A DNA stretch of 64,000 nucleotides from Pseudomonadota bacterium. Its GTDB lineage: Bacteria; Pseudomonadota; Alphaproteobacteria; Acetobacterales; Acetobacteraceae. Each line of letters starts with the position of its first letter. Position 1 is the first letter of the stretch. This document shows, piece after piece, positions 1 to 64,000 of this stretch. Under the pieces are notes generated by a model, which was given only the letters and a program-made list of their open reading frames with translations, did not search any database and was not told where the DNA came from. Made by a program: the position numbers and the translations under genes. The stretch spans positions 1 to 64,000 of the forward strand of contig JAJYYH010000023.1 in NCBI GenBank assembly GCA_021801255.1, read 5' to 3'.

Positions 1-162
1 GCCTCGCTGAGCCCTTTCTGAAACTGCACCGAATTGCGCGCCATTGGCCAACCCCTTGTTAATCCACCGCATCCGAGCAATTGGACCACAGCAGAGTCGG
101 CTGAGCAAGGTGCGTAATCAGGAAAATTTTTGACGTTTTGAATAGGTCGAGGACGGACGGAT
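1..162. other. Leader region with no gene found
   Basis: I see no supported gene here. The last bases before position 163 carry a GAGGA ribosome-binding-like stretch for the lysozyme remnant that follows. Confidence 0.5.
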
Positions 163-678
163 ATGAACGATGCACCGACCATCGCCGCGACCGGTCTCGT
201 TGCACCCTTCAAGGGGTTCAGTGCGACGCCTTATCGCGACCCGGTCGGGGTCTGGAGCATCGGCTTCGGCTCGACCCGTGGCTTCGATAACCAGCCGGTC
301 ACCGCGAATACTCCCCCGATCACCCGCGCGCAGGCGCGCACGCTCGTTGCGCGTGACCTCGGCGCCGCCTGCTCCACGGTCAGGGAAGACGTCAAGGTGC
401 CACTCAACGCCGATCAGGAAGCGGCCCTCGCGGATTTCGTCTATAATCTTGGCGCCGGCAATTTCGCCGGCTCGACCCTGCTGCGGCTGCTCAATGCCGG
501 GGACTATGCCGGGGCGGCGGCGTAGTTCGACGCGTGGGACCACACTGGGGGCGTCGTGCTCGCGGGGCTTCTGCGCCGCCGTGAGGCCGAGGCGAAATTA
601 TTCCAGACCGCGGATGATCCCGCGCCGGCAACCCCGGTTGAGCCGCGCCCTCCGAGCGTGAAAATCAATCGAACTTGA
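163..678 (+). pseudogene. Phage-type lysozyme (GH24 endolysin), broken by an in-frame amber codon
   Basis: GH24 endolysins hydrolyse peptidoglycan. The reading frame from the ATG at 163 keeps the family core (YRDPVGVWSIGFGST, then a helical part with FVYNLGAGNFAGS). It meets a TAG at 523-525, exactly where family members often have Gln (AAAQF), so a single CAG to TAG change explains it. Beyond the stop the same frame continues with family-like sequence (FDAW, then GLLRRREAEAKLF) to a TGA at 676-678. The catalytic triad is also damaged: by spacing to Asp26, the Glu position is Lys17 (AAG, one base from GAG), and the Thr position is Ser32. Two independent lesions suggest a dead prophage or gene-transfer remnant. 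No other phage gene is visible nearby. Its last codons lie inside a dispersed repeat (659-748). Confidence 0.8.
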
Positions 679-748
679 AAAATGTTGCTCTCTGAAAACG
701 TTGATTTTCCCGGTCGATTCTGGGGCGCGAGGGGAGGTCAAACTCTCA
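659..748 (-). repeat. Dispersed stop-codon-linked inverted-repeat element, copy D
   Basis: Read on the minus strand it starts with TGAGAGTTTGA, whose TGA is the stop codon of the aminotransferase. It continues with an AATCGACCGGGAAAATC core and ends with TTCAAGTTCGATTGATTTTCA. The core holds a small stem GAAAA/TTTTC. The stretch matching the 5' outer arm (AAAAAGAATGC in other copies) is partly deleted. It sits between two converging reading frames. Confidence 0.75.
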
Positions 749-2077
749 GGCCGCCTCGGCGCGGATCGCCTCGGCGAGCGTGCCGAACAGCCGCGCGATG
801 TGCGGCTTCTCGATGATCAGCGGCGGCGAAAGCGCGATGATGTCGCCGGTGGTGCGGATCAGCACGCCGGCGTCGAAACAGCGGTGGAACACCCCGACCG
901 CCCGATCGGTGGGCTTGCCCGGGCGCGGCGCGAGTTCGATGCCGGCGACCAGGCCGAGGCTCCGGATGTCGATGACATTGGGCAGGCCCTTCAGCGCGTG
1001 CGCCGCGTCTTCGAACGCGGGCTCCATGGCACGCGCCCGCCCTGGCAGGTCTTCGGCCCGGTGCAGATCGATCGCCGCGATCGCGGCGGCGCAGGCGAGG
1101 GGGTGGCCGGAATAGGTGTAGCCGTGGAACAGCTCGATCCCGGCTGGCGCGCCATCGACGATGGCATGATAGATGTCATCCTTCACCGCGACTGCGCCCA
1201 TTGGCACCGCCGCATTGGTCAGCCCCTTGGCCATGGTGATGATGTCCGGGGTCACGCCGAACCGTTCGGCGCCGAACGCCGTGCCGAGCCGGCCGAAGCC
1301 GGTGATCACTTCGTCGAAAATCAGGAGAAAACCATATTTGTCGCAAATCGCGCGGAGCCGTTCGAGATAGCCCTGGGGCGGCAGCAACACCCCGGTCGAG
1401 CCGGCCAGCGGCTCGACGATGACAGCGGCAATAGTCTCGGCGCCATGCAGCGCGACGAGATTTTCCAAGGCATCAGCGAAATGCGCGCCCCATCCTGGTT
1501 GGCCACGGGAAAAAGCGTTTTTCTCCGGGGCGTGGGTGTGGGGCAGATGATCCACGGCGGGAAGCAAGGCACCGAACTGCTTGCGATTATTGCCGATGCC
1601 GCCCACCGACATGCCGCCGAACCCGACCCCGTGATAGCCCCGCTCGCGCCCGATCAGGCGCACCCGCCCGGCCTCGCCGCGGGCGCGGTGATAGGCGAGG
1701 GCGATCTTGAGCGCGGTATCGGCCGATTCGGAGCCGGAATTGGTGAAAAACACGCGGTCAAGTCCGGCCGGCGTGAGTTCGGCGACCTTAGCGGCGGCCT
1801 GGAAGGCGATGGGATGTCCCATCTGGAAGGTCGGCGCGAAATCCATCACCGCCGCCTGTTTCTGGACCGCCTCGGTGATCTCGCGCCGGCCATGCCCGGC
1901 ATTGACGCACCAGAGCCCCGCGGTGCCGTCGAGGATCTCGCGGCCATCAGTGGTGTAATAATGCATTCCCTCGGCGCGGGCGAGGAGGCGCGGCGCGGCC
2001 TTGTAGGTGCGATTGGCGGTGAAGGGCATCCAGAAGGCGTCGAGATTGTTTGGGCGGGGCGTCGCGATCTCGTTCAT
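746..2077 (-). CDS. Omega-amino acid:pyruvate aminotransferase, class III
   Basis: A PLP-dependent class III aminotransferase of 443 residues, full length. It probably moves the amino group of beta-alanine or another omega-amine to pyruvate in the cytosol. Visible motifs are the NSGSES phosphate-binding turn near residues 113-118, GYHG at 147-150, DEVITGFGR starting at Asp255, and the PLP lysine Lys284 in TMAKGLTNA. The N-terminal WMPFTANR motif and C-terminal SPPLII are typical of the beta-alanine:pyruvate subfamily. Exact substrate is not readable. The stop codon is supplied by a dispersed repeat. It lies just downstream of the GNAT gene with a gap of about 75 bp, so co-transcription is possible. 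Confidence 0.85.
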   Translation of the reverse strand: MNEIATPRPNNLDAFWMPFTANRTYKAAPRLLARAEGMHYYTTDGREILDGTAGLWCVNAGHGRREITEAVQKQAAVMDFAPTFQMGHPIAFQAAAKVAELTPAGLDRVFFTNSGSESADTALKIALAYHRARGEAGRVRLIGRERGYHGVGFGGMSVGGIGNNRKQFGALLPAVDHLPHTHAPEKNAFSRGQPGWGAHFADALENLVALHGAETIAAVIVEPLAGSTGVLLPPQGYLERLRAICDKYGFLLIFDEVITGFGRLGTAFGAERFGVTPDIITMAKGLTNAAVPMGAVAVKDDIYHAIVDGAPAGIELFHGYTYSGHPLACAAAIAAIDLHRAEDLPGRARAMEPAFEDAAHALKGLPNVIDIRSLGLVAGIELAPRPGKPTDRAVGVFHRCFDAGVLIRTTGDIIALSPPLIIEKPHIARLFGTLAEAIRAEAA

Positions 2078-2152
2078 GGTTTTATCCCTTCGTGCGGTGG
2101 CGGATCAGCCTGCCTTGTTCCGCGATCCCCGGCAAGTCTCCGGGATGCCGAC

Positions 2153-2881
2153 TTACCCCGCGCGGCAGGCGGTGAGGCTGCGGCGCGGGGTTCCTTGGGG
2201 CGTAAAATTTTCCGCGGCCAACCAGATTTCGAAGGCGGCGCGGCAGGCCGGCCACTCCTCCTTGGTGATCGCATACCAGGCAGTATCGCGATTGCGCCCC
2301 TTATAGACCACGGCATGGCGGAAAATACCCTCGAAGCGGAACCCATAGCGCTCGGCGGCACGCCGTGAGGGCGCGTTCAGGCTGTCGCATTTCCACTCGT
2401 AGCGGCGATAGCCGAGTTCGTCGAAAGCCCGGCGCATCATCAGGTACATCGCCTCGGTCCCGGCCTTCTGGCGCTGTAAGAGCGGGCTGTAGTTGATATG
2501 CCCGACCTCGATCACGCCGTTATTGCGATCGATGCGGAGATAGGCCGCGAGACCCGCGGCACGGCCATCGGGGAGCAGGATGGCATGAAACAGCGGATCG
2601 CCCGCCGGCTGTGCCCAGGACGCGGCGGCGGTGGCGAGAAAGGCGCGGTAGGCGCTCAGGCTGTCGGGCCGCTCCCCCATGAGATAGGTCCAGCCGCTTC
2701 CATCCGGGGCCAGTTGATCGGCGGCAAACAGCGCCGCGCCATGGCGATCGGGATCGAGCGGCTCGATCCGGCAGGCCGCGCCTACCAGCGGCGCGCGGGA
2801 GGGATGCGGGCGCGGCGTCCAGCCGGGAACGGGCTCGCCGATCGGCTGGCCGAAAGCGTTATGCCGTGTGGTCATGGGCAC
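2153..2881 (-). CDS. GNAT-family N-acetyltransferase (RimJ/RimL-like)
   Basis: A 242-residue acetyltransferase of the GNAT fold. The N-terminal part ([14 protein letters not shown]) is characteristic of a bacterial subgroup with a short lead before the GNAT domain. The domain shows [13 protein letters not shown], then [10 protein letters not shown] and the acetyl-CoA loop region, and [21 protein letters not shown], the usual motif B. It probably acetylates an amino group of a small molecule or protein; the substrate is unknown. It is divergent from apt, with 254 bp between them. Confidence 0.8.
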
Positions 2882-2949
2882 TCCTGCTCGCCGCTTTGCC
2901 GGACTCTGGTTTGCCGCACTCTGGCGCCGCCCTTAGGCAACACGCAAGG

Positions 2950-2980
2950 CCGGTGCCGAGGGGCTTTTCAAACCGAGACA
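2950..2980 (+). repeat. 31-bp dispersed repeat, copy 1, in a divergent promoter region
   Basis: The sequence ccggtgccg, three variable bases, then ggcttttcaaaccgagaca. It recurs at 36966-36996 with only the three middle bases different. Both copies lie between divergently transcribed genes. Confidence 0.7.
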
Positions 2981-3135
2981 CTCAGCACGCAAGACGCGGG
3001 TTGCCGGTGAGGGCGCTCGGGCGATATACCTTTCCTCTCACGGATGATCCGGGGCAGCGTCCCCAGGGCTGCGCTTCGTGTTGCCGAGGCAAGGCCGTTC
3101 TTCACCGATCGTTTTTCAGCAGGGCACCGCTTCGC

Positions 3136-3651
3136 ATGGATCTCAAGGACTATATCCGCGGCATTCGCGATTTCCCCAAACCGGGAATCCTGTTCTACGA
3201 CATCTCGACGCTGCTGCGGCACCCCGACGCCTGGCAGGTGGCGATGGGACGGCTTGCCAATGTCGTGCGCGCCTATCAGCCCGACCTTTTAGCCGGCATC
3301 GAGAGCCGCGGCTTTCTCCTCACCGCGCCGCTCGCGCTCAAGCTCGGCTGTGGCTTCGTCATGCTGCGCAAGCGCGGCAAGCTGCCCGGGGCCACCACCG
3401 GCCTCGACTATGCGCTCGAATATGGCAACGACCGGATCGAGATCCAGAAAGACGCCATCGCCCCCGGCCAGCGCGTCGTGCTGCTTGACGACCTGCTGGC
3501 GACTGGGGGCACGATGGCGGCGGCCCTGGCGCTGCTCCGCGAGGCCGGGGCCGAGGTTCCGGCGGCCGCGGCGCTGATCGAGCTTGCTTTTCTCGAGGGC
3601 CGCAAGAAGCTCGACGTGCCGTTCTCGGCGCTGGTCAGCTACGATGCCTGA
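3136..3651 (+). CDS. apt: Adenine phosphoribosyltransferase
   Basis: Converts adenine and PRPP to AMP in purine salvage. The protein has 171 residues, the usual length. The N-terminus ([20 protein letters not shown]) matches the family, which sets the start at the ATG at 3136 although the frame is open further upstream. The PRPP-binding motif [13 protein letters not shown] spans residues 114-126. ESRGF (residues 56-60) and the KLP loop near residues 82-84 are also family features. The stop codon overlaps the start of the next gene. Confidence 0.95.
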
Positions 3652-4738
3652 ACGCCCTTGCCGCAATGTCCGCCCATTGGCGCGGCGGGCGCTGCTCGGG
3701 GGGCTGGCGGCGGTTTCACTAGGGCGTCCCCGTCCCGCCGGTGCCGCCGAACTGCCCGTGAACCCATTCCGCGACGGCGTGACACTGTTGATCGCCGGGC
3801 CGGCGGGTGGACGGTTGGATCGGCTCTCCGGGCGGCTTGCCGCCGCCCTGGGGCTTGGCCTGCCGGGCGGGACAGCGATCCGGCGGATCGCCCGCGGCGG
3901 CGCCGATGGCGTTGCCGGCGCCAATGAATTCGCTGCCCGCGTGGCGCCCGATGGGCTCACCGCGCTGTTGCTGCCGGGTGTCACGGTGATCGACTGGCTG
4001 GCCGGCGACAGCCGCAGCCATTTCGATGCCGCCCGCTTCGTGCCGGTGATGGCCGGGCTTGGCTCGCGCCTGGTGATTATCCGGCCGGGGCTCAACCTCA
4101 CCTCCCCAGGAAGCGCCAATGGCGGGCCGGCGCCGCGGGTCGCCGCCTCCCGCCCGATCGGACCTGATCTGCCGGCCTTGCTCGGCATCGACCTCCTGGG
4201 CGCGCAACCGGTGCCGGTGTTCGGCCTCGCCGGGGTTGCGGCGCGGGCCGCCTTGATGCGCGGCGAGGTTGATGCGGTGCTGCTGCACGGCGCCGACATC
4301 GCCGAGGCGCGCCTCACGCTCGGCAGCCAGGGGGTGGCGCTGTTTTCCTATGGCACGCTCGATGCCAGCGGCCACATGGTTGCCGATCCGGCTCTTCCCG
4401 ACGTGCCGCATTTCCCGGCGCTCTACGCCAGGCTCTTTGGCGGGCCGCCAGAGGGGCCGCTTTACGCCGCCTGGCGCGGTATCGCGGCGGCGGCGATTCT
4501 CGATTTCGCGCTGGTGCTACCGGCGCTCACCCCCCCGGCCATGGTGGCGCTCTGGCGGCAGGCGGGGAATGTGGCGCTGGCCGAGCCCGCGATGCAGCGC
4601 ACCGCCGAGGCCGAGGCCTTCCGCCCGCTCGCCGGCCTGGACGTAACCCAGTGCCTCGCCTCGCTCGGCGCGAGCACGGCGGCGCTCAGGGATCTCCGGG
4701 AATGGCTCGCGCTCCGTCTCGACTGGCAGCCGGGCTGA
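3644..4738 (+). CDS. TctC/Bug-like periplasmic solute-binding protein, possibly Tat-exported
   Basis: About 364 residues starting at the ATG at 3644, which overlaps the last codons of apt. The N-terminus has an ARRALLGG twin-arginine-like motif followed by a hydrophobic stretch and an AGAA cleavage-like site. The mature part begins with [21 protein letters not shown] and has [13 protein letters not shown] and a TALLLPG strand, the pattern of Bug receptors (tripartite tricarboxylate transporter family). The middle is diverged. No TctA/TctB membrane partners are near, so it is an orphan receptor or has another role. The overlap with apt implies translational coupling. Confidence 0.6.
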
Positions 4739-4861
4739 TCGTGACGCCGCCGATCGCGCAACGAAATGCAAACGCCGCAAGGCTTTCTTCACCTTTTGCC
4801 ACGACGATGGGCGCCGCTTCGGCAACAACGGAACCAGGCAAAAGTGGAAGATGCAAAACGC

Positions 4862-5611
4862 ATGACACCCTCCCCACACCTCTTCATCGCGACCCCCTGC
4901 TTTGGCGGCCTCGTGACGCAAGGCTACATGCAATCGGTGATCGCGCTGATGCAGCACGCACCGGCCTCCGGCTTCGATCTCACGCTCGGCATGCTCGGCC
5001 ACGATGCCTTGATCAGCCGCAGCCGCAACACGCTGGTCGGCCATTTCATGCGCACCCGAGCGGCGACGCACCTTCTTTTCATCGATGCCGATATCGTCTT
5101 CACGCCGGCGCAGGTGGCGCGGCTGCTGGGGGCGCGGAAGGATATCGCGGCGGGGATGTATCCGCTCAAGGCACTCACCTGGGATCCCTCGGCGCGGGCC
5201 CGGCTTGACGCCGGCGAGGCGGCGGAAACTGCGGCGCTGCGTTATGTCGGCGAGCCCTGCCAAGGGCCTGCGCTACAGCGCGAAAATGGCTTCGTCACCG
5301 CGGAATACGCCGGCACCGGCTTCATGCTGATCCAGCGCCACGTCATCGAGCGGCTGATCGCCGCCTACCCCGAGACGCGCTACGCCGCGGCCCATGTGCT
5401 GCGCATGCAGGATTCCCCCGATGGGCCGAATTACGCCCTTTTCGATGGCATGATTGATCCCGAAACGGAGATCTATCTCAGCGAGGACTACACATTCTGC
5501 CGGCGCTGGCGCCAGCTCGGCGGCAGCCTGTGGCTCGACACGCAGTCCCGCCTCACTCATGCCGGGGCATATGATTTCCATGGCGATCCGGCGCTTCGCT
5601 ACGCCGCCTGA
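4862..5611 (+). CDS. Glycosyltransferase-like protein (GT-A fold)
   Basis: A 249-residue protein with a GT-A nucleotide-sugar pattern. It begins HLFIATPCFGGLVTQGYM, has the conserved SRSRNTLVGHFM region, and a metal-binding DXD motif Asp75-Ala-Asp77 in LLFIDADIVF. Later come AGTGFMLI and a EDYTFCRRWRQLGG segment, where the acidic pair is typical of the acceptor side. The start at 4862 is chosen because this is where similarity begins, although an upstream ATG (4766) is in frame. Donor and acceptor sugars are unknown. It stands alone, with no polysaccharide cluster around it. Confidence 0.7.
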   Translation: MTPSPHLFIATPCFGGLVTQGYMQSVIALMQHAPASGFDLTLGMLGHDALISRSRNTLVGHFMRTRAATHLLFIDADIVFTPAQVARLLGARKDIAAGMYPLKALTWDPSARARLDAGEAAETAALRYVGEPCQGPALQRENGFVTAEYAGTGFMLIQRHVIERLIAAYPETRYAAAHVLRMQDSPDGPNYALFDGMIDPETEIYLSEDYTFCRRWRQLGGSLWLDTQSRLTHAGAYDFHGDPALRYAA

Positions 5612-5711
5612 CCGCCGCCGGCCGATGCTTTGACTCTTTATTAACAAAAAGCGGCGATATTTTAGGAACGTCTCGCATAATGCGATACGGTTCTGTTGTT
5701 ATGGTGCAACC

Positions 5712-6023
5712 ATGTCCGGCGAAATCTCCGTCAACACGACGGCGGTGTCGAGCCCTGCCACGGACCGCTCGGTGGCAAACGCTCCCGCCGCCGCGATTGT
5801 CCCCGCCATCACCAGTTCCGCGGCAACAGCGGGGTCGTCGCCCGCTTTCCCCAATCCCGAAATCGCCATTGATCCCGCCCTCGGCATTGCTGTGCTCGAA
5901 TTTCGTGACACCGCGGGCACGGTGGTGAACTCCATTCCCTCGCAACGTCAGATCGACGCCTACCTCCAGGCGCAGGGCACGCAAAACCCATCGCCCCCGC
6001 CCGCCGCTGCCGCGCGAGGGTGA
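5712..6023 (+). CDS. Small hypothetical protein, possibly flagellum-related (FlaG-like)
   Basis: 103 residues. The first half is a low-complexity Ala/Ser/Thr/Pro stretch. The second half reads IDPALGIAVLEFRDTAGTV followed by SIPSQRQIDAYL. I recall this pattern from small alphaproteobacterial proteins near flagellar genes, where a conserved VxFRD..G core precedes SIPSxRQxxAY. No flagellar gene is in this window, so the assignment rests on that memory alone. The region before it (5625-5700) is locally AT-rich and may hold the promoter. Confidence 0.55.
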   Translation: MSGEISVNTTAVSSPATDRSVANAPAAAIVPAITSSAATAGSSPAFPNPEIAIDPALGIAVLEFRDTAGTVVNSIPSQRQIDAYLQAQGTQNPSPPPAAAARG

Positions 6024-6125
6024 GACGCGGGAAGCCAGGCCACTGCCCTGGATAAGCTGGGGGCAGAGGTCCAGGGATAAAGTTCCTGGCGGGGCGGCTC
6101 TCGCCTTGCCTGTCCTGCTTTCGCC

Positions 6126-6689
6126 TCACGGCGCCCGGTGCGCGCCGGGAACCCAGAGCACGTCCTGATGCGGTGTGCTGAGGGCGCGCGAGAGGACAAA
6201 AAGATGATCGGAAAGGCGGTTGAGATAGCGCACCAGCACCGGGTTCACCGCCTCCTGGGCGGCCAGGCGGACCACCCAGCGCTCGGCGCGGCGGATGATG
6301 GTGCGGGCGAGATGGGCGTGGGCGGCAGCGGGCGAGCCGCCGGGCAGAATAAAGCTCGAAAGCGGGGCCAAATCCGCGTTCAGCGCCGCGATCTCCGCCT
6401 CCAGCCTGGCGCATTGCGCCTCGGCCAACCGCAGCCGCTGACCCGCGGCGCCGGGGACCGCGAGGTCGGCGCCGAGATCGAAGAGATCGTTCTGGATGCG
6501 CCCGAGCATCGCGTCCGCAGCGGGCGCGTCGCGGGTATGTAGGCGAAGAATGCCGATCACCGCGTTGGCCTCATCGACCGCGCCGATGGCCTCGATCCGC
6601 GCGCTATCCTTGGCAACCCGGGCGCCATTGGCGAGCGAGGTCTCCCCGCCATCGCCGCCGCGCGTGCTCACCCGATCGATTTTCACCAT
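6126..6689 (-). CDS. Cob(I)alamin adenosyltransferase, PduO type
   Basis: Transfers the adenosyl group of ATP to cob(I)alamin to make adenosylcobalamin. It has 187 residues, normal for the PduO/MMAB family. The ATP-binding N-terminus STRGGDGGETSL is at residues 8-19, followed by EAIGAVDEANAVIG. The C-terminal LNRLSDHLFVLSR helix with its conserved Asp is present. No cobalamin riboswitch or B12-dependent enzyme is visible next to it. It lies 29 bp downstream of tonB, which may reflect coupling of B12 uptake with cofactor activation, but that is inference. Confidence 0.9.
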   Translation of the reverse strand: MVKIDRVSTRGGDGGETSLANGARVAKDSARIEAIGAVDEANAVIGILRLHTRDAPAADAMLGRIQNDLFDLGADLAVPGAAGQRLRLAEAQCARLEAEIAALNADLAPLSSFILPGGSPAAAHAHLARTIIRRAERWVVRLAAQEAVNPVLVRYLNRLSDHLFVLSRALSTPHQDVLWVPGAHRAP

Positions 6690-6718
6690 GCCCGCTCACC
6701 TCACCAAGCCTGCCCACC

Positions 6719-7501
6719 TCACCAAGCTCGCCTGCCGTTCAGATCAAAATTGATTTCCACCGGCATTTCGGAGACCACCGGCTGTCCATCCGCCATCGCC
6801 GGGCGGAAACGCCATTTCGCGACCGCGTCGTGGGCGGCGCGATCGAGCAGGTCATAGCCCGAACTTTCGACCACATCCACCGCGATCGTGCTGCCATCGG
6901 CGCCGACATGGGCGAGCAGCAGCACCCGTCCTTGCTCGCCCCGCCGCGCCGCCTGTTCGGGATAGACGGGGGGCTTGTTGTGGACCCTGGAGTCGGGGCC
7001 GGCGGGAATGACATTGGGCCCACGCACCAAGCCGGTACCGGGATCGCCGCCCTCGCCGAGCCGTACCGCGGGTTCCTCGTGGGCGGGCGTGGCGGGCGCG
7101 GGATTCGGCGCCGGGGTCGCGGGTGCCGGCGGTGGGGTGGCGAGCGCCTCGGCGTCGGGCGCGGGCGGCGCCGGATTGGGCGGGGGCGTTTTGAGCGCGG
7201 CGGGCGGCGCAGGGGGCGGCGTCGGCTTCTGGCCACGCTGGCGTGCGCCAGCGCCGACCGTTGGCGTGTTCTGCACGACCAGTTCGATTTGCGCCATTGG
7301 TGGCGGATGGTTCAAGGGCGCCCCGCCAAGCCCCACGAAGCGCACGATCAGCAGCGCCAGCACGCCCAAATGCAGCGCCAGCGAGGCCGCGAGGGAGGCA
7401 GGCCAGGGCGCGCGCTCTTCGCGCGAAAGGCGCAAACGTCGAGGAACGGCGCTAGAGAACCACGACGCCGTGATGCTTGGCCTTGCTCTCGGGTTCGACA
7501 T
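6719..7501 (-). CDS. tonB: TonB-type energy transducer
   Basis: TonB links the inner-membrane proton motive force to outer-membrane receptors. One membrane helix (LAASLALHLGVLALLIVRF) is followed by a long Pro/Ala/Thr-rich spacer, then a C-terminal TonB domain with PPVYPEQAARRGEQG, GRVLL, DVVESSGYDLLDRAA and AKWRFRPA. The start is uncertain. The ATG at 7501 overlaps the upstream CDF gene by about 50 bp, while a TTG at 7435 would place the start just after it; neither has a good ribosome-binding site. No exbB or exbD is in the window. Confidence 0.85.
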   Translation of the reverse strand: MSNPRARPSITASWFSSAVPRRLRLSREERAPWPASLAASLALHLGVLALLIVRFVGLGGAPLNHPPPMAQIELVVQNTPTVGAGARQRGQKPTPPPAPPAALKTPPPNPAPPAPDAEALATPPPAPATPAPNPAPATPAHEEPAVRLGEGGDPGTGLVRGPNVIPAGPDSRVHNKPPVYPEQAARRGEQGRVLLLAHVGADGSTIAVDVVESSGYDLLDRAAHDAVAKWRFRPAMADGQPVVSEMPVEINFDLNGRRAW

Positions 7502-8348
7502 GAATAGTGGCGACCAGCCCGGCCATTTCCTCGCGCAACGCCGCTTCGATGCGATCGCAGATGGCATGCGCCTCGTCAACCGTCATGCTGCCGGGCACCA
7601 CGAGGTGGAATTGCAGGAACGTCGTCTGGCCGGCGTTGCGGGTGCGGAGATCATGCACCTCTAGCGCTCCCGAGGCGTGTTCGGCCACCAGGCGGCGAAT
7701 GCGCTCGATGACCGCCGGGCTTGGCGCGGCGTCCATCAGCCCGTCGATCGAGGCGCGGATCAGGAAAAATCCGGTGATCAGCACATAGACGGCGATGGCG
7801 GCGGCAAGCAGCGGGTCGAGCCAGAGACTGCCGGTGGCCAAGGCGAGCCCGAGGCCACCGAGCAGACCCGCCGAGGTCAGGACATCGGTGAGGAGATGGA
7901 TGCCATCGGCGCGCAGCGCCGGCGAGCGCAGGCGCCGCCCGGCCTGTTGCAGCACCACGCCCCAGACCGCGTTGAGCGCGGTTGCCACGCCGTTGATCAT
8001 GATGCCGGCCAGCGGATCGCTGAGCGCGGGCCCGACGCGCCAGACCAGCCAGGCGTGCTGCAGGATGGCGAGGGCGGCGGCGACGATGAGTGCGCCCAGG
8101 ATCACCGCGGCAAAAAATTCCGCCTTGCCATGGCCGAACGGGTGGTTGGCATCGGCAGGGCGGGCGGCGAACCACAGTGCGCCATATGTGAGAATCGCCG
8201 TGGCGGGATGGATCAGGCTTTCCAGTGCATCGGAAAACAGCGCCGCGCCCCCGGTATGCCACCAAGCAAACCCTTTCAGCGCCACCACCGCGAAACTGAC
8301 CGCGATGCTGCCCAGCGCCACGCCATTAAAACGTCTCGTCTCCATCAT
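7452..8348 (-). CDS. Cation diffusion facilitator (CDF) metal/proton antiporter
   Basis: A 298-residue inner-membrane exporter for divalent cations such as zinc, iron, cobalt or manganese. The start at 8348 (MMETRRFNGVAL) is where family similarity begins. The frame is open further upstream but there it runs opposite a gene on the other strand. Visible features are FSDALESLIHPATA with the metal-site Asp in helix 2, the NHPFGHGKAEFFAA loop, LRADGIHLLTDVLTSAG in helix 5, and a cytoplasmic C-terminal domain with DLRTRNAG and VHV-type residues. It is translationally linked to tonB. Confidence 0.88.
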   Translation of the reverse strand: MMETRRFNGVALGSIAVSFAVVALKGFAWWHTGGAALFSDALESLIHPATAILTYGALWFAARPADANHPFGHGKAEFFAAVILGALIVAAALAILQHAWLVWRVGPALSDPLAGIMINGVATALNAVWGVVLQQAGRRLRSPALRADGIHLLTDVLTSAGLLGGLGLALATGSLWLDPLLAAAIAVYVLITGFFLIRASIDGLMDAAPSPAVIERIRRLVAEHASGALEVHDLRTRNAGQTTFLQFHLVVPGSMTVDEAHAICDRIEAALREEMAGLVATIHVEPESKAKHHGVVVL

Positions 8349-8480
8349 TGCGCGCCCTCGTGGTGCCGCCGCCTCGCCACGGCAACAAAGCCTGTATTGA
8401 GCGGTTTGAGCAAGTGACATGCTGAAGGCGTGAAAACCCGCAGGCTTGACGGCGGAGCGCGCACCTGCCCCGATAGGGCG

Positions 8481-8888
8481 ATGTCGCGTCCCCCCGCTAT
8501 CCTGCCACCGAGCGAAGCCGATATCGTGGCCCTCGCCGAACGGGCGTTGGCGGCGATCCCGCCCCGCCTGGCGCGCCATGTCAGCGATGTCGGGATCATG
8601 GTCGAGGATATGCCCGACGAGGCTACCCTCGCCGAAATGGAGATCGAGTCCGGCTGGGATCTCACCGGCCTCTATCGTGGCACGCCGCTCAACCGCCGCA
8701 GTGTCGAGGATATCGCCCGCCTGCCCGATACCATCCTGCTCTACCGCCTGCCCATCCTCCTCGAATGGCTGGAGACCGACGAGGAGCTTGGGCACTTGGT
8801 GCGGAGTGTCGTGGTGCACGAGATTGCCCATCATTTCGGCTTCAGCGACGCCGAGATCGCCGCTATCGAGGCGGAGATGGAGGATTGA
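8481..8888 (+). CDS. Small zincin-like metalloprotease (minimal MMP-like domain)
   Basis: About 135 residues with the zinc-binding signature VVVHEIAHHFGFSD near the C-terminus, typical of the minimal zincin family (formerly DUF1025). The N-terminal part (LAERALAAIPPRLARHVSDVGIMVED) and LLGLYRGTPL-like segment (LTGLYRGTPLNRR) also match. Start is chosen at the ATG at 8481; a GTG at 8430 is possible. The stop codon TGA begins dispersed repeat copy A. Confidence 0.8.
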   Translation: MSRPPAILPPSEADIVALAERALAAIPPRLARHVSDVGIMVEDMPDEATLAEMEIESGWDLTGLYRGTPLNRRSVEDIARLPDTILLYRLPILLEWLETDEELGHLVRSVVVHEIAHHFGFSDAEIAAIEAEMED

Positions 8889-8989
8889 GAGTTTGCAAAA
8901 GAATGCCCGCACGCCCACAAATTGATCGAAAAGAATCAATTTTTTCAAAGGGCGTTCTTTTTCAAGTTCGATGGATTTTCAGGTTCTGA
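8886..8989 (+). repeat. Dispersed stop-codon-linked inverted-repeat element, copy A
   Basis: Starts with TGAGAGTTTGCAAAAGAAT, where TGA is the stop of the metalloprotease gene. The outer arms are AGAATGCCC and GGGCGTTCT followed by a T-run, as in an intrinsic terminator. The inner arms AAATTGAT and ATCAATTT pair perfectly over 8 bp. It ends TTCAAGTTCGATGGATTTTCA. Confidence 0.85.
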
Positions 8990-9047
8990 CGCCGGCCCTC
9001 TCGATCCGCTTCTTCCCCCGCGGTGGGGAACGCTCTAGGATTGCGGC

Positions 9048-9521
9048 ATGACCATTGCCCTGCCCTTTCTGCCGGACTGGCTGCCCGGCTGGGTGCCGAT
9101 CGCGCTGCTCGTGCCGGGGCTGCTCTATCTGCTCGCCTTCCTGTTCATGCCCTTTAGCGTGATCGGTCTGAAAGCCCGCATCGAGGGGCTGGAGGGGCGG
9201 CTTGACGAGTTGCAGAACGATCTCCGCACCCTGGTGCTGCGCCTGCCTGAGCCGGTGCGCGGCGGCGGGGCCGAGGATTTCTCGCTCTATGCCGGGCCGG
9301 AACGCGGGGTGCGCGTTGCCGAACCACCGCCGCCGCCACCGATTCCTCCCGTGCCGCGCCCGGTGATGGTGCCCCGCGCCGCCCCGCTGGGGCCACCGCG
9401 CGCCGCGCCGCTCGACCCTGGCTTGCCGCCGCTTCGCCCGCCACGCGGCGAGCGCGAGCGGGGCGAGGAGGACCGGGTGGCGACGCGGCGCAGCGAGCCG
9501 CGGCTCGACTGGCCGCGCTGA
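9048..9521 (+). CDS. Hypothetical membrane-anchored Pro-rich protein
   Basis: 157 residues. A membrane helix covers about residues 13-37 (WVPIALLVPGLLYLLAFLF). A short coiled-coil-like stretch (LKARIEGLEGRLDELQNDLRTL, given here in part) follows near 41-65. The rest is a Pro/Arg-rich tail, probably disordered. No family recognised. It is followed closely by the amidase gene, so the two may be co-transcribed. Confidence 0.6.
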   Translation: MTIALPFLPDWLPGWVPIALLVPGLLYLLAFLFMPFSVIGLKARIEGLEGRLDELQNDLRTLVLRLPEPVRGGGAEDFSLYAGPERGVRVAEPPPPPPIPPVPRPVMVPRAAPLGPPRAAPLDPGLPPLRPPRGERERGEEDRVATRRSEPRLDWPR

Positions 9522-9564
9522 GGATGAGCGCCACATCGTGGCGCCAGATAGGGGGGAACAAGCG

Positions 9565-10401
9565 ATGCGGGTGAGCGTCATTCAGGTCAATCCTGGCGCC
9601 GATAAAGTGGCCAATATCGCTGCGGCCGAGCGTCTCATCGCGGCCGCCGTGGCGGAGGATCGCCCCGATCTCGTGAGCCTGCCCGAAATGTGGGCCTCGC
9701 TTGGCGGCGATCGCGACACTCGCCTGCAAAACGCCGAGGCGCTGCCCGAACCCGGCGCCGAGGCGCGCGACGGTACGGCCTACGCGGCGCTCCAGGCGCT
9801 CGCGCGGCGCCATCGCCTGATCGTTCATGGCGGCTCGCTCGCCGAGCGGGCCGGGGAAAAGCTCTATAACACCACGGTGATGTTCGACCGCGCGGGGCGC
9901 GAGATCGCGCGCTATCGCAAGATCCATCTTTTCGACATCACCGCCCCAGACGGCACCGGCTATCGCGAGAGCGCCACCTATGGCGCCGGCACGGCGCTCG
10001 TCACGACCACTCAGGAAGGCATCGGCTTCGCGCTTACCATTTGCTACGATGTGCGCTTTCCCGAACTCTTCGCAGCCCTCCGCGCGGCTGGCGCCGAGGC
10101 GATTTTCGTGCCCTCGGCCTTCACCCTGCTCACAGGCAAGGACCACTGGGAGGTGTTGCTGCGGGCGCGCGCCATCGAGACGCAATGCTGGATCATCGCC
10201 GCCGCCACGAGCGGCCGCCATGAGGAGCGCGGGCAGCCGCGTTTCACCTATGGCCACGCGATGATCATCGACCCCTGGGGCCAAGTGGTGGCAATGGTGC
10301 CGGATGGGCCGGGCTTTGCCACGGCGCGGATCGATCCCGCCCGTACCGCGCGGCTGCGCCGCGAGATGCCGGTATTCGAGCATCGGCGTCTGCCATTGTG
10401 A
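9565..10401 (+). CDS. Carbon-nitrogen hydrolase, nitrilase superfamily (Nit2-like)
   Basis: 278 residues. The catalytic Glu-Lys-Cys triad is visible: Glu41 in SLPEMW, Lys119 in YRKIHLFD, and Cys160 in [13 protein letters not shown]. The pattern is that of omega-amidase/Nit proteins, which hydrolyse alpha-keto-acid amides or deaminated glutathione. The start at 9565 is preceded by AGGGGGGAA, a strong ribosome-binding site, so the in-frame upstream start at 9538 is less likely. It is 10 bp upstream of nadK, which suggests one transcript. Confidence 0.88.
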
Positions 10402-10411
10402 GAAACACACC

Positions 10412-11194
10412 ATGAGCGGCGGCAATGCCGTCCCGCGCGGCATCGCCTTTCTTGCCGCGCCGACCCGGCTTGCAGAGGAAAGCCGCGCCCGGCTGATCGC
10501 GCGCTATGGCAATGCCCCGCTCAAGGACGCGGAGATCGTGGTTTCGCTCGGCGGCGACGGCTTCATGCTGGAGACGCTGCACCATTTGATCGGCCGCGCG
10601 CCGCCGGTCTATGGGATGAATTGCGGCTCGGTCGGGTTTTTGATGAACACCTATGGCGAGGACGACCTTCCCAGCCGTCTCGCTCGCGCCCAGGCCGCCA
10701 CCCTCCATCCCTTGCGTATGCACGCCGAGACCATGACCGGGGCGAAGGAGGAAGCGCTCGCCTTCAACGAGGTTTCGTTGCTCCGCCAGTTGCGCCAGGC
10801 CGCCAAAATCCGCATTTCGATCGACGGGCGCGAACGGCTTTCCGAACTGATCTGCGACGGCGTGCTGATTTCCACCCCGGCCGGCTCGACCGCCTATAAT
10901 CTCTCCGCGCATGGCCCGATCGTGCCGATGGGCGCCAACCTTTTCCCCCTCACCCCGATCAGCGCCTTCCGCCCCCGCCGCTGGCGCGGCGCATTGCTGC
11001 CGAGCACCGCCGAAGTGGTGTTCGAGGTGCTGGAGGCGGAAAAACGTCCGGTCGCGGCAGTCGCCGATTTCACCGAGGTGCGCAACGTCGCCTCGGTCGC
11101 GGTGAGCGAGGATCGCGGCATCGCCATGCGCCTTCTGTTCGATCCCGACCAGGCTCTCTCCGAACGTATCATCGCCGAGCAGTTCACGGTCTGA
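10412..11194 (+). CDS. nadK: NAD kinase
   Basis: Phosphorylates NAD to NADP. 260 residues, the short alphaproteobacterial form. GGDG at residues 47-50 is the phosphate-binding motif, [10 protein letters not shown] follows, Asn119-Glu120 form the NE motif, and [16 protein letters not shown] (about 155-170) is the Gly-rich NAD-binding segment. The start ATG at 10412 follows the amidase stop closely. Its stop codon TGA marks one end of dispersed repeat copy C. Confidence 0.93.
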
Positions 11195-11314
11195 GGATAT
11201 GAAAAGAAGCTCGATGAACAAAAATTGACGGTAAAAAGCCAGTTTTGCCAGAGGGGGCGCTTTTTCGCGTGCGATCGATTTTGGAGCGCGAGGGCATTCT
11301 TTTTCAAACTCTCA
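11192..11314. repeat. Dispersed stop-codon-linked element, copy C, between two converging stop codons
   Basis: Fills the whole gap between nadK (+) and the phosphatase gene (-). Its right end, read on the minus strand, is TGAGAGTTTGAAAAAGAAT, with TGA being the phosphatase stop. Its core reads in the plus direction like copy B (AAATTGACGGTAAAAAGCC, then CCAGAGG and GATCGATTTT). The inner stem GGTAAAA/TTTTGCC pairs over 7 bp with one G-T. It may be two overlapping opposite copies. Confidence 0.7.
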
Positions 11315-11884
11315 GACGCCGGCTGCTTCCTCGGGGCTGAGCAGCCGCCATGGCGCACCCGCCGATGTGGGGGGCAGACAGAGCAGCGGCGTGGCGTTGG
11401 GCGTGCGCACTTTCGGGGAGAGGCCCATTTCCGCCCGCACGGCGCGAAAGAGGCTACCATGGGCAACGATGAGCGCGAGGCGAGGCGCCGCCAGCAGCGG
11501 GTTGAGCGCGGCCACGGCGCGGGCGCGAAGGGCCGCGAAGGATTCCGCGCTCTCCGGTGTCGCCTGGCCGGCCACCCACGCGGTGAACCAATCACCCATC
11601 GGCTGGCCTTCACGCATCCCGAACGCCGCCTCGCGAAGGTCTGGGACGATCGCCACCGGCACGCCGAGTTGTTCGGCAATGATCGCGGCGGTGCGCTCGG
11701 CGCGCGCGAGGGGCGAGGCAAAAACCGTTTCGATGCCGCGCCCGACCAGCTGGGCGGCGGCGGTCTCCGCCTGCCGCAAGCCGTTGGCGTTCAGCGGAAT
11801 ATCGGAACTGCCTTGTGAGAGATTGCGGGCGTTCCAGTCGGTTTCGCCGTGGCGGAGAAACCAGAATGCCCGCCGCTCAAGCAC
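11312..11884 (-). CDS. Histidine phosphatase family protein (phosphoglycerate-mutase-like)
   Basis: 190 residues with the catalytic LRHGETDWN motif (Arg11-His12-Gly13-Glu14), SPLARAERTA, and a second histidine in VAHGSLFR. These are the hallmarks of the branch that includes cofactor-dependent phosphoglycerate mutases and many small-molecule phosphatases. The length fits a phosphatase better than a glycolytic mutase, and substrate is unknown. It lies 2 bp downstream of the GST gene, so they are one operon. The stop codon is inside repeat copy C. Confidence 0.85.
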   Translation of the reverse strand: MLERRAFWFLRHGETDWNARNLSQGSSDIPLNANGLRQAETAAAQLVGRGIETVFASPLARAERTAAIIAEQLGVPVAIVPDLREAAFGMREGQPMGDWFTAWVAGQATPESAESFAALRARAVAALNPLLAAPRLALIVAHGSLFRAVRAEMGLSPKVRTPNATPLLCLPPTSAGAPWRLLSPEEAAGV

Positions 11885-11886
11885 GC

Positions 11887-12501
11887 TCAGGCGAGGCCCT
11901 CCTTCTGTAGCACGCGCCGCACCGCCGGCCGCGCCAGCATGCGTTGGTAATGCAGGGCGAGGTTGGCAGGCAGTTCCATTTTGCCCGAATGGCGCCAGAA
12001 CTCGATGTAGAAAAGTGCCGCGTCGGCGACCGAGAAGGGCCCGACGGCATATTCCTTGCCGGTGAGCGCGCGATCGAGGATCGCCAGCCCGTTCTCGAAA
12101 ATTTCTAGGCCGCGCTTGCGCACTTTCTCCTCATCCGCCGCGCTCGGGGCGAAATTGCTGGGGCGGAAGATGCGTGAGAAGCCCTGCATGTGGACCGTCG
12201 CCACGACATAATCCATGACTTCGATGGCGCGGGTCTGGGCCTCGACACCGGCGGGCCAGAGCTTCGCCGACGGATGGGTGTTGGCCAGCCAATAGGCGAT
12301 GGCGGGAAATTCGGTGAGCACCGAGCCGTCGTCGCGGATCAGGGTCGGCACCTTGGATTTCGGATTGATCGCGGTGAAGGCCTGCTGATATTGTGCGCCG
12401 TCCTTGAGCGACACCCGCTCGGTCTCAAAGGGTGCGCCGATTTCCTCGAGGATGACGTGGATGCCGATCGAGCAGGCGCCGGGAGAATAGAGCAGTTTCA
12501 T
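11887..12501 (-). CDS. Glutathione S-transferase family protein
   Basis: 204 residues. An N-terminal thioredoxin-fold domain starts MKLLYSPGACSIGIHVILEE, close to beta-class bacterial GSTs (PGACS motif), with KVPTLIRDDG and the LTEFPAIAYWLA glutathione-contact motif. The C-terminal helical domain has a FSVADAALFYIEFW core with the N-capping Asp. It probably conjugates or reduces electrophiles using glutathione. It sits 20 bp downstream of prs and directly upstream of the histidine phosphatase gene. Confidence 0.9.
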   Translation of the reverse strand: MKLLYSPGACSIGIHVILEEIGAPFETERVSLKDGAQYQQAFTAINPKSKVPTLIRDDGSVLTEFPAIAYWLANTHPSAKLWPAGVEAQTRAIEVMDYVVATVHMQGFSRIFRPSNFAPSAADEEKVRKRGLEIFENGLAILDRALTGKEYAVGPFSVADAALFYIEFWRHSGKMELPANLALHYQRMLARPAVRRVLQKEGLA

Positions 12502-12521
12502 AGCGATTTCCTTCGGCTGAA

Positions 12522-13454
12522 TTATTCAAAAAGCGAACTGACTGAGCTTTCGTCATTGATCCGTCGCATCGCCTCGGCGAGCAGCGGCGCGATGGTGAGT
12601 TGGCGGAGATTATGCGCGAGCCGCACCGCCTCGGTTGCCTGAATGCTGTCGGTGAGCGTCATCATCGCGATCGGGCTCGCGGTGATACGCGCGACCGCGC
12701 CGCCCGAAAGCACGCCGTGCGTGGTATAAACACTCGCCGAGTGGGCGCCCTCGGCGATCAGCGCGGCGGCAGCATTGCACAGCGTACCGCCGGAATCGAC
12801 GATGTCATCGACCAGGATGCAATCCCGCCCGGCAACGTCGCCGATCACGTTCATCACCTCGGAAACCCCCGCCCGCTCGCGCCGCTTGTCGATGATCGCG
12901 AGGTCGCAATTGAGCCGGGTCGCGATCGCGCGCGCCCGCACCACGCCGCCGACATCGGGCGAGACGATCATGATGTCTTTTCCCGCGAAACGCTCGCGGA
13001 TGTCGCGGGTGAAGAGCGGCGCGGCGTAGAGATTGTCCACCGGGATATCGAAAAATCCCTGGATCTGGCCGGCGTGGAGATCCATCGTGAGCACCCGGTT
13101 GGCACCCGCCTCGGTGATCAGATTGGCAACCAGCTTGGCGCTGATCGGGGTGCGCGGGCCGGATTTGCGGTCCTGGCGGGCATAGCCGAAATAGGGAATG
13201 ACCGCCGTCACCCGCCGCGCCGAGCCGCGCCGCAGCGCATCCAGCGTGATCAGCAATTCCATCAGATTGTCATTGGCGGGATAGGAGGTCGATTGGATCA
13301 CGAACACATCCTCGCCGCGCACATTCTCGTGGATCTCGACGAACACTTCCATATCCGCGAAGCGGCGGATCGCGGCCGAGGTGAGCGGCAGATTGAGCGA
13401 GGCGGCGACGGCCTCGGCCAGGGCGCGATTGCTGTTGCAGGCAACGATCTTCAT
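12522..13454 (-). CDS. prs: Ribose-phosphate pyrophosphokinase
   Basis: Makes PRPP from ribose 5-phosphate and ATP, feeding nucleotide, histidine and NAD synthesis. 310 residues, standard length. The start at 13454 ([17 protein letters not shown]) is set by similarity; the frame remains open upstream. Visible motifs include [31 protein letters not shown], the [19 protein letters not shown] flexible region and the PRPP loop [12 protein letters not shown]. It supplies the substrate used by apt at 3136. Confidence 0.95.
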
Positions 13455-13542
13455 CTGGCGTGATCCCGAATGCCCCCGATCGGTCGGTCTGGCGCGGCTG
13501 GCAGGGCCGCTTCTAGCAATGTGACGGGGGTGTGTCCAACGA

Positions 13543-14493
13543 TCAGGGCGGTGGGGCCTTGGCCGGGGGAGGGGAGGGGGTGACGCTGGGCGGGGGCGTG
13601 CCCGGCGGCGGATGGGTCTGCTTCTCCAGCACCTCGCGCACGCCGAGCGCCGCCTGCTGTGCCACCACGATCGCAACGTCGCCCCAGGCGTGATCGAGCG
13701 TGCCCTCCGGCACCTCGTTGATCTGGACGATGCGGCCGAGATCGTGGCCGGCGGCGTCCTGCATCTGCCACTGGAGTTCGACGCGCTGATTGCCCGCCGT
13801 GGAGGTCGCGACGTGCACGGCGCAGCCGACGGTGAAATCGACCCCTTTGGGATCGTCGCGCACAATCAGGCCAAGTTGCGGCAATTGTAGACGCATCTGC
13901 CGCGCCAGCGCCGTATCGCCATCCCCGGGTGCCCCGGTCACCGCCAGCACCGCGACCTCTGGGGTGCGATGATAGAGGCTATGCGGGTCGTTCTGCTTCT
14001 GCGCGGCATCGATGCTGGTGAGCAGATCGGCGAGCCTGGGGGCGGCGTCCTGTGCCGCGCTTTGCAGCACGCCGGCATCGCCGCGCGCCCAGGCGGCGGC
14101 CGGCTCGGGCAGCCCCTCGGCGCTGGCGACCCGCACGCCTTGGGGGTTCTCGATGGTATAGCGCGGCGTCACCTGGCCGCCTTCCATCTCGGCGCTCATG
14201 ACCAGTTGCCAATCACCGCTTTTGGCGTTGATCGCCTCGGCCGGCACCTCGTGGCCAAGCAGTGCCTCGGCCATGTCGTTCGCGAACACATGGGCGTCAG
14301 CATCGCTGAGCAGGGCATTGGCCGGGGGCGGAACGGCGAGGCGGGCCGGGGGCGGCTCCAGGAGGCGCGCGGCCTCGCCGCTCGGCGGTCCTTCGAAGGG
14401 ATGGGGGATGGAAAAACAGCCACCCAGCAGCCCGCTGCCAGCCAGCACCAGGGGCCATAAGCGGATGCGCGGCGCGGTTACGCCTCGGCTCAC
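13543..14493 (-). CDS. Hypothetical lipoprotein downstream of pgeF
   Basis: About 316 residues. The GTG start at 14493 overlaps the pgeF stop in a GTGA junction. A hydrophobic signal ([15 protein letters not shown]) ends in a lipobox, so the protein should be lipidated by the Lgt encoded three genes upstream. The middle alternates Pro-rich linkers with a globular part containing [22 protein letters not shown] and the [17 protein letters not shown]-like strand region. The C-terminus is Pro-rich. I do not recognise a function; envelope location is inferred. Confidence 0.75.
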
Positions 14494-15254
14494 AGCACGA
14501 TCAGCGATAGCTGATGCCCGATCGGCCCGCCGCCCGCGAGGGTGCGGCGGCGATGGCTGAAGAAGCGGGCGGCATCGGTCACGGTATCGCTCGCCAGCAG
14601 GCGAACCTCGGCCACGCCGGCGGCCTGGAGACGGGCCGCGCAATAGCCCGGGAGATCGAACAGCCAATGCTGGGCATCGCGGCCAGGGGCAAAAAACCGC
14701 CCATCCCCGGCATCGCGCCCGAGCACGGCGGCGTGCAGATCAGCGCCCACCTCATAGGATTTCTGGGCAATAGAGGGGCCGATCGCCGCGACCACCTGGC
14801 CGGGTCGGGCGCCGAGCGCCGCCATTGCCGCGAGCGTTGCCTCCAGCACGCCGCCGAGCGCGCCGCGCCAGCCGGCATGGGCGGCGCCGATCACCCCGGC
14901 GGCGGCATCGGCGAACAGGACCGGGGCGCAATCGGCGGTAATGATGCCGAGCGTGAGGCCCGGCCTGGCGGTCACCATCGCATCGGCCTTTTCCCCCGCG
15001 CCCGGCGCCCAGGGCGCGGCAACGCAGACGACTTTGTTGCCATGCACCTGCGTCAGCCCGACCAGGCTGGCCGGATCGGCGGCCAGCGCACGGGCCGCGC
15101 GGGCGCGGTTTTCCAGCACATTTTCCGGTGCGTCCTGGCTGGAAAGACTGGCATTGAGACTAGCGAAGGGGCCGCTCGAAACCCCCCCCTCGCGGGTAAA
15201 GAACCCGTGGCGCGCGCCAAGCTCTGGGGCGCTGAGGAAGGGCGGCAGCGTCAT
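14490..15254 (-). CDS. pgeF: Peptidoglycan editing factor PgeF (laccase-domain protein)
   Basis: 254 residues of the DUF152/YfiH family. Such proteins bind zinc and remove L-Ser-containing mistakes from peptidoglycan precursors; some act as purine nucleosidases or phosphorylases in other lineages. Motifs seen are HGFFTREGGVSSGPFASLN, QVHGNKV, TADCAPVLFAD (the Cys ligand), AAHAGWRGALGGVLE (the His ligand) and AIGPSIAQKSYEVG. Its start overlaps the midA stop by 4 bp and its stop overlaps the next start by 4 bp, so all are coupled. Confidence 0.9.
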   Translation of the reverse strand: MTLPPFLSAPELGARHGFFTREGGVSSGPFASLNASLSSQDAPENVLENRARAARALAADPASLVGLTQVHGNKVVCVAAPWAPGAGEKADAMVTARPGLTLGIITADCAPVLFADAAAGVIGAAHAGWRGALGGVLEATLAAMAALGARPGQVVAAIGPSIAQKSYEVGADLHAAVLGRDAGDGRFFAPGRDAQHWLFDLPGYCAARLQAAGVAEVRLLASDTVTDAARFFSHRRRTLAGGGPIGHQLSLIVL

Positions 15255-16234
15255 GCGGCGAAGCCCGGAAGTTCCGAGAGGCTGGGATGAGCGATGGCGA
15301 GCGCCTTGAACAGCCTTCCCATCCGGTCGGGCGCGGCAAGCCGCTCGACGCCGGCGAAGATGGCCGCCGCCTGTTCCGGCGTGCGCTCCCGGGCCAGCCG
15401 TCGCGCGCGTTCCGACAGCCCCAGCCGGGCGAGGAAAATCCCCTGCGCCAGCGGCCCGAACACCGCCGCCCCGACATCGCGCGCGCGTCGCGCCAGGGCG
15501 GCGAAATCGACATGAGCGGTGAGATCGGCGCTGCCCGGCGCCCGGAGTGGGTCGGCCGGACGGCCGGCGCGGATCGCCTGGAAACTATCCCCCGCTGCCG
15601 AGCCTTCCGGCCCATAATCGAGAAACAACGCGGCTCCGCCGCTTTGTGCGAGCCGCGCCGCCAGGTCCGCGACCGCCGCCCGCGCCACCTCGTTCACCTC
15701 TATCACCGCGCCTTCCGTAAGATCGTCGGGCAGATCGAAGGGCAGATCGGTGAGGGGGCATTCAATGAAGGCGCCGGCCGTGACATGGCGCTCGCGCCAG
15801 CTCCCGGCGCGGCGCACGAACTGGCGGATCGGCAGGGCGTCGAGGAATTCATTGGCGAGCAGGATCAGCGGGCCTTGCGGCAGATCGGCGAGGCGCTCAT
15901 GCCAGGTCGCACTTGGCAGCCGCGCCGCCTGCTCGGCGCGGAGCCGGGGCGAGGTCTCCACCAGATGGAGGCGGAGTGCCGCGGCGAAGTCCCCCGCCAC
16001 CTGGCCGATCGCGCGCAGGGCGTCGGCCATCAAGGTGCCGCGTCCCGGCCCGGCCTCGGCGAGCAGCACCGGGGCGGGCCGGCCCATCCGCTGCCAGACG
16101 ACCGCCGCCCAGAGCCCGAGCAACTCGCCGAAAACCTGAGAAATCTCGGGCGCGGTGGTGAAATCGGCGAACGGGTCGTGGTTGGCGTAGTAGGCGGCGT
16201 TGGCCGCCGCCATGAACCGATCGAGCCGCTCCAT
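15251..16234 (-). CDS. SAM-dependent methyltransferase, MidA/NDUFAF7 family
   Basis: About 327 residues. The family methylates arginine in complex I assembly in mitochondria; bacterial members are less studied. Features are YYANHDPFADFTTAPEISQVFGELLG at the N-terminus (in part), the SAM-binding LLAEAGPGRGTLMAD, and LLANEFLDALPIRQF. Start is placed at the ATG at 16234, one base past the lgt stop. An ATG at 16258 is also possible and would overlap lgt. Confidence 0.87.
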   Translation of the reverse strand: MERLDRFMAAANAAYYANHDPFADFTTAPEISQVFGELLGLWAAVVWQRMGRPAPVLLAEAGPGRGTLMADALRAIGQVAGDFAAALRLHLVETSPRLRAEQAARLPSATWHERLADLPQGPLILLANEFLDALPIRQFVRRAGSWRERHVTAGAFIECPLTDLPFDLPDDLTEGAVIEVNEVARAAVADLAARLAQSGGAALFLDYGPEGSAAGDSFQAIRAGRPADPLRAPGSADLTAHVDFAALARRARDVGAAVFGPLAQGIFLARLGLSERARRLARERTPEQAAAIFAGVERLAAPDRMGRLFKALAIAHPSLSELPGFAA

Positions 16235-16235
16235 G

Positions 16236-17078
16236 TCAGGGATTCTCTTTTCCATCATGCCCCGCGAAGGCAGTGATCGGCGGCTTCGTCTGGGCGCGGA
16301 GAAGGAAAAAAATACCGGCGGCCAGCATCGGCAGGCTGAGCAACTGTCCCATCGTCGCGCCGCCGATGAGGAAGCCAAGAAAGACGTCGGGGGCGCGGAA
16401 AAACTCGCCGATGATGCGCGCTACGGCATAGCCGATCAGGAAAGCGCCGGTCAGCCAGCCCGGCCGTGCCCGCAGGTCGGCGCGGCGCGCGAGCGCGTAG
16501 AGCGCGATGAACAGGATCAGCCCCTCCAGCAGCGCCTGATAGATCTCGCTCGGATGGCGCGGCAAGGGGCCCGCCTGGGGGAAAATCATCGCCCAGGGCA
16601 ACCAGTCCGGCGCGGGCCGGCCCCAGAGTTCACCATTGATGAAATTGGCGATGCGGCCAAAGCCCAGCCCGATCGGGGCAGTGACGGCGATGCGGTCGGC
16701 GAAGCCGAGCAGGTTGATCCCCTCGCGGCGGGTGAACCACAAAATGGCAACGACGACGCCGAGCATGCCGCCATGAAAACTCATCCCCCCCTGCCAGACC
16801 GCGAAAATGGCCAGCGGGTGAGCGAAAAAATACCCCGGCTGATAGAAGAAGACATAGCCGAGCCGCCCGCCGAGCACCACGCCGAGCGTTGCCCAGCTCA
16901 GAAAATCATCGACCGCGGTGAGCGAGGCGACCGCCGGGCTTTGTCGCACGAGGCGGCGCAGCAGCCTCCAGCCGAGCACGAGGCCGAGAATATAGGCGAG
17001 CGCATACCAGCGGATCGCCAGCGGCCCGAAACGCAGCATCACCGGGTCGAAGCCGGGAAACAGCAGAACCGGGATCAT
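16236..17078 (-). CDS. lgt: Prolipoprotein diacylglyceryl transferase
   Basis: Moves diacylglycerol from phosphatidylglycerol to the lipobox cysteine of prolipoproteins at the inner membrane. 280 residues with several membrane helices. Seen are IRWYALAYILG near the N-terminus, MSFHGGMLGV with the essential His, and the signature around RIANFINGELWGRP with conserved Arg, Asn and Glu. The start overlaps the hldD stop by 4 bp. Confidence 0.95.
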   Translation of the reverse strand: MIPVLLFPGFDPVMLRFGPLAIRWYALAYILGLVLGWRLLRRLVRQSPAVASLTAVDDFLSWATLGVVLGGRLGYVFFYQPGYFFAHPLAIFAVWQGGMSFHGGMLGVVVAILWFTRREGINLLGFADRIAVTAPIGLGFGRIANFINGELWGRPAPDWLPWAMIFPQAGPLPRHPSEIYQALLEGLILFIALYALARRADLRARPGWLTGAFLIGYAVARIIGEFFRAPDVFLGFLIGGATMGQLLSLPMLAAGIFFLLRAQTKPPITAFAGHDGKENP

Positions 17079-18055
17079 CGATAGGGATCGGGTTTGCTCA
17101 GGTAATTCTGGAGATAAAGTCTCACCCCGTCTTCCAGCGCCGTGCAGGGCCGGACAAAACCTGCCGCCCGCAGCCGTTCCATGCGCGCCTCGGTGAAGGA
17201 CTGGTATTGCCCGGCCAGGGCCTCAGGCATGTCGATGAACGCGATCTGGCGCGCAACCCCGAGCGCGTCGCAGACGGCATGCGCAAGATCACGATAGCTT
17301 CGCGCTGTCCCGGTGCCGAGATTGAACAATCCGTTCACGCCGGGCGTATCGCGCAGCCAGAGCAGCGCCTCGACGACATCGCCGACCCAGATGAAATCGC
17401 GCTTCTGCTCGCCATCGGCGAGGCCCGGCTGGTCGGCGCGGAACAGACGCGCCGCCTGTCCCGCCTTGACCTCGTCATGCTTGACCTTGACGACCGAGAC
17501 CATGCCACCCTTGTGGTATTCGTTCGGGCCATAGACGTTGAAGAATTTCAGCCCGACCCATTGTGGCGGACGCTTTTCTCCCGCTGCGATCCGTCGCGCC
17601 ACCCAGAGGTCGAAAGCGTGCTTGCTCCAGCCATAGAGGTTGAGCGGGCGCAGCGCGCGCAGATGCTCAAGGCTCGGGTCGTCATCAAAGCCCGCGCCGC
17701 CATCGCCGTAGGTCGCCGCCGAGGAAGCATAGACGAAGCGCACGCCGCGCCCGGCGCACCACTCCCAGAGGGATTGCGAGAGCGCGACATTGCTCTGCCA
17801 GACGAGATCGCCATCGCGGGCCGTGGTCGCGCTGATGGCGCCGAGATGAAAAACCATCTCGACCGGCGGATGGCCGGCGAGAAATTGATCGAGATCCTCG
17901 GGCGCGATGAGCCGCGCCGGCGGATGGGCGGCGAGGTTGCGCCACTTGCCGTGCTCGCGCAGCCGATCCACCACCACGCTCTCGACATTTCGCTCCCAGA
18001 GTGCCGCTTGCAGGTTAGAGCCGATGAAGCCGGCGCCGCCGGTGACGAGGATCAT
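17075..18055 (-). CDS. hldD: ADP-L-glycero-D-manno-heptose 6-epimerase
   Basis: Last step in ADP-heptose synthesis for the LPS inner core. It is an extended SDR enzyme of 326 residues. The Rossmann motif GGAGFIGS is at residues 6-13, YASSAATYGDG near 109-119, and the catalytic Tyr141-Lys145 pair in NLYGWSKHAFD. GLKFFNVYGPNEYHKGGM is a clear family marker. It leads the envelope operon and is divergent from ubiK. Confidence 0.92.
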   Translation of the reverse strand: MILVTGGAGFIGSNLQAALWERNVESVVVDRLREHGKWRNLAAHPPARLIAPEDLDQFLAGHPPVEMVFHLGAISATTARDGDLVWQSNVALSQSLWEWCAGRGVRFVYASSAATYGDGGAGFDDDPSLEHLRALRPLNLYGWSKHAFDLWVARRIAAGEKRPPQWVGLKFFNVYGPNEYHKGGMVSVVKVKHDEVKAGQAARLFRADQPGLADGEQKRDFIWVGDVVEALLWLRDTPGVNGLFNLGTGTARSYRDLAHAVCDALGVARQIAFIDMPEALAGQYQSFTEARMERLRAAGFVRPCTALEDGVRLYLQNYLSKPDPYR

Positions 18056-18117
18056 GAGAGGGCTTATATAAGGCCACGAGGCGCGGCGGAAGCCGCCCTG
18101 GAGAGGAGTGCCGGATC

Positions 18118-18429
18118 ATGGATAGCAATCGCCCGCGCCTGTTCGATGACCTCGCCGGCGTCGCTGGCGGCGCCTTCTCGGCCCTGATCGGCCTGCGCGA
18201 TGAGGCCGAAGCATTGGTGCGGGCCCAGGTCGAGGCGGCGATCCGCCGGCTCGATCTTGTCCGCCACGAGGAAATTGCCGCCGTCGCGGAGATGGCGGCC
18301 AAGGCGCGCGCCGGCCAGGAAGAGGCCGAGGCCAAGCTGGCCGCGGCGCTGAGTCGGCTCGCCGCGCTCGAGCATCGTGTCGCGGCCCTTGAGACCCCGC
18401 CGACCCCAGAGGCCGTTCCCGCCGATTGA
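18118..18429 (+). CDS. ubiK: Ubiquinone biosynthesis accessory factor UbiK (BMFP family)
   Basis: 103 residues. The N-terminus has FDDLAGVAGGAFSALIGLRDE, followed by a basic-hydrophobic segment LVRAQVEAAIRRLDLVRHEE typical of BMFP proteins. A C-terminal coiled coil then covers about residues 58-92. UbiK promotes assembly of the Ubi metabolon in proteobacteria. No other ubi gene is close. Confidence 0.85.
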   Translation: MDSNRPRLFDDLAGVAGGAFSALIGLRDEAEALVRAQVEAAIRRLDLVRHEEIAAVAEMAAKARAGQEEAEAKLAAALSRLAALEHRVAALETPPTPEAVPAD

Positions 18430-18565
18430 GCGCGCCGCTGCCACCCTCGGGGCCGCGCAGGAAAGGCTTGCGGCCGGCCCCGACCCGCCTCTAGGCTGGT
18501 CGCGCGCTACGAGTCGCGGCGGCGCCGCCCGGCCCCGGCCTTCCTCAGTCATGGGAGACCTCGCC

Positions 18566-19069
18566 ATGCCTGCTCTCTCGACCTCAGAACCTTCCCGCGC
18601 GTCCAACCCGCTCGATACGCTGGAGCAGATCGTCGCGGCCAATGACTGGGCCTTCGATCGCCGCAGCGAATCCGAAATGGCGGCCGAAGCGCCTGGTAAA
18701 TGGTGCGATTACGGCCTCTATTTCAGTTGGTCGCACGAAATCAGCGCCATGCACTTTACCTGCGCCTTCGATCTCAAGGTGCCGGAGCGGCGCCGCGGCG
18801 CCTTGTTCGAGCTGCTGGCGCTGGCCAATGAACGCCTCTGGATCGGTCATTTCGGTCTCGACGGCGATGATGGCATGCCGCTGTTCCGCCACGCCATGCT
18901 GCTGCGCGGCACTCAAGGGGCTTCTACCGAAAGCCTGGAGGACATGGTGGATATCGCGCTCACCGAATGCGAGCGGTTTTTCCCCGCCTTCCAGTTCGTG
19001 CTGTGGGGCGGCAAGAGCCCGGCCGAGGCGCTACAGGCGGCGATGCTCGACTGCGTCGGCGAAGCATGA
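18566..19069 (+). CDS. YbjN domain-containing protein
   Basis: 167 residues. The fold is recognisable from NPLDTLEQIVAANDWAFDR, WCDYGLYFSWSHEISAMHF, the FELLALANERLWIGHFGL core and FRHAMLLRG. This group resembles the YbjN superfamily, linked to type III secretion chaperone-like folds; function is unknown. The start at 18566 has GGGAGA seven bases upstream. Its stop overlaps the proC start (ATGA), so the two are coupled. Confidence 0.75.
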   Translation: MPALSTSEPSRASNPLDTLEQIVAANDWAFDRRSESEMAAEAPGKWCDYGLYFSWSHEISAMHFTCAFDLKVPERRRGALFELLALANERLWIGHFGLDGDDGMPLFRHAMLLRGTQGASTESLEDMVDIALTECERFFPAFQFVLWGGKSPAEALQAAMLDCVGEA

Positions 19070-19869
19070 GCGAGGCCCCGCTGCCGCCGCTTTTGCTCAT
19101 CGGCTGCGGCCGCATGGGGAGCGCCTTGCTCGCCGGCTGGCGGGAGGCCGGGCTCGCTGAGGCGGTGATCGTCGATCCCGCCGGCCCAGAGCTGCGGGCG
19201 CCGGCGCGGGTGGTCGCGGAAGCGGCGGCGATCCCGCGCGATTTTGCCCCGCAAGCGGTAATTTTTGCGATCAAGCCGCAGGAGGCGGAAGCAACGCTTG
19301 CGCACTATGCGCGGTTTCGCGCGGGGGCGGTGTACCTCTCGATCATGGCCGGGCGCACGATTGCGGGCATGGAGCGCCTTCTCGGCGCGGGGGCCGTCAT
19401 CGTGCGCGCCATGCCGAACACGCCGGCGGCCATTCGCCAGGGCATCACCGCGGCCTACGCCGGCGCGAGCGTGAGCGCGGCACAGCGCGCGCTCACGGCG
19501 CGCCTGCTCGGCGCCATCGGTGAGGTGGCGTGGGTGGACGCCGAGGCCGAACTCGACGCCGTCACCGCGGTTTCGGGCTCGGGGCCGGCCTATGTGTTCC
19601 TGCTTGCCGAACTGATGGAGCAAGCCGGGATCGCCGAGGGACTGACGCCCGATCTGGCACGGCGTCTGGCACGGCGGACGGTTGCCGGCAGCGGCGCGCT
19701 GCTTGCGGCCAGCGCCGAGGAGGCGAGCGCGTTGCGCCAGGCCGTCACCAGCAAGGGCGGCACCACGCAAGCGGCACTCGATATCCTGATGGCGCCCGAG
19801 GCCTGGCCCGCCAGCGTGCGGCGTGCGATCGCCGCCGCCGCCGAGCGGTCGCGCGCACTCGCGCGGTAG
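19066..19869 (+). CDS. proC: Pyrroline-5-carboxylate reductase
   Basis: Reduces pyrroline-5-carboxylate to proline with NAD(P)H. 267 residues. The N-terminal Rossmann motif is IGCGRMGSALL (from residue 12), FAIKPQEAEATL follows, and VRAMPNTPAAIRQG is typical. The C-terminal domain contains AVSGSGPAYVFLLAELM and the SKGGTT active-site loop. Starts inside the stop of the upstream gene. Confidence 0.92.
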   Translation: MSEAPLPPLLLIGCGRMGSALLAGWREAGLAEAVIVDPAGPELRAPARVVAEAAAIPRDFAPQAVIFAIKPQEAEATLAHYARFRAGAVYLSIMAGRTIAGMERLLGAGAVIVRAMPNTPAAIRQGITAAYAGASVSAAQRALTARLLGAIGEVAWVDAEAELDAVTAVSGSGPAYVFLLAELMEQAGIAEGLTPDLARRLARRTVAGSGALLAASAEEASALRQAVTSKGGTTQAALDILMAPEAWPASVRRAIAAAAERSRALAR

Positions 19870-19919
19870 GCAGAAGGCAGGGCGCTGCTCTGGACAAGCT
19901 GGGGCGAGTGGCCCAAGAC

Positions 19920-19940
19920 GCGTCCCATGCTCTGGGACGC
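19920..19940 (+). terminator. Hairpin downstream of proC
   Basis: GCGTCCCA and TGGGACGC form a perfect 8-bp stem with a 5-base loop, 50 bp after the proC stop. There is no T-run, so a Rho-independent role is uncertain. Confidence 0.4.
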
Positions 19941-20123
19941 CTCCTCCCGGGAAGGGCTCCAAGGGCGTCGCCTTTGCTGGGGTCACGCGGCGAGGGGTAT
20001 ATCGCGATCGCCAAATCGGCCCCCTTCCCGAACCCACGCGCGGTTTGTGGTGAGCCGCGTGGGGACGGTCACTTGGCATTGGCATGGGCGTGCGGCCGCC
20101 CCGGTTCGTGAGGATCGAGGGAT

Positions 20124-20137
20124 TGAACGATGGGCGG
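20124..20137. repeat. 14-bp direct repeat, left flank of the AT-rich island
   Basis: TGAACGATGGGCGG. The identical sequence in the same orientation is at 23050-23063, at the other edge of the island. Confidence 0.65.
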
Positions 20138-20178
20138 CGTCTTCAATAAAGGAATTTTACGAACTATATTTGCTATTT

Positions 20179-20775
20179 TTAAGAATTTATTTTCGACCTT
20201 ATGCAAGAAAACCACTCTCTTCCAGCTATATTTGAGTCTGGCACATGTAATGTATGCACTGCCCCATGAGCCAACTCACTCTGCAAAACACCACCAGCCA
20301 ATATAGCAAGTACTTCGCTAGCAGTGGTCTCGTTCGATGGTAGCTTTGTCGAGAGTGAGTCGGCAGATTGGCTCTGTATCGATAATTTCCAAGATCCAGA
20401 AGGGCCGGCAAAGATTAGGTGGGCGGGTGGTTTGCCATGAGTGATTACCGAACGTATTGCAGAACCAGAAATATAAAAATTAATAAAATAATTATTTTCA
20501 GAATAAATGCTGAGTTTCTCGGAATTTGTAGAGACGCTTGCATAACATTCATTATTTTCTACAGAAAATGACCAAACTGGTTTAGATTCTGCGGGCGGTT
20601 TTTTCGTGTTTTGTTGATAGGTATGTGTTGTATGGCTTGAATTAAAATTTGATGTTTGACACGAAGAAAGAACGAGACACAATAATACGTTTGAAACTCT
20701 GGTAAATTTCGCACGAAGGCAGCAAGGTATTTTTTTCATTTTTGTTTTTGTCTGACAAGTGAAAAACTTTTCCAA
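20179..20775 (-). CDS. Hypothetical lipoprotein of the AT-rich island
   Basis: 198 residues, not recognised. A basic N-terminus and a hydrophobic stretch (VSNVLLCLVLSSC) end in an LSSC lipobox, so it is probably a lipoprotein; the real start may be an internal Met near residue 13. The body is Ser/Asn/Thr-rich with beta-like segments (PVWSFSVENNECYASVSTN). Its coding bases are strikingly AT-rich compared with the GC-rich genes on either side, suggesting transfer. Its start overlaps the upstream gene by 40 bp; third gene of a three-gene operon. Confidence 0.6.
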   Translation of the reverse strand: MEKFFTCQTKTKMKKIPCCLRAKFTRVSNVLLCLVLSSCQTSNFNSSHTTHTYQQNTKKPPAESKPVWSFSVENNECYASVSTNSEKLSIYSENNYFINFYISGSAIRSVITHGKPPAHLIFAGPSGSWKLSIQSQSADSLSTKLPSNETTASEVLAILAGGVLQSELAHGAVHTLHVPDSNIAGREWFSCIRSKINS

Positions 20776-21260
20776 TCAGTCACTGCATATTGCGAGATAT
20801 CCCTGCGCACGGCATATAAACGCCACGCATATCTGTTGAATCTTGCATCCAAAGTAATTGTCTTAAAAATTTCAGAAACATAGCCTGAAAATATTTCTTG
20901 TATTTTATTATTATCTATAGCAATAACTTCAATAAAAATTTTTTCTTCGGTTGGGTCGTTTGGTATTATCCATGAAAATTTGACCTTGGTGAGATTACTA
21001 TTTGTTACGATGATTGCCCCGTCATCTGGTGCAACTGGCTTCGGCGGGGTTAGATGGTATTGTGTAAATGCCTCATCTGGCGCGATATCGCCGATAACGA
21101 TAGGCGTGATGGAACCAACAAGATGATGGCCATCTGGTGCATAGGGTAATGTTTGCTGTGCGAAGGAGCTCGCCTGCGCGGCGCCAGCGACAATCACAAA
21201 GACCCTTAAAAAAAGCATAATCGGTGATATCCAACGAATGTGCGGGCTATGGAGTCGCAA
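20736..21260 (-). CDS. Hypothetical exported protein of the AT-rich island
   Basis: 174 residues. A hydrophobic N-terminus (IMLFLRVFVIVAGAAQASS) looks like a cleavable signal peptide. The C-terminal half resembles a fibronectin-III-like beta domain: VKFSWIIPNDPTEEKIFIEV, then FNRYAWRLYAVRRDISQY, with the Trp and YAWRLYA spacing seen in periplasmic Fn3-like modules. That is an impression, not a firm match. It overlaps the ATPase gene by 14 bp and the lipoprotein gene by 40 bp, so the three are likely made together. Confidence 0.6.
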   Translation of the reverse strand: MRLHSPHIRWISPIMLFLRVFVIVAGAAQASSFAQQTLPYAPDGHHLVGSITPIVIGDIAPDEAFTQYHLTPPKPVAPDDGAIIVTNSNLTKVKFSWIIPNDPTEEKIFIEVIAIDNNKIQEIFSGYVSEIFKTITLDARFNRYAWRLYAVRRDISQYAVTDWKSFSLVRQKQK

Positions 21261-22899
21261 TCATAATCTCGACTGTGCCTGGCCGAGGAATCGCGCTTCG
21301 CGGCGAAAGCACGATGAGACGAGGCTGGCCGAATGCGCTTGCAAGCTTATGACTGATTTCAACAGCGCCGTCGCGATCCTGGGCAAAGAAAAAGCTGATA
21401 GAGGGCGCCGCGGCTCGGCTCAAAACTGGTATGGGATCTTCCGCTAAAAAGCCCATTGAGGTCAGGGTACGGGCAAGCTCCGCGGCACGCGCGGCCGCCT
21501 TGAGATTGCCGCGCGGATAGCTGATGACGACCCGGATAGGCGTGGCGGTCGGGAGCGGGAATAGTCGATTGGGTGCGAAACCGCCATATGATTCCGCGGA
21601 CGGCATGGCGCCCGGGTTAAACGCTGGAAGCGGTTTCACACTGGAACGAGAGCCTTCGCTGGCCATCACGGTTATCGCGGGGCCCGCCACGGCAAGACCC
21701 GCCGCTGCCGCATCGATCTGGGAAAACTTGGCGCTGGGTGCTGCCGCCAAACGGTCATCTGGCGCGGCGCGGGGGGACGGTGCTGGTTGCATCTTCGTTG
21801 GTTGCAGCATCGCTGGGCGGGCGCCGGGAGACGCATCCGGGGTGGTGGGACTATCGGGGTTTTTCCCAACCCCGGGTATAGACGTAAGTTTGGTTGCAAT
21901 GGCCAGAGACGGTGGGGCGTTTCCTGGCTTAGATAATGTTAAAATCGCGATGAACGGCCGGACGCCCGGCCAAGATAGGAGGGCCATAAGCGTGACAAAA
22001 CACGCGAAGACAAAGATCAAATCCAATATTTGTTCATGACGATTTTTTTGAGAATAAATTTTTTTATTTGATGTAAACTTAGCGGGGAATGGAAGAATTT
22101 TATTTTCTTTTATTTCTAACTGTTCAGATTGGTCATCCGTATAATCCAGAAGAATTGGAAGTTTTTCTTGATCATCAGCTTGGTTGCTATTTGCTTTTGT
22201 GACAGTGCCGGCAGAATCCAAGCCTGTAATTTCGGGCTTGCGACCGCTCTTCTCGTCTGATGTTTCGATACTTAAAAGGGCCGCGGCCTCCTCGATATGT
22301 GCGGCATGAACGTGCTCTACGCCTTCAAGAGAAGCAGAAAAGCAAGAGAGTTTGATCAGGTTGTCTAAAATGCGCGGCACGCCTTCGGACAGTATGGCGA
22401 GTTTCGCGATTGCTTCACTCGAAAAAAGTTCGGGAGGCTGCCCCCTTTGAGCCAAACGCGCTGAAACAAACATTTTAATATCATCAAATAAAAGACACTT
22501 TAGTTCAATCTTAGCAAAATTAATTAAAGAATCTTGCCAATGTTCAGTGGCCGCAGAGATGGCCGCAAAGACGATGAAGCGATTCCTTCGCTGACCCAAT
22601 TTCGCCAGAGTTGCAGGGATGGCGCGGTGTACTTCATCAATCAAAATTACTGCCGCGTCATCGCATTCAGGGAGAACATCACTGCGTTCGAATAAACGAG
22701 TTTCATGCCCAAGATCACGGAAAACCCGCGATAATTCGTGCAAAAGCAGCGTTTTGCCAGTCCCTGGAGGGCCGAATAGACCCACGACATTGGGGCCGTC
22801 TTCGAAGAGCTTCAGAATTTGCGTCCGAGCGTCGCACCACTTGGTATGGGGGATGATTGAGTCCATGGCGAGCAGCGCTTTTTCACGAATCTCCAACAT
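21247..22899 (-). CDS. ExeA/GspA-like AAA+ ATPase with membrane helix and periplasmic C-terminal domain
   Basis: 550 residues. The cytosolic AAA+ domain has Walker A GLFGPPGTGKT (about 40-50), Walker B AAVILIDEVHRA, a sensor-like IVFAAISAATEHW and RLAQRGQPPELFSSEAIAKL plus SEGVPRILDNL, the pattern of ExeA/GspA. One membrane helix (LIFVFACFVTLMALLSW) lies near residue 295-315, followed by a long Pro/Ala-rich linker. The C-terminal 100 residues (IRVVISYPRGNLKAAARAAE and LARTLTSMGFLAEDPIPV) look like a LytR_C/SPOR-type domain instead of the peptidoglycan-binding domain of classic GspA. It heads the three-gene operon. Probable role: an energised envelope-spanning assembly; the target is unknown. 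Confidence 0.7.
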   Translation of the reverse strand: MLEIREKALLAMDSIIPHTKWCDARTQILKLFEDGPNVVGLFGPPGTGKTLLLHELSRVFRDLGHETRLFERSDVLPECDDAAVILIDEVHRAIPATLAKLGQRRNRFIVFAAISAATEHWQDSLINFAKIELKCLLFDDIKMFVSARLAQRGQPPELFSSEAIAKLAILSEGVPRILDNLIKLSCFSASLEGVEHVHAAHIEEAAALLSIETSDEKSGRKPEITGLDSAGTVTKANSNQADDQEKLPILLDYTDDQSEQLEIKENKILPFPAKFTSNKKIYSQKNRHEQILDLIFVFACFVTLMALLSWPGVRPFIAILTLSKPGNAPPSLAIATKLTSIPGVGKNPDSPTTPDASPGARPAMLQPTKMQPAPSPRAAPDDRLAAAPSAKFSQIDAAAAGLAVAGPAITVMASEGSRSSVKPLPAFNPGAMPSAESYGGFAPNRLFPLPTATPIRVVISYPRGNLKAAARAAELARTLTSMGFLAEDPIPVLSRAAAPSISFFFAQDRDGAVEISHKLASAFGQPRLIVLSPRSAIPRPGTVEIMIATP

Positions 22900-23049
22900 C
22901 GGAAAATACCCTAAAACCTATCAGATGGCATCCGATATATTTGAAAACCGGCTTGGCCGGCCATTTCCGGAAAAGCCCGCGCGGGAGCGGCAGGGGAAAG
23001 TCGCGGGGCGCGGCGTGTCATGGGCATGGTCCCGGCTGGGGTTGGGCGG

Positions 23050-23063
23050 TGAACGATGGGCGG
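23050..23063. repeat. 14-bp direct repeat, right flank of the AT-rich island
   Basis: TGAACGATGGGCGG, identical to 20124-20137. Confidence 0.65.
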
Positions 23064-23252
23064 GGGGGCGCGCGACGGTCAAGGCTTTTCTCCTGGCCCC
23101 AGCAGTGTGGCGGGCGAGTAGGCGGGGAACTGCGCGCCGAACGACCGCTTCCGGGGCTGCCGTATTGCTCGCGCCATCCCGCGGGCCCGCGACATTGCTG
23201 CTCGCGCGGCGGAGGGAGTTTGCGACCGGCCGGCGCTTTATACCTCCCGGTT

Positions 23253-23270
23253 GAGGTGTTAACACATCTC
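23253..23270. promoter_or_regulatory. Imperfect palindrome upstream of arsC, operator-like
   Basis: GAGGTGTTAACACATCTC has a perfect TGTTAACA centre and symmetric GAG/CTC ends. It lies about 50 bp before the arsC start, a likely place for a repressor. No arsR gene is next to it. Confidence 0.4.
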
Positions 23271-23321
23271 GACCCCTTGGTATCTGGTCTTGCGTTGGCA
23301 TCTCCTTGCGAGGAAAAACGG

Positions 23322-23774
23322 ATGCGCCATTTTCTCCCCTCCGATCAGGTTACCATATATCACAATCCCGCCTGCGGCACCTCGCGCAACGTGCTCGGGC
23401 TGATCCGCAATGCCGGCATCACCCCGCATGTCGTCGAATATCTCAAGACGCCGCCAAGCCGTGCCGAACTCGTCGATCTCATCGCCCGCATGGGCTGCAC
23501 CGCGCGCGACGTGCTGCGCCGCAAGGGCACGCCGCATGACACGCTCGGCCTCGACGACCCCACGCTTGCCGAGGAAGCGCTCATCGCGGCCATGCTCGCC
23601 CACCCCATTCTCATCAATCGCCCGATCGTCGCCACCCCGCTCGGGGTGAGGCTCTGCCGGCCCTCGGAAACCGTGCTCGACATTCTGCCCACGCCCCAGC
23701 GCGGCGCCTTCGCCAAGGAAGACGGCGCACCGGTGGTGGACGCGCGGGGCAAGCGCGTGATCAAGGAAGGATAG
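23322..23774 (+). CDS. arsC: Arsenate reductase, glutaredoxin-dependent type
   Basis: Reduces arsenate to arsenite using glutathione and glutaredoxin. 150 residues. The catalytic Cys18 is in YHNPACGTSRN, and the arginines that bind arsenate appear in TPLGVRLCRPSE. The C-terminal KRVIKEG is also common in this subfamily. The start at 23322 follows GAGGAAAAA. Five bases separate it from the Acr3 gene. Confidence 0.92.
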   Translation: MRHFLPSDQVTIYHNPACGTSRNVLGLIRNAGITPHVVEYLKTPPSRAELVDLIARMGCTARDVLRRKGTPHDTLGLDDPTLAEEALIAAMLAHPILINRPIVATPLGVRLCRPSETVLDILPTPQRGAFAKEDGAPVVDARGKRVIKEG

Positions 23775-23779
23775 CCGGC

Positions 23780-24865
23780 ATGGCCGAGGCCATCGCGCCC
23801 GCGCGCCAGACAGCGCCAGGGTTGAACCTTTTCGAGCGCTTCCTCACGCTCTGGGTAGCGCTCTGCATCGTGGCCGGGATCGTGCTCGGCCAGACCGTCC
23901 CCGCGCCGTTCCATGTGCTCGGCGCGGCGACCCTCGCCCAGGTCAATCTGCCGGTGGCGGTGCTGATCTGGCTGATGATCGTGCCGATGCTGCTCAAGAT
24001 CGATCCCGGCGCACTCCGCCAGGTGGGGGCGCATTGGCGGGGGATGGCGGCGACGGTCGGCGTCAACTGGTTGGTCAAGCCGTTCTCCATGGCAGCGCTG
24101 GGCTGGCTCTTCATCGGCCACCTCTTCCGCCCCTATCTGCCGCCGGGCCAGATCGAGAGCTATATTGCCGGCCTCATTCTGCTCGCCGCGGCGCCATGCA
24201 CGGCGATGGTGTTCGTGTGGTCCGGTCTCGTCGAGGGCGAACCGGTTTTCACCCTGAGCCAGATCGCGCTCAACGACGCCATCATGGTGGTGGCGTTCGC
24301 GCCGATCGTCGGCCTGCTGCTGGGGCTTTCGTCCATCACTGTGCCGTGGAACACGCTGTTGCTCTCGGTCGCGCTCTATATCGTGATCCCGGTGATCATG
24401 GCGCAGGCGTGGCGCGCGGCCTTGCTGAAGCAGGGTGGGGCGGCGGCGCTCGCGCGCACGCTGGCCCGACTCGGGCCGATCTCGCTGGCCGCCCTACTCG
24501 TCATGCTGGTGCTGCTGTTCGGCCTCCAGGGCACGGCGATCGTCGCCCAGCCGGGAGTGATCGGCCTGCTCGCCATCCCCATCGTCGTGCAGGTTTATTT
24601 CAACGCTGGCCTCGCCTATGGGCTGAACCGCTGGTTAGGCACGGAATGGTGCGTTGCCGGGCCCTCGGCGCTGATCGGGGCGTCCAATTTCTTTGAACTC
24701 GCGGTCGCCGCCGCGATCGCACTGTTCGGTTTTCAATCCGGCGCGGCGCTCGCAACCGTGGTCGGCGTGCTCGTGGAAGTGCCGGTGATGCTCTCGGTGG
24801 TAGCCCTCGTCCGCCGCACCCGCCCCTGGTATGAAGCGGGGGCGGCGCGGCAGCGGAGGGGATGA
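23780..24865 (+). CDS. Arsenite efflux pump, Acr3 family
   Basis: Exports arsenite produced by ArsC. 361 residues with about ten membrane helices. The conserved cysteine is in LAAAPCTAMVFVWS, and the second half has the GASNFFELAVA helix that bile acid/arsenite transporters share. Together with arsC it forms a minimal resistance unit without arsR or arsH. Confidence 0.92.
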   Translation: MAEAIAPARQTAPGLNLFERFLTLWVALCIVAGIVLGQTVPAPFHVLGAATLAQVNLPVAVLIWLMIVPMLLKIDPGALRQVGAHWRGMAATVGVNWLVKPFSMAALGWLFIGHLFRPYLPPGQIESYIAGLILLAAAPCTAMVFVWSGLVEGEPVFTLSQIALNDAIMVVAFAPIVGLLLGLSSITVPWNTLLLSVALYIVIPVIMAQAWRAALLKQGGAAALARTLARLGPISLAALLVMLVLLFGLQGTAIVAQPGVIGLLAIPIVVQVYFNAGLAYGLNRWLGTEWCVAGPSALIGASNFFELAVAAAIALFGFQSGAALATVVGVLVEVPVMLSVVALVRRTRPWYEAGAARQRRG

Positions 24866-24986
24866 TGGGGGCTGGCGCGGCGGGCGCCCTCCGCCTGTTC
24901 GGATGAAATAGCGCCGTGCGAAAGCGCCCGGTTTCGTCAAACCCCGCTCTTGAAGCGATCGCGCCGGATGCCCACGTCCGTGGCTC

Positions 24987-25253
24987 ATGATCGCACGTCG
25001 TAAGCTCATTCTGGAGATGACGCCGGAGGGAGAATTTCGCGAAAGCGAATTTTCCCGCGCGCGGGCGTTGCGGGCCAATTGGGTGGCCCGGATCGCGGTC
25101 TCGGCGGCGGTGCTGGCGGTGGTCGCGGGCGCTGTCGCGGCGGCGGCGCTGGCCTTCTGGGTGGCGATGATCCTGCTGCCGGTGGCGATCATTGCGGGCT
25201 TGGCCTCCTACGCCATGCTGCGCTTCCAGTTCTGGCGCGCCCGGCGCTTCTGA
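24987..25253 (+). CDS. Small hypothetical membrane protein
   Basis: 88 residues. A short charged N-terminus (MIARRKLILEMTPEGEFRES) precedes two adjacent hydrophobic helices (about 33-56 and 57-75) and a basic end. Unrecognised. It lies 63 bp before the TPR-glycosyltransferase gene. Confidence 0.55.
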   Translation: MIARRKLILEMTPEGEFRESEFSRARALRANWVARIAVSAAVLAVVAGAVAAAALAFWVAMILLPVAIIAGLASYAMLRFQFWRARRF

Positions 25254-25316
25254 ACGCGGCCTTCGAGGGGCATTCACCCTCTTCCGTTTGTCGACGCGGC
25301 TTGGCATGGTGGTGCC

Positions 25317-26753
25317 ATGGACAAAGCCGCAACCGAGCCGCCGCAAGCGCCCTCTTCCGCCGCTGATCAAGCCAGAGCTGCCCGCCTCAAGGCGCTGCAT
25401 GAGCAGGTGCAGCGCGCGGAGCAGGCGCTCGGCGCCAAGCGCTTCGGCGAGGCTGCGGGGATCTGCCAGGATGTGCTGGAGGGCGCCCCCGAATATCCCC
25501 CGGCGCTTGCCCTGCTCGGGGCGATCTTTGGCCATCGTGGCGATCTCGGTCGGGCCGTTTCCCACATTGAGCAGGCGCTGAGCCGCCAGCCGGGCGTTGC
25601 CGCCTGGCACAGCAATCTTTCTGGCCTCTATCGTTTACTCTATCGCTTCGATGACGCCGTCACTGCCGCCGCCGAGGCGGTGCGTCTGCAACCCAGTGTC
25701 GCGCGCTTTCGGGTCAATCTCGGCAAGGCGCTCATGGATCGCGGCGAGCGCGCCCGCGCCATTGAGGAATTTCTCGCCGCCATCGGGCTGGAGGCCAGCC
25801 ATCCCGAGGCGCATCTCGCGATTGGGCAGATCCTGCTGGCGAGCGGGGAGATGAAGCCTGGCTGGGTGGAGTATGAATGGCGCAACCAGCTCGAGCAGGC
25901 GAAGGGCATGCTGCCGAAAATGGCCACACCGGCCTGGAACGGCATGCGCCTGCCGAAAGACCGCCTCCTCCTGATCGGCGATCAGGGCTATGGCGATACC
26001 CTCCAGTTCGTCCGCTACGCGCCCCTGGTCGCGGCACGCTGCGGCGAGGTGGTGCTTGGCTGTAGCCCCGATCTCGCGCCGCTTTTGCGCTCGGTGCGGG
26101 GGATTACCACCTGCCATTCGCGCTGGGACGAGATCCCGCCGCACCGCGCCCATTGCCTGCTGTCCAGCCTGCCGGGGATTTTTGGTACCGAGATCGCCAC
26201 GATCCCAACCGAGATCCCCTATCTCAGCATCGATGCCGCGCTGATCCGTGATTGGGCCGAGCGTTTCGAGCAGGCGCTGCCACCCGCTAGCCTGCGGATC
26301 GGCGTTGCCTGGGCGGGGCGGCCGACGCATCCCAACGACCGCCGCCGCTCGATGCGGCTGGCCGATTTCGCTCCGCTCGCCGCGGTTCCCGGCGTCGCCT
26401 TCGTCTCGCTGCAACATAAATTCCCGACAGCCGACAACGCGGCGCGCGAGACCTTGCCCGGCATGCTCGATATTTCCGGGGAACTCCGCGATTTCGCCGC
26501 GACTGCGGCGGCGATCATCAATCTTGATCTGGTGGTTTGCGTCGATACCTCGGTCGGCCATCTCGCCGGCGCGCTCGGCAAGCCGGTCTGGCTGATGCTG
26601 GCGAGCCCGGCGGATTGGCGGTGGATGCTGGAGCGCGCCGACACACCTTGGTATCCCTCGATGCGGCTGTTCCGGCAGGGCCGACCGGGAGATTGGCAAG
26701 CGGTTACCAGCGCCGTCGCATCGAGCCTCGCGAGCCTGCCGCGCCGCCGCTAA
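25317..26753 (+). CDS. TPR protein with C-terminal glycosyltransferase family 9-like domain
   Basis: 478 residues. The N-terminal 190 or so residues are TPR repeats (for example PALALLGAIFGHRGDLGRA and GKALMDRGERARAIEEF). The C-terminal part has GDQGYGDTLQFVRYAPLVA, then IGVAWAGRPTHPNDRRRS and DLVVCVDTSVGHLAGALG, which match the nucleotide-binding end of heptosyltransferase-like GT9 proteins. Such fusions are common in alphaproteobacteria and are linked to protein or flagellin glycosylation or exopolysaccharide; target unknown. Confidence 0.82.
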   Translation: MDKAATEPPQAPSSAADQARAARLKALHEQVQRAEQALGAKRFGEAAGICQDVLEGAPEYPPALALLGAIFGHRGDLGRAVSHIEQALSRQPGVAAWHSNLSGLYRLLYRFDDAVTAAAEAVRLQPSVARFRVNLGKALMDRGERARAIEEFLAAIGLEASHPEAHLAIGQILLASGEMKPGWVEYEWRNQLEQAKGMLPKMATPAWNGMRLPKDRLLLIGDQGYGDTLQFVRYAPLVAARCGEVVLGCSPDLAPLLRSVRGITTCHSRWDEIPPHRAHCLLSSLPGIFGTEIATIPTEIPYLSIDAALIRDWAERFEQALPPASLRIGVAWAGRPTHPNDRRRSMRLADFAPLAAVPGVAFVSLQHKFPTADNAARETLPGMLDISGELRDFAATAAAIINLDLVVCVDTSVGHLAGALGKPVWLMLASPADWRWMLERADTPWYPSMRLFRQGRPGDWQAVTSAVASSLASLPRRR

Positions 26754-26766
26754 AGGGCATGCAAAA

Positions 26767-26791
26767 AGCCCAGGGGCTTTGCCCCTGGGCT
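26767..26791 (-). terminator. Intrinsic terminator between converging genes
   Basis: AGCCCAGGGGC, TTT loop, GCCCCTGGGCT: an 11-bp perfect stem. The run of A on its left gives a T-tail on the minus strand, so it mainly ends ahcY transcription. Confidence 0.85.
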
Positions 26792-26807
26792 CCATCGAGA
26801 GGGCCTG

Positions 26808-28097
<1,290 letters not shown>

Positions 28098-28124
28098 TGA
28101 ATTTTCCTCTTTTACGGCAACCCG

Positions 28125-28153
28125 CCAGCGATCAGGTGTTCCAGCGATCAGGT
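28125..28153. repeat. 13-bp direct duplication spanning the rho stop
   Basis: CCAGCGATCAGGT at 28125-28137 and again at 28141-28153. The second copy contains the complement of the rho stop codon. Confidence 0.6.
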
Positions 28154-29422
28154 ATTCATGGCGTCAAAGAAATCCTGATTTGTTTTGCTGTATTTCAGCT
28201 TGTCCAGCAGGAATTCCATGGCATCGGTGGTGCCCATCGGGTTGAGGATGCGGCGTAGCACCCACATTTTCGACAGCATCCCTTTATCCACCAGGAGTTC
28301 TTCCTTGCGGGTGCCGGATTTGGTGATATCGATCGCCGGGAAGGTGCGCTTGTCGGAAAGCTTGCGATCGAGGATGATTTCGGAGTTACCGGTGCCCTTG
28401 AACTCCTCGAAGATCACCTCGTCCATGCGGCTGCCGGTGTCGATCAGGGCGGTGGCGATGATGGTGAGGCTGCCGCCTTCCTCGATGTTGCGCGCCGCGC
28501 CGAAAAAGCGCTTCGGACGTTGCAGCGCATTGGCATCGACGCCGCCCGTCAGCACCTTGCCCGATGATGGAACGACGGTGTTGTAGGCGCGCGCGAGGCG
28601 GGTGATGCTGTCCAGCAGGATCACTACGTCGCGCTTGTGCTCGACCAGGCGCTTGGCTTTCTCCAGCACCATTTCCGTAACTTGCACATGCCGCGTTGCC
28701 GGCTCGTCGAAGGTCGAGCTGACAACCTCGCCATGCACGCTGCGCGCCATGTCGGTAACTTCCTCGGGCCGCTCGTCGATCAGCAGCACGATGAGGAACA
28801 CCTCGGGGTGATTGGCGGCGATGGCGGTGGCGATATTCTGCAGCATAACGGTCTTGCCGGTGCGCGGCGGCGCCACGATCAGCGCGCGCTGGCCGAGGCC
28901 GATCGGGGCGATGAGATCGATCACGCGGGGGGTGAAATCCTTGCCCGGCGCCTTCGCGACCGACTGGAAATTCTCGGTCTCCATCTTCAGCCGCTGAGTC
29001 GGGTAGAGCGGCGTCAGGTTGTCGAAATTGATGCGATGACGCACCGCTTCGGGCGGCTCGAAATTGATGGTGTTGACCTTGAGCAGGGAAAAATACCGCT
29101 CGCCGTCCTTGGGCGCGCGGATTTGACCTTCCACCGAATCGCCGGTGCGCAGCGCGAAGCGGCGCACCTGCGTCGGGCTCACATAGATGTCATCAGGGCC
29201 CGGGAGATAATTGGCCTGCGGGCTGCGCAGAAAGCCAAAACCGTCTGGCAGGATCTCAAGCGTGCCTTCGCCGCTGATCGCCTGATCGTTTTCGGCGAGC
29301 GTCTTGAGGATCGCGAACATCATATCCTGCTTGCGCAGCGAGGAGGCGTTCTCGATCTGGAGGGATTCGGCAAAACTCAGCAGATCAGCGGGTGATTTTG
29401 CCTTGAGTTCGGCGAGATGCAT
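28148..29422 (-). CDS. rho: Transcription termination factor Rho
   Basis: Hexameric RNA helicase that ends transcription. About 424 residues from the start at 29422 ([19 protein letters not shown]), which matches alphaproteobacterial Rho; the frame is open further upstream. The N-terminal RNA-binding part has [22 protein letters not shown]. The ATPase core shows Walker [10 protein letters not shown], Walker [17 protein letters not shown], and the Q/R-loop region around GTRKEELL. Confidence 0.95.
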
Positions 29423-29692
29423 CGGTGAGGCCTCGAAAACCATCGCGGGGGAATGCGCAGATATGTTGTCTGCGGACCACAAGCCGGCACACGGAACCAT
29501 GACGCCGGCGCGGTCGGGAAGATTGGGAAAAGAGACCAGCGGCGAGAACGCCACACGGCCAGGACAAAAAGACCGTAGAGAAGCCCCCTTCTCCCGTCAA
29601 GCGCCAGATGGGACAAAATTTTTGCGCTTCAAGCCCCGCGCCGCCGGATGTCGAGGGGGAGCGGCGAGATTCTTGCCGACCTGGCGCGCAGT

Positions 29693-30844
29693 CTAGCCGC
29701 CGAGTGCGCCCGAGGCCCGCAGCGCCTCGGCATCGAGGCCCAATTCGGCGAGGATCGTGGCACTTTCCGCCGCGGGCGGCGTGGGTGGGCGGGGCGGGGC
29801 AGGGGGGGTGCGGCTGAAGCGCGGCGCCGGGGCGGGCTGGGTTACGCCATTGATTTCAATAAAACTACCGCGCGCGCGATTATGCGGATGCAGCGGCGCC
29901 TCGGCGAGCGAGAGCACGCCGAGCGCGCAGGCATCCGTCCCTTCCAGGATTTTCGCCCAGGTCTCGCGGCTCCGCGTGGCAATGATCGCGGTCAGCGCCG
30001 CGCGGAGCGCCGGCCACAGCGCCTGGTCATACTGGCCCTTCACGAATGCGTCATCGAGGCCGATCCTTCGGGCCAGCTCGGCGAAGAATTTCGGCTCAAG
30101 CGCGGCGATCGAGAGATATTTTCCATCCGCCGTCGCATAGGTGTCATAGAATGGCGCGCCGCCATCGAGCAGGTTGGCGGCGCGCCGGTCCTGCCACAGC
30201 CCGGCGGCGTGGAGCGCGTAGAATGGCGTCATCAACAGTGCCGCCCCCTCCGCCATCGCTGCGTCCACCACTTGGCCGCTTCCCGAGCGCGTGCGCTCCA
30301 GCAGGGCGGCGAGCACGCCAACCACCAGGAACATCGCGCCGCCGCCGTAATCGCCGACGAGATTGAGCGGCGGTACTGGCGGCGCTTCCGCCCGGCCGAT
30401 GCCGTGCGCCACGCCGGCGAGTGCTATGTAATTGAGATCGTGCCCGGCAGCTTCGGCGAGCGGGCCGCTCTGGCCGAAACCGGTCATGCGGCCATAGACC
30501 AGGCGCGGGTTACGGGCGAGGCATATCTCCGGCCCGAAGCCAAGTCTTTCGGCGACGCCGGGGCGGAACCCCTCGATCAGCGCGTCGGCGGTCTCGACGA
30601 GGCGGAGCAGCACCGCGACCGCGGCCGCGCATTTGAGGTCCAGGGTGAGCGAGCGGCGACCGCGCCGCGTCGCGTCCCGCTCGGGCGCCAGCCTCGCGGT
30701 CTCGCCGGGACGGTCAATGCGGATGACCTCGGCGCCGAGATCGGCAAGCAGCATGGCGGCGAAGGGGCCGGGCCCGATGCCGGCGAGTTCCACGACCCGC
30801 AGACCGGCGAGCGGCCCCGCTGTCGCGGTTTCGGCCTTTTTCAT
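29693..30844 (-). CDS. CaiB/BaiF family protein, alpha-methylacyl-CoA racemase-like
   Basis: 383 residues, class III CoA-transferase fold. It starts with [20 protein letters not shown]. Residues aligned with the mycobacterial racemase site are present: His135 in [12 protein letters not shown], Asp165 in [12 protein letters not shown] and a Glu in AALEPKFF. That favours a racemase of 2-methylacyl-CoA over a CoA-transferase. The neighbouring acyl-CoA ligase, divergent from it, suggests branched-chain fatty acid or isoprenoid breakdown. Confidence 0.82.
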
Positions 30845-31006
30845 TGGTTCCCCTACTTTTCCCGTTGTTTCTCACCAAGCTATCCGAGCGAAGTTTCGCG
30901 GGCCGCCCAGAGAGCGTCAATCCTGCCGCCCAACTGGCCTGCCGCCCAACTGGTTGCGAAATCCGCCGGCAATGGCACACTCGGCGCCAAAGCCAGGGAG
31001 AACGCC

Positions 31007-32584
31007 ATGGACGAGCTGGAGTGCTGGGCTGCGCGGCATCCCGAAAAATCCGCCGTGATCTTTCCGCAGTCGGCGCGGGCGCGGGATTTCGCGACCCTCG
31101 ATGGCAACGCCAACCGGCTGGCGCAAGGGCTCATCGGGCGTGGCCTGGAGCCGGGCGCGATGGTTGCAGTACTGCTCGAAAATCGCCCGGAGATTTTTGA
31201 AATCGCCTGGGCGGCGCGGCGCGGCGGGCTCTATTACGCGATGTTGAACAGCCATCTGCGCGCCCGCGAGATCGCCTATCTGCTCGCCGATTGCGGTGCC
31301 GCGCTGCTGTTCGTAAGCCGCGCGCTGCTCGCCTTGGTTCCGGCCGAATGGCGCGCGCGGTGGCCGATTGTCTGCCTCGCCTCGCCCTCGTCCGAGGCCG
31401 AGGCGGGTGATGCGGCGCCGCTTTATTCCTATGACTCCTATGACGCCTTGCTGGCCAGTAATCCGCGGCCGGCGCCTCTGCCCGAGCGCCCGGTGGGGCG
31501 CGAATTCCTCTATTCCTCCGGCACGTCGGGGCGGCCCAAGGGGATACGTTTTCCGCTGCTCGCCGCCGCTCAGCGGGGTGTTATGCAGCCCGGCGAAAAG
31601 CTGCTCGATCAAACCCTTCGCTTCGGCGCCGACAGCGTCTATCTCTCGCCCGCCCCGCTCTATCACGCCGCCCCGCATGTCTATTCTCTGCATGCCATGT
31701 CACGCGGCAAGACCGTCATCGCGCTGGAAAAATTTGAGCCTGAGACGGCGCTTTCCGCGATCCAGCGCTATCGCGTCACGCATAGCCAATGGGTGCCAAC
31801 CATGTTTGTCCGCATGCTGGCGCTCCCCGAAATCGTGCGCGCGCAGTATGATCTGAGTTCGCACACCCGCGCGATCCACGCCGCCGCCCCGTGCCCGATC
31901 CATGTCAAGGAGCGGATGATCGCCTGGTGGGGGCCGATCCTGGTCGAATACTATGCCGGCTCGGAGCGCATCGGCACCACGCTGATCGAGAGCGCCGCGT
32001 GGCTCGCGCATAAAGGCTCTGTTGGGCGTGCGATATACGGCACAATCCATATTCTCGATGAAGACGGCAATGATCTGCCACCGGGCGAGGTGGGGGGCAT
32101 CTGGTTCGAGGGCACCGGCGGCTTCGCTTATCACAACGACCCGGAAAAGACCCGCGCAAGCTATAACGCGCGGGGCTTCGCCACCCTCGGCGATCTCGGT
32201 TTTCTCGACGCCGAGGGTTATCTTTATCTCAGCGATCGCCGCAGCGATCTCATTATCTCCGCCGGCGCCAATGTTTATCCCGCGGAAATCGAAAGCGTAT
32301 TGCTGGAACATCCGCTGATCGCCGATGCCGCGGCGATCGGCGTGCCCGACGAGGATCAGGGCGAGGTGGTGCTCGCGGCGATCGAGCCGGTCGCGTCACC
32401 GGAGAGTATCGGTCTCACCCCAGGCGCGATCATCGCGTTCTGTCGCGAACACATGGCGAGCATCAAATGCCCGCGCCATGTGGTGTTCCTCGAACGCTTG
32501 CCGCGCACGCCCACGGGCAAGCTGTTGCGGCGCGAGTTGAAGGAGCGTTTCCGTTCAGAAATGGCTCCAGCCGCCCGCGCCTAG
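31007..32584 (+). CDS. Acyl-CoA synthetase (AMP-forming)
   Basis: 525 residues of the ANL superfamily. The start at 31007 follows AGGGAG; upstream the open frame runs antisense to the racemase gene. Motifs: the P-loop LYSSGTSGRPKG, VEYYAGSERIG, GDLGFLDAEGYLYLSDRRSDL, AGANVYPAEIE and the lysine in PRTPTGKLLRREL. It activates a carboxylic acid to acyl-CoA; chain length unknown. The final 30 bp overlap the 3' end of thiL on the other strand. Confidence 0.88.
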   Translation: MDELECWAARHPEKSAVIFPQSARARDFATLDGNANRLAQGLIGRGLEPGAMVAVLLENRPEIFEIAWAARRGGLYYAMLNSHLRAREIAYLLADCGAALLFVSRALLALVPAEWRARWPIVCLASPSSEAEAGDAAPLYSYDSYDALLASNPRPAPLPERPVGREFLYSSGTSGRPKGIRFPLLAAAQRGVMQPGEKLLDQTLRFGADSVYLSPAPLYHAAPHVYSLHAMSRGKTVIALEKFEPETALSAIQRYRVTHSQWVPTMFVRMLALPEIVRAQYDLSSHTRAIHAAAPCPIHVKERMIAWWGPILVEYYAGSERIGTTLIESAAWLAHKGSVGRAIYGTIHILDEDGNDLPPGEVGGIWFEGTGGFAYHNDPEKTRASYNARGFATLGDLGFLDAEGYLYLSDRRSDLIISAGANVYPAEIESVLLEHPLIADAAAIGVPDEDQGEVVLAAIEPVASPESIGLTPGAIIAFCREHMASIKCPRHVVFLERLPRTPTGKLLRRELKERFRSEMAPAARA

Positions 32585-33508
32585 CGCCAAAGCCTGGCCA
32601 TCGGCACCGCGCACCTGGACGACGGGCGGGCCGGCGATGAATGTGCCGATGCGCGAAAACGCAACACCGCCCTCGCGGCCCGCCTGATGAAGAGCGCCTT
32701 CGCGCTCGGGCGGAACGGCAAGGACCAATTCATAGTCATCACCCCCGGTCAGGCAGGTGGTGAGAAAGGCCGGCCCCGCCGCGCGCGCCGCTTCCGAGCG
32801 TGGCACCGCTTCGGCTTCGATCGCCGCCGCAAGGCCGGCGGCGCGGCAGAGATGGCCGAGATCCTGGACCAGGCCATCGGAAATATCTGCCCCGGCATGG
32901 GCGATGCCGGCGAGATCGAGGCCGAGCCGGGGCTCGGGCAGGAGATAGCGTCGGGCAAGGAAACCGGTCGGATCGGCAAGGGCGCCGCGCCGGACGGCAA
33001 GACCGAGGGCGGCATCGCCGATCGTGCCGCTGACGAAGACGCCATCACCCGGCTGCGCGCCGGATCGCAAGAGCGCCTGGCCGGGCGCGACGGTGCCGAA
33101 AATGGTGAGCGAGAGAGCGATCGACCCCGGCGTGGATGTAGTGTCGCCGCCGAGCAGGCTGAGGCCGAATTGCGCCTGATCGACGGCCAGCCCGGCGGCG
33201 AAGGCAGCAAACCAGTCATCTGGCGTTGTCCTCGGCACCGCGAGCGTCAGCAGGTAGCCGTAGGGGGTCGCGGCCATCGCGGCAAGATCGGAGAGATTGA
33301 CCCGCAGCAGCTTGCGCGCGACGAGATCGGGCGGATCTTCCGCGAAAAAATGCACGCCCTCAATCAGCGCATCGGCTGAGACGACGAATTGCCGATCCCC
33401 GCGCACCGGCAAAACCGCCGCGTCATCGGCAAGATCGAGTGCGCTCGCTCCGGCGAGCGGGCGGAAATGCCGCGCGATCAGGGCGAATTCACGTGCCGTT
33501 TCCGCCAT
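32555..33508 (-). CDS. thiL: Thiamine-monophosphate kinase
   Basis: Phosphorylates thiamine monophosphate to the diphosphate cofactor. 317 residues from 33508 (MAETAREFALIARHF). Seen are DDAAVLPV, VSADALIEGVHF, RKLLRVNLSDLAAM, LLGGDTTSTPG, the DISDGLVQDLGHL motif and TGGDDYEL. No nusB or ribH is adjacent. Confidence 0.93.
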   Translation of the reverse strand: MAETAREFALIARHFRPLAGASALDLADDAAVLPVRGDRQFVVSADALIEGVHFFAEDPPDLVARKLLRVNLSDLAAMAATPYGYLLTLAVPRTTPDDWFAAFAAGLAVDQAQFGLSLLGGDTTSTPGSIALSLTIFGTVAPGQALLRSGAQPGDGVFVSGTIGDAALGLAVRRGALADPTGFLARRYLLPEPRLGLDLAGIAHAGADISDGLVQDLGHLCRAAGLAAAIEAEAVPRSEAARAAGPAFLTTCLTGGDDYELVLAVPPEREGALHQAGREGGVAFSRIGTFIAGPPVVQVRGADGQALALGAGGWSHF

Positions 33509-33760
33509 GGCTGACCTCGTCTTTCGCCCGCGCAGCGAGGATACCGCGATGTGGTCAAGTTCCATCGTACCAGACGCAGTTGAATAAATTATTGAGACGA
33601 TTCAGAAAAGTGCTTTTCTGTTGCCACGCAAAGGATCGCTCTGGTGCAGAATGCGTTCTCGAACGCCCTATCGAGGTGATAGCCAAACACATCCCGCTTT
33701 TCCGGACAAGGCGTGAAACGCTGGCGTTGCTGATCATGCGCTAAGGCACGATCCGCCGAT

Positions 33761-33801
33761 GGCGGCTGGCGGCTGGCGGCTGGCGGCTGGCGGCTGGCGG
33801 C
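33761..33801. repeat. Heptanucleotide tandem repeat
   Basis: Five full units of GGCGGCT and a sixth of six bases. Located at the edge of the transposase remnant. Confidence 0.85.
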
Positions 33802-33819
33802 GCATGTGGCGACGGGGGG

Positions 33820-34026
33820 ACGACCGGCTCGGTACGGCCGCGGTTTTATCGGCTGTTCCAGTATGTTGCGGGGGATGGCACGACGATGGCGCGGGTGCTC
33901 GCCGAGTCATGGGGCCTGCGCGGCAAGCCGTGGGTTCTCGCGATCGCGCGCACCACCTGGGAGTTTCGCAAGGCGACCATCAACACCCTGATGGTTTTGG
34001 CTGACTGGAACGGCGAGGCCGCGTAG
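33820..34026 (+). pseudogene. IS4-family transposase remnant
   Basis: A frame ending in TAG at 34024 translates to RFYRLFQYVAGDGTTMARVLAE, then GLRGKPWVLAIARTTWEF and RKATINTLMVLADWNGEAA. IS4-type transposases have the pattern LAIDRTNWKFGKxxINILML; here the catalytic Asp is Ala (IARTTW for IDRTNW). Both N- and C-terminal parts are missing, so it is a dead fragment. No inverted terminal repeats seen. Confidence 0.7.
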
Positions 34027-34264
34027 CGTGATGGGTGCAAGACCCACAGCTCGGCGGCTACCCACAAGCTTCACAGCGCCACAGCAACCAGAAGGATTGA
34101 TTCTGAATGCGATTCCGGGGATCATGACAACCAGCAACCGGGAACCGGTCTTAGCTTTTTCTCCCCCGGAACCTGTTCAGTTCAGAACCTGTCCGGTTCA
34201 CCGGTACCGTCGCGCCCGCTCTCGCGTGTGCGTTGCCTGAACAGGCGAAAATGGAGTCCAACGC

Positions 34265-34708
34265 ATGGCTGACTATGTGTCCGTCACGACGACACGCCAA
34301 AGCAAGTATCAATTCATGGTTGATTTCGGGCCAGAAATTGCGGCGCTGATCGCGGATGAGCCGGTGCCGATTGGCGCGGGCACCGGCCCCTCGCCGACGC
34401 ATTTGCTGGCGGCCGCGGTCGCGAATTGCCTTTCCGCGAGCTTGGTTTTTGCCCTCGGTAAGTTCAAGGAAGACCCCGGACCCCTGGTTGCAACGGCGGT
34501 CTGCGCAGTCGAACGGAACGAGAAAAACCGTTTAAGGGTACAAAATATCGCGATCACCATCACCCTTGGCGCGGCGGTGGAGTCACTGCCTCACCTCGAG
34601 AGAGCCTTGGTACAATTCGAGGATTTCTGCACGGTTTCGCAAAGCGTGCGGAACGGGATCCCGTTCACGGTATCGGTCAAGGGCGCCGATGGCCGCGTGC
34701 TCAAATAG
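34265..34708 (+). CDS. OsmC-family peroxiredoxin-like protein
   Basis: 147 residues. The two family cysteines are present: VANCLSASLVFALGKF and DFCTVSQSVRNGIPF. OsmC/Ohr proteins reduce organic peroxides; this one is closer to general OsmC than to Ohr. Stands alone next to an IS remnant. Confidence 0.82.
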   Translation: MADYVSVTTTRQSKYQFMVDFGPEIAALIADEPVPIGAGTGPSPTHLLAAAVANCLSASLVFALGKFKEDPGPLVATAVCAVERNEKNRLRVQNIAITITLGAAVESLPHLERALVQFEDFCTVSQSVRNGIPFTVSVKGADGRVLK

Positions 34709-35085
34709 CGGCGTCTGTGCCGGGGCGATCATCGCGGCGAGGGAGGCGCTGTTTCATTCGCCCTGCAGCCGTCGCGAAAATGGCCGACAGAGCCGCGCGG
34801 TTCGGCGCCACAAGCCGCGCAGGATCAGCCGCGTGGAAAAACCCCGCGGCTCATCGCGCCATAAGCCGAAACCTGTTTGCCCGGGCGGGTAGGTTCCTGA
34901 AATGAATGGATTGCAGCGCCGCAAGGCCCGAGCGCTGCGCGCCCGCCCGACAGGATTACCATTGCAGACGCGGCCTCGATTGAAACCAAGCATTGTAGCC
35001 TCTCTTCGGTTGATAGTGGCGTTTGTCCCCGACGATATTTTATCGCCGGGGACGAGAGCACAAACGAGCGAGAAGATCCTCTCCC
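34709..35085. other. Gap between OsmC and padR genes
   Basis: No gene supported. Holds a long imperfect hairpin at 35021-35065 near the padR end. Confidence 0.55.
35021..35065. terminator. Long hairpin near the padR 3' end
   Basis: GTCCCCG and CGGGGAC enclose a second stem CGATA/TATCG with a TTT loop, with one mismatch between. Outer GTTTGT and ACAAAC can also pair. It may end padR transcription, but no T-run follows. Confidence 0.45.
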
Positions 35086-35646
35086 TCAACTCGCGGCGAT
35101 CTGCCGCGCTGCCTGCTCGATGATATTTTGCACGCGCTGACTTTCGCCTTCGCTCCAGGAGCCAGGATGCAGCACCAACGCCTGGCGCAGCGTCTGCATT
35201 GCCTGCTGAACGTTTTCCGGCGTCATCTGCCCTGAAAGGGCGCGGCCAGCCAGTTCCATCCGGGTCATCACGCCCTCCACGCTGGCGCTATTGGCCTGCA
35301 AAAACGCCATCCCCGCCTGCGTCAGTTCAAAGCGACGTTTACCATCGCCTGCCGGGTCGAGTGCTTTGGGCTGGATCAGCCCCTGCTCCTCGAGCAGGGT
35401 CAATGTCGGATAGACCGCGCCGGGGCTCGGCGTATAGCTGCCCGCGAAGCGCTCCTCGATGGTCCGGATCAGCTCGTAGCCGTGGCGTGGCTGTTCGGCG
35501 AGAAGTGCCAGAAGCGCGATCCTGAGATCGCCGTGAGCAAAAACGCGATCGCCGCGGCCGCGCCGCCCGCCCATGCCCATGCCCATACCGCGCCGCCGCC
35601 CCATCCCGGAGCCATTGCAGCCACAGCCTTGGTTGGATGCAAACAT
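35086..35646 (-). CDS. PadR-family regulator, YqjI-like, with metal-rich N-terminus
   Basis: 186 residues. The winged-helix part (HGDLRIALLALLAEQPRHGYELI, then EERFAGSYTPSPGAVYPTLT) closely resembles E. coli YqjI, a nickel-responsive PadR repressor of iron homeostasis genes. Like YqjI it has a low-complexity N-terminal tail, here with CGC (Cys8, Cys10) and Gly/Met/Arg repeats (GMGMGMGG) in place of His clusters. Metal sensing is therefore plausible but inferred. The Met- and Cys-containing tail could favour copper or nickel. Confidence 0.82.
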   Translation of the reverse strand: MFASNQGCGCNGSGMGRRRGMGMGMGGRRGRGDRVFAHGDLRIALLALLAEQPRHGYELIRTIEERFAGSYTPSPGAVYPTLTLLEEQGLIQPKALDPAGDGKRRFELTQAGMAFLQANSASVEGVMTRMELAGRALSGQMTPENVQQAMQTLRQALVLHPGSWSEGESQRVQNIIEQAARQIAAS

Positions 35647-35665
35647 CGGAAAACCTCCTCACAAA

Positions 35666-35687
35666 AAGATATAACTAACTTAAGATA
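35666..35687. promoter_or_regulatory. Candidate PadR operator upstream of padR
   Basis: AAGATATAAC at 35666-35675 and TTAAGATA at 35680-35687 lie 20 bp before the padR start. The same AAGATATAAC, preceded by TT to make TTAAGATA, occurs at 37036-37047 over the cydA promoter. PadR proteins often autoregulate. Confidence 0.45.
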
Positions 35688-35740
35688 GTCTTTTTGTCTT
35701 TTCAAGGGCAGGACGACCCAGGGCAAAAAAACACTCGCGA

Positions 35741-36871
35741 TCACGCGCGGTAGTGCCGTAAATAGCGCCACTCGAAGGCGCGCTTGGCGAGATGCCAGAG
35801 GGGATTGGGCAGAACGAGCGAGCGTTCCGGCGTGCGGTAAACCATGACGCCGCTGTTCAGGGTATCGACGATGCAGACCAGTTCGGCCTTGAACGTCGCG
35901 CCACTTGGCCTGCCGGCGAGAAAGGCGATGGCGTTTTCTACCGCGGTCGCCGCCTGCAGATCGGCCGTGTGTCCCTGCTTGGGGAGCCAATCGGGCGCCC
36001 CGGCATAGGAGCCGGCATCGCCGGCCACGAATACGCCCGGAAAGCCGGGCACCTGGCAGGTGAGATCCGATTGGAAGAAGCCTCCAGGCGACAGCGGCAA
36101 ACCACTCGCGCCCGCCCACTCGGACCCAGTCATGCCAGGGACAAAGGCGATCAGATCGGCGGCAATCTCGCCCCCCTCGGTCTTGATGGCGCCGGCGTCG
36201 AAGCCCGTGATCCGATGTCCGAGATGGGTGCGGATATGGCGCTTTTCCATTTCCAGGAGCAGCCGTGCCACGGCTTTCGACCCCAGCCGGTTGCCAGGCT
36301 CACGCATGGGGTTGAAAAAAACCAGGTCGAAACGCGCGCGCCGGCCCGTGCGCCGCAGATAGCTCTCAATGCCGAATAACAGCTCGAATACCGGTCCGCC
36401 GCGCACCGCCGGCGGCTCCTTGGGGTTGCTGGCAAAACCGAAGGCGAGCGTGCCGCCGGCGAGACCATTGAGGCGATCGCGGATCGCTTCCGCCGCTTCC
36501 AGCCCGTCGCAAATCGCCCAACTGTGCTCGATGCCGGGGAGCGCTCGCAACCCGCGTCCCCCGCTGGCGATGATCAGCGCCTCGTTCGCCACCTCCCCGG
36601 CTGTGGTGACGACGATGCGCCCGCCGTCCTTGAGCCCGAGCGCTCGGGCCTGGTGGAAATGCACCCGCGTGCGTTGCAAAAACGGGCCCAAGGGAAGCAG
36701 GATATCCTTTGCCGTGCGCAATCTGGTCGGAATCCAGATCAGGCTCGGATAATAGAGAAAGGTGGCCTCCGGCGCGATCAGCGTGATGTCGGCTTGCGGC
36801 ATTTTGCGGCGGAGCAGGCGAATGGCGGTCAGGCCCGCGAAACCGGCGCCGATGATGGTGATTTTCGCCAT
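35741..36871 (-). CDS. FAD/NAD(P)-dependent oxidoreductase, sulfide:quinone reductase-like
   Basis: 376 residues. The FAD motif GAGFAGLTAIR is near the start, and FVAGDAGS is the second FAD-binding segment. C-terminal membrane-facing sequence (LWHLAKRAFEWRYLRHY) suits a quinone reductase. SQR carries a catalytic Cys two residues before the GP of a C-x-GPxYE motif; here that place is Arg157 (RGGPVFE). The other Cys (Cys333 in ELVCIVDTLNSG) is kept. So it is SQR-related but probably not a classic sulfide oxidase. Divergent from cydA. Confidence 0.75.
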   Translation of the reverse strand: MAKITIIGAGFAGLTAIRLLRRKMPQADITLIAPEATFLYYPSLIWIPTRLRTAKDILLPLGPFLQRTRVHFHQARALGLKDGGRIVVTTAGEVANEALIIASGGRGLRALPGIEHSWAICDGLEAAEAIRDRLNGLAGGTLAFGFASNPKEPPAVRGGPVFELLFGIESYLRRTGRRARFDLVFFNPMREPGNRLGSKAVARLLLEMEKRHIRTHLGHRITGFDAGAIKTEGGEIAADLIAFVPGMTGSEWAGASGLPLSPGGFFQSDLTCQVPGFPGVFVAGDAGSYAGAPDWLPKQGHTADLQAATAVENAIAFLAGRPSGATFKAELVCIVDTLNSGVMVYRTPERSLVLPNPLWHLAKRAFEWRYLRHYRA

Positions 36872-36893
36872 TTTTTATTTCTCCTACACAACG

Positions 36894-36907
36894 TTGATCT
36901 AACGCAA
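36894..36907. promoter_or_regulatory. Weak FNR/FixK-like box
   Basis: TTGATCTAACGCAA fits TTGAT-N4-ATCAA at 8 of 10 positions. It lies 23 bp before the start of the SQR-like gene. Confidence 0.25.
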
Positions 36908-36965
36908 TGCCCGGTCCGGCGGATGAGGCATGATGATCCGCCATGGCGGGGGAGGTGCGTATCGT

Positions 36966-36996
36966 CCGGTGCCGTCTGGCTTTTCAAACCGAGACA
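36966..36996 (+). repeat. 31-bp dispersed repeat, copy 2, in the cydA divergent region
   Basis: ccggtgccg, tct, then ggcttttcaaaccgagaca. The partner is at 2950-2980. It lies just upstream of the cydA -35 box. Confidence 0.7.
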
Positions 36997-37012
36997 TCAC
37001 CTACCACCTTCC

Positions 37013-37047
37013 TTGACAGACGGAATACGCTACTCTTAAGATATAAC
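37013..37047 (+). promoter_or_regulatory. Sigma-70-type cydA promoter with overlapping operator candidate
   Basis: TTGACA at 37013-37018, an 18-bp spacer and TAAGAT at 37037-37042. The -10 overlaps AAGATATAAC (37038-37047), shared with the padR upstream region. A repressor bound here would block the promoter. Confidence 0.55.
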
Positions 37048-37146
37048 GAAACACTGCGCGAGTCCATCCGCCGCCGGCTGCCTTGGCGCTGATCGTCTCG
37101 CCTGAAGCACGAGGGGCGGGATGCGTTTGATTGAGGGAGCCCTGCG

Positions 37147-38757
37147 ATGATCGATGCAACCGTGGTCGAACTCTCGCGCATGCAATTTGCGCTGACCGCG
37201 CTCTATCATTTCCTGTTCGTGCCGCTCACGCTCGGCATGACCGTGATGCTGGCGGCGATGGAGACCGTCTATTTCATCACCGGCAAGCCGATCTACAAGG
37301 AAATGACCCAATTCTGGGGCAAGTTGTTCGGCATCAATTTCGCCATCGGGGTTGCCACCGGCCTCACCATGGAATTCGAGTTCGGCACCAACTGGTCGAT
37401 GTACTCGCATTTCGTCGGCGATGTGTTCGGCACGCCGCTCGCCATCGAGGGCTTGATGGCGTTTTTCCTGGAATCGACCTTTGTCGGGTTGATGTTCTTT
37501 GGCTGGGACCGGCTGAGCCGGCCGGCGCATCTCGCGGTGACCTATCTCGTGGCGCTCGGCTCGAATCTCTCGGCGCTTTGGATCCTGATTGCCAACGGTT
37601 TCATGCAGGATCCCGTCGGCGCGCTTTTCGACCCCGACACCATGCGCATGGAATTCACCAGCTTCTCTGATCTGGTTTTCAGCGAGGACGCCCAGGCCAA
37701 ATTCGTGCATACCTCGATCGCGGGTTTTGTCTGCGCGGCGATGTTCATGATGGGTATCAGCGCCTATTATCTCCTGACCCGCCGGCACCGGGAATTCGCG
37801 GCGCGCTCGTTTCGTATGGCGGCTTTGGTGGGCGTCATCGCCTCACTCGCGGTGATCACGCTCGGCGATGCGCTGGGCCGCGCCGATTATCTGCTCCAGG
37901 CGCCCAAGATCGCCGCCATGGAAGGCATCTGGGATACCACCAAGCCGCCCTATGAGCCCTGGAAACTCATTGCCCTGCCCAATGACGCGGCGCAGCGCGA
38001 TCTGTTTTCCTTCGGCCTGCCCTATGTCTTGACCCCGCTCGTCACCCATACCTTCGATAAGCCGATACCGGGCATTCTGGAGCTCGAGAGTGACGCCAAA
38101 CCGCGGATCGTCCGGGGCATCCAGGCGGTCCTCGCACTGCATGCCTATGCGACGACGAGAGATCCCGTGGCGCTCGCGGTGTTTCGCCAAAACGAAAGCG
38201 ATATGGGTTATGGCCTTTTGGCGCAGCGCTTCGCGCCCGATCAGGATCTGGCAAAAATCACCGCGGCGGAGCTGCCCACGATCCTCGATCTGACCGCGCG
38301 CGAAACCATTCCCAACGTCTTCGTCGAATTCTGGTCTTTCCGCATCATGGTGGCGCTCGGTTTCGCGTTTCTCGCGGTCTTTGCCTTCGGCGCCTACTAC
38401 AGTCTGAGAAACCGGCTCGAACGCCATCCCTTCCTCCTGAAGCTGACCATGTGGTCGATACCGCTGCCTATCCTGGCCACCGAGTTCGGCTGGATTACCG
38501 CCGAGAATGGCCGGCAGCCGTGGACGGTGTTCGGCTGGCTGCCGACCTTTCAATCGGCCTCCAGCCACGCGCTCGGCTATATGCTGTTCTCGCTGATCGG
38601 CTTCGCGCTGCTCTATAGCAGCTTCATCGCGGCCGAACTTTATCTGATGTTCAAATTTGCCCGCCTGGGGCCCGAGGGCCGCGCGGCGCACGCCCCGCCT
38701 CAGCCCGGGCCCACGCTTGCCGGGGCGCCCGGCTATGCCGATAAACCCTGGCAATAG
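37147..38757 (+). CDS. cydA: Cytochrome bd ubiquinol oxidase subunit I
   Basis: 536 residues. Binds hemes b558, b595 and d, and oxidises quinol while reducing oxygen to water without proton pumping. The N-terminus has RMQFALTALYHFLFVPLTLG with the heme-ligand His21. The GRQPW motif near residue 455 marks the quinol-site segment. The long Q-loop is present, with the inserted charged region between about residues 260 and 390. The C-terminus is Pro-rich. Start at 37147, preceded by GGGAG. Confidence 0.95.
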   Translation: MIDATVVELSRMQFALTALYHFLFVPLTLGMTVMLAAMETVYFITGKPIYKEMTQFWGKLFGINFAIGVATGLTMEFEFGTNWSMYSHFVGDVFGTPLAIEGLMAFFLESTFVGLMFFGWDRLSRPAHLAVTYLVALGSNLSALWILIANGFMQDPVGALFDPDTMRMEFTSFSDLVFSEDAQAKFVHTSIAGFVCAAMFMMGISAYYLLTRRHREFAARSFRMAALVGVIASLAVITLGDALGRADYLLQAPKIAAMEGIWDTTKPPYEPWKLIALPNDAAQRDLFSFGLPYVLTPLVTHTFDKPIPGILELESDAKPRIVRGIQAVLALHAYATTRDPVALAVFRQNESDMGYGLLAQRFAPDQDLAKITAAELPTILDLTARETIPNVFVEFWSFRIMVALGFAFLAVFAFGAYYSLRNRLERHPFLLKLTMWSIPLPILATEFGWITAENGRQPWTVFGWLPTFQSASSHALGYMLFSLIGFALLYSSFIAAELYLMFKFARLGPEGRAAHAPPQPGPTLAGAPGYADKPWQ

Positions 38758-38781
38758 CGTTCCAAGGACGAGGATAGAACC

Positions 38782-39921
38782 GTGGAAACCTATGTTATCT
38801 TGAAGTTGATCTGGACCCTTCTGCTCGGGGTGCTGCTCGTCGGGCTCGCGGTCATGGTTGGGATGGATATGGGGGTTGGCACGCTGCTTCGTTTCGTCGG
38901 GCGGAGCGATGCCGAACGGCGGGCAACGCTCAATGCCATTGGCCCGCACTGGGATGGCAATCAGGTTTGGTTCATCCTCGGAGGCGGGGCAATTTTTGCC
39001 GCTTTTCCAACGCTCTATGCGACTTCTTTTTCCACCTTCTACGTGGTGATGATCCTCCTGCTGTTCAGCATGATTTTGCGGCCCGTGGCATTCGAATATC
39101 GCTCCAAGGTCGATGCGCGACGCTGGCGTGGTGCCTGGGACTGGGCTTTCCTGATCTCGGGCGCGGTGCCGATGATCGTCTTCGGCGCCGCGATCGGCAA
39201 TATTCTTGAAGGGGTGGCGTTTCATTTCTCCTGGGACGGACAATATTACCAGGATCAGTCTTTTATATGGTATCTTCTCAACCCATTTGCCTTGCTCTGT
39301 GGTGTGATGTCGCTCGCGCTCGCGGTCTATCAGGGGGGAGCGATGTTGATGATGCGCACCGAGGCGCCGATCGCCGGGCGCGCCCGCGGCTTTGCGATGG
39401 CCGGCGGCTGGCTCGCCGCGCTGCTATTTGCCGCTGGCGGGTTTTGGGTTGCGCGCCTGCCGGGTTTCGTGCTCACCCAGCCGGTTGATCCAGGAATGCC
39501 CGCGACCCCGCTCGTTGGCTCCGGCGTCGCCATGGCAGTTGGCGCCTGGCTCAGTAATTTTTATATCGCGCCGCTCCTCTGGATCGCGCCGGGGCTCGGG
39601 TTCTTCGGTATGATCGTGGGCCCGCTCGCACTTGCTGCGCGCCGGCCGGCCTGGGGCTGGTGGCTCGGCGCCCTGGCCTGGGTTGGCACGATTTTCACCG
39701 TCGGCTTCGCGATGTTTCCCTTTCTCATGCCCTCGACGACGGCGCCCGCCCAGAGTCTTACGGTGTGGAATGCTTCTGGCAGCGCCTATAATCTTTCCTG
39801 GATGCTGGCTTTTACCCTGGTTTTTGCCCCAGCCGTGGTGATTTATACTGGATGGGCGTTTCGCATCATGCGCGGCAAGGTGAAAACGAACGCCATCGCG
39901 GAGAATGAGCATTCCTACTAG
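38782..39921 (+). CDS. cydB: Cytochrome bd ubiquinol oxidase subunit II
   Basis: 379 residues, about eight membrane helices, partner of CydA. Typical are LLGVLLVGLAVMVGMDMGVG at the N-terminus, GPHWDGNQVWFILGGGAIFAAFP and the RPVAFEYRSK segment. 24 bp after cydA. Confidence 0.95.
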   Translation: METYVILKLIWTLLLGVLLVGLAVMVGMDMGVGTLLRFVGRSDAERRATLNAIGPHWDGNQVWFILGGGAIFAAFPTLYATSFSTFYVVMILLLFSMILRPVAFEYRSKVDARRWRGAWDWAFLISGAVPMIVFGAAIGNILEGVAFHFSWDGQYYQDQSFIWYLLNPFALLCGVMSLALAVYQGGAMLMMRTEAPIAGRARGFAMAGGWLAALLFAAGGFWVARLPGFVLTQPVDPGMPATPLVGSGVAMAVGAWLSNFYIAPLLWIAPGLGFFGMIVGPLALAARRPAWGWWLGALAWVGTIFTVGFAMFPFLMPSTTAPAQSLTVWNASGSAYNLSWMLAFTLVFAPAVVIYTGWAFRIMRGKVKTNAIAENEHSY

Positions 39922-39936
39922 AAAGCAGCCCAGATC

Positions 39937-40134
39937 ATGAAAACACTGATCAAATTTCTCGGCCTCGCGGGGGTGCTATTTTTGGCGCTGCTGCTCGCGG
40001 TCGTCGCGGGCGATTATGGCCCGTGGTATTTCGCCTGGCTGGTCGGGACGACGATGATCATTCTCATCGCCGCCGCCGGCGCTGTCCTGATGGAAACCCA
40101 GACCAGCTCGGGCCGGCGGGACGAAGAATTCTAA
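39937..40134 (+). CDS. cydX: CydX-type small subunit with an extra N-terminal membrane helix
   Basis: 65 residues. The second half (WYFAWLVGTTMIILI, from Trp30) matches CydX, whose E. coli form begins MWYFAWILGT. The spacing from this Trp to the conserved acidic Glu (Glu53) is 23 residues, the same as in E. coli CydX (Trp2 to Glu25). Ahead of it lies an extra hydrophobic helix (FLGLAGVLFLALLLAVVAG). CydX stabilises heme in cytochrome bd. Here it appears as a two-helix protein. Confidence 0.8.
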   Translation: MKTLIKFLGLAGVLFLALLLAVVAGDYGPWYFAWLVGTTMIILIAAAGAVLMETQTSSGRRDEEF

Positions 40135-40158
40135 CGGCGAAGCGCGGGAGATCGCGGC

Positions 40159-40257
40159 ATGCTCGGTGGACTCGAAGGCCTTATTTTTTTCGTTCCCTTG
40201 ATCTATCTCGGGCTTTACATCCTCGCCTATATTTTCACGCGCCGGCATTTCCCCTGA
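40159..40257 (+). CDS. Tiny single-helix membrane protein of the cyd operon
   Basis: 32 residues. It starts MLGGLEGLIFFVPLIY, continues as one hydrophobic helix and ends with a basic FTRRHFP tail. A GGGAG sits 8 bp before the start. It lies between cydX and cydD. E. coli bd-I also has a tiny fourth subunit, CydH/CydY, but sequence likeness is not evident. The stop codon TGA begins a partial dispersed repeat. Confidence 0.6.
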   Translation: MLGGLEGLIFFVPLIYLGLYILAYIFTRRHFP

Positions 40258-40282
40258 GCGTTCACAAAAGAATGCTCTTGAG
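40255..40282 (+). repeat. Partial dispersed element, copy F (5' end only)
   Basis: TGAGCGTTCACAAAAGAAT then GCTCTT, matching 19 of 25 bases of the other copies' 5' end, and again starting at a gene's TGA stop. The rest of the element is missing or unrecognisable. Confidence 0.5.
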
Positions 40283-40335
40283 CGCGGCGCGCTTGAGCTT
40301 TCCCTTCTTGCCGCTCCTTGATCGACCAAGCCACG

Positions 40336-42072
40336 ATGGCTGAGAGCGCCGAGCGATCTCTCCTGGCCATCGCTTGGACGGCGCGCGCGGCTCTTATCGG
40401 TGCGATCGGCTTTGGCCTGGCGGCCGGGTTTCTGGTCATCGTCCAAGCGACCCTGCTCGCCCGGATCATCGATCGCGCGATATTCCATGCAGCCGATCTT
40501 CCCGCTCTCGCGCCCGCGATCGCGGCGCTGGTCGGGTTGTTCGTCTTGCGCGCGGCGCTGTCCTGGGCTGGCGAGGTCGTGGGTTTTGAAGCGGCAGCGC
40601 ACGTCAAATCGACGCTCCGCCAGCGCCTCGCGGTCCATCTTCTAGCGCTCGGGCCGGTTCATGCCGTACAAGAGCAAAGCGGCGATCTCGCCACCACGCT
40701 GCTCGACGGGGTTGAAGCGCTGGAGCCCTATATCGCGCGCTATCTGCCGCAGATGGCGCTTCTGGCGATGGTGCCGCTGGCGATTTTTGCCGCCGTGGTG
40801 CCGCTTGATTGGCCGAGCGGGCTTGTGCTTCTTGGCAGCGGCCCGCTCATTCCCTTCTTCATGGTTCTGGTCGGCGCGCGCGCGGGGGCGATCAACCAGC
40901 GGCAATGGCGGCAATTGCTCATGATGGGCGGGCATTTCCTTGATGCCGTGCAGGGCCTCACAACACTCAAATTATTCGGCGCCGCGCGCGCCGAGATCGA
41001 TCTGGTCGGGCGCATCGCCGATGCCTATCGGCGAACCACGATGGAGGGGCTGCGGGTCGCGTTTCTTACTTCGGCTGTGCTGGAATTTTTCGCGAGCCTC
41101 GCGATCGCGCTCGTTGCCGTGCTGCTCGGGGCGCGGCTGCTGCATGGCGGCATCGATTTCTACCCGGCGCTTTTGGTGTTGCTCTTGGTGCCGGAGTTTT
41201 TCCTGCCGCTACGTGGCTTTGCCGCGCATTATCACGCGCGAATGAGCGCGCTCGCCGCGGCACAGCGCATTTTCGCGCTGCTCGATCTGCCGCTGCCTCT
41301 TACCGCCGGCTCGCGTCCGCCGCCCGCGCCGCCGCTCGCGCTCTCCTGCCAGGGCCTCGTGCTGGCCTACGGGATGGGCGCGCCGGTGCTGCGCGGTCTC
41401 ACCTGCGACATTCCAGCCGGACGCGTGACCGCGCTGGTGGGGCCGAGCGGCGCCGGCAAAAGCAGCTTTGCCGCGGCATTACTCGGTTTTCTCGTGCCAC
41501 ATGCTGGAGAGTTACGGGTCAACGGCATCCCGCTTGCCGAAATCGATCGCACGGCGTGGTGGCAAAGCCTCGCCTATGTGCCGCAAAGGCCGCGTCTCTT
41601 CGCCGGGAGTATCGCTGCCAATCTGCGGCTCGCGCGGCCAGCGGCAACGATGGCGGCACTGCGCCGGGCGGCGGCGGCGGCCGGCGCGCTTGACTTTATC
41701 GAATCCCTGCCGCGCGGCTTCGAGAGCGAACTCGGGGATGGCGGCGCCGGTCTCTCCGGCGGGCAGATCCAGCGCTTGGCGCTGGCGCGCGCTTTTCTCA
41801 AGGACGCGCCGCTGCTGATCCTCGATGAGGCCAGCGCCCATCTCGATCTCGAAACAGAAGCGGAGCTGGCCGCGGCGATCGCCGCGCTGGCGGTCGGGCG
41901 AACAGCGGTCGTGATCGCCCATCGCCTTGCCACGGTGGAGCGTGCCGATCAGATCCTGGTCATCGATCGTGGGCGCCTCGTCGAAGCCGGCACCCACGCG
42001 GCACTTCTGGCGAAAGGCGGGGTCTATGCCGGGATGCTGGCGGCGCGGCGGGACATGGCATGCGCGACCTGA
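40336..42072 (+). CDS. cydD: Thiol reductant ABC exporter subunit CydD
   Basis: 578 residues from the ATG at 40336 (a TTG at 40318 is an alternative). CydDC supports cytochrome bd assembly through transport of thiols or heme-related compounds. The membrane domain carries FEAAAHVKSTLRQRLAVHLL. The nucleotide-binding domain has Walker A LVGPSGAGKSS, signature LSGGQIQRLALARAFL and Walker B LLILDEASAHLD. Overlaps cydC by 13 bp. Confidence 0.92.
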   Translation: MAESAERSLLAIAWTARAALIGAIGFGLAAGFLVIVQATLLARIIDRAIFHAADLPALAPAIAALVGLFVLRAALSWAGEVVGFEAAAHVKSTLRQRLAVHLLALGPVHAVQEQSGDLATTLLDGVEALEPYIARYLPQMALLAMVPLAIFAAVVPLDWPSGLVLLGSGPLIPFFMVLVGARAGAINQRQWRQLLMMGGHFLDAVQGLTTLKLFGAARAEIDLVGRIADAYRRTTMEGLRVAFLTSAVLEFFASLAIALVAVLLGARLLHGGIDFYPALLVLLLVPEFFLPLRGFAAHYHARMSALAAAQRIFALLDLPLPLTAGSRPPPAPPLALSCQGLVLAYGMGAPVLRGLTCDIPAGRVTALVGPSGAGKSSFAAALLGFLVPHAGELRVNGIPLAEIDRTAWWQSLAYVPQRPRLFAGSIAANLRLARPAATMAALRRAAAAAGALDFIESLPRGFESELGDGGAGLSGGQIQRLALARAFLKDAPLLILDEASAHLDLETEAELAAAIAALAVGRTAVVIAHRLATVERADQILVIDRGRLVEAGTHAALLAKGGVYAGMLAARRDMACAT

Positions 42073-43814
42073 TCCGCCTGCTCCGGCTCTATACGCCCTA
42101 CTGGCGCTGGATGAGCGCCGGGATCGCGCTCGGGTTGGTTACGGTTCTCGCCAATTTCGGCTTGCTTGCGCTGGCTGGCTGGTTTCTCACCGCCGCCGCG
42201 GCGGCGGGGCTTGGCGGTATCGCCGCGCAGAACGCTTTTAATTTCTTCACCCCGGCGGCTTTCGTGCGCCTCTTTGCGACCCTTCGGGTACTCGGACGCT
42301 ACGCCGCGCGGATCGTCGATCACGAGGCGACGTTTCGCCAGATCGCGGGACTGCGGGTTTTCCTGTTCGCGCGTCTGGTGCCGCTGGCGCCGCTCGGCCT
42401 CGGCGGCGATCGCGGTGGTGACGTGTTATCCCGATTGGTCACCGACATCGACCGGCTGAGCGATTTTTATCCCCGCCTGCTCGCTCCGGCACTGGTCGCG
42501 GCGATTGCCGCTATCGTGATGGCCCTGGTGATCGCCACCGTGGCGCCGATCGCCGGCCTCGGGCTCTTCGCCGCCTTGCTCGCGGCCGGCATCGCCGTGC
42601 CGCTCCTCGGCCTTCGCGCCGGGGCGGCGCCGGGCAAGGCGATTGTCACGCAGGAGGCGGCTTTGCGCGCCGAGATCGTCGATATGGTGCAGGGCATGGC
42701 GGATCTCCTGACCCATGGCGCCGGGCCGCCGACGACAACCCGCATCGCCGCCGCCGATGCCGCCCTGATCGGACAGCAACGGCGGATGCGCTCGATTACC
42801 GCCTTGAGCGCGGCCCTCTCCGGGTTCCTCGCCAACGCGGCATTGGCGATGATGCTGATGATCGCCGTGCCACTGCTTCGCCTGGGCCGGATGTCGGGGG
42901 CGGATATGGCATTTCTGGTATTCGGCACATGGGCGGCGTTTGAGGCCGTGGCGCCGCTCGGTCCGGCGTTTCACCTGCTGGGTCAGATCCGAGCTTCGGC
43001 GCGGCGGGTTTTCGAAACCGCCGATCGTGCGCCCCCGGTCATCGAGCCGGCGGTAAGTCCGCATCGGCCACGCCGGCTCGATCTCGCGTTGCACGACCTG
43101 CGACTCCGCTACACGCCGACCGGGCCCTGGGTGCTGGATGGCCTCAACCTCACGATCCGCGAGGGCGAACGCCTGGTGCTGATCGGTCGCAGCGGATCGG
43201 GAAAGACCACGCTCACCCATCTCTTGTTGCGTTTTGTGGAATACCAGGAAGGGTCTGCCCGCCTCGGTGGGATTGAACTCCGCTCGATCCGCGGCGACGA
43301 TGTCCGAAGCCTGTTCACCGTTATTTCGCAGCGGACGTTTCTGTTTCATGGTACACTCAAAGACAATTTGCTGCTGGCACGACCAGACGCCACGGAAGCG
43401 GCGTTGTGGCGAGCCCTCGAGGTTGCGCAACTGGCGGCCTTTGTCCGCGCGCAGCCGGAAGGGCTCGAAACTCTTGTCGGCGAAGGCGGCGCTCGTCTCT
43501 CGGGCGGCGAAGCGCGCCGCGTGGCGCTGGCGCGCGCGGTGCTGCGCGACACCCCCTGGCTCATCCTGGATGAGCCGATGGAGGGGCTCGACCCATTGAC
43601 CGAGGCATTGGTACAAACCGCCCTCGATGCGGTGACCCGGGGACGGACGGTGCTGACGATCACCCATCGGCTGACGGCTATTCAGGACCATGATCAAATC
43701 GCGGTCATCGCGGCGGGGCGCATCATCGAAAGTGGAGATTTCGGCGTGGTACGGCGTCAAGGCATCCATGTGCCGCGTCTGCTGGCACTCCAATCCGGAC
43801 TGACGCGGCTCTGA
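42060..43814 (+). CDS. cydC: Thiol reductant ABC exporter subunit CydC
   Basis: 584 residues, partner of CydD. The membrane domain starts LIRLLRLYTPYWRWMSAGIA. The ATPase domain has Walker A LIGRSGSGKTTL, a signature LSGGEARRVALARAVL and Walker B LILDEPMEGLD. The start lies within the last codons of cydD. Confidence 0.92.
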   Translation: MRDLIRLLRLYTPYWRWMSAGIALGLVTVLANFGLLALAGWFLTAAAAAGLGGIAAQNAFNFFTPAAFVRLFATLRVLGRYAARIVDHEATFRQIAGLRVFLFARLVPLAPLGLGGDRGGDVLSRLVTDIDRLSDFYPRLLAPALVAAIAAIVMALVIATVAPIAGLGLFAALLAAGIAVPLLGLRAGAAPGKAIVTQEAALRAEIVDMVQGMADLLTHGAGPPTTTRIAAADAALIGQQRRMRSITALSAALSGFLANAALAMMLMIAVPLLRLGRMSGADMAFLVFGTWAAFEAVAPLGPAFHLLGQIRASARRVFETADRAPPVIEPAVSPHRPRRLDLALHDLRLRYTPTGPWVLDGLNLTIREGERLVLIGRSGSGKTTLTHLLLRFVEYQEGSARLGGIELRSIRGDDVRSLFTVISQRTFLFHGTLKDNLLLARPDATEAALWRALEVAQLAAFVRAQPEGLETLVGEGGARLSGGEARRVALARAVLRDTPWLILDEPMEGLDPLTEALVQTALDAVTRGRTVLTITHRLTAIQDHDQIAVIAAGRIIESGDFGVVRRQGIHVPRLLALQSGLTRL

Positions 43815-44151
43815 AATAACCCGTGATGGTGGGGTCCGTCGGGGCATTGGGCCGCGCCCATCCGGCTATTTCGGCTTCACGGATCAGCGACTTTTCACGA
43901 GCTTCGCTCGTCGTCAACCGACGAGCTATACTCCGTTCACGCCATAATCCGAAAATCCTTGGGCGAGATAACGCGGAAATTGTCCGGCACTCTTGCCTGG
44001 GAATCGAGAGAAAAACCCAATTTTTCCAGAGGAAATTCTTCAATTTCGATTGATTTCCAGGCTTTTAAGGCATATAAATTATTAAAAAATAATCGACAAT
44101 TTAAAAATAAAGCACTATTCATTTTTTTATAAACATCTTCAGACGGAAAAT
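43815..44151. other. Gap after cydC
   Basis: No gene supported. It contains a hairpin ACGAGC/GCTCGT at 43897-43911, degenerate repeat copy E, and an AT-rich tract (44060-44140) below the tRNA gene. Confidence 0.6.
43988..44072 (+). repeat. Dispersed inverted-repeat element, degenerate copy E
   Basis: The core aligns with copy B: CTCTTGCC, GAATCGAGAGAAAAACCCA, then CCAGAGGAAATTCTT and TTTCGATTGATTTCCAGG. The inner stem GAAAAA/TTTTTC is intact. The 5' end with the TGA is lost; it is 170 bp from the nearest stop codon. Confidence 0.7.
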
Positions 44152-44225
44152 TGGAGCGGGTGAAGGGAATCGAACCCTCGTATGCAGCTTGGGAAGCTGC
44201 CGTTCTACCATTGAACTACACCCGC
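44152..44225 (-). tRNA. tRNA-Gly (anticodon CCC)
   Basis: A 74-nt cloverleaf on the minus strand including the encoded CCA end. Acceptor stem GCGGGTG/CACCCGC, D-loop AATGGTA, anticodon stem GCAGC/GCTGC with loop TTCCCAA, T-loop TTCGATT. The anticodon CCC reads GGG codons. Confidence 0.95.
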
Positions 44226-44304
44226 GCCGGCGAGGGCGTTTATAGGAAGCTCCGGTTGACGGCGCAATGCGCGATCTCTAAAGTAAATTCCGGTGGTGTT
44301 ACCA

Positions 44305-44365
44305 CCCCTCGCGATTTGTCCGGCCGGATTGCGGCGAGGTGAAATAAGCGCGCTAAAGAGGCCAG
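44305..44365 (+). ncRNA. SAM-II riboswitch upstream of metZ
   Basis: The P1 stem is CCTCGC (44307-44312) with GCGAGG (44334-44339). Between them is ATTTG, then CCGGCCGGATTGC. After P1 comes TGAAATAAGCGCGCTAAAGAGGCC in part, whose GGCC (44360-44363) can pair with GGCC at 44322-44325 to form the pseudoknot. The consensus GATTTG..GCCGG..TTGC..GTGAAATAA..GCTAAA.AGG is met. SAM-II motifs sit before metA, metX or metZ in alphaproteobacteria; here it lies 63 bp upstream of metZ. SAM binding should hide the ribosome site and lower methionine synthesis. Confidence 0.85.
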
Positions 44366-44427
44366 CGCCTAGACTTGCGGAACGGCGCTGCATCCACGGT
44401 CGGGCCAGATGCAAAGGGCCCCGAGAG

Positions 44428-45630
44428 ATGACCGAACCGTTTTCCTCACTTGCCGTGCTTCGCCCGGCGACCCGTTTGGTTCATGCCGGCGGGAGCCGTA
44501 CGCGTTTCGGCGAGACCGCCGAGGCGCTCTTTCTCACCTCGGGTTTCGTCTATGAGAGTGCCGAGGAGGCCGAGGCGACATTCAGGGGCGAGATCAGTCG
44601 CTACCAGTATTCGCGATTCGGCAACCCGACGGTCGCGATGCTGGAAGAACGCCTCGCCGCGATCGAGGGCGCGGAGGCTTGCCGGGTCACAGCGTCGGGC
44701 ATGGCCGCCGTCCATGCCGCGCTGGTGTGTGGCCTCCAGGCCGGCGACCGGGTAGTGGCGGCCCGCGCCCTGTTCGGCTCCTGCCACTGGATCATCTCGG
44801 CGCTGCTACCGCGCTTTGGCATCGCAACCGAGTTTGTCGATGGTGCCGATATCGCATCCTGGCGCGCCGCTCTCGCCCACCCGGCCGCGCTGGTGCTGCT
44901 GGAAACGCCGTCCAACCCGATGCTGGAGGTCATCGATCTCAGTGCGGTAGCGAGCCTCGCGCATGACGCGGGAGCGAAGGTGATCGTCGATAACGTGTTC
45001 GCCACCCCTTTGCTGCAACGTCCGCTGGAATGGGGCGCCGATATCGTCGTCTATTCCTGCACCAAGCATATCGACGGCCAGGGCCGGGTGCTGGGCGGCG
45101 CGGTGCTCGGCGCGCGGAAGTGGGTGGAGGAGGTTTTGCAACCCTATCTGCGCAATACCGGCCCGGCGCTCTCGCCGTTCAATGCCTGGCTGCTGCTCAA
45201 GGGGCTCGAGACGCTGTCGCTCCGCGTCGAGGCGGGCTGCCGCAATGCGGCAAAGCTCGCCGATTTTCTTGCCGAGCGGCCCGAGATCGCGCAAGTGTGG
45301 TACCCGGCCCGCGCCGATCATCCGCAAGCGGCGCTGGCGCGGGCGCAGATGAGCGACGGCGGCACGATCGTCACCTTCTCGCTCAAGGGCGGCAAGGGGG
45401 CGGCCTTCGCGTTCATGAACGGGCTCAGGCTGATCCGCATTTCCAACAATCTCGGCGACGCCAAATCCCTCGTCACCCATCCCGCGACCACCACCCATTC
45501 CCGCCTCGGTGCCGAGGAGCGCGCCCGGCTCGGCATCGGCGACGGCGCGGTACGACTGTCAGTGGGGATCGAGGATGCGGCCGATCTTCAGGACGACCTC
45601 ACCCGCGGACTGGCCGCGATTGCCGCCTGA
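44428..45630 (+). CDS. metZ: O-succinylhomoserine sulfhydrylase
   Basis: Makes homocysteine from O-succinylhomoserine and sulfide. 400 residues, Cys/Met metabolism PLP-enzyme family. The start at 44428 follows GAGAG. RYQYSRFGNPTVAMLEERLAA is the phosphate-site segment, and the PLP lysine is Lys213 in SCTKHIDGQGR. The C-terminal SLVTHPATTTHSR is standard. The upstream SAM-II riboswitch supports the methionine role. The stop codon begins repeat copy B. Confidence 0.93.
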   Translation: MTEPFSSLAVLRPATRLVHAGGSRTRFGETAEALFLTSGFVYESAEEAEATFRGEISRYQYSRFGNPTVAMLEERLAAIEGAEACRVTASGMAAVHAALVCGLQAGDRVVAARALFGSCHWIISALLPRFGIATEFVDGADIASWRAALAHPAALVLLETPSNPMLEVIDLSAVASLAHDAGAKVIVDNVFATPLLQRPLEWGADIVVYSCTKHIDGQGRVLGGAVLGARKWVEEVLQPYLRNTGPALSPFNAWLLLKGLETLSLRVEAGCRNAAKLADFLAERPEIAQVWYPARADHPQAALARAQMSDGGTIVTFSLKGGKGAAFAFMNGLRLIRISNNLGDAKSLVTHPATTTHSRLGAEERARLGIGDGAVRLSVGIEDAADLQDDLTRGLAAIAA

Positions 45631-45732
45631 GAGTTTGAAAAAGAATGCCCTCTTGCCCGGAAATCGACAGGAAAAACCCAGTGTTTCCAGAGGGCGTTCT
45701 TGTTCAAGTTCGATTGATTTTCAGGCTCTGAG
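45628..45732 (+). repeat. Dispersed stop-codon-linked inverted-repeat element, copy B (best copy)
   Basis: Starts TGAGAGTTTGAAAAAGAAT with the metZ stop. Outer arms TGAAAAAGAATGCCCTCT and AGAGGGCGTTCTTGTTCA match over 16 of 18 positions as an inverted repeat. The inner arms GGAAAaAC and GTgTTTCC pair around CCA. It ends TTCAAGTTCGATTGATTTTCA. An IS110 remnant follows directly. Confidence 0.9.
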
Positions 45733-45734
45733 AG

Positions 45735-45882
45735 GTTGAAGAATTTTTCGCCAAACTGGACCCGACCGAAATAGCCCTGGAAGCCTGTGCGGGCACCTCA
45801 CTGGGGTCGGGCCAACAAGATCGCCCGGATCGTCTGGGCAATGATGGCGCGCGGCGAGATGTACCGGCAGCAGCCTGACCTT
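45735..45882 (+). pseudogene. IS110-family transposase remnant
   Basis: First frame: VEEFFAKLDPTEIALEACAG, the N-terminal DEDD-domain segment of IS110 transposases (xLPPxxVGMEACxGxHHWGR-like). A frameshift then reads HWGRANKIARIVWAMMARGE, where HWGR is the end of that motif and ANKxARIVWA is the C-terminal motif. So the middle of the gene is deleted and the ends are joined. Non-functional. Confidence 0.72.
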
Positions 45883-46240
45883 GGCCGTTGCCAGGGAAGC
45901 AAGAGCGACAGACCAAGATGGCGATCGGTCGAACCGACGAATGGCGGCAATCCAGACTGGGTCACCGGCAGAACAATGCCGCAAAATTGTTATGATTGCG
46001 GCAAGATCATCATGCAGACCTTCCTTGACAGCCTGCCCATCGCATAGGAGAAAATCATCGCAGCCTGATCACGACAGACACTTTCATCGGGGCGAATATC
46101 CGGCACCGCCTGTCAGGTGCAGTCTTAAGTTATACACGCGCAATATTGCGGTCTGGGGCCACTTGTGGGGCCACTTGCAAACTGCGTCATCCGCTTCCAA
46201 CATCGCAGGAGAGCAAGACAGAGCAAGACAAGGACGCGAG
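45883..46240. other. Gap before the transglutaminase-like gene
   Basis: No gene supported. A 12-bp unit TGGGGCCACTTG is tandemly doubled at 46154-46177. The rest may be decayed IS sequence. Confidence 0.5.
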
Positions 46241-46921
46241 ATGGATCAAGCGATGAGCGAGGACGCTCTCAAGCCGGGGTGCTTTGTCGATAGCGATCAT
46301 CCCCTGGTGCGCGCGTTCGCCCGCGCCCATGCCACGGGCGAGACCGCGCGGGCGCGCGCCGTGGCACTTTATAACGCGGTGCGCGATGAAATCCGCTACG
46401 ATCCCTATCGCGTCGATCTCAGCGAGGCTGGGCTGAAAGCCAGCCGCTGCCTGGAACTCGGCTATGGGTTCTGCATCACCAAGGCGGCGTTGCTGGCCGC
46501 TGTGTTGCGAGCGAGCGGCATTCCGGCGCGACTCGGCTTCGCCGATGTCAGGAATCACCTCACCAGTCCCCGTCTGCGCGCCACCATGCAGACCGATATT
46601 TTCGTCTTTCACGGCTATACCGATATTTTCCTCGATGGCGCATGGCGCAAGGCGACGCCCGCCTTCAACCTGGCACTTTGCGAAAAAGCTGGCATTCTAC
46701 CGCTCGAATTCGATGGTAGCGGCGATTCGGTGTTTCACCCGTTCGATGCGGCGGGCCGGCGGCATATGGAATATGTCCGCCAGCGCGGGGTTTTCCCCGA
46801 CGTGCCGCGCGCTGAGATCCTCAAGGCTTTCGCCGAAGCCTATCCGCGGAGCGCCGCCTGGAACAGTGCCGACGCGCCGAGAATAGAAGGCGATTTCGCC
46901 GCCGAAGCGCAGGCCGGCTAA
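46241..46921 (+). CDS. Transglutaminase-like protein
   Basis: 226 residues. The papain-like core is LGYGFCITKAALLAAVLRASG with catalytic Cys78 and HGYTDIFLDGAWRKATPAFN with His124. The third residue of the triad, usually Asp in a LDPT-like segment, is not where expected (KATPAFN), as in other members of this subgroup. In bacteria such proteins act as cysteine proteases or peptide-handling enzymes. Start at 46241 follows AGGACGCGAG. Confidence 0.78.
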   Translation: MDQAMSEDALKPGCFVDSDHPLVRAFARAHATGETARARAVALYNAVRDEIRYDPYRVDLSEAGLKASRCLELGYGFCITKAALLAAVLRASGIPARLGFADVRNHLTSPRLRATMQTDIFVFHGYTDIFLDGAWRKATPAFNLALCEKAGILPLEFDGSGDSVFHPFDAAGRRHMEYVRQRGVFPDVPRAEILKAFAEAYPRSAAWNSADAPRIEGDFAAEAQAG

Positions 46922-46932
46922 AAAGCCACCCG

Positions 46933-48237
46933 TTAGGCGCGCCGATCCACCACGCGCCGCGCCTTGCCGAGCGAGCGTTCGATACTGCTCGGCGCCACGA
47001 TCGCAACCCGCGCGCTTATCCCGATCAACCCCTTGATATGATGGGCGATCGCCTTGCTCTCGGCGGCCAGCGCCGGAGTACCCCAGGCCTCCGGGTGGGC
47101 TTCAACATGGATGGTCATGGCATCGAGCCTGCCCTCGCGGGTTAGCTCGATCTGGTAATGCCCGGAAAGCAGCGCCGAGCGCAGCACGATCTCCTCGATC
47201 TGGGTCGGAAAGACATTTACCCCCCGCAGGATGATCATGTCGTCGGCTCGCCCGGTGATGCGCTCCATCCGCCGCATGGCGCGCGCCGTGCCGGGCAGCA
47301 GGCGGGTGAGGTCGCGGGTGCGATAGCGGATCACCGGCATCGCCTCCTTGGTGAGCGAGGTGAAGACCAGCTCGCCCTTGGCGCCATCGGGCAAAACGGC
47401 GCCGGTTTCGGGGTCGATCACCTCGGGGTAAAAATGGTCTTCCCAGATATGCAGTCCGTCCTTGGTCTCGATGCATTCCTGCGCCACCCCCGGCCCCATC
47501 ACCTCGGAAAGCCCGTAGATATCGACGGCATGCAAGTCGAACGCCTCTTCGATCTCGGCGCGCATCGCTTCTGACCACGGCTCGGCGCCAAAAATACCAA
47601 CCTTGAGCGCGGTGGCGCGCGGGTCGCGGCCCTGGCGGCGGAATTCATCGAGGATGGCGAGCATGTAGCTCGGCGTGACGGTGATGAGATCAGGCGCGAA
47701 ATCGGCGATCAACTGCACCTGCCGCTCGGTCATGCCGCCCGAGATCGGCACCACGGTGCAGCCGAGCCGCTCCGCCCCGGCATGGAGCCCAAGCCCGCCG
47801 GTAAAGAGGCCGTAGCCATAGGCGTTGTGCAGCAACATCCCCGGCCTGCCGCCCGCGGCGCGGAGCGAGCGCGCGACGACGCTGGCCCAGACCGCGAGAT
47901 CACCCTCGGTATAACCCACCACGATCGGCTTGCCGGTGGTCCCGGAGGAGCCATGAATACGCCGGACCTCGCTCCGCGGGACGGCGAACAGGCCGAAAGG
48001 ATAATTTTTTCGCAAGTCGTCCTTCGTCGTGAAGGGGAATTTCGCGAGATCATCGAGGCTCCGGCAGTCGTCGGGATGAACCCCGGCGGCCTCGAAGGCG
48101 GCACGATAATGCGCCACCTTGGCATAGGCGTGGGCGAGAGTGGCTTGCAGGCGGGTGAGCTGGAGGGCCGCGATCTCGTCGCGGGACGCAGTCTCGATCG
48201 GCTCCAGCGCGGTCGGCGCAAACTCAGGGCGAGGCAT
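46933..48237 (-). CDS. paaK: Phenylacetate-CoA ligase
   Basis: Activates phenylacetate to phenylacetyl-CoA. 434 residues of the PaaK branch of ANL enzymes. The start at 48237 (MPRPEFAPTALEPIE). Motifs: FPFTTKDDLRKNYPFGLFAV, IHGSSGTTGKPIVVGYT, IYGLSEVMGPGVAQEC and RADDMIILRGVNVFP. It overlaps paaI by 14 bp. The ring-opening genes (paaABCDE, paaZ) are not in the window. Confidence 0.92.
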   Translation of the reverse strand: MPRPEFAPTALEPIETASRDEIAALQLTRLQATLAHAYAKVAHYRAAFEAAGVHPDDCRSLDDLAKFPFTTKDDLRKNYPFGLFAVPRSEVRRIHGSSGTTGKPIVVGYTEGDLAVWASVVARSLRAAGGRPGMLLHNAYGYGLFTGGLGLHAGAERLGCTVVPISGGMTERQVQLIADFAPDLITVTPSYMLAILDEFRRQGRDPRATALKVGIFGAEPWSEAMRAEIEEAFDLHAVDIYGLSEVMGPGVAQECIETKDGLHIWEDHFYPEVIDPETGAVLPDGAKGELVFTSLTKEAMPVIRYRTRDLTRLLPGTARAMRRMERITGRADDMIILRGVNVFPTQIEEIVLRSALLSGHYQIELTREGRLDAMTIHVEAHPEAWGTPALAAESKAIAHHIKGLIGISARVAIVAPSSIERSLGKARRVVDRRA

Positions 48238-48676
48238 GGTGGCCTTCCTCCTCGGGAAAAAAAGGGTCGCCGAGCAGACGCGAATGGCCGCGGAACTCGG
48301 CGACGGCCAGGCCTTCATCGCCGCGCACGGTGACGTCATAGATGCCGTTCCGCCCGCTCAGGACGCGCTCGACGGCCTCGGCGATCAGCACCTGACCGAG
48401 CCGCACCGGGCGGAGAAAGGTGACAAAACAATGCTGCGCCACGGCGCGCCGGTTGCGGGAGTTGCAGGCGAAGGCGAAGGCGCTGTCGGCCAGCGTAAAA
48501 ATAAACCCGCCATGGCAAGTGCCGTGCCCGTTGACCATGTCGGGGCGGATGGTCATGGCGAGGCGCGCGAGACCAGGGGCGATCGCCTCAAGCGTCATGC
48601 CGAGCGCCTGACTCGCCCGGTCGTCGCGCCACATCGCCTCGGCGCAGGCGCGCGCCAGATCGTCGGGCCCGCGCAT
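48224..48676 (-). CDS. paaI: Hydroxyphenylacetyl-CoA thioesterase
   Basis: 150 residues, hot-dog fold. Marker segments are MVNGHGTCHGGFIFTLADSAFAFAC with the catalytic Asp and Gly-rich turn, and VTFLRPVRLGQVL. It frees CoA from dead-end phenylacetate intermediates. One base overlaps the paaG stop (TGATG). Confidence 0.9.
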   Translation of the reverse strand: MRGPDDLARACAEAMWRDDRASQALGMTLEAIAPGLARLAMTIRPDMVNGHGTCHGGFIFTLADSAFAFACNSRNRRAVAQHCFVTFLRPVRLGQVLIAEAVERVLSGRNGIYDVTVRGDEGLAVAEFRGHSRLLGDPFFPEEEGHHASP

Positions 48677-49467
48677 CAGGTGCGGCCGGAAAAGCGCGGC
48701 GGACGTTTTTCCAGGAAGGCGCGCGCCCCCTCGGCATAGTCGCCACTCTGCCCTGCCGCACGCTGCAAATCGCGTTCAAGCGCGAGCTGGGCGTCGAGAT
48801 CATTGGCCGACGAGGCGAGGAGGGCCTGCTTGATGAGGCCGAGCGTGGTGGTCGGCTGGGTCGCGAAATAGGCGCAGAGCGCCTCGGCCTCGCCGATCAG
48901 CGCCGCGTCCTCGACGACGCGCCAGATCATGCCCCACGCGGCGGCCTGTTCGGCGGGGATTTTCTCGGCCAGGAGCGCGAGCGCGCGGGCGCGGGCATCG
49001 CCCACCAGGCGCGGTAAAATCCAGGTGCCCCCGGCATCAGGGATCAGCGCGATTTTGGCAAAGGCCTGAACGAAGCTTGCCGAGCGGGCGGCGAGCACGA
49101 TATCGCAGGCAAGCGCGAGATTGGCCCCGGCCCCGGCGGCGATGCCGTTGACCGCGCAGACGATGGGCAGCGGATGGCGGCGCAGCGCGCGGATCAGCGG
49201 GTTGTAAAGCTCCTCCACCAGCGCGCCGAGATCAGCCTGGGCGGGATCGCTCATGTCGCTCACCGCGCCGAGATCCTGGCCCGCGCAAAAACCACGCCCG
49301 GCGCCGGTCAGCAGCACGGCGCGGCAGGCGCGATCGCAGGCCGCCGCCTCGAACGCGGCGCGCAGCGCACGCAGCATCGGCGCGGTGGTGGCGTTGAGTT
49401 TTTCTGGCCGATCGAGCGTGATCACGCGATAGCCGGCGCGGTCCTCGATGCCGATCCCATCGCTCAT
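48676..49467 (-). CDS. paaG: Enoyl-CoA hydratase/isomerase, 1,2-epoxyphenylacetyl-CoA isomerase type
   Basis: 263 residues, crotonase fold. AGRGFCAGQDLGAV is the first oxyanion-hole segment, and NGIAAGAGANLALACDI the second. IALIPDAGGTWILPRLVG carries the acidic residue typical of PaaG-type isomerases. Start 49467 after GGGAGG. It is first in the paaG-paaI-paaK operon. Confidence 0.85.
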   Translation of the reverse strand: MSDGIGIEDRAGYRVITLDRPEKLNATTAPMLRALRAAFEAAACDRACRAVLLTGAGRGFCAGQDLGAVSDMSDPAQADLGALVEELYNPLIRALRRHPLPIVCAVNGIAAGAGANLALACDIVLAARSASFVQAFAKIALIPDAGGTWILPRLVGDARARALALLAEKIPAEQAAAWGMIWRVVEDAALIGEAEALCAYFATQPTTTLGLIKQALLASSANDLDAQLALERDLQRAAGQSGDYAEGARAFLEKRPPRFSGRT

Positions 49468-49592
49468 GGGGCGTCCTCCCTGATCTTGCATGAGAGTATC
49501 GCCGCGCCGACCCGCGCGGCAAGCCGGCAAGACGATGGCTCTCGCGTCGGCGTGCGGCTAAACTTGGCGCCTCTGGCCAGAAGGAACCCGTC

Positions 49593-50198
49593 ATGCCGCC
49601 GTTGCAAACCCCTGATTTCATCGCCCCGCCCGACGACCCGGCGGCGGCCGCGCTCATCGCCACCGGCTTTCTCATTCGCAACTGGTGGGCGGTGGCTTTG
49701 CGTGGGCTGGCAGCGGTGGGCTTCGGGCTGATTACTCTGCTGCTGCCGGGCGCCACTCTCTACTTTCTGGTGGTGCTGTTCGGCTTCTACATGATTTTCG
49801 ATGGCGTGTTCGCGCTCCTCTCGGGACTGCGGGCGGCGGCGCATCATCGCCATTGGGGAGCGCTGTTGCTGGAAGGCGTGATCGGGCTGGCGATGGGGGC
49901 GATCACGCTACTCGCCCCGATCGTGACCATCGCTGCCTTCGCCTATCTCGGCGCGGTCTGGGCGATCCTGACCGGGATCGTGCTGTTTTCCGCCGCGCGG
50001 CGGCTGCATGGCGGGCATGGCCGCTTCTGGCTTGGCGCCGCGGCGTTGCTCTCGATTCTCTGGGGGATGGCGCTCGTCTTCGCACCGATTGCCGGGGCGG
50101 TCGTCATGGCGTGGTGGCTCGGCCTCTACGCCCTGGCCTTCGGGGGGATGATGCTGGTGCTGGCGACGCGGCTGCGGCGGATTCAGGCGGGCGGATAA
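49593..50198 (+). CDS. HdeD-family membrane protein
   Basis: 201 residues with about six membrane helices, typical of the HdeD/DUF308 family linked to acid resistance in E. coli. Segments include NWWAVALRGLAAVGFGLITLL, YMIFDGVFALLSGLRAA and HWGALLLEGVIGLAMGAITLL. Role here is inferred. Confidence 0.82.
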   Translation: MPPLQTPDFIAPPDDPAAAALIATGFLIRNWWAVALRGLAAVGFGLITLLLPGATLYFLVVLFGFYMIFDGVFALLSGLRAAAHHRHWGALLLEGVIGLAMGAITLLAPIVTIAAFAYLGAVWAILTGIVLFSAARRLHGGHGRFWLGAAALLSILWGMALVFAPIAGAVVMAWWLGLYALAFGGMMLVLATRLRRIQAGG

Positions 50199-50395
50199 GT
50201 TTCTTCGCCATCAAATGGGCTCGATTTGTAACCTATATCGTATCGCGCGGGCGACAGAAGCGGCGTGAGCAGGAGAAAAACCAAAATATAGGACCGATCC
50301 GATGCATTTCGGCGATTTTTCCTCTCGCAGCCTGCCGCAGCGCGCGCTATACCAAGACGTGGGCGCGGCCATGCGTCCGATGATGGAGCCCGCCG

Positions 50396-51832
50396 ATGCC
50401 GGAAAAAATGCTGAAATTCGTCCACTTGCCACAGCATATGCCGGACAAGCGCGACCTCGCGGCGCGTCGCAGCGATTTCGCCGAAATCTATCGCCGTTTC
50501 GACCAGGAGGAGGCGGCGCGCCAGGCGAGCCGCTGTAGCCAGTGCGGCGTGCCGTTCTGCTCGGTACATTGTCCGCTGCACAACAACATCCCCGACTGGC
50601 TGAAGCTCACCGCCGAGGGCCGGCTCGAGGAAGCCTACGAGGTTGCGAGCGCCACCAACAATTTCCCCGAGATCTGTGGCCGCATCTGCCCCCAGGACCG
50701 GCTCTGCGAGGGCAATTGCGTCATCGAAAAGGGCTATGAGAGCGTCACTATCGGCGCGATCGAACGCTACATCACCGATACCGCCTTCGAGCGTGGCCTG
50801 ATCAAGCCGCGCCGCCCGCGCGCCGAGCTTGGCGTCTCGGTCGGCATCATCGGCGCCGGCCCGGCCGGCCTCGCTTGCGCCGAGGAACTCCGTGCGCGCG
50901 GCTATGGCGTCGATGTCTATGACCGCCATGATCGCATCGGTGGCTTGCTGATCTATGGTATTCCCAGCTTCAAGCTGGAGAAAGACATCGTGCTGCGGCG
51001 CTGGAAACTGCTCGAGGAAGCCGGCATTCGCTTTCATCCCCGAACCGAAATCGGGCGCGATATCACCTTCGCGGCGCTGCGGGCCCGTCACGCCGCACTG
51101 CTGATCGCAACCGGGGTCTATCAGCCGCGTGAAATCGGCGGGCCGGGCGCCGGCCTTCCTGGCATCGTCCCTGCGCTCGATTATCTCATTGCCGCGAACC
51201 GCACCGGGCTCGGCGATACCGTGCCAGAATTCGACTCTGGCGTGCTGAACGCCGCGGGCAAGCGCGTGGTGGTGATCGGCGGCGGCGACACGGCCATGGA
51301 TTGCGTGCGCACCGCGGTGCGCCAGGGCGCGCGCTCGGTGCAGTGCCTCTATCGTCGCGACCGGGCCAACATGCCAGGCTCGATGCGGGAAGTAAAAAAC
51401 GCCGAAGAGGAAGGCGTTGAGTTCATCTGGCTCGCTGCCCCGGAGGCGTTTCTCGGTGACGCGGCGGTGCGCGGCGTACGCGGCGTGCGCATGCGTCTTG
51501 GTCTTCCCGAGGCGAGCGGGCGGCAATCGGTCGAACCGGTGGAGAATAGCCATTTTACCCTCCCCGCCGATCTCGTCATCAAGGCGCTCGGCTTCGATCC
51601 CGAGAAACTGCCGGAGGCTTTCGGCGAGCCGGCGCTAGCGACCACGCGACACGGCACGCTCAAAATCGGCCATCGCGATTTCATGACCAGCCTGCCAGGC
51701 GTTTTCGCCGCCGGCGATATCGTGCGCGGGGCGAGCCTGGTGGTCTGGGCGATCCGTGACGGGCGCGACGCGGCGGCGCGCATGCACGCCTGGCTCAGCC
51801 AGAAGGCGGCTATCCGAGAGGCTGCGGAATGA
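50396..51832 (+). CDS. gltD: Glutamate synthase (NADPH) small subunit
   Basis: 478 residues. Passes electrons from NADPH to GltB. The N-terminal cysteine clusters are CSQCGVPFCSVHCPLHNNIP and FPEICGRICPQDRLCEGNC (two 4Fe-4S centres). The FAD motif is IIGAGPAGLACAEELR and the NADPH motif VVIGGGDTAMDCVRTA. GDIVRGASLVVWAIRDGRDAA closes the FAD site. Its end overlaps the next start by 4 bp (ATGA). Confidence 0.94.
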   Translation: MPEKMLKFVHLPQHMPDKRDLAARRSDFAEIYRRFDQEEAARQASRCSQCGVPFCSVHCPLHNNIPDWLKLTAEGRLEEAYEVASATNNFPEICGRICPQDRLCEGNCVIEKGYESVTIGAIERYITDTAFERGLIKPRRPRAELGVSVGIIGAGPAGLACAEELRARGYGVDVYDRHDRIGGLLIYGIPSFKLEKDIVLRRWKLLEEAGIRFHPRTEIGRDITFAALRARHAALLIATGVYQPREIGGPGAGLPGIVPALDYLIAANRTGLGDTVPEFDSGVLNAAGKRVVVIGGGDTAMDCVRTAVRQGARSVQCLYRRDRANMPGSMREVKNAEEEGVEFIWLAAPEAFLGDAAVRGVRGVRMRLGLPEASGRQSVEPVENSHFTLPADLVIKALGFDPEKLPEAFGEPALATTRHGTLKIGHRDFMTSLPGVFAAGDIVRGASLVVWAIRDGRDAAARMHAWLSQKAAIREAAE

Positions 51833-52320
51833 AAACAACTTGTGCAACACTGGCGTTCGCCGCCCTCGTGCTGCTCGCTCCGTTCTCCGCCGCGCCGGCC
51901 GACAACGGGGCGCAGCAGGAAGCTCTGCAACTCGCCGATCTCACCGGCTCGGACGCCGTGACGAACCGGGTGATGTCGGCGATGCGCGGCCAGATGATCC
52001 AGATCATCACTGCCGCTGGCGCCAAATCCGAAGATCAGGCCAAGGACATTGTCGATAATCTCCTGATGCCGGAATTCCGCGCCGATCTCCCGCAGCTTCG
52101 CCAGCAGATGGCGACCATCTGGGCCGACACGCTCTCGGTCGCGGATCTGCATGCGATTACCCAATTCTATAGCACGCAAGCGGGCAAGCATCTCTTGGCG
52201 GCAATGCCCGAGATCACCGAAAAAAGTATCCAGACTGGCATTAACTGGGGCCAGAGCGTGGCCCGTGCGGCGGTGCAAAAACACGCCGATGAGTTACGCA
52301 AGCGTGGCATCCGAATCTGA
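51829..52320 (+). CDS. DUF2059 domain protein, exported
   Basis: 163 residues with a signal peptide (CATLAFAALVLLAPFSAAPA, cut near residue 24). The mature part matches the DUF2059 helical family: MPEFRADLPQLRQQMATIWA and LHAITQFYSTQAGKHLLAAM. It lies between gltD and gltB and is coupled to gltD. Why an exported protein sits there is unknown. Confidence 0.8.
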   Translation: MKTTCATLAFAALVLLAPFSAAPADNGAQQEALQLADLTGSDAVTNRVMSAMRGQMIQIITAAGAKSEDQAKDIVDNLLMPEFRADLPQLRQQMATIWADTLSVADLHAITQFYSTQAGKHLLAAMPEITEKSIQTGINWGQSVARAAVQKHADELRKRGIRI

Positions 52321-52332
52321 GGGAACAAGCCC

Positions 52333-55300
52333 ATGACACACGAATCCGCAGCCGACTTTGTCGCGGCGTTCGCGGAAAACGCAGCCCGCCTCGCCGCGAC
52401 ATACGATGTCGCGGCGGAGCACGATGCCTGCGGCGTCGGCCTCGTGGCCGCCCTCGACGGTAAGAAGCGGCGTGATATCGTCCAGGCCGGCATCGATGCA
52501 CTGAAGGCGGTATGGCATCGCGGCGCGGTCGACGCGGACGGCAAAACTGGCGATGGCGCTGGCATCCATATCGAAATCCCGCAGGATTTCTTCACCGAGG
52601 CGGTGGAGCGGGGCGGCGACCGGCTGCGCTATCCCGGCCCGATTGCGGTGGGCCAGGTCTTTCTGCCCAAAACCGATCTCTCGGCCCAGGAGCGCTGTCG
52701 CGAAATCGTCGAAAGTGAGATCCTCGCCTTCGGCTATGCCATCTATGGCTGGCGGCAGGTGCCGATCAATGTCGCCTGTATTGGTGAGAAGGCCAACGCG
52801 ACGCGGCCGGAGATCGAGCAGATCATGATTGGCAATGCGCGTGGCTCGGACGAAGAAATTTTCGAGCGTGACCTCTATGTCATCCGCCGGCGCATCGAGA
52901 AGCTCGCGGCCGCCGCGCAAATTCCCGAACTTTATTTTTGTTCGCTCTCGGCGCGCTCGATCATCTACAAGGGCATGTTTCTCGCCGAAAGCCTCACTGA
53001 TTTTTACCCCGATCTCCTCGATCCGCGCTTCATCTCGCGTTTCGCGATCTATCATCAGCGGTATTCGACCAACACCTTTCCCACTTGGCGACTCGCCCAG
53101 CCCTTCCGCATGCTTGCCCATAACGGCGAGATCAACACATTGGCCGGTAACGTGAACTGGATGAAAAGCCATGAGACACGGCTCGCCGCGGGCGGTCTTG
53201 ATCCCTATCTAGATGACATCAAGCCAGTGGTGCAGGCCGGCGGGTCGGATACCGCCATTCTTGATAACGTCTTTGAGCTTCTGACGCGCGCCGGGCGCGA
53301 TGCGCCGATGGCGAAAGCGCTGATGATTCCAGCAAGTATCGGCCAGGATGCGACGATGCCGAAAGCGCATCGCGATATGTTCCTCTATTGCAACGCGGTG
53401 ATGGAGCCATGGGACGGCCCAGCGGCGGTGGCCGCGACGGACGGTCGCTGGGTGATCGCCGGACTCGATCGCAACGGGTTGCGGCCACTCCGCTATACCA
53501 TCACCCGGCACGACATGCTCATCGTCGGATCAGAAACCGGCATGGTCAAGCTCGATGAAGTTGATATCATTGAGAAAGGCCGTGTCGGGCCAGGCCAGAC
53601 GATCGCGGTCGATCTCGATCACGCGCGCTTTTACGCCGATGCCGCGCTCAAGGACCGGCTCGCTGCACGTCAGGATTTCGGTGCATGGACCCGGCGCATT
53701 CGTGAAATCGACCACATCGTCAAGGCCGATGCGACTGAACCCGTCCGTTTCGAGGGTGAGGCGCTGCGCCGCCGTCAAGTCGCGGTCGGGGTGTCGCTCG
53801 AAGACCTTGAGATGGTGCTGCATCCGATGGTCGAGGATGCCGGCGAGCCGACCGGCAGCATGGGCGATGACACGCCGGTCGCCGTGCTCTCGGAACGCTA
53901 TCGCGGCCTGCATCATTTTTTCCGCCAGGCGTTCAGCCAGGTGACCAATCCGCCGATCGACAGTCTGCGCGAGACCCGTGTGATGTCGCTTAAGACGCGG
54001 CTTGGCAATCTCGGCAATGTCCTTGACGAGGATGCGAGCCAATGTGATCTCCTGCAGCTTGAAAGCCCGGTGCTCTCGAATGCCGAATTCCAGGCGATGC
54101 ACGCCTATATGGGAAGCTCGGTGGCCGTTGTCGACTGCACGTTTCCCGCGGCCGACGGCGAGAGCGGGTTGCGCCGCGCGCTCGATCGCATCCGCGCCGA
54201 GGCCGAGGAGGGGGTGCGTGCCGGCTGCACCCATGTCATTCTCACCGATGAGGCGCTCGATGCGGCGCGCGCGCCGATCCCGATGATCCTCGCCACCGGC
54301 GCCGTGCATACCCATCTGGTACGTCAGAGCCTGCGCACCTTCACCTCGCTCAATGTGCGCTCGGCGGAATGTCTCGATGTCCACTATTTCGCCGTCCTCA
54401 TCGGCGCCGGCGCTACCACGGTGAACGCCTATCTCGCGCAGGAGGCGATCGCCGACCGTCACCGGCGCGGGTTGTTTGGCGATATGTCACTGAAATCCGC
54501 CGTCCAGCGCTTCAAGAAAGCGGTGGATAAGGGTTTGCTGAAAATCATGTCGAAGATGGGCATCGCAGTGATCTCATCCTATCGCGGGGGCTATAATTTT
54601 GAGGCGATCGGATTGTCGCGCGCCCTCGTCGCGGAATTTTTCCCCGGCATGCCGTCACGTATTTCCGGCATCGGGCTCACCGGCATTGCGCGCAAGGTGC
54701 TTGATCTGCATGAGGCGGCGTGGACCAACGACACGGTCGCTCTCCCAATCGGTGGCATCTACAAGCTCCGGCGCCGCGGCGAGGTGCATGGCTTCGATGC
54801 GCCTCTGATCCACATGCTGCAAGCCGCCGTTGCCACCGATAGCTATTCCACCTACCGGCGCTTTGCCGAATTGGTGCGCAAGATGCCGCCCGTCGCCCTC
54901 CGCGACCTGCTCGATTTCCGCACCGAGAAATGCACGCCGATCCCGATCGATGAAGTCGAGAGCATCACCGAAATCCGCAAGCGCTTGCTATCGCCTGGTA
55001 TTTCACTCGGCGCCTTGAGCCCGGAGGCGCATGAGACGCTCTCGATCGCGATGAACCGCATCGGCGCGCGCTCCGATTCTGGAGAAGGAGGCGAGGATCC
55101 CGCGCGCGCAGTGCCGCGCCTGAACGGCGATAACGCTTCTTCCGCGATCAAGCAGATCGCCTCGGGGCGTTTCGGTGTGACCGCGGAATACCTCAACAAT
55201 TGCCGCGAGATCGAGATCAAGGTGGCGCAAGGGGCCAAGCCCGGCGAGGGTGGTCAGTTGCCCGGCTTTAAGGTCTCCGAGTTGATCGCCAAGCTGCGCC

Positions 55301-56868
55301 ACGCCACCCCCGGCGTCATGCTGATCAGTCCGCCGCCGCATCACGACATCTATTCGATCGAGGATCTTGCCCAACTGATCTACGATCTCAAGCAGATCAA
55401 TCCCGAGGCCGCGGTCTGCGTCAAGCTCGTGGCGCGGAGCGGCATCGGCACCATCGCCGCGGGTGTCGCCAAAGCCAAGGCCGACGCCATCCTGATCTCC
55501 GGCCACGCGGGCGGCACCGGGGCGAGCCCACAAAGCTCGATCAAATACGCCGGCCTGCCGTGGGAGATGGGCCTCTCCGAGACGCATCAGGTTTTGATGC
55601 TCAATCGCCTGCGCCATAAGGTAAAACTTCGCACCGATGGCGGCATCAAGACCGGGCGCGACGTCGTGATCGCGGCGATGTTGGGGGCGGAGGAATTCGG
55701 CATTGGCACCACCTCGCTGATCGCCATGGGCTGCATCATGGTGCGGCAATGCCACTCCAACACCTGCCCGGTCGGGGTTTGTACGCAAGACGAGAAACTG
55801 CGCGCGAAATTTGAGGGAACACCCGAGAAAGTCATCAACCTTTTCTCCTTTATCGCCGAGGATGTGCGGGGCATTCTGGCATCCCTTGGCGCGCGCAGTC
55901 TGGCTGAAGTGATCGGGCGCACCGATCTTTTGCATCAGGTCAGTCGCGGTTCCGAGATTCTCGACGATCTCGATCTCAACCCATTGCTGGTGCAGGCCGA
56001 TCCCGGTCCGTACGCGCGCTATTGCACGCTCACCGGGCGCAACGAGGTGCCGGAAAGCCTCGATGCCCAGATGATCGCCGATGCGCAGGCGTTTTTCGAG
56101 CATGGCGAGAAGATGCAGTTGCAATACTCGGTGCGCAACACACATCGCGCGGTCGGCACGAAATTTTCCTCGCGGATTGTCCGCCGCCTCGGTAAGTCAG
56201 CCCTCCAACCCGATCACGTCACGGTACGGCTTCGTGGCTCCGCCGGTCAGTCGCTCGGCGCCTTCGCCGTGCATGGGCTCAAGCTCGAAGTGTTTGGTGA
56301 TGCCAATGACTATGTCGGCAAGGGACTTTCCGGCGCGACTATCGTCGTGCGCCCGGCGCCGTCCTCCAATCTCGCAAGCCAGGAGAACACAATCATCGGC
56401 AATACGGTGCTCTATGGCGCGACCGCGGGCTATCTCTTCGCCGCGGGCCAGGCCGGCGAGCGCTTCGCCGTGCGCAATTCCGGGGCGATCGCGGTGGTGG
56501 AAGGCTGCGGCGCCAATGGCTGCGAATACATGACCGGCGGCACCGTCGTCATTCTCGGCGCGGTCGGCGATAATTTTGGCGCCGGCTTTACCGGCGGCAT
56601 GGCCTTCGTCCATGACCCAGAAAACCTTTTCGAAAAGCGCCTCAATCCGGAAACCCTGATCTGGCAGCGGCTCGCCTCAAGCTATTGGGAAAGCGTGCTC
56701 CGCGATCTCGTCGCGCGCCACGCGGGGGAGACGAATAGCCGCTTCGCCGCGCTGATGCTGCATGAGTGGGAACGCGCGGTCGGGCATTTTTGGCAGGTGG
56801 TACCGAAGGATTATGTCCGCTATCTCGCCATGCCGCTGAGCGAGGAGGCGGCAGCCCAACGCGCCTAA
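52333..56868 (+). CDS. gltB: Glutamate synthase (NADPH) large subunit
   Basis: 1511 residues. Makes two glutamate from glutamine and 2-oxoglutarate. A 32-residue propeptide precedes the catalytic Cys33 of the glutamine amidotransferase domain (ACGVGLVAAL). The central and FMN domains follow, with GGTGASPQSSIKYAGLPWE and LRTDGGIKTGRDV. The 3Fe-4S cysteines are in CIMVRQCHSNTCPVGVC. The C-terminal beta-helix domain has repeated Gly-rich coils (GNTVLYGATAGYLFAAG). Normal length. Confidence 0.97.
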   Translation: MTHESAADFVAAFAENAARLAATYDVAAEHDACGVGLVAALDGKKRRDIVQAGIDALKAVWHRGAVDADGKTGDGAGIHIEIPQDFFTEAVERGGDRLRYPGPIAVGQVFLPKTDLSAQERCREIVESEILAFGYAIYGWRQVPINVACIGEKANATRPEIEQIMIGNARGSDEEIFERDLYVIRRRIEKLAAAAQIPELYFCSLSARSIIYKGMFLAESLTDFYPDLLDPRFISRFAIYHQRYSTNTFPTWRLAQPFRMLAHNGEINTLAGNVNWMKSHETRLAAGGLDPYLDDIKPVVQAGGSDTAILDNVFELLTRAGRDAPMAKALMIPASIGQDATMPKAHRDMFLYCNAVMEPWDGPAAVAATDGRWVIAGLDRNGLRPLRYTITRHDMLIVGSETGMVKLDEVDIIEKGRVGPGQTIAVDLDHARFYADAALKDRLAARQDFGAWTRRIREIDHIVKADATEPVRFEGEALRRRQVAVGVSLEDLEMVLHPMVEDAGEPTGSMGDDTPVAVLSERYRGLHHFFRQAFSQVTNPPIDSLRETRVMSLKTRLGNLGNVLDEDASQCDLLQLESPVLSNAEFQAMHAYMGSSVAVVDCTFPAADGESGLRRALDRIRAEAEEGVRAGCTHVILTDEALDAARAPIPMILATGAVHTHLVRQSLRTFTSLNVRSAECLDVHYFAVLIGAGATTVNAYLAQEAIADRHRRGLFGDMSLKSAVQRFKKAVDKGLLKIMSKMGIAVISSYRGGYNFEAIGLSRALVAEFFPGMPSRISGIGLTGIARKVLDLHEAAWTNDTVALPIGGIYKLRRRGEVHGFDAPLIHMLQAAVATDSYSTYRRFAELVRKMPPVALRDLLDFRTEKCTPIPIDEVESITEIRKRLLSPGISLGALSPEAHETLSIAMNRIGARSDSGEGGEDPARAVPRLNGDNASSAIKQIASGRFGVTAEYLNNCREIEIKVAQGAKPGEGGQLPGFKVSELIAKLRHATPGVMLISPPPHHDIYSIEDLAQLIYDLKQINPEAAVCVKLVARSGIGTIAAGVAKAKADAILISGHAGGTGASPQSSIKYAGLPWEMGLSETHQVLMLNRLRHKVKLRTDGGIKTGRDVVIAAMLGAEEFGIGTTSLIAMGCIMVRQCHSNTCPVGVCTQDEKLRAKFEGTPEKVINLFSFIAEDVRGILASLGARSLAEVIGRTDLLHQVSRGSEILDDLDLNPLLVQADPGPYARYCTLTGRNEVPESLDAQMIADAQAFFEHGEKMQLQYSVRNTHRAVGTKFSSRIVRRLGKSALQPDHVTVRLRGSAGQSLGAFAVHGLKLEVFGDANDYVGKGLSGATIVVRPAPSSNLASQENTIIGNTVLYGATAGYLFAAGQAGERFAVRNSGAIAVVEGCGANGCEYMTGGTVVILGAVGDNFGAGFTGGMAFVHDPENLFEKRLNPETLIWQRLASSYWESVLRDLVARHAGETNSRFAALMLHEWERAVGHFWQVVPKDYVRYLAMPLSEEAAAQRA

Positions 56869-56938
56869 GGCGGGCTATTTCTTCCGCGCCTTTCCCTGTT
56901 AGAATGCCGGCAGTGCCAGGTATCAAAGGATCCCCGCC

Positions 56939-58336
56939 ATGAGCTTGCCCCGCGCCAATTCCGCCGCCGCGCGTGATATCGCGAGCGTGCTGCATCCCTA
57001 CACGGATCTCAGGGCGCATGCCGAGATTGGCCCGCTGGTGATCAGCCGCGGCGAAGGCGTGCGGGTATGGGATGAGAGTGGCAAATCCTATATCGAGGCG
57101 CTGGCCGGGCTCTGGTGCGCGTCCCTCGGCTTCAGCAATGAACGCCTAGTGGCGGCGGCGGCGGCGCAGATGCGCGCGCTGCCATTTTACCATTCTTTTG
57201 CCGCGAAATCACATGAGCCGCTGATCACGCTTGCGGAAATGCTGCTGACGCGCGCGCCGGTGCCGATGAGCAAGGTGTTCTTTGCCAATTCCGGCTCGGA
57301 GGCGAACGACACCGCGATCAAGATGATCTGGTATTTTAACAACGCGCTCGGCCGCCCGCTCAAGAAGAAAATCATCGGCCGCGTCAAGGGTTATCACGGC
57401 ATCACGCTGGCCAGCGCCTCGCTTACCGGGCTCCCCGCCAACCACCGCTCGTTTGACGTGCCGTTGCCAGGTTTTCTCCATACCATCACGCCGCATTTCT
57501 ATCATGGCGCCGAGCCCGGCGAGAGCGAGGAAGCGTTTGCCACGCGCTGCGCCAGCGAACTCGAACAACTCATTCTCGCCGAGGGGCCGGAAACGGTTGC
57601 CGCGATGTTCGCCGAGCCGGTGATGGGCGCCGGAGGCGTGATCGTGCCACCACCCACCTATTTCGCGAAAATTCAAGCGGTACTTGCGAAATATGACATC
57701 CTGCTGGTCGCCGACGAGGTGATCTGCGGTTTCGGGCGCACCGGCAATTACTGGGGCAGCCAGACCTTCGCGATCACCCCCAACATTCTCACCTGCGCCA
57801 AGGCGCTCTCGGCGGCTTTTCTGCCGATCAGCGCGGTGATGGTGGACGCGCGGGTGTTCGCGGCACTCGCCGATGAGTCGCATAAGATCGGCACTTTCGG
57901 CCACGGTTTCACCTATTCCGGCCATCCCGTGCCGGCGGCGGTGGCGATCGAAGCGCTGAAAATCTACGACGAAATCCCCCTCGTCGATCAGGTGCGCGCG
58001 ACCGCGCCGCATTTCCAGGCGGCCTTGCGCGCCTTACGCGACCATCCGCTGGTTGGGGAGGCGCGGGGTGTGGGGTTGATCGGCGCGCTCGAACTGGTCG
58101 CCGACAAGGCCGCGCGGCGGAATTTCGACCCGGCGCTGAAAATCGGTCCGCGCGCGACGAAATGGATGGAAAAACACGGGGTGCTCGGCCGCGCCATGAC
58201 TGGCGACGTGCTCGGCTTCAGCCCACCCCTGATCATCACCCCTGACGAAATCGACGAAATTTTCGCGGGCGTTGCCCGCGCGCTCGATGAACTGCATGCC
58301 GAACTGCGGCGCGAGGGGTTGGCTGCGGCACCGTAA
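56939..58336 (+). CDS. Class III aminotransferase (omega-transaminase)
   Basis: 465 residues. Motifs: ALAGLWCASLGFSNERL, FANSGSEANDTAIKM, RVKGYHGITLASASLTG, VADEVICGFGRTGNYWG and the PLP lysine in TCAKALSAAFLPISAV. It belongs to the group of omega-amino acid, putrescine or taurine transaminases that use pyruvate; the substrate cannot be read. A second class III transaminase of a different subgroup is at 746-2077. Confidence 0.88.
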   Translation: MSLPRANSAAARDIASVLHPYTDLRAHAEIGPLVISRGEGVRVWDESGKSYIEALAGLWCASLGFSNERLVAAAAAQMRALPFYHSFAAKSHEPLITLAEMLLTRAPVPMSKVFFANSGSEANDTAIKMIWYFNNALGRPLKKKIIGRVKGYHGITLASASLTGLPANHRSFDVPLPGFLHTITPHFYHGAEPGESEEAFATRCASELEQLILAEGPETVAAMFAEPVMGAGGVIVPPPTYFAKIQAVLAKYDILLVADEVICGFGRTGNYWGSQTFAITPNILTCAKALSAAFLPISAVMVDARVFAALADESHKIGTFGHGFTYSGHPVPAAVAIEALKIYDEIPLVDQVRATAPHFQAALRALRDHPLVGEARGVGLIGALELVADKAARRNFDPALKIGPRATKWMEKHGVLGRAMTGDVLGFSPPLIITPDEIDEIFAGVARALDELHAELRREGLAAAP

Positions 58337-58354
58337 GAGCCGCTGCCCTCGGCG

Positions 58355-60178
58355 CTATTCGACCGTCACCGATTTCGCGAGATTGCGTGGCTGATCAACA
58401 TCGGTGCCTTTGAGCAGCGCCACGTGATAGGCTAAAAGCTGCACCGGAATGGCATAGAGGATGGGTGCCACGAAGGGGTCGACGCCGGGCATGACGATCA
58501 TCTCGGCGGCGATCCTGTTGAGCTTGGCCGCGCCCACCGCATCGCTCAGCACGATGATTTGCCCGCCCCGTGCCGCCGCTTCCTGGAGGTTGGAGGCGGT
58601 CTTCTCGAAAAGCGGGCCGGATGGCGCGATGGCGATCACCGGAACGCTCTTGTCGATCAGCGCGATGGGGCCATGCTTCATCTCTCCCGCAGCATAGGCT
58701 TCGGCATGGATATAACTGATTTCCTTAAGTTTGAGAGCCCCTTCGAGGGCGATCGGAAACCCCGTGCCGCGGCCGAGATAGAGCACGTCACGGGCTTCGG
58801 CAATGCGCTCGGCGATACGCTGCACCACCGCCTCGGCCTCCAGCACCTCGGCGGCGCGGCTCGGCACTTCCAAGAGCGCTGCCACCAATGTCTGTTCCGA
58901 AGCTGCATCGAGCGCCTTGCGGGCGCGCGCCGTGGCGAGGGCCAGGCAGGCGAGGGCGGTGAGCTGCGCGGTGAACGCCTTGGTGCTGGCGACACCGATC
59001 TCCGGCCCGGCGACGGTTGCGATCACCGCATCGGCGTCACGTGCCATGCTGCTCTCGGGCACATTGACCACCGCCGCGACATGCTGCCCCGCCGCCTTCA
59101 TATAGCGGAGCGCCGCCAGCGTATCGGCGGTCTCGCCGGACTGGCTGATCAGGAGGCCAAGTCCGCCGGGGGCAAGCGGGGGGGCGCGATAGCGGAATTC
59201 GCTCGCGACATCGGCCTCCACCGGCAGCCGGGCCAGGGTTTCGAGCCAGTTGCGCCCGACCAGGCCGGCATAGAAGGCGGAGCCGCAGGCACTGATCGCG
59301 GCGTGGGAGATGCGCGCGAGATCGAAGGGCAGATCGGGCAACACGGCACGCCGCGAGCCCGGATCGATCATCCGATGCAGCGTGTCGCCGATCACCGCGG
59401 GGTGCTCGTGCAGCTCCTTTTCCATGAAATGGCGGAAATTGCCCTTGCCGATCGCGGCTCCCGTGAGTGCGGTGAGCCGTACCTCGCGCAACACTTCCTC
59501 TCCGCTCGCGTCATGGAATGTTGCCCCCCCGCGGCTGATCACGGCCCAGTCGCCATCGCGGAGATAGGCGATGCGGCGGGTGAACGGCGCCAGCGCCAGG
59601 GCGTCGGAGCCGACATACATCTCCGCTTCGCCAAAACCCACGGCGAGCGGGGCGCCGTGCTGGGCGGCGATGATCAGATCGGGGTGGCCGGCGAACACCA
59701 TCGCCAGCGCATAGGCGCCTTGCAGGCGGCGGAAGGTGGCGGCAGCCGCCTCAATCGGCGCCATACCCTGGCGGAGATGCAGATCGACCAGTTGCGTCAC
59801 CGTCTCGGTATCGGTTTCGGTCTCGAAAATCTGACCCTCGGCTTCAAGCTCGGCGCGCAACTCGGCGTGGTTCTCGATGATGCCGTTATGGACGAGGGCG
59901 ACGCGCGAGGTGCCGTGGGGGTGGGCATTTGCTTCGGTGGGCGCGCCATGGGTTGCCCAGCGGGTATGGCCGATGCCGACACTGCCGGGCAGCGGGGCGG
60001 TGGCGAGGGCGGCGGCGAGCCGATCGAGCTTGCCTTCGGCGCGGCGGCGGGTGATGGCACCATCGACCAGGGTCGCAATGCCGGCGCTGTCATAGCCGCG
60101 ATAAGCCAGGCGCTGTAGCGCTTCCAGCAGGAGCGGTGCCGCCTCTCCTGTCCCGATCACGCCGACGATGCCGCACAT
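58355..60178 (-). CDS. glmS: Glutamine:fructose-6-phosphate aminotransferase
   Basis: Makes glucosamine 6-phosphate for peptidoglycan and LPS. 607 residues. The catalytic Cys2 follows Met (MCGIVGVIG). The glutaminase domain has GHTRWATHGAPTEANAHPH, and the SIS domains have SQSGETADTLAALR and GRGTGFPIALEGALKLKEI. The C-terminus NLAKSVTVE is standard. Start overlaps the glmU stop by one base (TGATG). Confidence 0.96.
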   Translation of the reverse strand: MCGIVGVIGTGEAAPLLLEALQRLAYRGYDSAGIATLVDGAITRRRAEGKLDRLAAALATAPLPGSVGIGHTRWATHGAPTEANAHPHGTSRVALVHNGIIENHAELRAELEAEGQIFETETDTETVTQLVDLHLRQGMAPIEAAAATFRRLQGAYALAMVFAGHPDLIIAAQHGAPLAVGFGEAEMYVGSDALALAPFTRRIAYLRDGDWAVISRGGATFHDASGEEVLREVRLTALTGAAIGKGNFRHFMEKELHEHPAVIGDTLHRMIDPGSRRAVLPDLPFDLARISHAAISACGSAFYAGLVGRNWLETLARLPVEADVASEFRYRAPPLAPGGLGLLISQSGETADTLAALRYMKAAGQHVAAVVNVPESSMARDADAVIATVAGPEIGVASTKAFTAQLTALACLALATARARKALDAASEQTLVAALLEVPSRAAEVLEAEAVVQRIAERIAEARDVLYLGRGTGFPIALEGALKLKEISYIHAEAYAAGEMKHGPIALIDKSVPVIAIAPSGPLFEKTASNLQEAAARGGQIIVLSDAVGAAKLNRIAAEMIVMPGVDPFVAPILYAIPVQLLAYHVALLKGTDVDQPRNLAKSVTVE

Positions 60179-61497
60179 CAGTTTTTCTCCTGCCGCCCCT
60201 TGGCGCGCAATTGTCGGGCTCTTCCCGGCTTCTCCACCTGCTGGCCGCGAGCGATCGCCAAGGCATCGGCGGCAACGTCGCGGGTGATGACGCTGCCGGC
60301 CGCGGTGATCGCGCCCGCACCGACCGCGACCGGGGCGACGAGCGCGGTATCCGAGCCGATGAAGGCGCCGGCGCCGATGATGGTGCGGTGCTTGTTAACG
60401 CCGTCATAATTGCAGGTGATGGTGCCGGCCCCGATATTGGCGCCGGCGCCGATCTCGGCATCGCCAAGATAGGTCAGATGATTGGCCTTGGCGCCGGGAC
60501 CGAGATGGACCGCTTTCAGCTCGACGAAATTGCCGACATGGGCACCCGCCTCCACGACCGTGCCGGGGCGCAGCCGGGCATAGGGGCCGATGGTCGCACC
60601 GGCGCCGATCGCGCAACCCTCGAGATGGCTGAAGGCGCGGATTTCAGCCCCCCCGGCGACGCTCACACCGGGACCGAACACAATATAGGGGCCAAGCGTG
60701 ACATCGGCGGCCAACGCGGTATCGGCGGCGAGGAAGACGGTCTCTGGCGCGGTCATCGTCACCCCCGCTTCCAGCGCCGCGGCACGGAGGCGGGCCTGGA
60801 TCTCGGCCTCTGCCTCGGCCAGCTCGGCACGGGAATTGATGCCGCGGCAGAGCGCGTAGTCCGCCTCGACCGCGGCGACGCGCCCACCCTCTTTGATCGC
60901 GGCGGCGACGATGTCGGTGAGATAGTATTCGCCCTTGGCGTTATCGTTGCCGAGCCCGGCCAGCCAGCGACGCATATCGGTGGCATCGGCGCAGAACAGA
61001 CCGGCATTGCAGAGGGTGAGGGCGCGCTCGGCGTCACTGGCGTCAGCCCATTCGACGATGCGCCGCACCAAGCCATCGGCCATGACCACCCGGCCATAGC
61101 GCGCCGGATCGGGCGGGCGCATGGCGAGCAGGGCGAGCACCACATCGCCTTTCCGCCGCCGCGCCAGCAGCGCTTCCAGGGTCGGTCGGTCGATCAGCGG
61201 GTTATCGGCGTAGAGTACCACGACTTCGCCGGTGCCAAACGCCTCGGCCGCCTGCAAGGCCGCGTGCCCGGTGCCGCGCCGCTCGTGCTGCACGACCACC
61301 TGGTTCGGTGAAGCGATCTCGGCCAGCGCTCCCATCTCCGGGCCAACGACCACGACGATGCGGGGAAAAACCTCGGCGCATGTGGCGATCAGGTGGGCCA
61401 GCATCGGCCGCCCGGCGAGCTTGTGCAGCGCCTTGGGGCGGGTTGACTTCATGCGGGTGCCGAGGCCGGCGGCCAGGATCACGGCGGTTGCGCTCAT
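60178..61497 (-). CDS. glmU: Bifunctional UDP-GlcNAc pyrophosphorylase / GlcN-1-P acetyltransferase
   Basis: Acetylates glucosamine 1-phosphate and couples it to UTP. 439 residues. The start at 61497 (MSATAVILAAGLGTRMKST) shows the nucleotidyltransferase motif. Hexapeptide repeats follow from about residue 240, with GTITCNYDGVNKHRT and GSDTALVAPV. First gene of glmU-glmS; divergent from gph. Confidence 0.95.
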   Translation of the reverse strand: MSATAVILAAGLGTRMKSTRPKALHKLAGRPMLAHLIATCAEVFPRIVVVVGPEMGALAEIASPNQVVVQHERRGTGHAALQAAEAFGTGEVVVLYADNPLIDRPTLEALLARRRKGDVVLALLAMRPPDPARYGRVVMADGLVRRIVEWADASDAERALTLCNAGLFCADATDMRRWLAGLGNDNAKGEYYLTDIVAAAIKEGGRVAAVEADYALCRGINSRAELAEAEAEIQARLRAAALEAGVTMTAPETVFLAADTALAADVTLGPYIVFGPGVSVAGGAEIRAFSHLEGCAIGAGATIGPYARLRPGTVVEAGAHVGNFVELKAVHLGPGAKANHLTYLGDAEIGAGANIGAGTITCNYDGVNKHRTIIGAGAFIGSDTALVAPVAVGAGAITAAGSVITRDVAADALAIARGQQVEKPGRARQLRAKGRQEKN

Positions 61498-61570
61498 GTC
61501 CTCCGGCTTGCCGCGCCCGCCGCGCCATGTCAAAGCCTTCGTGATCAATCCTGGTTTCGGAGTGCTACGG

Positions 61571-62227
61571 ATGCGGGGAACGCTGGTCGTCGATCTCGAC
61601 GGCACATTGGTCGATTCGCTGCCGGCGATCGCGCGGGCGCTGAACCGGGTGCTGGCGGCGCGCGGCCTCGACGCCCTGGCGCGCCCGGCGATTGCGGCGA
61701 TGGTCGGCGATGGCGTCGCGGTGCTGCTGCGGCGCGCCTTCGCCTATTACCGGCAGGCGGCCGATGCGACGGATTTGGCCCGCTTCCGTGCCGATTATGA
61801 CGCCGATCCGATCTCGGGCTGCGCCCTTTTCCCCGACGCTGCCGAGGTCCTCACCGGCCTGGTGGAACGCGGCTGGCGGCTCGCCATCTGCACCAACAAG
61901 CCGGTTGCCCCGGCGCGCGCGATGCTGGCGGCGTTTGGCGTGGCCGATCTGTTCGCGGCGATCGGCGGGGGCGATAGTTTTGCCACCCGCAAACCCGATC
62001 CCGCGCATCTTCTGGCGACGCTGGAGGCTGCCGGCGGGCAGGTTGGGCAGGCTGTGATGCTCGGCGATCATGCCAACGACATCCAGGCCGCGCGTGGCGC
62101 CGGGGTGCCCGCGGTTTTCGCCGCCTGGGGTTATGGCGCGCCCGGGATGGCGTTGGGCGCCCAAGCGGTGGCGCATGGGTTTTGTGACATTCCCCCGCTA
62201 CTTGCCGATCTCATGGCTGGAAATTGA
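61571..62227 (+). CDS. gph: Phosphoglycolate phosphatase-like HAD hydrolase
   Basis: 218 residues. HAD motif I is VVDLDGTLVDSLPAI, motif II ICTNKPVAPARAML, motif III KPDPAHLL and motif IV MLGDHANDIQAARGAG. This suits phosphoglycolate phosphatase, which clears 2-phosphoglycolate. The start ATG at 61571 lies 73 bp from the glmU start. Confidence 0.88.
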   Translation: MRGTLVVDLDGTLVDSLPAIARALNRVLAARGLDALARPAIAAMVGDGVAVLLRRAFAYYRQAADATDLARFRADYDADPISGCALFPDAAEVLTGLVERGWRLAICTNKPVAPARAMLAAFGVADLFAAIGGGDSFATRKPDPAHLLATLEAAGGQVGQAVMLGDHANDIQAARGAGVPAVFAAWGYGAPGMALGAQAVAHGFCDIPPLLADLMAGN

Positions 62228-62380
62228 CGGAGAAAAAACAACATAGCTGCCCCGAACCGCCCCGGGAATCCCCGCAGCTGCAACCGTGCCGGTGATCACG
62301 CGATCTATCTGACTATAAAGACAAGGCTTTTTTTAGGACAAAAGTTATTCATAGCGGATATCCGGCTTTCCGACCCAACC

Positions 62381-63178
62381 TCAACTCCGCGCCGGCACGA
62401 CGTCGAAGCTGCGGTTGAACACGGATTTGCGGCTGTCCTCAACCCGCACCTTGAGCGCCCCTGGCCCGTCGGGGATGAAGGCGAAGGTGATGGCGGGATC
62501 CTCGCTCAACGAAATATCGCTGTCGAAATCGAACACCAGATGATCGTTATAGGTGACGTGAATGGTCTGTATATAACGCGCCGGGATATAATTGCGGGTG
62601 ATCTGGTCCATCTGCATACCGTTATTATTGGGGTGACGGATCAGCAATTCAGCGAGTTCGGGCTGGCCGGGCACAACGGTCCCGGTCAGATTGAGCTTCA
62701 TCCGCCCCATTTCCTTGAGCGCCAACTCCTCATTGCTTCCCGCCGGCGCCGAACAGCCCCCGGCCGCCTTGACGAATCGTTCGGCGACATAAAGCTCGCC
62801 ATCCGTCGTCTCGGCAACCGCGTGCATTAGCGTATATTGCTCAACCCGCACGCGGGTGCGCAACAGATGCGGGTCGATCGCCGGGCCGAAATGGAAGGTG
62901 CCCGCGAGCGGCGAGGGATTGCCGTCCACCAGCAGATAGACCGCCTTGATCGGTTTTTTCCCCGAAAGCGTGATCCCGACCGGCACCAGGGCCGCGTTCA
63001 TCGCGCGCACCGGCGCTTCCAGGCTGATTACCCCGCTGCCATCCCGAAGCGGGCGCTGGCCGAATACCGCGACTCGCAGATCGTTCCACCGTGCGGCCCG
63101 CGTCGCCTCGTCCTCCTGCGCATGCACCGGCAGCGCGGCGAGAAATACGAAGCCCAGAGCCCATAGCAGATGTTTCAT
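62381..63178 (-). CDS. Quinoprotein dehydrogenase-associated SoxYZ-like carrier
   Basis: 265 residues with a signal peptide (about 1-20). The N-terminal domain is SoxY-like and the C-terminal SoxZ-like. Cys142 in VKAAGGCSAPAGS matches the SoxY carrier cysteine context (GGC). MKLNLTGTVVPGQPELAELLIRHP begins the SoxZ part (in part). Proteins of this architecture occur beside PQQ-dependent dehydrogenases. Its partner, the zinc hydrolase gene, is upstream. Confidence 0.85.
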   Translation of the reverse strand: MKHLLWALGFVFLAALPVHAQEDEATRAARWNDLRVAVFGQRPLRDGSGVISLEAPVRAMNAALVPVGITLSGKKPIKAVYLLVDGNPSPLAGTFHFGPAIDPHLLRTRVRVEQYTLMHAVAETTDGELYVAERFVKAAGGCSAPAGSNEELALKEMGRMKLNLTGTVVPGQPELAELLIRHPNNNGMQMDQITRNYIPARYIQTIHVTYNDHLVFDFDSDISLSEDPAITFAFIPDGPGALKVRVEDSRKSVFNRSFDVVPARS

Positions 63179-63209
63179 GAACCACTCCCTTGGACGCCGC
63201 CTACGTGGC

Positions 63210-64000
63210 CTACTCCCATTCCAGTTCCTTATACGCCTCGATCACGTTGCGGGCGTTATAATCGTCGAAAAGACGCCATTTATCGCGCTCGGTATATCCC
63301 ACTTCGCGACTGGCGATCTCGATATCGACCCCTTTAGCTATAAGCGCGCGCACCTCGCGTGCAAGGGTCGCGAGATAGCGCTCCTCATCGGCGGCCGCCT
63401 CCGGCCAGGCCACGGAGACCGGCCCATGCCCCGGCACGGCGCGCCGCGCTGCCTGTTGCTTCAGCGCGGCGAGCGTCGCAAGCCAGCCGGTGAGGCTGCC
63501 ATCGAGCACCGGAATGCGCCCGACGAACAGCAGATCAGCGGCCCAGAACGTGCCGCTCGCGCCATCACGGACGGTGAGATCGGTATCTGTATGGGCGGGC
63601 GGGTGGGCGGTGATTTCCAACACGCGATCACCGAGATCGAGGCGAAGTTCGTCTTCCACCAGGCGCGTCGGGGGCACGAAATCGCCAGCGGCAGTCGGGC
63701 CGAGGAGATCGACGAGATGCTGGCGATAAAAAGCGCCGCGCGCGGCCAGCGCCGCGGGCAGACGAGCATGGCCGATGAATTCGACCCCCTCGGCGCGGAA
63801 GGCGTTCGCGCCAAAAATATGATCGAGATGGACATGGCTCGCGATGACGTAGCGGATGGGCCGTTCGCTGCGGGCGCGGATCGCAGCCAGCAGCCGCGCG
63901 CCATCAGCGCCACTCCCGCCAGGATCGATAACGGCGATGGCATCGCGGCCGATGACGAAGCCGATATTGGCGATGGCATCGCCGTTGGCGGCCGTTGCGT
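63210..64000 (-). CDS. Metallo-beta-lactamase-fold hydrolase (quinoprotein relay zinc metallohydrolase-like), partial
   Basis: The frame stays open to the window end, so the N-terminus is missing. The first zinc motif is ASHVHLDHIFGANAF. Further ligands appear in HPPAHTDTDL, FWAADLLFVG and VPGHGPVSVAWP. Together with the SoxYZ-like carrier just downstream (31 bp), this fits the quinoprotein relay zinc metallohydrolase family. A PQQ dehydrogenase may lie beyond the window. Confidence 0.8.
   Translation of the reverse strand, partial: ATAANGDAIANIGFVIGRDAIAVIDPGGSGADGARLLAAIRARSERPIRYVIASHVHLDHIFGANAFRAEGVEFIGHARLPAALAARGAFYRQHLVDLLGPTAAGDFVPPTRLVEDELRLDLGDRVLEITAHPPAHTDTDLTVRDGASGTFWAADLLFVGRIPVLDGSLTGWLATLAALKQQAARRAVPGHGPVSVAWPEAAADEERYLATLAREVRALIAKGVDIEIASREVGYTERDKWRLFDDYNARNVIEAYKELEWE

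Follow-up and report, generated by a model that had tools for sequence, protein, structure and literature searches.

Do the three consecutive genes at 20179-22899 of a 64,000-nucleotide stretch of an Acetobacteraceae genome (the window, by which we mean the whole of the DNA that was analysed) encode a machine that spans the cell envelope, and is that machine one of those already described? A sequence-only reading had proposed that an ExeA-like ATPase, an exported Fn3-like protein and a lipoprotein act together across the envelope in a fixed stoichiometry, in the way that ExeAB does for secretin assembly. The three genes are real, as three intact open reading frames follow one another on the minus strand from 22899 to 20179 (Table 1). 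The overlaps of 14 and 40 bp from which the stoichiometry had been deduced are another matter, because both depend on TTG starts. The 14-bp overlap of the ATPase and Fn3 genes requires TTG 21260, which would give an Fn3 protein of 174 aa (20736-21260), whereas ATG 21218 gives a 28-bp gap. The 40-bp overlap of the Fn3 and lipoprotein genes rests on an upstream TTG of the latter (20179-20775, 198 aa, an intact ORF), whereas ATG 20739 shares 4 bp (ATGA) with the Fn3 stop. ATG 22899, ATG 21218 and ATG 20739 are the likely starts by prediction, and the 4-bp ATG junction before the lipoprotein is found in the window as well as in 10/10 of the fused loci of named genomes described below. The overlap lengths are thus insecure, and overlap alone would not imply stoichiometry; that part of the proposal is not supported.

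Table 1. Positions in the window of the three genes, the C-terminal domain of the ATPase and the repeat around them.
Feature	Position	Strand	Remarks
AAA ATPase gene	21247..22899	(-)	550 aa, intact ORF, likely ATG start at 22899
LytR_C-like periplasmic domain of ATPase	21250..21585	(-)	about residues 445-550, C-terminal
Exported Fn3-like protein gene	20736..21218	(-)	ATG start preferred over TTG 21260; intact ORF
Lipoprotein gene	20179..20739	(-)	lipobox LSSC, Gln after Cys; IalB / MotY-N-like fold
14-nt perfect direct repeat, one copy	20124..20137	(+)	brackets AT-rich island
14-nt perfect direct repeat, other copy	23050..23063	(+)	brackets AT-rich island

The ATPase of the window has GPPGTGKT as Walker A and VILIDE as Walker B, and scans of the protein with Pfam, NCBIfam and PADLOC gave generic AAA matches only. 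At the level of the family, the ExeA-like character that had been assigned to the head was supported. The AAA family profile matched E. coli GspA with a probability of 85% across 161 columns (E 6e-6, in a single comparison), and TIGR03015, the XrtA/PEP-CTERM-associated ATPase and the nearest named ATPase model, was matched at E<=0.001 by 15/25 aligned ATPase members, with a best value of 3.6e-12; 20/25 members hold an AAA domain. The window ATPase lies outside the 15 matching members, reaching E 0.02 only, and in a tree of AAA domains it stands on a long branch with no resolved placement. Judged by its profile matches, the AAA domain belongs with ExeA/GspA. The membrane helix and Pro-rich spacer that had been described behind the head are also there: one clear hydrophobic helix occupies residues about 291-309 (mean hydropathy 2.5), and a Pro/Ala-rich spacer lies between it and the C-terminal domain. 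A second, weaker hydrophobic peak is seen at 395-413 (mean hydropathy 1.6).

The C-terminal domain had been called LytR_C/SPOR-like, a label of which only the first half found some support in the family. Pfam LytR_C (PF13399) was matched by 5/14 aligned members of the C-terminal domain family (best E 3.3e-4), and L032 matched it at E 0.0074, under the model cut-off, while SPOR (PF05036) gave zero matches at E<=1 among the window ATPase and the 14 members of its C-terminal domain family. The window domain by itself had no Pfam LytR_C match at E<=1; we count this, together with the position of the window AAA domain in the tree, against the bridging role proposed below. When the PDB was searched with a profile of the LytR_C-like domain, 2m5y, which we take to be a LytR_C domain, came second with E 0.089 over the whole domain, and the top row was 6s5y with E 0.018 over only 26 residues. 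The sequence-only reading had staked its proposal on a folded ATPase C-terminus, and this was borne out for the homologous LytR_C-Fn3 region of a relative (locus L123), the predicted model of which has a mean pLDDT of 85.6 and a pTM of 0.82. Fn3 structures filled the rows of a fold search with this LytR_C-Fn3 model, and its Fn3 beta sandwich had structural matches up to Z 10.2. The window Fn3 copy aligns with the family domain that is modelled as Fn3 in this relative and has an N-terminal hydrophobic segment, in agreement with the secreted Fn3-like partner originally proposed, and it gave nothing significant in Pfam, NCBIfam and PADLOC scans. Sel1 was matched in 10/12 aligned Fn3 proteins, and the window copy is not one of the 10.

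The third protein carries a lipobox and was correctly taken for a lipoprotein. Trp56, Cys65 and Cys179 are kept across 27 aligned members of its family. These 27 sequences matched no Pfam family below E 0.016; the IalB family PF06776 was matched by 0/27 at E<=1, and, unlike MotY, the family has no match to the OmpA domain. NCBIfam and PADLOC scans of the window lipoprotein gave nothing significant. Its predicted model is confident from about residue 51 onward, and VIA-align placed it closest to IalB (3dtd, Z 9.7, 117 residues, rmsd 3.4), followed by a chain of the LPHT ring (8z5n, Z 9.2) and MotY (2zf8, Z 7.5), with the remaining rows at Z 6.0 and less. Foldseek alone found no PDB match at E<=0.001, and membership of the IalB family by sequence was rejected at a profile-profile probability of 1.1%. 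Because of these two results, the predicted model of the lipoprotein is best described as resembling IalB and the N-domain of MotY in fold only.

We then asked how often the set recurs. Among 299 genomes of the window's family, with the window genome included in each count, relatives of the ATPase occurred in 22 (E<=1e-6), those of the Fn3 protein in 18 (E<=0.01) and those of the lipoprotein in 30 (E<=0.01). One of the 18, in G231 (E 0.006), was discarded as spurious, having no Fn3 profile match at its locus. Four fused relatives, used as queries against named genomes, retrieved 10 loci, nine in Roseomonas/Pararoseomonas/Pseudoroseomonas and one in a Rubritepida MAG, and in 10/10 of them AAA, transmembrane helix, LytR_C and Fn3 form a single polypeptide that is followed by the lipoprotein. 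Going by these names, the family searched would be the Acetobacteraceae/Roseomonadaceae group. L036 (G283) is an eleventh fused locus, in which a 4-bp overlap with the lipoprotein arises only from TTG; L024, L027, L029 and L034 are duplicates of four of the ten. Absence of the trio from all other genomes had been named beforehand as one of two refuting outcomes, and the same set is present in 11 other loci; the trio is more than a chance cluster. In L072, the lipoprotein is paired with an AAA protein that bears another periplasmic end. When the window genome and the spurious G231 match were left out, 16/17 Fn3 places of the family had a LytR_C and/or OmpA domain as a neighbour or within the same polypeptide, and the one exception, L035, starts at a contig end. 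A class-wide search of 337 genomes found the Fn3 protein in the window genome only and one further lipoprotein match, weak and partial. Among plasmids, Fn3 had two matches, and ATPase, lipoprotein and fused protein had none.

The relatives also include a second version of the module, in which the gene of a LytR_C-like protein precedes those of an OmpA-domain protein and, next, a Sel1-Fn3 protein (L025, L028, L030, L032 and L033). All three come in this order on plasmids of Phyllobacterium and Mesorhizobium too (L159 and L160). The Pfam OmpA match was checked in L026 (E 7e-17) and L028, and the OmpA frame is split in L033. Since C-terminal residues are common to both, L026 and L081 look, from their sequences, like two contig pieces of one second-version locus. 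Shorter combinations were OmpA and Sel1-Fn3 only (L021-L023), LytR_C and Sel1-Fn3 without an OmpA match (L031), LytR_C and Fn3 (L016), and LytR_C and OmpA on a contig that ends in Sel1 (L082). What stands in front of these wall-side parts differs from locus to locus. L028, L033 and L081 have an AAA head, L032 has a head-like region without Walker A and L025 has a short non-AAA region in place of the head; the AAA profile matched neither of the last two. The heads of L159 and L160 are long repeated sequences that read, by eye, as coiled coil, and these versions gave no AAA head match. LytR_C and Fn3 thus also occur with a Walker A-less head or a coiled coil, and the ATPase is not the constant part. 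Because the heads vary in this way, the wall-side parts look like a constant core and the ATPase like an exchangeable head. The heads that are AAA domains are themselves uneven: directly behind the Walker B Asp, 11/20 AAA rows have Glu, 8/20 Asp and 1/20 Ser (a set that leaves out L025, which is without an AAA domain). With the Walker B Glu missing in 9/20 heads and one head without Walker A, a power stroke is not general, which speaks against the bridging role described next. A part in anti-phage defence was considered and rejected; the ATPases give weak P-loop matches only, and the ZorB match of one OmpA-domain protein (E 3.7e-8) was ascribed to the shared OmpA domain.

The explanation that we judge best, with belief and doubt evenly balanced, is that the trio would form a peptidoglycan-anchored trans-envelope scaffold with a nucleotide-dependent head, bridging the envelope. 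It builds on the conserved gene set, the fusions, the predicted domain folds and the exchangeable heads, and from these we infer a physical complex, wall binding, outer-membrane placement, ATP use and a purpose. The AAA domain would sit in the cytosol, one helix would cross the inner membrane, and the Pro-rich linker would bring the LytR_C domain up to the wall. The Fn3 protein, which in relatives shares a polypeptide with LytR_C, would dock next to that domain, and the bridge would be completed by the lipoprotein from its anchor in the outer membrane. By binding or hydrolysing ATP, the head may then open, close or assemble this structure, by which something would be positioned or remodelled at the wall. 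The OmpA domain, which Pfam matches in the second version, is a classical peptidoglycan-binding type. In the available parts of the published work, the OmpA-like domain of MotY is said to bind the wall (PMC9093738), mycobacterial proteins with LytR_C only are tied to cell-wall integrity (PMC11832169), and GspA and GspB are also found fused, with a wall-binding domain, while in some bacteria the partner of GspB is a pilotin and not GspA (PMC9239104).

The main rival to this bridge is envelope sensing, suggested by the Cache and kinase genes that lie next to members of the lipoprotein family and by the absence of the Walker B Glu from 9/20 heads. The LytR_C-Fn3-lipoprotein part would detect the condition of the wall or outer membrane and switch the nucleotide state of the AAA domain, which would signal to a cytosolic partner in the manner of STAND proteins; we regard this as possible, though on the whole unlikely. 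Of 29 lipoprotein places without an adjacent AAA gene, 20 were fetched for neighbourhood analysis, and 13/20 adjoin a membrane protein of one BLAST cluster; four of those 13 (L105, L116, L118 and L120) represent a single neighbourhood shared within the genus of the window. Among 11 cluster neighbours scanned, 6 match dCache_1 at E<=0.01, all under the model cut-off, histidine-kinase domains are present in 4, and 4 are without any match. We count these neighbours, which point to sensing, against the bridge. Sensing is also favoured by the matches of some AAA heads to two nSTAND models, each matched by 4/25 ATPase family members, and by the different periplasmic ends, SH3 among them, of other AAA proteins of the family. 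However, no partner gene is conserved beside the module beyond one genus among the loci listed, and the coiled-coil versions match no AAA head.

The domain order, from a cytosolic part through a helix and a Pro-rich linker to a small wall-type domain, is also that of DamX, and DamX homologues of Pseudomonas may carry AAA heads. The trio ATPase could accordingly be a DamX-like division protein, a septal wall-binding membrane protein in which LytR_C replaces SPOR, but E. coli DamX matches SPOR and has no AAA, and the patchy occurrence of the ATPase family (22/299 genomes) is unlike that of a division protein; we consider this improbable. A secretin role like that of ExeAB, with which the sequence-only reading had compared the layout while noting no secretin or pseudopilin nearby, fared worse; in it, the trio would help to assemble a type II or related secretin in the manner of GspA-GspB. 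The relation of the AAA domains to GspA and the similar layout and fusion variants of GspA-GspB (PMC9239104 and PMC4098917, in their available parts) speak for it. However, a secretin domain was present in 8/9 carriers of the module and in 9/11 non-carriers, in the 8 on contigs other than that of the module, and the carrier G292 has no secretin match; moreover, PG_binding_1 and the C39-like domain, both in E. coli GspA, are absent in the window ATPase. We think this role very improbable. Much the same comparison bears on the idea that the module adds a periplasmic ring to the flagellar motor, comparable to the T ring of MotX (Sel1) and MotY (MotY-N plus OmpA). The lipoprotein fold is near MotY-N (Z 7.5 to 2zf8 and 9.2 to the LPHT ring chain), and the OmpA and Sel1 parts of the second version have counterparts in MotY and MotX (PMC9093738, in part), but the likeness is one of fold only. 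The P-ring gene (FlgI) was found in 8/9 carriers and 10/11 non-carriers, was not found in the carrier G041 (90% complete), and shares the contig of the module in three genomes of one genus only, about 45-55 kb off. Because secretin and FlgI are about equally common with and without the module, neither machine explains its distribution, and we think a flagellar ring very improbable.

The trio also has the look of an island. Its GC content is 0.48 (ATPase 0.53, Fn3 0.41 and lipoprotein 0.39), whereas the genes of 10 fused relatives have 0.71-0.81, and the ATPase and Fn3 protein are absent from 5/5 same-genus genomes, all five of which have lipoprotein relatives, two each. The 14-nt repeat that brackets the trio has only two exact copies in the 3.18-Mb genome, both here; the right copy sits about 90 bp beyond the GC step, and such a repeat within 3.5 kb could arise by chance at a level that we estimate at a few per cent. 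The flanks of the island, a proC-like gene and arsC, are not adjacent in the three same-genus genomes that were compared with both ends found. Low GC, absence from the genus and the bracketing repeat would suit a recently acquired, AT-rich passenger without function or selection in this genome, but the three frames are all open and the key residues of the family are kept, which makes a mere passenger most improbable.

Going beyond the bridge itself, we offer more doubtfully, as an idea unlikely to hold in full, that the loci together represent an undescribed envelope-spanning system. Interchangeable inner-membrane heads (AAA ATPase, dead AAA or coiled coil) would be set on a constant wall-side core of T-ring-like parts (OmpA, Sel1 and MotY-N-like lipoprotein) together with LytR_C and Fn3, and in the AAA form a force or state driven by nucleotide would be relayed from cytosol to outer membrane with no secretin, pilus or flagellum involved. 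The proposed trio complex would itself extend the short list of ATPases reaching the cell wall by a relative free of a secretin, and would show a wall-side core swapping its inner-membrane head. The gene set may also give a first context to the family of the trio's lipoprotein, which is without a Pfam model. No paper on this gene set was among the literature matches listed, which covered titles and abstract openings and left most subscription journals outside.

How, then, does the trio compare with known systems? IalB (PF06776) resembles the lipoprotein in predicted fold but does not share its sequence family. VirR and Cei of Mycobacterium likewise have LytR_C without the catalytic LCP domain, whereas no AAA head, Fn3 or lipoprotein partner is mentioned for them in the available part of PMC11832169. 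In the Vibrio T ring, MotX has Sel1, and in MotY an OmpA-like domain follows an N-terminal fold of its own (PMC9093738, available part), so that Sel1 repeats, an OmpA domain and a MotY-N-like fold all occur among the parts of our two versions. However, the domain combinations differ, the P-ring gene shows no flagellar association and the likeness is one of fold. DamX and other SPOR proteins share the cytosolic part, single helix, Pro-rich linker and small wall-side domain, but E. coli DamX has SPOR and no AAA, whereas the window domain family has SPOR in 0/14 and LytR_C in 5/14 members. The closest layout is that of GspA-GspB (ExeA-ExeB), with an ExeA-type AAA domain, a single helix, a periplasmic end, a partner either fused or separate, and wall binding (PMC9239104 and PMC4098917, as far as available), a property that the trio would share. 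Unlike GspA of E. coli, which has PG_binding_1 (PF01471) and a C39-like domain, the trio has a LytR_C-like domain at that place and no link to a secretin. The Fn3 profile did not match E. coli GspB, a weak test because that GspB is said, in the available part of the literature, to be without the homology region. The trio is therefore laid out like GspA-GspB, yet it is not a member of that system.

The AT-rich island that carries the trio (AAA ATPase, Fn3 protein and lipoprotein) has a copy of a perfect 14-nt direct repeat at each side; no further exact copies were found in the genome, and the repeat is possibly an insertion footprint. The proC-like and arsC genes on either side of the island are not adjacent to each other in the genomes of the same genus used for comparison, and in two of these arsC is preceded by two genes, regulator- and methyltransferase-like as judged by eye, both of which are missing from the window.

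Features of the window and of related loci
Sequence	Position	Feature
Window	19066-19869	proC-like gene
Window	20124-20137	14-nt direct repeat
Window	23050-23063	14-nt direct repeat
Window	23322-24865	arsC gene
L033	8486-8934	OmpA-domain gene in two frames, between AAA-LytR_C and Sel1-Fn3 genes
L159 (plasmid)	2817-5063	LytR_C protein
L160 (plasmid)	2987-5065	LytR_C protein

In the second version of the module, the plasmid-borne LytR_C proteins contain long repeated, coiled-coil-like stretches, and OmpA and Sel1-Fn3 genes lie downstream. The split OmpA-domain gene of L033 is either a pseudogene or a sequence error. Three genomes of one genus (L021-L023) carry PrkA, DUF444 and SpoVR genes, identified by Pfam in L021 and, in L022 and L023, by membership of the same clusters, followed by OmpA and Sel1-Fn3 genes.

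Related AAA-helix proteins (L065-L070 except L067, L072, L074, L076 and L077) end in a different periplasmic C-terminal domain, which gave no Pfam match and has a motif like FRGTTFNETLGRSG; another, L075, ends in an SH3 domain. Away from the trio, the lipoprotein family, which has no Pfam model, adjoins membrane proteins of one cluster in 13 of the 20 loci fetched (L103-L122), and several members of this cluster have Cache or histidine-kinase matches.
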